NCBI GenBank assembly: GCA_040757115.1
Contig: JBFLYA010000183.1
Coordinates: forward strand, 1 to 7,466
DNA from: a bacterium
Lineage (GTDB): Bacteria > UBA9089 > CG2-30-40-21 > SBAY01
Direction of reading: 5' to 3'
DNA: 7,466 nt
The notes under the pieces were generated by a model. It was given only the letters and a program-made list of their open reading frames with translations, did no database searches and was not told the origin of the DNA. A program made the translations under genes and the position numbers. Shown in pieces: positions 1-7,466 of this stretch (position 1 is the stretch's first letter; each line of letters begins with the position of its first letter).

Positions 1-183
1 GATATTATTAAAAAAATTGAAATTAATAGAAACTAATAGAAATTTATGGAAATTTGTTGTTTTCCACAATCAATTTCTACCTATTTCTATAAATTTCAAT
101 CTATTTCTATTATCTTATCTCCATATCCCCCTTATCTCCTTATCCCCTTTTTTACACTGCTGATACATAACCTGAACGGTTAC
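1..183. mobile_element. Miniature inverted-repeat element, copy A, left end cut by window
   Basis: This non-coding stretch aligns over its whole length with 1259-1442, with about 11 substitutions and one 1-nt indel (about 93% identity by eye), in the same orientation. It ends at 170-183 in ACCTGAACGGTTAC, the same right terminus as the intact copy. Four GAAA motifs at 19, 29, 39 and 49 mirror four TTTC motifs at 74, 84, 94 and 104, forming a large imperfect hairpin. By comparison with the intact copy, about 56 bp of its left end lie outside the window. The next 8 bp, ATTTTTTA (184-191), should be its target duplication and include the stop codon of the neighbouring gene. There is no coding capacity. 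Sequence and structure are seen directly; mobilisation by an IS66-type transposase is inferred. Confidence 0.85.
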
Positions 184-188
184 ATTTT

Positions 189-1124
189 TTAGAACTTAGT
201 AATGAATGAAAATCTATGCGAATTGTCGAAATCCGGGTGTGATATGTAGCCATAATCTACCGAAACCACAATTCCTTCAAAATATCCCTCTCCGGTGCTT
301 TTAAATCCAACTCCTGCTGAGTAGCCTGTTTGTTGGTTATATCCGAGTCTAAGACCAAGTGATTGAGTCAACCAGTATTCAATGCCGCTTTGAAAATTAA
401 TAGCATTATCCTTCGGCATATCTATATCTAATGCCACTAAAGTCTTTTCTCCAAATAACTCAGGTTTGTAACATGCACCTAATTTTATATTGAATGGCAG
501 GTCATTTTTTGCATCTGCGGTTTTTAATTTTGGACCTAAATTCTGGATATTTAATCCAAAAGAGGTCTTTTTTGTATAATGAAAGAGTGCTCCCAGGTCC
601 ACGGCGATGCCTGTGCCTTTATTACTGGCATAGTCTTGTTTAATCGTTTTTAGATTAAATCCAACAAGAACATTTTTAGGAATTAATAACTCTAATGCGT
701 AAGATAAACAAAGGGCTAAATTATCTACTTCTAATGTTGTGGTTGGATTGCTGGCATTATCCCGACCATCAATACCACCTGCCCTTAACATAATTAAACT
801 TACACCCATAGCTCTTTTTATGTTATTAATTGGTGGAAGTGGTTGTGAATAGGCAAGGAAATTAGTTTTTATATCCTCAAACCATATCGTATGAGCGGCG
901 GTCATTTCTTTTGATTTGAGTTGGACAAGTCCTGCGGGATTCCAATATGTGGCATTAATATCATCGGCAATGGCTACCCCCGCACCACCCATACCAATGA
1001 CTCTTGGTCCTTGCCCTATCTTTAGAAATTGCGCGGTAGCGATACCTACATTATCATCCCCTGCATAACTAATTACTGGCTGACTGAAGATTAAAATGCT
1101 CATTAATAATACTAACTTTTTCAT
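189..1124 (-). CDS. PorV/PorQ-family outer-membrane beta-barrel protein
   Basis: This 311-residue protein is probably an outer-membrane barrel. Residues 1-21 form a signal peptide (KK, hydrophobic core, likely cleavage after SYA). Residues 40-65 carry the family signature, with GMGGAGVAIADD followed by YWNPAGL. A second typical stretch, NIQNLGP then DLPFNIKLGA, lies at about 192-217. The chain ends in HRFSFITKF, and a terminal Phe is characteristic of Bam-inserted barrels. In type IX secretion PorV binds C-terminal sorting domains and carries cargo to the cell surface. Many candidate phyla carry relatives of uncertain role, so PorV and PorQ cannot be told apart here. The ATG start has a strong AAGGAGG site (1134-1140) 9 nt upstream. 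The gene is bracketed by two miniature elements, and its TAA (189-191) lies in the presumed target duplication of one of them. Family assignment is strong; a role in exporting the 1709-residue neighbour is inferred from proximity. Confidence 0.9.
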   Translation of the reverse strand: MKKLVLLMSILIFSQPVISYAGDDNVGIATAQFLKIGQGPRVIGMGGAGVAIADDINATYWNPAGLVQLKSKEMTAAHTIWFEDIKTNFLAYSQPLPPINNIKRAMGVSLIMLRAGGIDGRDNASNPTTTLEVDNLALCLSYALELLIPKNVLVGFNLKTIKQDYASNKGTGIAVDLGALFHYTKKTSFGLNIQNLGPKLKTADAKNDLPFNIKLGACYKPELFGEKTLVALDIDMPKDNAINFQSGIEYWLTQSLGLRLGYNQQTGYSAGVGFKSTGEGYFEGIVVSVDYGYISHPDFDNSHRFSFITKF

Positions 1125-1146
1125 TATAAATAACCTCCTTATTTTT

Positions 1147-1182
1147 GGTAATTGGTAACTGGTGAATGGTAATTAGTTACCA
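1147..1182. repeat. Heptanucleotide tandem repeat plus small hairpin in the PorV-like leader
   Basis: Four degenerate 7-bp units run head to tail: GGTAATT (1147), GGTAACT (1154), GGTGAAT (1161) and GGTAATT (1168). They are followed at once by the inverted form AGTTACC (1175-1181). TGGTAACT (1153-1160) and AGTTACCA (1175-1182) can pair as an 8-bp stem with a 14-nt loop. The array sits 6 bp upstream of the ribosome binding site of the PorV-like gene, so unit-number change could alter leader length or structure. The repeat is seen directly; any regulatory effect is inferred. Confidence 0.75.
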
Positions 1183-1194
1183 TTTAACCGATTA

Positions 1195-1202
1195 CTTACT
1201 TT
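1195..1202. repeat. 8-bp target-site duplication, left copy
   Basis: CTTACTTT lies immediately outside the left terminus (1203) of the intact miniature element and is repeated exactly at 1443-1450, immediately outside the right terminus. Perfect direct repeats abutting both inverted-repeat tips are the footprint of a transposition event. Eight base pairs is the duplication length reported for the IS66 family. Confidence 0.9.
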
Positions 1203-1442
1203 GTAAGCGTTCAGGTGGTGTAAGAAAAGGAGATATGGAGATAAAGGAGATAAGGGGGGATATTATTAAAAAAAATTGAAATTAGTAGAAACTAATAGAA
1301 ATTTATGGAAATTTGTTGTTTCCCACAATCAATTTCTACCTATTTCTATAAATTTCAATCTATTTCTATTATCTTATCTCCATATCTTCCTTATCTCCTT
1401 ATCCCCCTTCTTACACTTTTAATGTATAACCTGAACGGTTAC
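1203..1442. mobile_element. Intact 240-bp miniature inverted-repeat element (MITE), copy B, IS66-like ends
   Basis: The termini are GTAAGCGTTCAGGT (1203-1216) and ACCTGAACGGTTAC (1429-1442), which are inverted repeats matching at 13 of 14 positions, flanked by perfect 8-bp duplications. The interior has no open frame. Its left half is purine-rich, with GGAGATA at 1229, 1237 and 1246, then GAAA at 1278, 1288, 1298 and 1308. Its right half is the pyrimidine-rich mirror, with TTTC at 1333, 1343, 1353 and 1363. The arms and the ends share the same centre, about 1322, so a transcript would fold into one very long hairpin with a short loop around TTTCCCA. GTAA tips and 8-bp duplications are known traits of IS66-family elements, so a non-autonomous IS66-type derivative is likely. 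It lies between the coiled-coil gene and the PorV-like gene and may attenuate or process a shared transcript. Confidence 0.9.
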
Positions 1443-1450
1443 CTTACTTT
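1443..1450. repeat. 8-bp target-site duplication, right copy
   Basis: This CTTACTTT is an exact direct copy of 1195-1202 and directly abuts the right terminus of the miniature element at 1442. Removing the element and one copy would restore the pre-insertion spacer between the coiled-coil gene and the PorV-like gene. The remaining 42 bp up to the coiled-coil stop codon hold no clear terminator. Confidence 0.9.
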
Positions 1451-1492
1451 AATAATTTCGTGAAGCCCTATTTGGTTACAGATAGAAATTTA

Positions 1493-1870
1493 TTAAGCCG
1501 CTATTTTCTCTTTTTTCAAACTCTTTCCTATTAATAACTCTAATCTATTGACCCTTCTTTCTAAATCAGGTTTTAATAATATTTCTCTTTGTCCGGTTTT
1601 AATTTCATGAATATCCCCAACCATTCCTTTTTGTTCGACTTTAATCTCGTGAATCTCCTTCTGAATCGCTTCAAATCGGATATTCATTTCCTGGCGTAAA
1701 TCTCTCATTTCCTCACGAAGTAATCTTATTTCTTCCCAAAGCCGGGTAAATTCCTGTTCATGAGACTCTAATTGCTTTTTTATCGCCTTTAGTTCTGGGA
1801 CTAAAAGGTCTTGAATTACCTTACGAAATCCTGTAACTATCTCACTGATTTCTTTTATTTCATTAGCCAT
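1493..1870 (-). CDS. Small coiled-coil protein of unknown function
   Basis: I do not recognise a named family. From the chosen start the protein has 125 residues, no signal peptide and no membrane segment, and is rich in Glu, Lys, Arg, Leu and Ile. Residues about 25-98 are a strongly predicted coiled coil, with heptad-like spacing through LKAIKKQLES, LWEEIRLLREEM and RDLRQEM. A 14-residue internal repeat (71-84 and 85-98) contains IHEIKVEQ and IHEIKTGQ. A short basic segment, DLERRVNRLE, follows near the C-terminus. The frame stays open upstream to a TTG at 1892-1894, which would overlap the preceding gene. The ATG at 1868-1870 is preferred: it lies 10 nt after that gene's stop codon and has AAAGGGA just before it. 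Tight spacing implies co-translation with the large secreted protein. A cytoplasmic oligomeric scaffold or regulator is possible but unproven. Confidence 0.75.
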   Translation of the reverse strand: MANEIKEISEIVTGFRKVIQDLLVPELKAIKKQLESHEQEFTRLWEEIRLLREEMRDLRQEMNIRFEAIQKEIHEIKVEQKGMVGDIHEIKTGQREILLKPDLERRVNRLELLIGKSLKKEKIAA

Positions 1871-1880
1871 TATTTTCCCT

Positions 1881-4800
1881 TTATTGAACCACAATCAATT
1901 TTTTGGTTACCGTTACCTCTCCTGATTCATCAGCCGCTGTAAGTCTATAAATATATAATCCTGTAGCCACTTTTTTCCCGGCATTATTTTCACAATTCCA
2001 GAAAATAGCATCATTACCCGCTGGATATACACCATGACTTCCTTGTTTTCCTTGAGGAGATGCAGACGAATATTCTTTAGTCCAAACTTCATCTCCCATA
2101 ATCGTATATATTTTAAGAGTAACTTTTGCATCTCTAATCAAGTCATATCTGAAGGTGACTCTACCACCTTTAGTCGGGTTGGGATATGCAAAAACACTTT
2201 CTTTGAATGTTTCTGGTTTTTCTGTTATTTCCGGGATAACATACATAATCGCATACATCTTTCGAATAATCTTTGTCTTGTAAGTCATTTGTTTATTATC
2301 TTGGTCCAGGTGGGCTGTAGTAATTTTTGCCCAATTTGTTCCATCGTATTCATAGATTGCCAGGTCTGCTTCTGTAAGAGAGCGTTGGGATAAATCCTTT
2401 ACATCATCCTGGGTATAATACATAATAAGCTCAACTTCGTTATTAAATACCATTGTCTTTACATCTGGTGTGTCCTTAAGGAAGAATTGGACTACTGGTT
2501 TAACCACTACATAGCCAGTTCTTGTTGTAGTAGAAGTTCCAGCGGTTACAGTATCTGTTCCTACAGGAGAACCATTAACCGTAGTAGATTCCGGAATCTT
2601 TAAGCAAGTAACCCATTTTTTATATTGATAGTGATAATATTGAACCTCTACTGCCTTAGGCGTAGAATACATAATGGCATAGGAATCTTCTAAACTTACA
2701 TCTGGATATTCAGGTAAATTCACTGTAATTTTATTATTGTTTTTATCTATATCATTAACTCCACTTATTTTCTCCCACATTGTTCCATTATATCTCCAGA
2801 TAGCTAAATTGTCCTCTGTAATTCCTATTGGTAATGGTAATTTATGTCCATAATACATTGTAAGGGAAATATTACCTACGGGGGGGTCTAATGTTATATC
2901 AGTATGTTCAGTGTTAAACCACCAAAATTCTATGGCCGGGTCTATTGCTGTATAACCTTCATTTGGTGTAATAGTTCCCTGCTTAATACTAATAGTATTA
3001 GTACTCACTGTTACGCCGCTGGTAGCATAAGTATCAGCCTTTGTATCAGGAGGAATTTCCAGATAGGTTTTAGTCCCAAGACCTGGATAATTAAAATAAA
3101 CATATATATAACCCTCTACACTGACATAAAAGGTAAGTTTTGGGCTATAACTATTATTACCTGAAGGGGTTTTATCCCATGCCTCTACCCAGATGGTATA
3201 AGTTCCTCCTTCATCAATGGTAAGGTTCTCATATATTATTCGGCCGCTATTTTCGGTTTCATTAATTTTTTCTTCTCTTCGACTACCACCAAATAATTTA
3301 TTTGGTTCATCTTCTTCCCCGGTAGATTGTTTCTTGACTATAATTTTTGATGATGCAAAATCTACCTTTGACTTACCAGTTTCGATTTCTGACAAAGTTA
3401 CTGTAATCTTCTGAATTACATTTGGTCCAAAAATATCTTTGTCTTTTAACACCGTACTGTCCACTAAAATGTCAAATATTTCAGGTCCCATTCTATCTAA
3501 TATCGTAAAGGTAAATATTTGAGGCGTATCATCTGCACCATTTTTAGCATTGTCCACAGGTTTTACTTCAATCGTATAGTCATCTGGTAGAGTTAAGGGT
3601 GTTTCCAAAGTCCACTTTACGGTATCAATACCATTATTTGATGGCACACCCGGCATAACCAAACCAATAGAATTTTTAAGTATAATAGTAGATAAGCCAA
3701 AATCAATTCCTGCCCCACCCTGGTCCATTAATTGAGCAGAGATGACAGATATATTCTCAGTTGGTTCATGGATAGTATTCGCCCCCGGGTCGGTCATAAC
3801 TATTACCGGTGCTATATAATCTGGTTTGATAATTGGAGAGTGAATTACTTCTACCCTACCTTCAACTGATTCAGAGGTTCTACTATATCCTTTTGCATGA
3901 TTTGGTTTTTGATGCCACTTCTCGGCTATTGGATTTTCAGCCGGATCTCGAACATAATCTATAAATTTCCAGCACGAACCTACTAATTCTACTTGCATTC
4001 TTATAATATATGTCCCGTTTGGAATATTCCAATCCTTGATTCCAACACCCCAATCAATATAATATTGATTTTCATCTAAAGGGTCTCGCTGAAGAGGAAC
4101 TAATGTATTCCAGTCATTTCCTTTATTTCCATCTCCCTCATCCGGTAAATCAGTGCCAAGTTTAGGATACCACCCCCAGCCTGTCTCTGTTCCAAAAGGG
4201 CCTGTATAATAATTAGGATAACCATTAGTAAACGGGTCATCATCTGAATCCCCTGTATTCAAATCAGGTAATCCTAAGGGTCTTAATTCATTCCCCTGGG
4301 CATCAAAACAGGTAAAGTCAACTAAAAGATAAGGTAAGGTGTAAATATCTTCTGAATCCATCTCAAATCCTAAATTTTCTAATTGAGACTTTGTTGCCTC
4401 TACTGTAACATGAATATTTGTCCAGAAATCGGTATCATCTTCTATCTGAGGGGTAGGAGTAAATTCAGTTTCATCAATCTTCAATTCTGTAATGGTAATG
4501 TTAATAGTACTTGCTTTTATTGCTCCAATTCTTTCTGTCGCTTTATTCCCAGCTGTATCAACAGCATTAATCTTAAAGGTATAGTCTCCATCTTTCACTA
4601 ATCCTCCACACAAATTCTTTCCATCCCATGTTGCTGAACAATTATCCCCATATTGAGGTTCAGGAATAGTTAATATTCTAATCCGGTCGTTGTCCTTCCA
4701 TATTTCTATTGTTACCTTAGACCCTATTTCTAAGAGGGTATATTTTATAGTTACATTTTCAGAGCCTGGTCTAAATATACCAGGGAAGGCACCAAAGTTA

Positions 4801-7010
4801 GTAATAACAGGTGGAGTAGCATCAATTACAATTTCCTCTTGACTGCGTATGCCATTATTTTCAGCATTGTTACCTGCAGAACTAAAATAACCATAGAAAT
4901 AGCTTGTTGTATCGTCTTTTTGTTTTATAGTATATAAATTAGAATATACACCATCTCCGGCTATTACATCTTTATGAGTAACAGCTCCATTATCATAAAG
5001 AGAAATACCTTGCACAATTAAACCCATATCAGTGTAGGCTGCTCCTCCCATAGCAAAAGAGGCAATTATACCTTTAATCTCTCCCAGTCCCTGGTAATCA
5101 TTGACTAATTTACCAAAATAAATATTAGCATTAGAAGCCTCAAACCTACCACTTTGTGAAGCAGTTCCTAACCAGATATGGGCATCATTATTATCATATA
5201 CTACCACCATTGTTCCTGTAGCTATTCTTGGATCCTCAAATATTACCGCCGTAGTCGTTCGCGTTGGCTGTCCCAGTGTATTTAATATGTTTACTGCCGT
5301 TAGATTAATAATAACCTCATCATCTATTTTCATTACTTTTTTAACCCAGGTACCTTCTGTGATAGTAGATGTGGCAATATTGTTATAATCAGATACCGGG
5401 AATCCGAAGAAAATATCGGCATTAGATACACTAATTTCTCCATCTTTACTTGCCGATGTTACCCAGCTACAAGAGTTATTTGTAATCTTTATCTTATCTC
5501 CTGTTTTAATATTATTTGAATAAATAGTCATAGTTGAAGTAGCCAGGGTAATATTATTTATTGTGAATGTCCCATTTTCTGGAGTTAATGTTTTTAATCT
5601 AACAATTCTTGCTCCCGAGACAGGGGGGAACTCATTACCTCGCAAGGCAATAGTCCCAAAGATTTCATTGTTATTAATTGCAGGATTACCTGCTTTATCT
5701 TCAAAATAAGCCGAGTAGGCAAAAGTTCCCACATCTGTTTGGACAACTTTATAGTATTCCGCATATATTCCATTTCCACAGTCAATTAAATCTAATACCC
5801 TTGCATCAAAACTACATATTCCTATTCCCCCATCTGACTCTACTGAGTTGGTTCCAATCCAATCGGAAGATTGAAGCACGAAAATAATCTCCTGGTCCCG
5901 ATAGCATGGATTTCCACCACTGTTATCTATCAGAAAATCAATCCTCGGTGGGGTATTATCTATCGTGACTAAGACAGTATCTTCCGCGGAATTACCTGCT
6001 GGGTCCTCTGCACTTAAATTTATTGTATGGGTACCTTCATCAAAAGCTACTCCATTTTCATCTAATCCTCCCCATATTACCCATTCAAAATAGTTCTGGG
6101 GTATAGTTCCGGTCCCTCCTAATAATATTCTTCCGTCTATACTTAATTGATAAGATATAGGGTCTAATTCGTCATTTTGTAAAATAATAGTAGTAGTATC
6201 CTGTATTCCTGTTGAGGTGCCGGGAGAAAAAACATCATCGGATAAAGAAATGAATACTTTCATCGGAGCAGTTCTATCTATCCAAACATAACAAGTCTCT
6301 ATATTCGCTTGATTTCCTGCCTCATCCCATATATTTACCTGAACAGTATGTGTTCCTTCTAAGAAAGCCCTTCCATATTCATCGCATCCATCCCACACAT
6401 AAGATATATCAACATTTGCACTCATTGTTCCTGTTGGGTTAGAAGATGGTATCCTATTATCAATTAAAATCTCATATTTCCCCGTCTCATTACTTTTAAA
6501 TGTAATAGTTGTAGTATCTTTCTGACCGGGTGAGGATTGTGGGGAAAAATATGGCTCTGAAACCACTAAAGCCAAAATTTCAGGTTGTTTATAATCAGCC
6601 TGGATAGTTACAGTCCCCGGGTCACCACCATTATCCAGATCTACAACTATATCTGCAGTCTGGTAATTAACAAGTTGTAAGTTCTCATCACTCATTGCAT
6701 CAGTAGAAATTTTCTGGATTATTCCCGTATATGTCCCATCATTAATCATTACATCCGGATCCCATCCATCATCCCTAAGTGTAAGTGTAAAAGTAGAGCC
6801 TGCTCTCGGAACAATAGTTACTTTTTTCTCCCCTCCCGTCATAGTTCCAGCATTAGCGGTTACAATTGCACTAGCACCATCTTTAAAACGTATACTCTCT
6901 CTCCCATCGCTATGGTATGTCTTAACTACATCTTGCGCACTCCAGGCACCCTGATTACTGAATCCAACTAATAACAAACCAATAAATATAGATTTTGATA
7001 TACTTTTCAT
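1881..7010 (-). CDS. Giant secreted multi-domain Ig-like protein with FlgD/Por-secretion-like C-terminal domain
   Basis: This 1709-residue protein begins with a signal peptide (1-25, cleavage likely after AWSA). By eye its modules are: an N-terminal beta domain (26-140); two FlgD-like Ig repeats (141-248 and 249-355), each beginning with a YFSP or VFSP motif and DTTTI, then EGTHT and AGN, and ending in TAP or TPP; a divergent Ig-like unit (356-457); a segment with a duplicated motif (508-548 and 604-645, sharing NADIFFG/NANIYFG and SDY/NDY); a domain with DNG and GDGVYS like choice-of-anchor modules (655-735); a clear FlgD-like Ig (735-835, ATWDGKN then DGDYTFKINAVDTAGN); an unassigned acidic, aromatic region (836-1065); two Ig-like units (1066-1297); a duplicated beta unit (1298-1595, LAIWRYNGTMW and LAIYEYDGTNW); and a C-terminal domain (1601-1709) with YPNP, GLYIYRL and KKLIVV. 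That tail resembles FlgD_ig or type IX sorting domains, so surface export is inferred. It has 12 cysteines. The ATG has AAAGGAG (7021-7027) 10 nt upstream. Ligand or enzymatic activity is unknown; no catalytic domain was seen. Confidence 0.9.
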   Translation of the reverse strand: MKSISKSIFIGLLLVGFSNQGAWSAQDVVKTYHSDGRESIRFKDGASAIVTANAGTMTGGEKKVTIVPRAGSTFTLTLRDDGWDPDVMINDGTYTGIIQKISTDAMSDENLQLVNYQTADIVVDLDNGGDPGTVTIQADYKQPEILALVVSEPYFSPQSSPGQKDTTTITFKSNETGKYEILIDNRIPSSNPTGTMSANVDISYVWDGCDEYGRAFLEGTHTVQVNIWDEAGNQANIETCYVWIDRTAPMKVFISLSDDVFSPGTSTGIQDTTTIILQNDELDPISYQLSIDGRILLGGTGTIPQNYFEWVIWGGLDENGVAFDEGTHTINLSAEDPAGNSAEDTVLVTIDNTPPRIDFLIDNSGGNPCYRDQEIIFVLQSSDWIGTNSVESDGGIGICSFDARVLDLIDCGNGIYAEYYKVVQTDVGTFAYSAYFEDKAGNPAINNNEIFGTIALRGNEFPPVSGARIVRLKTLTPENGTFTINNITLATSTMTIYSNNIKTGDKIKITNNSCSWVTSASKDGEISVSNADIFFGFPVSDYNNIATSTITEGTWVKKVMKIDDEVIINLTAVNILNTLGQPTRTTTAVIFEDPRIATGTMVVVYDNNDAHIWLGTASQSGRFEASNANIYFGKLVNDYQGLGEIKGIIASFAMGGAAYTDMGLIVQGISLYDNGAVTHKDVIAGDGVYSNLYTIKQKDDTTSYFYGYFSSAGNNAENNGIRSQEEIVIDATPPVITNFGAFPGIFRPGSENVTIKYTLLEIGSKVTIEIWKDNDRIRILTIPEPQYGDNCSATWDGKNLCGGLVKDGDYTFKINAVDTAGNKATERIGAIKASTINITITELKIDETEFTPTPQIEDDTDFWTNIHVTVEATKSQLENLGFEMDSEDIYTLPYLLVDFTCFDAQGNELRPLGLPDLNTGDSDDDPFTNGYPNYYTGPFGTETGWGWYPKLGTDLPDEGDGNKGNDWNTLVPLQRDPLDENQYYIDWGVGIKDWNIPNGTYIIRMQVELVGSCWKFIDYVRDPAENPIAEKWHQKPNHAKGYSRTSESVEGRVEVIHSPIIKPDYIAPVIVMTDPGANTIHEPTENISVISAQLMDQGGAGIDFGLSTIILKNSIGLVMPGVPSNNGIDTVKWTLETPLTLPDDYTIEVKPVDNAKNGADDTPQIFTFTILDRMGPEIFDILVDSTVLKDKDIFGPNVIQKITVTLSEIETGKSKVDFASSKIIVKKQSTGEEDEPNKLFGGSRREEKINETENSGRIIYENLTIDEGGTYTIWVEAWDKTPSGNNSYSPKLTFYVSVEGYIYVYFNYPGLGTKTYLEIPPDTKADTYATSGVTVSTNTISIKQGTITPNEGYTAIDPAIEFWWFNTEHTDITLDPPVGNISLTMYYGHKLPLPIGITEDNLAIWRYNGTMWEKISGVNDIDKNNNKITVNLPEYPDVSLEDSYAIMYSTPKAVEVQYYHYQYKKWVTCLKIPESTTVNGSPVGTDTVTAGTSTTTRTGYVVVKPVVQFFLKDTPDVKTMVFNNEVELIMYYTQDDVKDLSQRSLTEADLAIYEYDGTNWAKITTAHLDQDNKQMTYKTKIIRKMYAIMYVIPEITEKPETFKESVFAYPNPTKGGRVTFRYDLIRDAKVTLKIYTIMGDEVWTKEYSSASPQGKQGSHGVYPAGNDAIFWNCENNAGKKVATGLYIYRLTAADESGEVTVTKKLIVVQ

Positions 7011-7042
7011 TTGTTTTTTACTCCTTTTTTTGAAATTTATCA

Positions 7043-7240
7043 GCCTTTCACGAAATTCATAGCTCCTTGATTAACAAGAAGTTACAAATACGCTTTTTTC
7101 TTATTGCCCTTCTACTATATAACTCCTTGTGCCTTTCACGAAATTCACAACATGTTGATTTGCTTGTAGTTACAGATGCACTCTTTTTCTTATTGTCCTC
7201 CTGCCATCTAACTCCTTGATTTCAAAAGAGTTGCAAACGT
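7043..7240. repeat. 88-bp tandem repeat in the leader of the giant secreted protein gene, about 2.4 copies
   Basis: Unit 1 (7043-7130) and unit 2 (7131-7219) both begin GCCTTTCACGAAATTCA and continue with matching blocks, including AGTTACA, TTTCTTATTG and AACTCCTTG. A partial third copy (about 7210-7240) resembles 7061-7095 but lacks the CACGAAATT block. It joins the array at AACTCCTTG, as if deleted between two short direct repeats. Read on the minus strand, the units contain Shine-Dalgarno-like AAGGAG(T/C)TA and the motif AATTTCGTGAAAGGC. The array ends 16 bp before the ribosome binding site of the 1709-residue protein, so it is probably leader or promoter DNA. Repetition is seen directly; function is not known. 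No confident promoter could be placed in it. Confidence 0.8.
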
Positions 7241-7265
7241 CAATTTCTTGCTTTTTTTTAATTTT

Positions 7266-7286
7266 CACCCCTTTTAAATAGGGGTG
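7266..7286. repeat. Short perfect hairpin, REP-like
   Basis: CACCCCT (7266-7272) pairs with AGGGGTG (7280-7286) around a 7-nt AT loop. On the minus strand it is followed by an A-rich stretch and not by a U-tract, so it is not a canonical intrinsic terminator for the upstream partial gene. It is the first of three GC-rich palindromes that fill 7266-7380. Confidence 0.6.
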
Positions 7287-7306
7287 GAGGGCAATTTTAC
7301 TTTTTC

Positions 7307-7322
7307 CCCTCTACCCAGAGGG
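7307..7322. repeat. Short GC-rich hairpin, REP-like
   Basis: CCCTCT (7307-7312) pairs with AGAGGG (7317-7322) around an ACCC loop. It lies between two other G/C palindromes, which suggests a composite repetitive extragenic element and not an isolated chance hairpin. No U-tract follows on either strand. Confidence 0.5.
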
Positions 7323-7354
7323 AGGCTACACTTACCCCCGGTTTCCAGGCAATT

Positions 7355-7380
7355 CCCCCTTAATAAAGGGGGTTAGGGGG
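7355..7380. repeat. C5/G5 palindromic repeat overlapping the end of the partial gene
   Basis: CCCCCTT (7355-7361) pairs perfectly with AAGGGGG (7366-7372) around a 4-nt AATA loop. A further TTAGGGGG follows (7373-7380). This pattern of runs of C, an AT spacer and runs of G resembles dispersed REP-type palindromes. The repeat supplies the stop codon and the final PPNPLY residues of the DUF559-like frame. It may serve as a transcript end or stabiliser, but it lacks a U-tract. Confidence 0.65.
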
Positions 7381-7466
7381 TTGTGATTGTTCAATCCATC
7401 CTTCAATTGCCCTTAAAACATTGTCTATATCTTTCTTTACATCACTATCATTGAATCTTATGAGAG
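7360..7466 (-). CDS. C-terminal end of a probable DUF559-family protein (partial)
   Basis: Only the last 34 codons lie inside the window; the gene continues beyond 7466. The visible residues read LIRFNDSDVKKDID, then NVLRAIEGWIEQ, then SQPPNPLY and TAA. The pattern of a hydrophobic-Arg-Phe strand, a D/N-x-D/E-V step and an amphipathic helix matches the end of DUF559 (PF04480) domains, which are related to very-short-patch-repair-like endonucleases. The catalytic residues would lie upstream and cannot be seen. The final PPNPLY is encoded by a GC-rich palindromic repeat, suggesting that repeat insertion or read-through has reshaped the C-terminus. The family call rests on a short stretch from memory of the family. 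The frame itself is better supported because it stays open, has a sensible composition and runs off the window end. Confidence 0.6.
   Translation of the reverse strand, partial: LIRFNDSDVKKDIDNVLRAIEGWIEQSQPPNPLY

Follow-up and report, generated by a model that had tools for sequence, protein, structure and literature searches.

Introduction

ISDge4, an experimentally active insertion sequence of the ISBst12 group, carries one transposase gene between the tips GTGACTACTCAGCA and GTAACTGCTCAGCA (GTAAC...CTCAGCA) and is accompanied by an 8-bp repeat (PMC12898284). The window analysed here, by which we mean the whole 7,466-nt stretch of DNA under study, contains a 240-bp element that resembles the ISBst12 group (e.g. 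ISDge4, PMC12898284) in its GTAAC-type imperfect tips and its 8-bp target duplication, and whose presumed parent likewise has just one transposase gene, encoding about 450-480 aa. Unlike members of that group, the window element is gene-less and only 240 bp long, and the sequence that follows GTAAC differs from that of ISDge4 (CGTTCAGGT in the window, TGCTCAGCA in ISDge4).

Two described MITEs also invite comparison. Chunjie, a type II MITE of Geobacter uraniireducens (PMC10969869), is similar in size (178-235 bp) and is present in tens of copies with conserved tips, direct repeats and intergenic positions. However, the window MITE has an IS66-type parent, folds into a near full-length hairpin, reaches about 150 copies and shares its tips with several unrelated cores. 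MITECca01 of Cardinium (PMC9769881) is another high-copy element (169 copies) for which a parental IS was identified in its own genome, but this IS982 parent has intact copies, whereas the IS66 parent of the window MITE is broken as assembled. IS66 goes unmentioned in a recent review of prokaryotic MITEs, and our searches of the open-access literature turned up no MITE described as derived from IS66. The initial annotation had remarked that small hairpin derivatives of IS66 are not commonly described, and as far as open-access papers go this remark is borne out. The window element is a known kind of mobile DNA and, at the same time, a new and well-supported case of it.

Results

The element occupies positions 1203-1442 of the window (plus strand). 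Its left terminal inverted repeat, GTAAGCGTTCAGGT (1203-1216, plus strand), matches the right one, GTAACCGTTCAGGT in minus-strand reading (1429-1442), at 13 of 14 positions, with one mismatch; both start with GTAA (GTAAGCG and GTAACCG). The right repeat is identical to the first 14 bases at both ends of an IS66 element of the host (L060:893-2455), and the left repeat equals the tip of that element except at position 5. The octamer CTTACTTT lies perfectly conserved directly outside both borders (1195-1202 and 1443-1450), and no ORF of at least 60 aa is found within 1203-1442. The element was initially described as non-coding, 240 bp long and bounded by inverted ends of 14 bp within a perfect 8-bp duplication; this description therefore holds, the ends agreeing at 13/14 positions.

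Two inverted repeats provide arms of the predicted hairpin. The inner arms (1262-1306 and 1328-1372; repeat I1, 45 nt, 73% complementary) are followed outwards by subterminal arms (1224-1254 and 1373-1403; repeat I2, 77% complementary), the left of which consists of tandem GGAGATA-like units; all four are given on the plus strand. The RNA fold of the 240 bp is an almost end-to-end hairpin (-86.8 kcal/mol, z -8.8) and the DNA fold is similarly marked (-48.6, z -9.0), both well beyond what chance would give and in agreement with the near full-length hairpin proposed at the outset. An Rfam scan and a terminator scan of the element were both negative.

A second copy, of which only the right 183 bp remain, is cut by the contig end at window positions 1-183 (plus strand); it is 93% identical to the first and has the exact right tip (169-183). 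Many other contigs of the host genome (G000; 4.32 Mb in 462 contigs) likewise end inside a copy. Part of the fragmentation of this assembly is probably due to the family, which may also have caused false joins.

Roughly 150 related copies of the MITE are present in the genome of the host, an uncultured bacterium. Whole-genome counts come from pattern searches, and 0.95 Mb of host DNA was read in stretches. A DNA search returned at least 40 full-length copies at 93% identity or more. A 24-mer of the core (up to 2 mismatches), whose counts take in pieces at contig ends, occurs 147 times in the host and 75 times in a genome of the same genus (G001), compared with 0 for the reversed control; it occurs 0 times in 17 other related genomes. 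With up to 1 mismatch allowed, the 15-mer of the right tip was found 313 times in the host genome, versus 3 for its reversed control. The 13-bp tip alone is spread more widely, with 360 occurrences in the host, 353 in G001, 98 in G008, 62 in G003 and 46 in G005 (controls, 0-1).

We then considered the direct repeats that flank these copies. Perfect direct repeats beside tip pairs were found in 33 distinct elements at a length of 8 bp, and in 0-2 elements at each other length from 4 to 12. Among 50 distinct full-length copies, 26 have a perfect 8-bp duplication, when 0.56 would be expected from shuffled flanks (maximum 4 in 2000 shuffles), and the duplicated octamers, which are A+T-rich, vary between copies. 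The other 24 are without a perfect duplication, which may be due to recombination or to misassembly through the repeat. Letter-for-letter identity is seen in 22 of the 50 copies, 13 of which have no matching duplication. The forecast that the genome would hold several copies, each with its own 8-bp repeat, is thus upheld by the 147 core matches and the 26 perfect duplications, but about half of the full-length copies depart from it.

The target of the insertion is itself a repeat. Its left part, made of TGGTAA heptads, extends over 1135-1202 and its right part (ATAATTTCGTGAAGCCCTATT) over 1451-1472, continuing the former across the MITE. When the window flanks are joined without the MITE, they correspond to many uninterrupted copies of this different, dispersed repeat (TGGTAATTGGTAACTGG...CCGATTACTTACTTT-ATAATTTCGTGAAGCCCTATT), in which CTTACTTT is present once only (e.g. 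L179:3613-3518, L154:5224-5126 and L071:5420-5518). Since the uninterrupted copies keep a single octamer and so represent the empty site, the insertion and its 8-bp duplication are directly shown. The target repeat (TGGTAATTGGTAACTGG heptads, then TTTCGTGAAGCCCTATT) occurs at many sites in the genome; here it lies directly upstream of the probable ribosome-binding site of the 189-1124 gene.

At the corresponding locus of a sister genus (L122, G002), both neighbouring genes align, the intergenic stretch does not, and the MITE is absent. We had considered this locus as an orthologous empty site and dropped it because the intergenic stretch is unalignable; it shows the absence of the MITE only. 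The genome of the same genus has a MITE of 91% identity (L124:1501-1842, G001:C7) at precisely the corresponding point of this repeat; it too is flanked by duplicated CTTACTTT, and its gene context is a different one. Either one site was hit repeatedly, or repeat and MITE moved jointly as a composite.

The gene at 189-1124 (minus strand) encodes a PorV-like outer-membrane protein, and its upstream region now carries the MITE hairpin; on the other side, a gene at 1881-7010 (minus strand) encodes a protein of 1709 aa that has Ig-like and FlgD-like domains. Together, the two predicted products suggest a cell-surface or secretion locus, and the MITE may have a regulatory effect on the PorV-like gene downstream of it. 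Two occurrences of CCTTTCACGAAATTCA (7044-7059 and 7132-7147), 88 bp apart, precede the 1709-aa gene; the core of this sequence is similar to the TTTCGTGAA part of the repeat at 1451-1472 when the latter is reverse-complemented.

It had been anticipated that the ends of the MITE would also enclose a transposase gene of IS66 type, and such a gene was found in the same genome. The only near-complete IS66 transposase of the host lies on contig C277, within a 1563-bp element (L060:893-2455) that has GTAACCGTTCAGGTA, the 13-bp tips of the MITE, at both ends. The protein matches PF03050 (134.6 bits, E=5.9e-39) and NF033517 (283.6 bits, cut-off 180). A single long frame with an IS66 transposase domain, and no tnpA/tnpB, fills this element, as well as a relative in the same order (L086, 1450-2954); the host element is ISBst12-like, with one gene. 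The assembled host copy is inactivated by two in-frame stop codons and has no matching 8-bp repeat, its flanks TTATTTTT and AAAAACTT being different. As old copies lose their duplications, we regard a duplication at L060 as a supporting, not a defining, feature. Between the MITE and this element, the tips and a short CAGGTTATAC stretch (about 10 subterminal bases) are the only shared sequences.

Relatives of the host element extend the picture. The L086 element (genome G004) is intact, with 40% identity and GTAACCGTTCACA tips. A scan of named genomes gave eight IS66 loci from diverse phyla with GTAACCGTTCAC tips on both sides, among which L202 is the G004 element, and GTAACCGTTCA tips recur in these eight relatives. 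Perfect 8-bp duplications flank two of them, L204 (Thermoanaerobaculia, ATCCATTT) and L206 (Omnitrophota, AATTCTTT), both of which agree with the host tip over 11 bases (GTAACCGTTCA) before they diverge, position 12 being C rather than G. Within the phylum of the host, the full copies of IS66 (L060, L086 and L088) have no duplication; duplications were found in relatives from other phyla only. The reading of a GTAA tip with an 8-bp duplication as IS66-family behaviour is supported by the tips of the eight relatives, by the duplications at L204 and L206 and by ISDge4 (PMC12898284). The same-genus genome G001 contains its 353 tips yet almost no IS66 signal. As another potential parent, we considered the IS630-type transposase at L149:11313-12735 and rejected it, because it carries inner inverted repeats of its own and is inserted inside a different, CACAGAG-type tipped MITE family.

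The tips of the MITE are not restricted to its own core. By overall similarity, 12 groups can be distinguished among the elements that combine these tips with a perfect duplication, some of the small groups being possibly distant relatives of one another, and almost all of the elements fold far better than shuffled sequence. Beside the window MITE there are eleven further groups (L032, L043, L053, L143, L148, L153, L156 and others) that have the same tips and 8-bp duplications around different hairpin cores, several of them built of CACAGAGACGCAGAG-like units. The second-largest group starts with GTAACCGTTCACCGCAGAG, a string that (up to 1 mismatch) has 145 occurrences in the host, 128 in G001 and 10 in G105. 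The latter genome belongs to another phylum (L264 and other places), and the string is absent from the other searched genomes outside the host's phylum.

Discussion

For the window element, the analysis shows precise borders, an 8-bp duplication, an empty site, numerous copies and, in the same genome, an IS66 element whose tips are the same. It is a MITE by its length below 500 bp, its lack of a transposase gene, its terminal inverted repeats, its fixed-length duplication and the tips that it has in common with an autonomous-type element of the host. By tips and duplication, the sequence evidence places it with the IS66/ISBst12 group. An internal sequence derived from the IS, as expected for a type I MITE that arose by internal deletion, is not seen in the comparison with L060, the tips and some 10 subterminal bases alone being common to both. 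As only tips are shared with the IS, the element falls under type II in the MITE classification of PMC10969869.

We consider it very probable that the 240-bp MITE was mobilised by a transposase that was made elsewhere and belongs to the IS66 family, more precisely to its single-gene ISBst12 type. We infer this acting enzyme, because the only assembled host parent is broken (two stops, no duplication). According to this scenario, an ISBst12-group transposase supplied in trans would recognise the GTAASCGTTCAGG tips and the MITE would be joined to an A+T-rich octamer target cut with an 8-base stagger, after which gap filling would give the CTTACTTT duplication. The internal hairpin (-87 kcal/mol) may well be a by-product of an origin by inverted duplication.

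A transposase of some other family that makes 8-bp duplications, such as IS256 or IS1595, might instead have moved the MITE, the IS66 tips being a coincidence. The dead host IS66 copy without a duplication leaves room for this explanation, as does the IS630-type transposase that lies between two MITE-type tips in L149. However, when paired tips 0.7-3.5 kb apart were inspected in the 0.95 Mb of host DNA (longest ORF per region, by eye), the recognisable transposases between them were IS66 and IS630-like only, and GTAACCGTTCA tips are repeatedly found on IS66 elements of different phyla; we therefore judge another family to be improbable. The strong hairpin, the intergenic site and the absence of coding capacity would also suit a dispersed regulatory or RNA-coding hairpin of the REP/ERIC type, spread by recombination and flanked by its octamers by chance. 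Such an origin does not account for many independent 8-bp duplications in exact register, nor for empty sites and unrelated cores on common tips, and no Rfam family matches the element. The duplications and empty sites refute it, and we give it almost no weight, while a later RNA function of the hairpin is possible.

It could be argued as well that the assembly is at fault and that a repeat consensus was fused to unrelated flanks, given the fragmented assembly, the several contigs that end inside the element and the identical copies, more than half of which have no matching duplication. Some other copies may indeed be chimeric joins. The window copy is not one of them, because it differs from the consensus (93% identity), has a perfect duplication and is matched by an empty copy of the repeat, and an artefact at this locus is thus extremely unlikely. 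Mobilisation by an ISBst12-type transposase is the explanation that we retain.

The groups with other cores suggest that several hairpin MITE types are driven by one transposition system, and the presence of GTAACCGTTCACCGCAGAG in G105 suggests that one of these types has moved between phyla. We speculate, tentatively and with more doubt than confidence, that the IS66-type system of this lineage repeatedly converts unrelated short-period repeats into high-copy hairpins by setting GTAACCGTTCAGG tips on inverted duplications. A single tip sequence would in that case underlie about a dozen hairpin MITE types per genome, among them the GTAACCGTTCACCGCAGAG type common to a genome of another phylum.

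The window thus offers a clean case of an IS66-derived MITE, in which borders, duplication, empty site and candidate parent come together. It also illustrates that several hairpin cores, unrelated to each other, can reach hundreds of sites by means of a single set of IS66 tips. The tips and the transposase relatives form a two-part transposition system that is open to direct testing.
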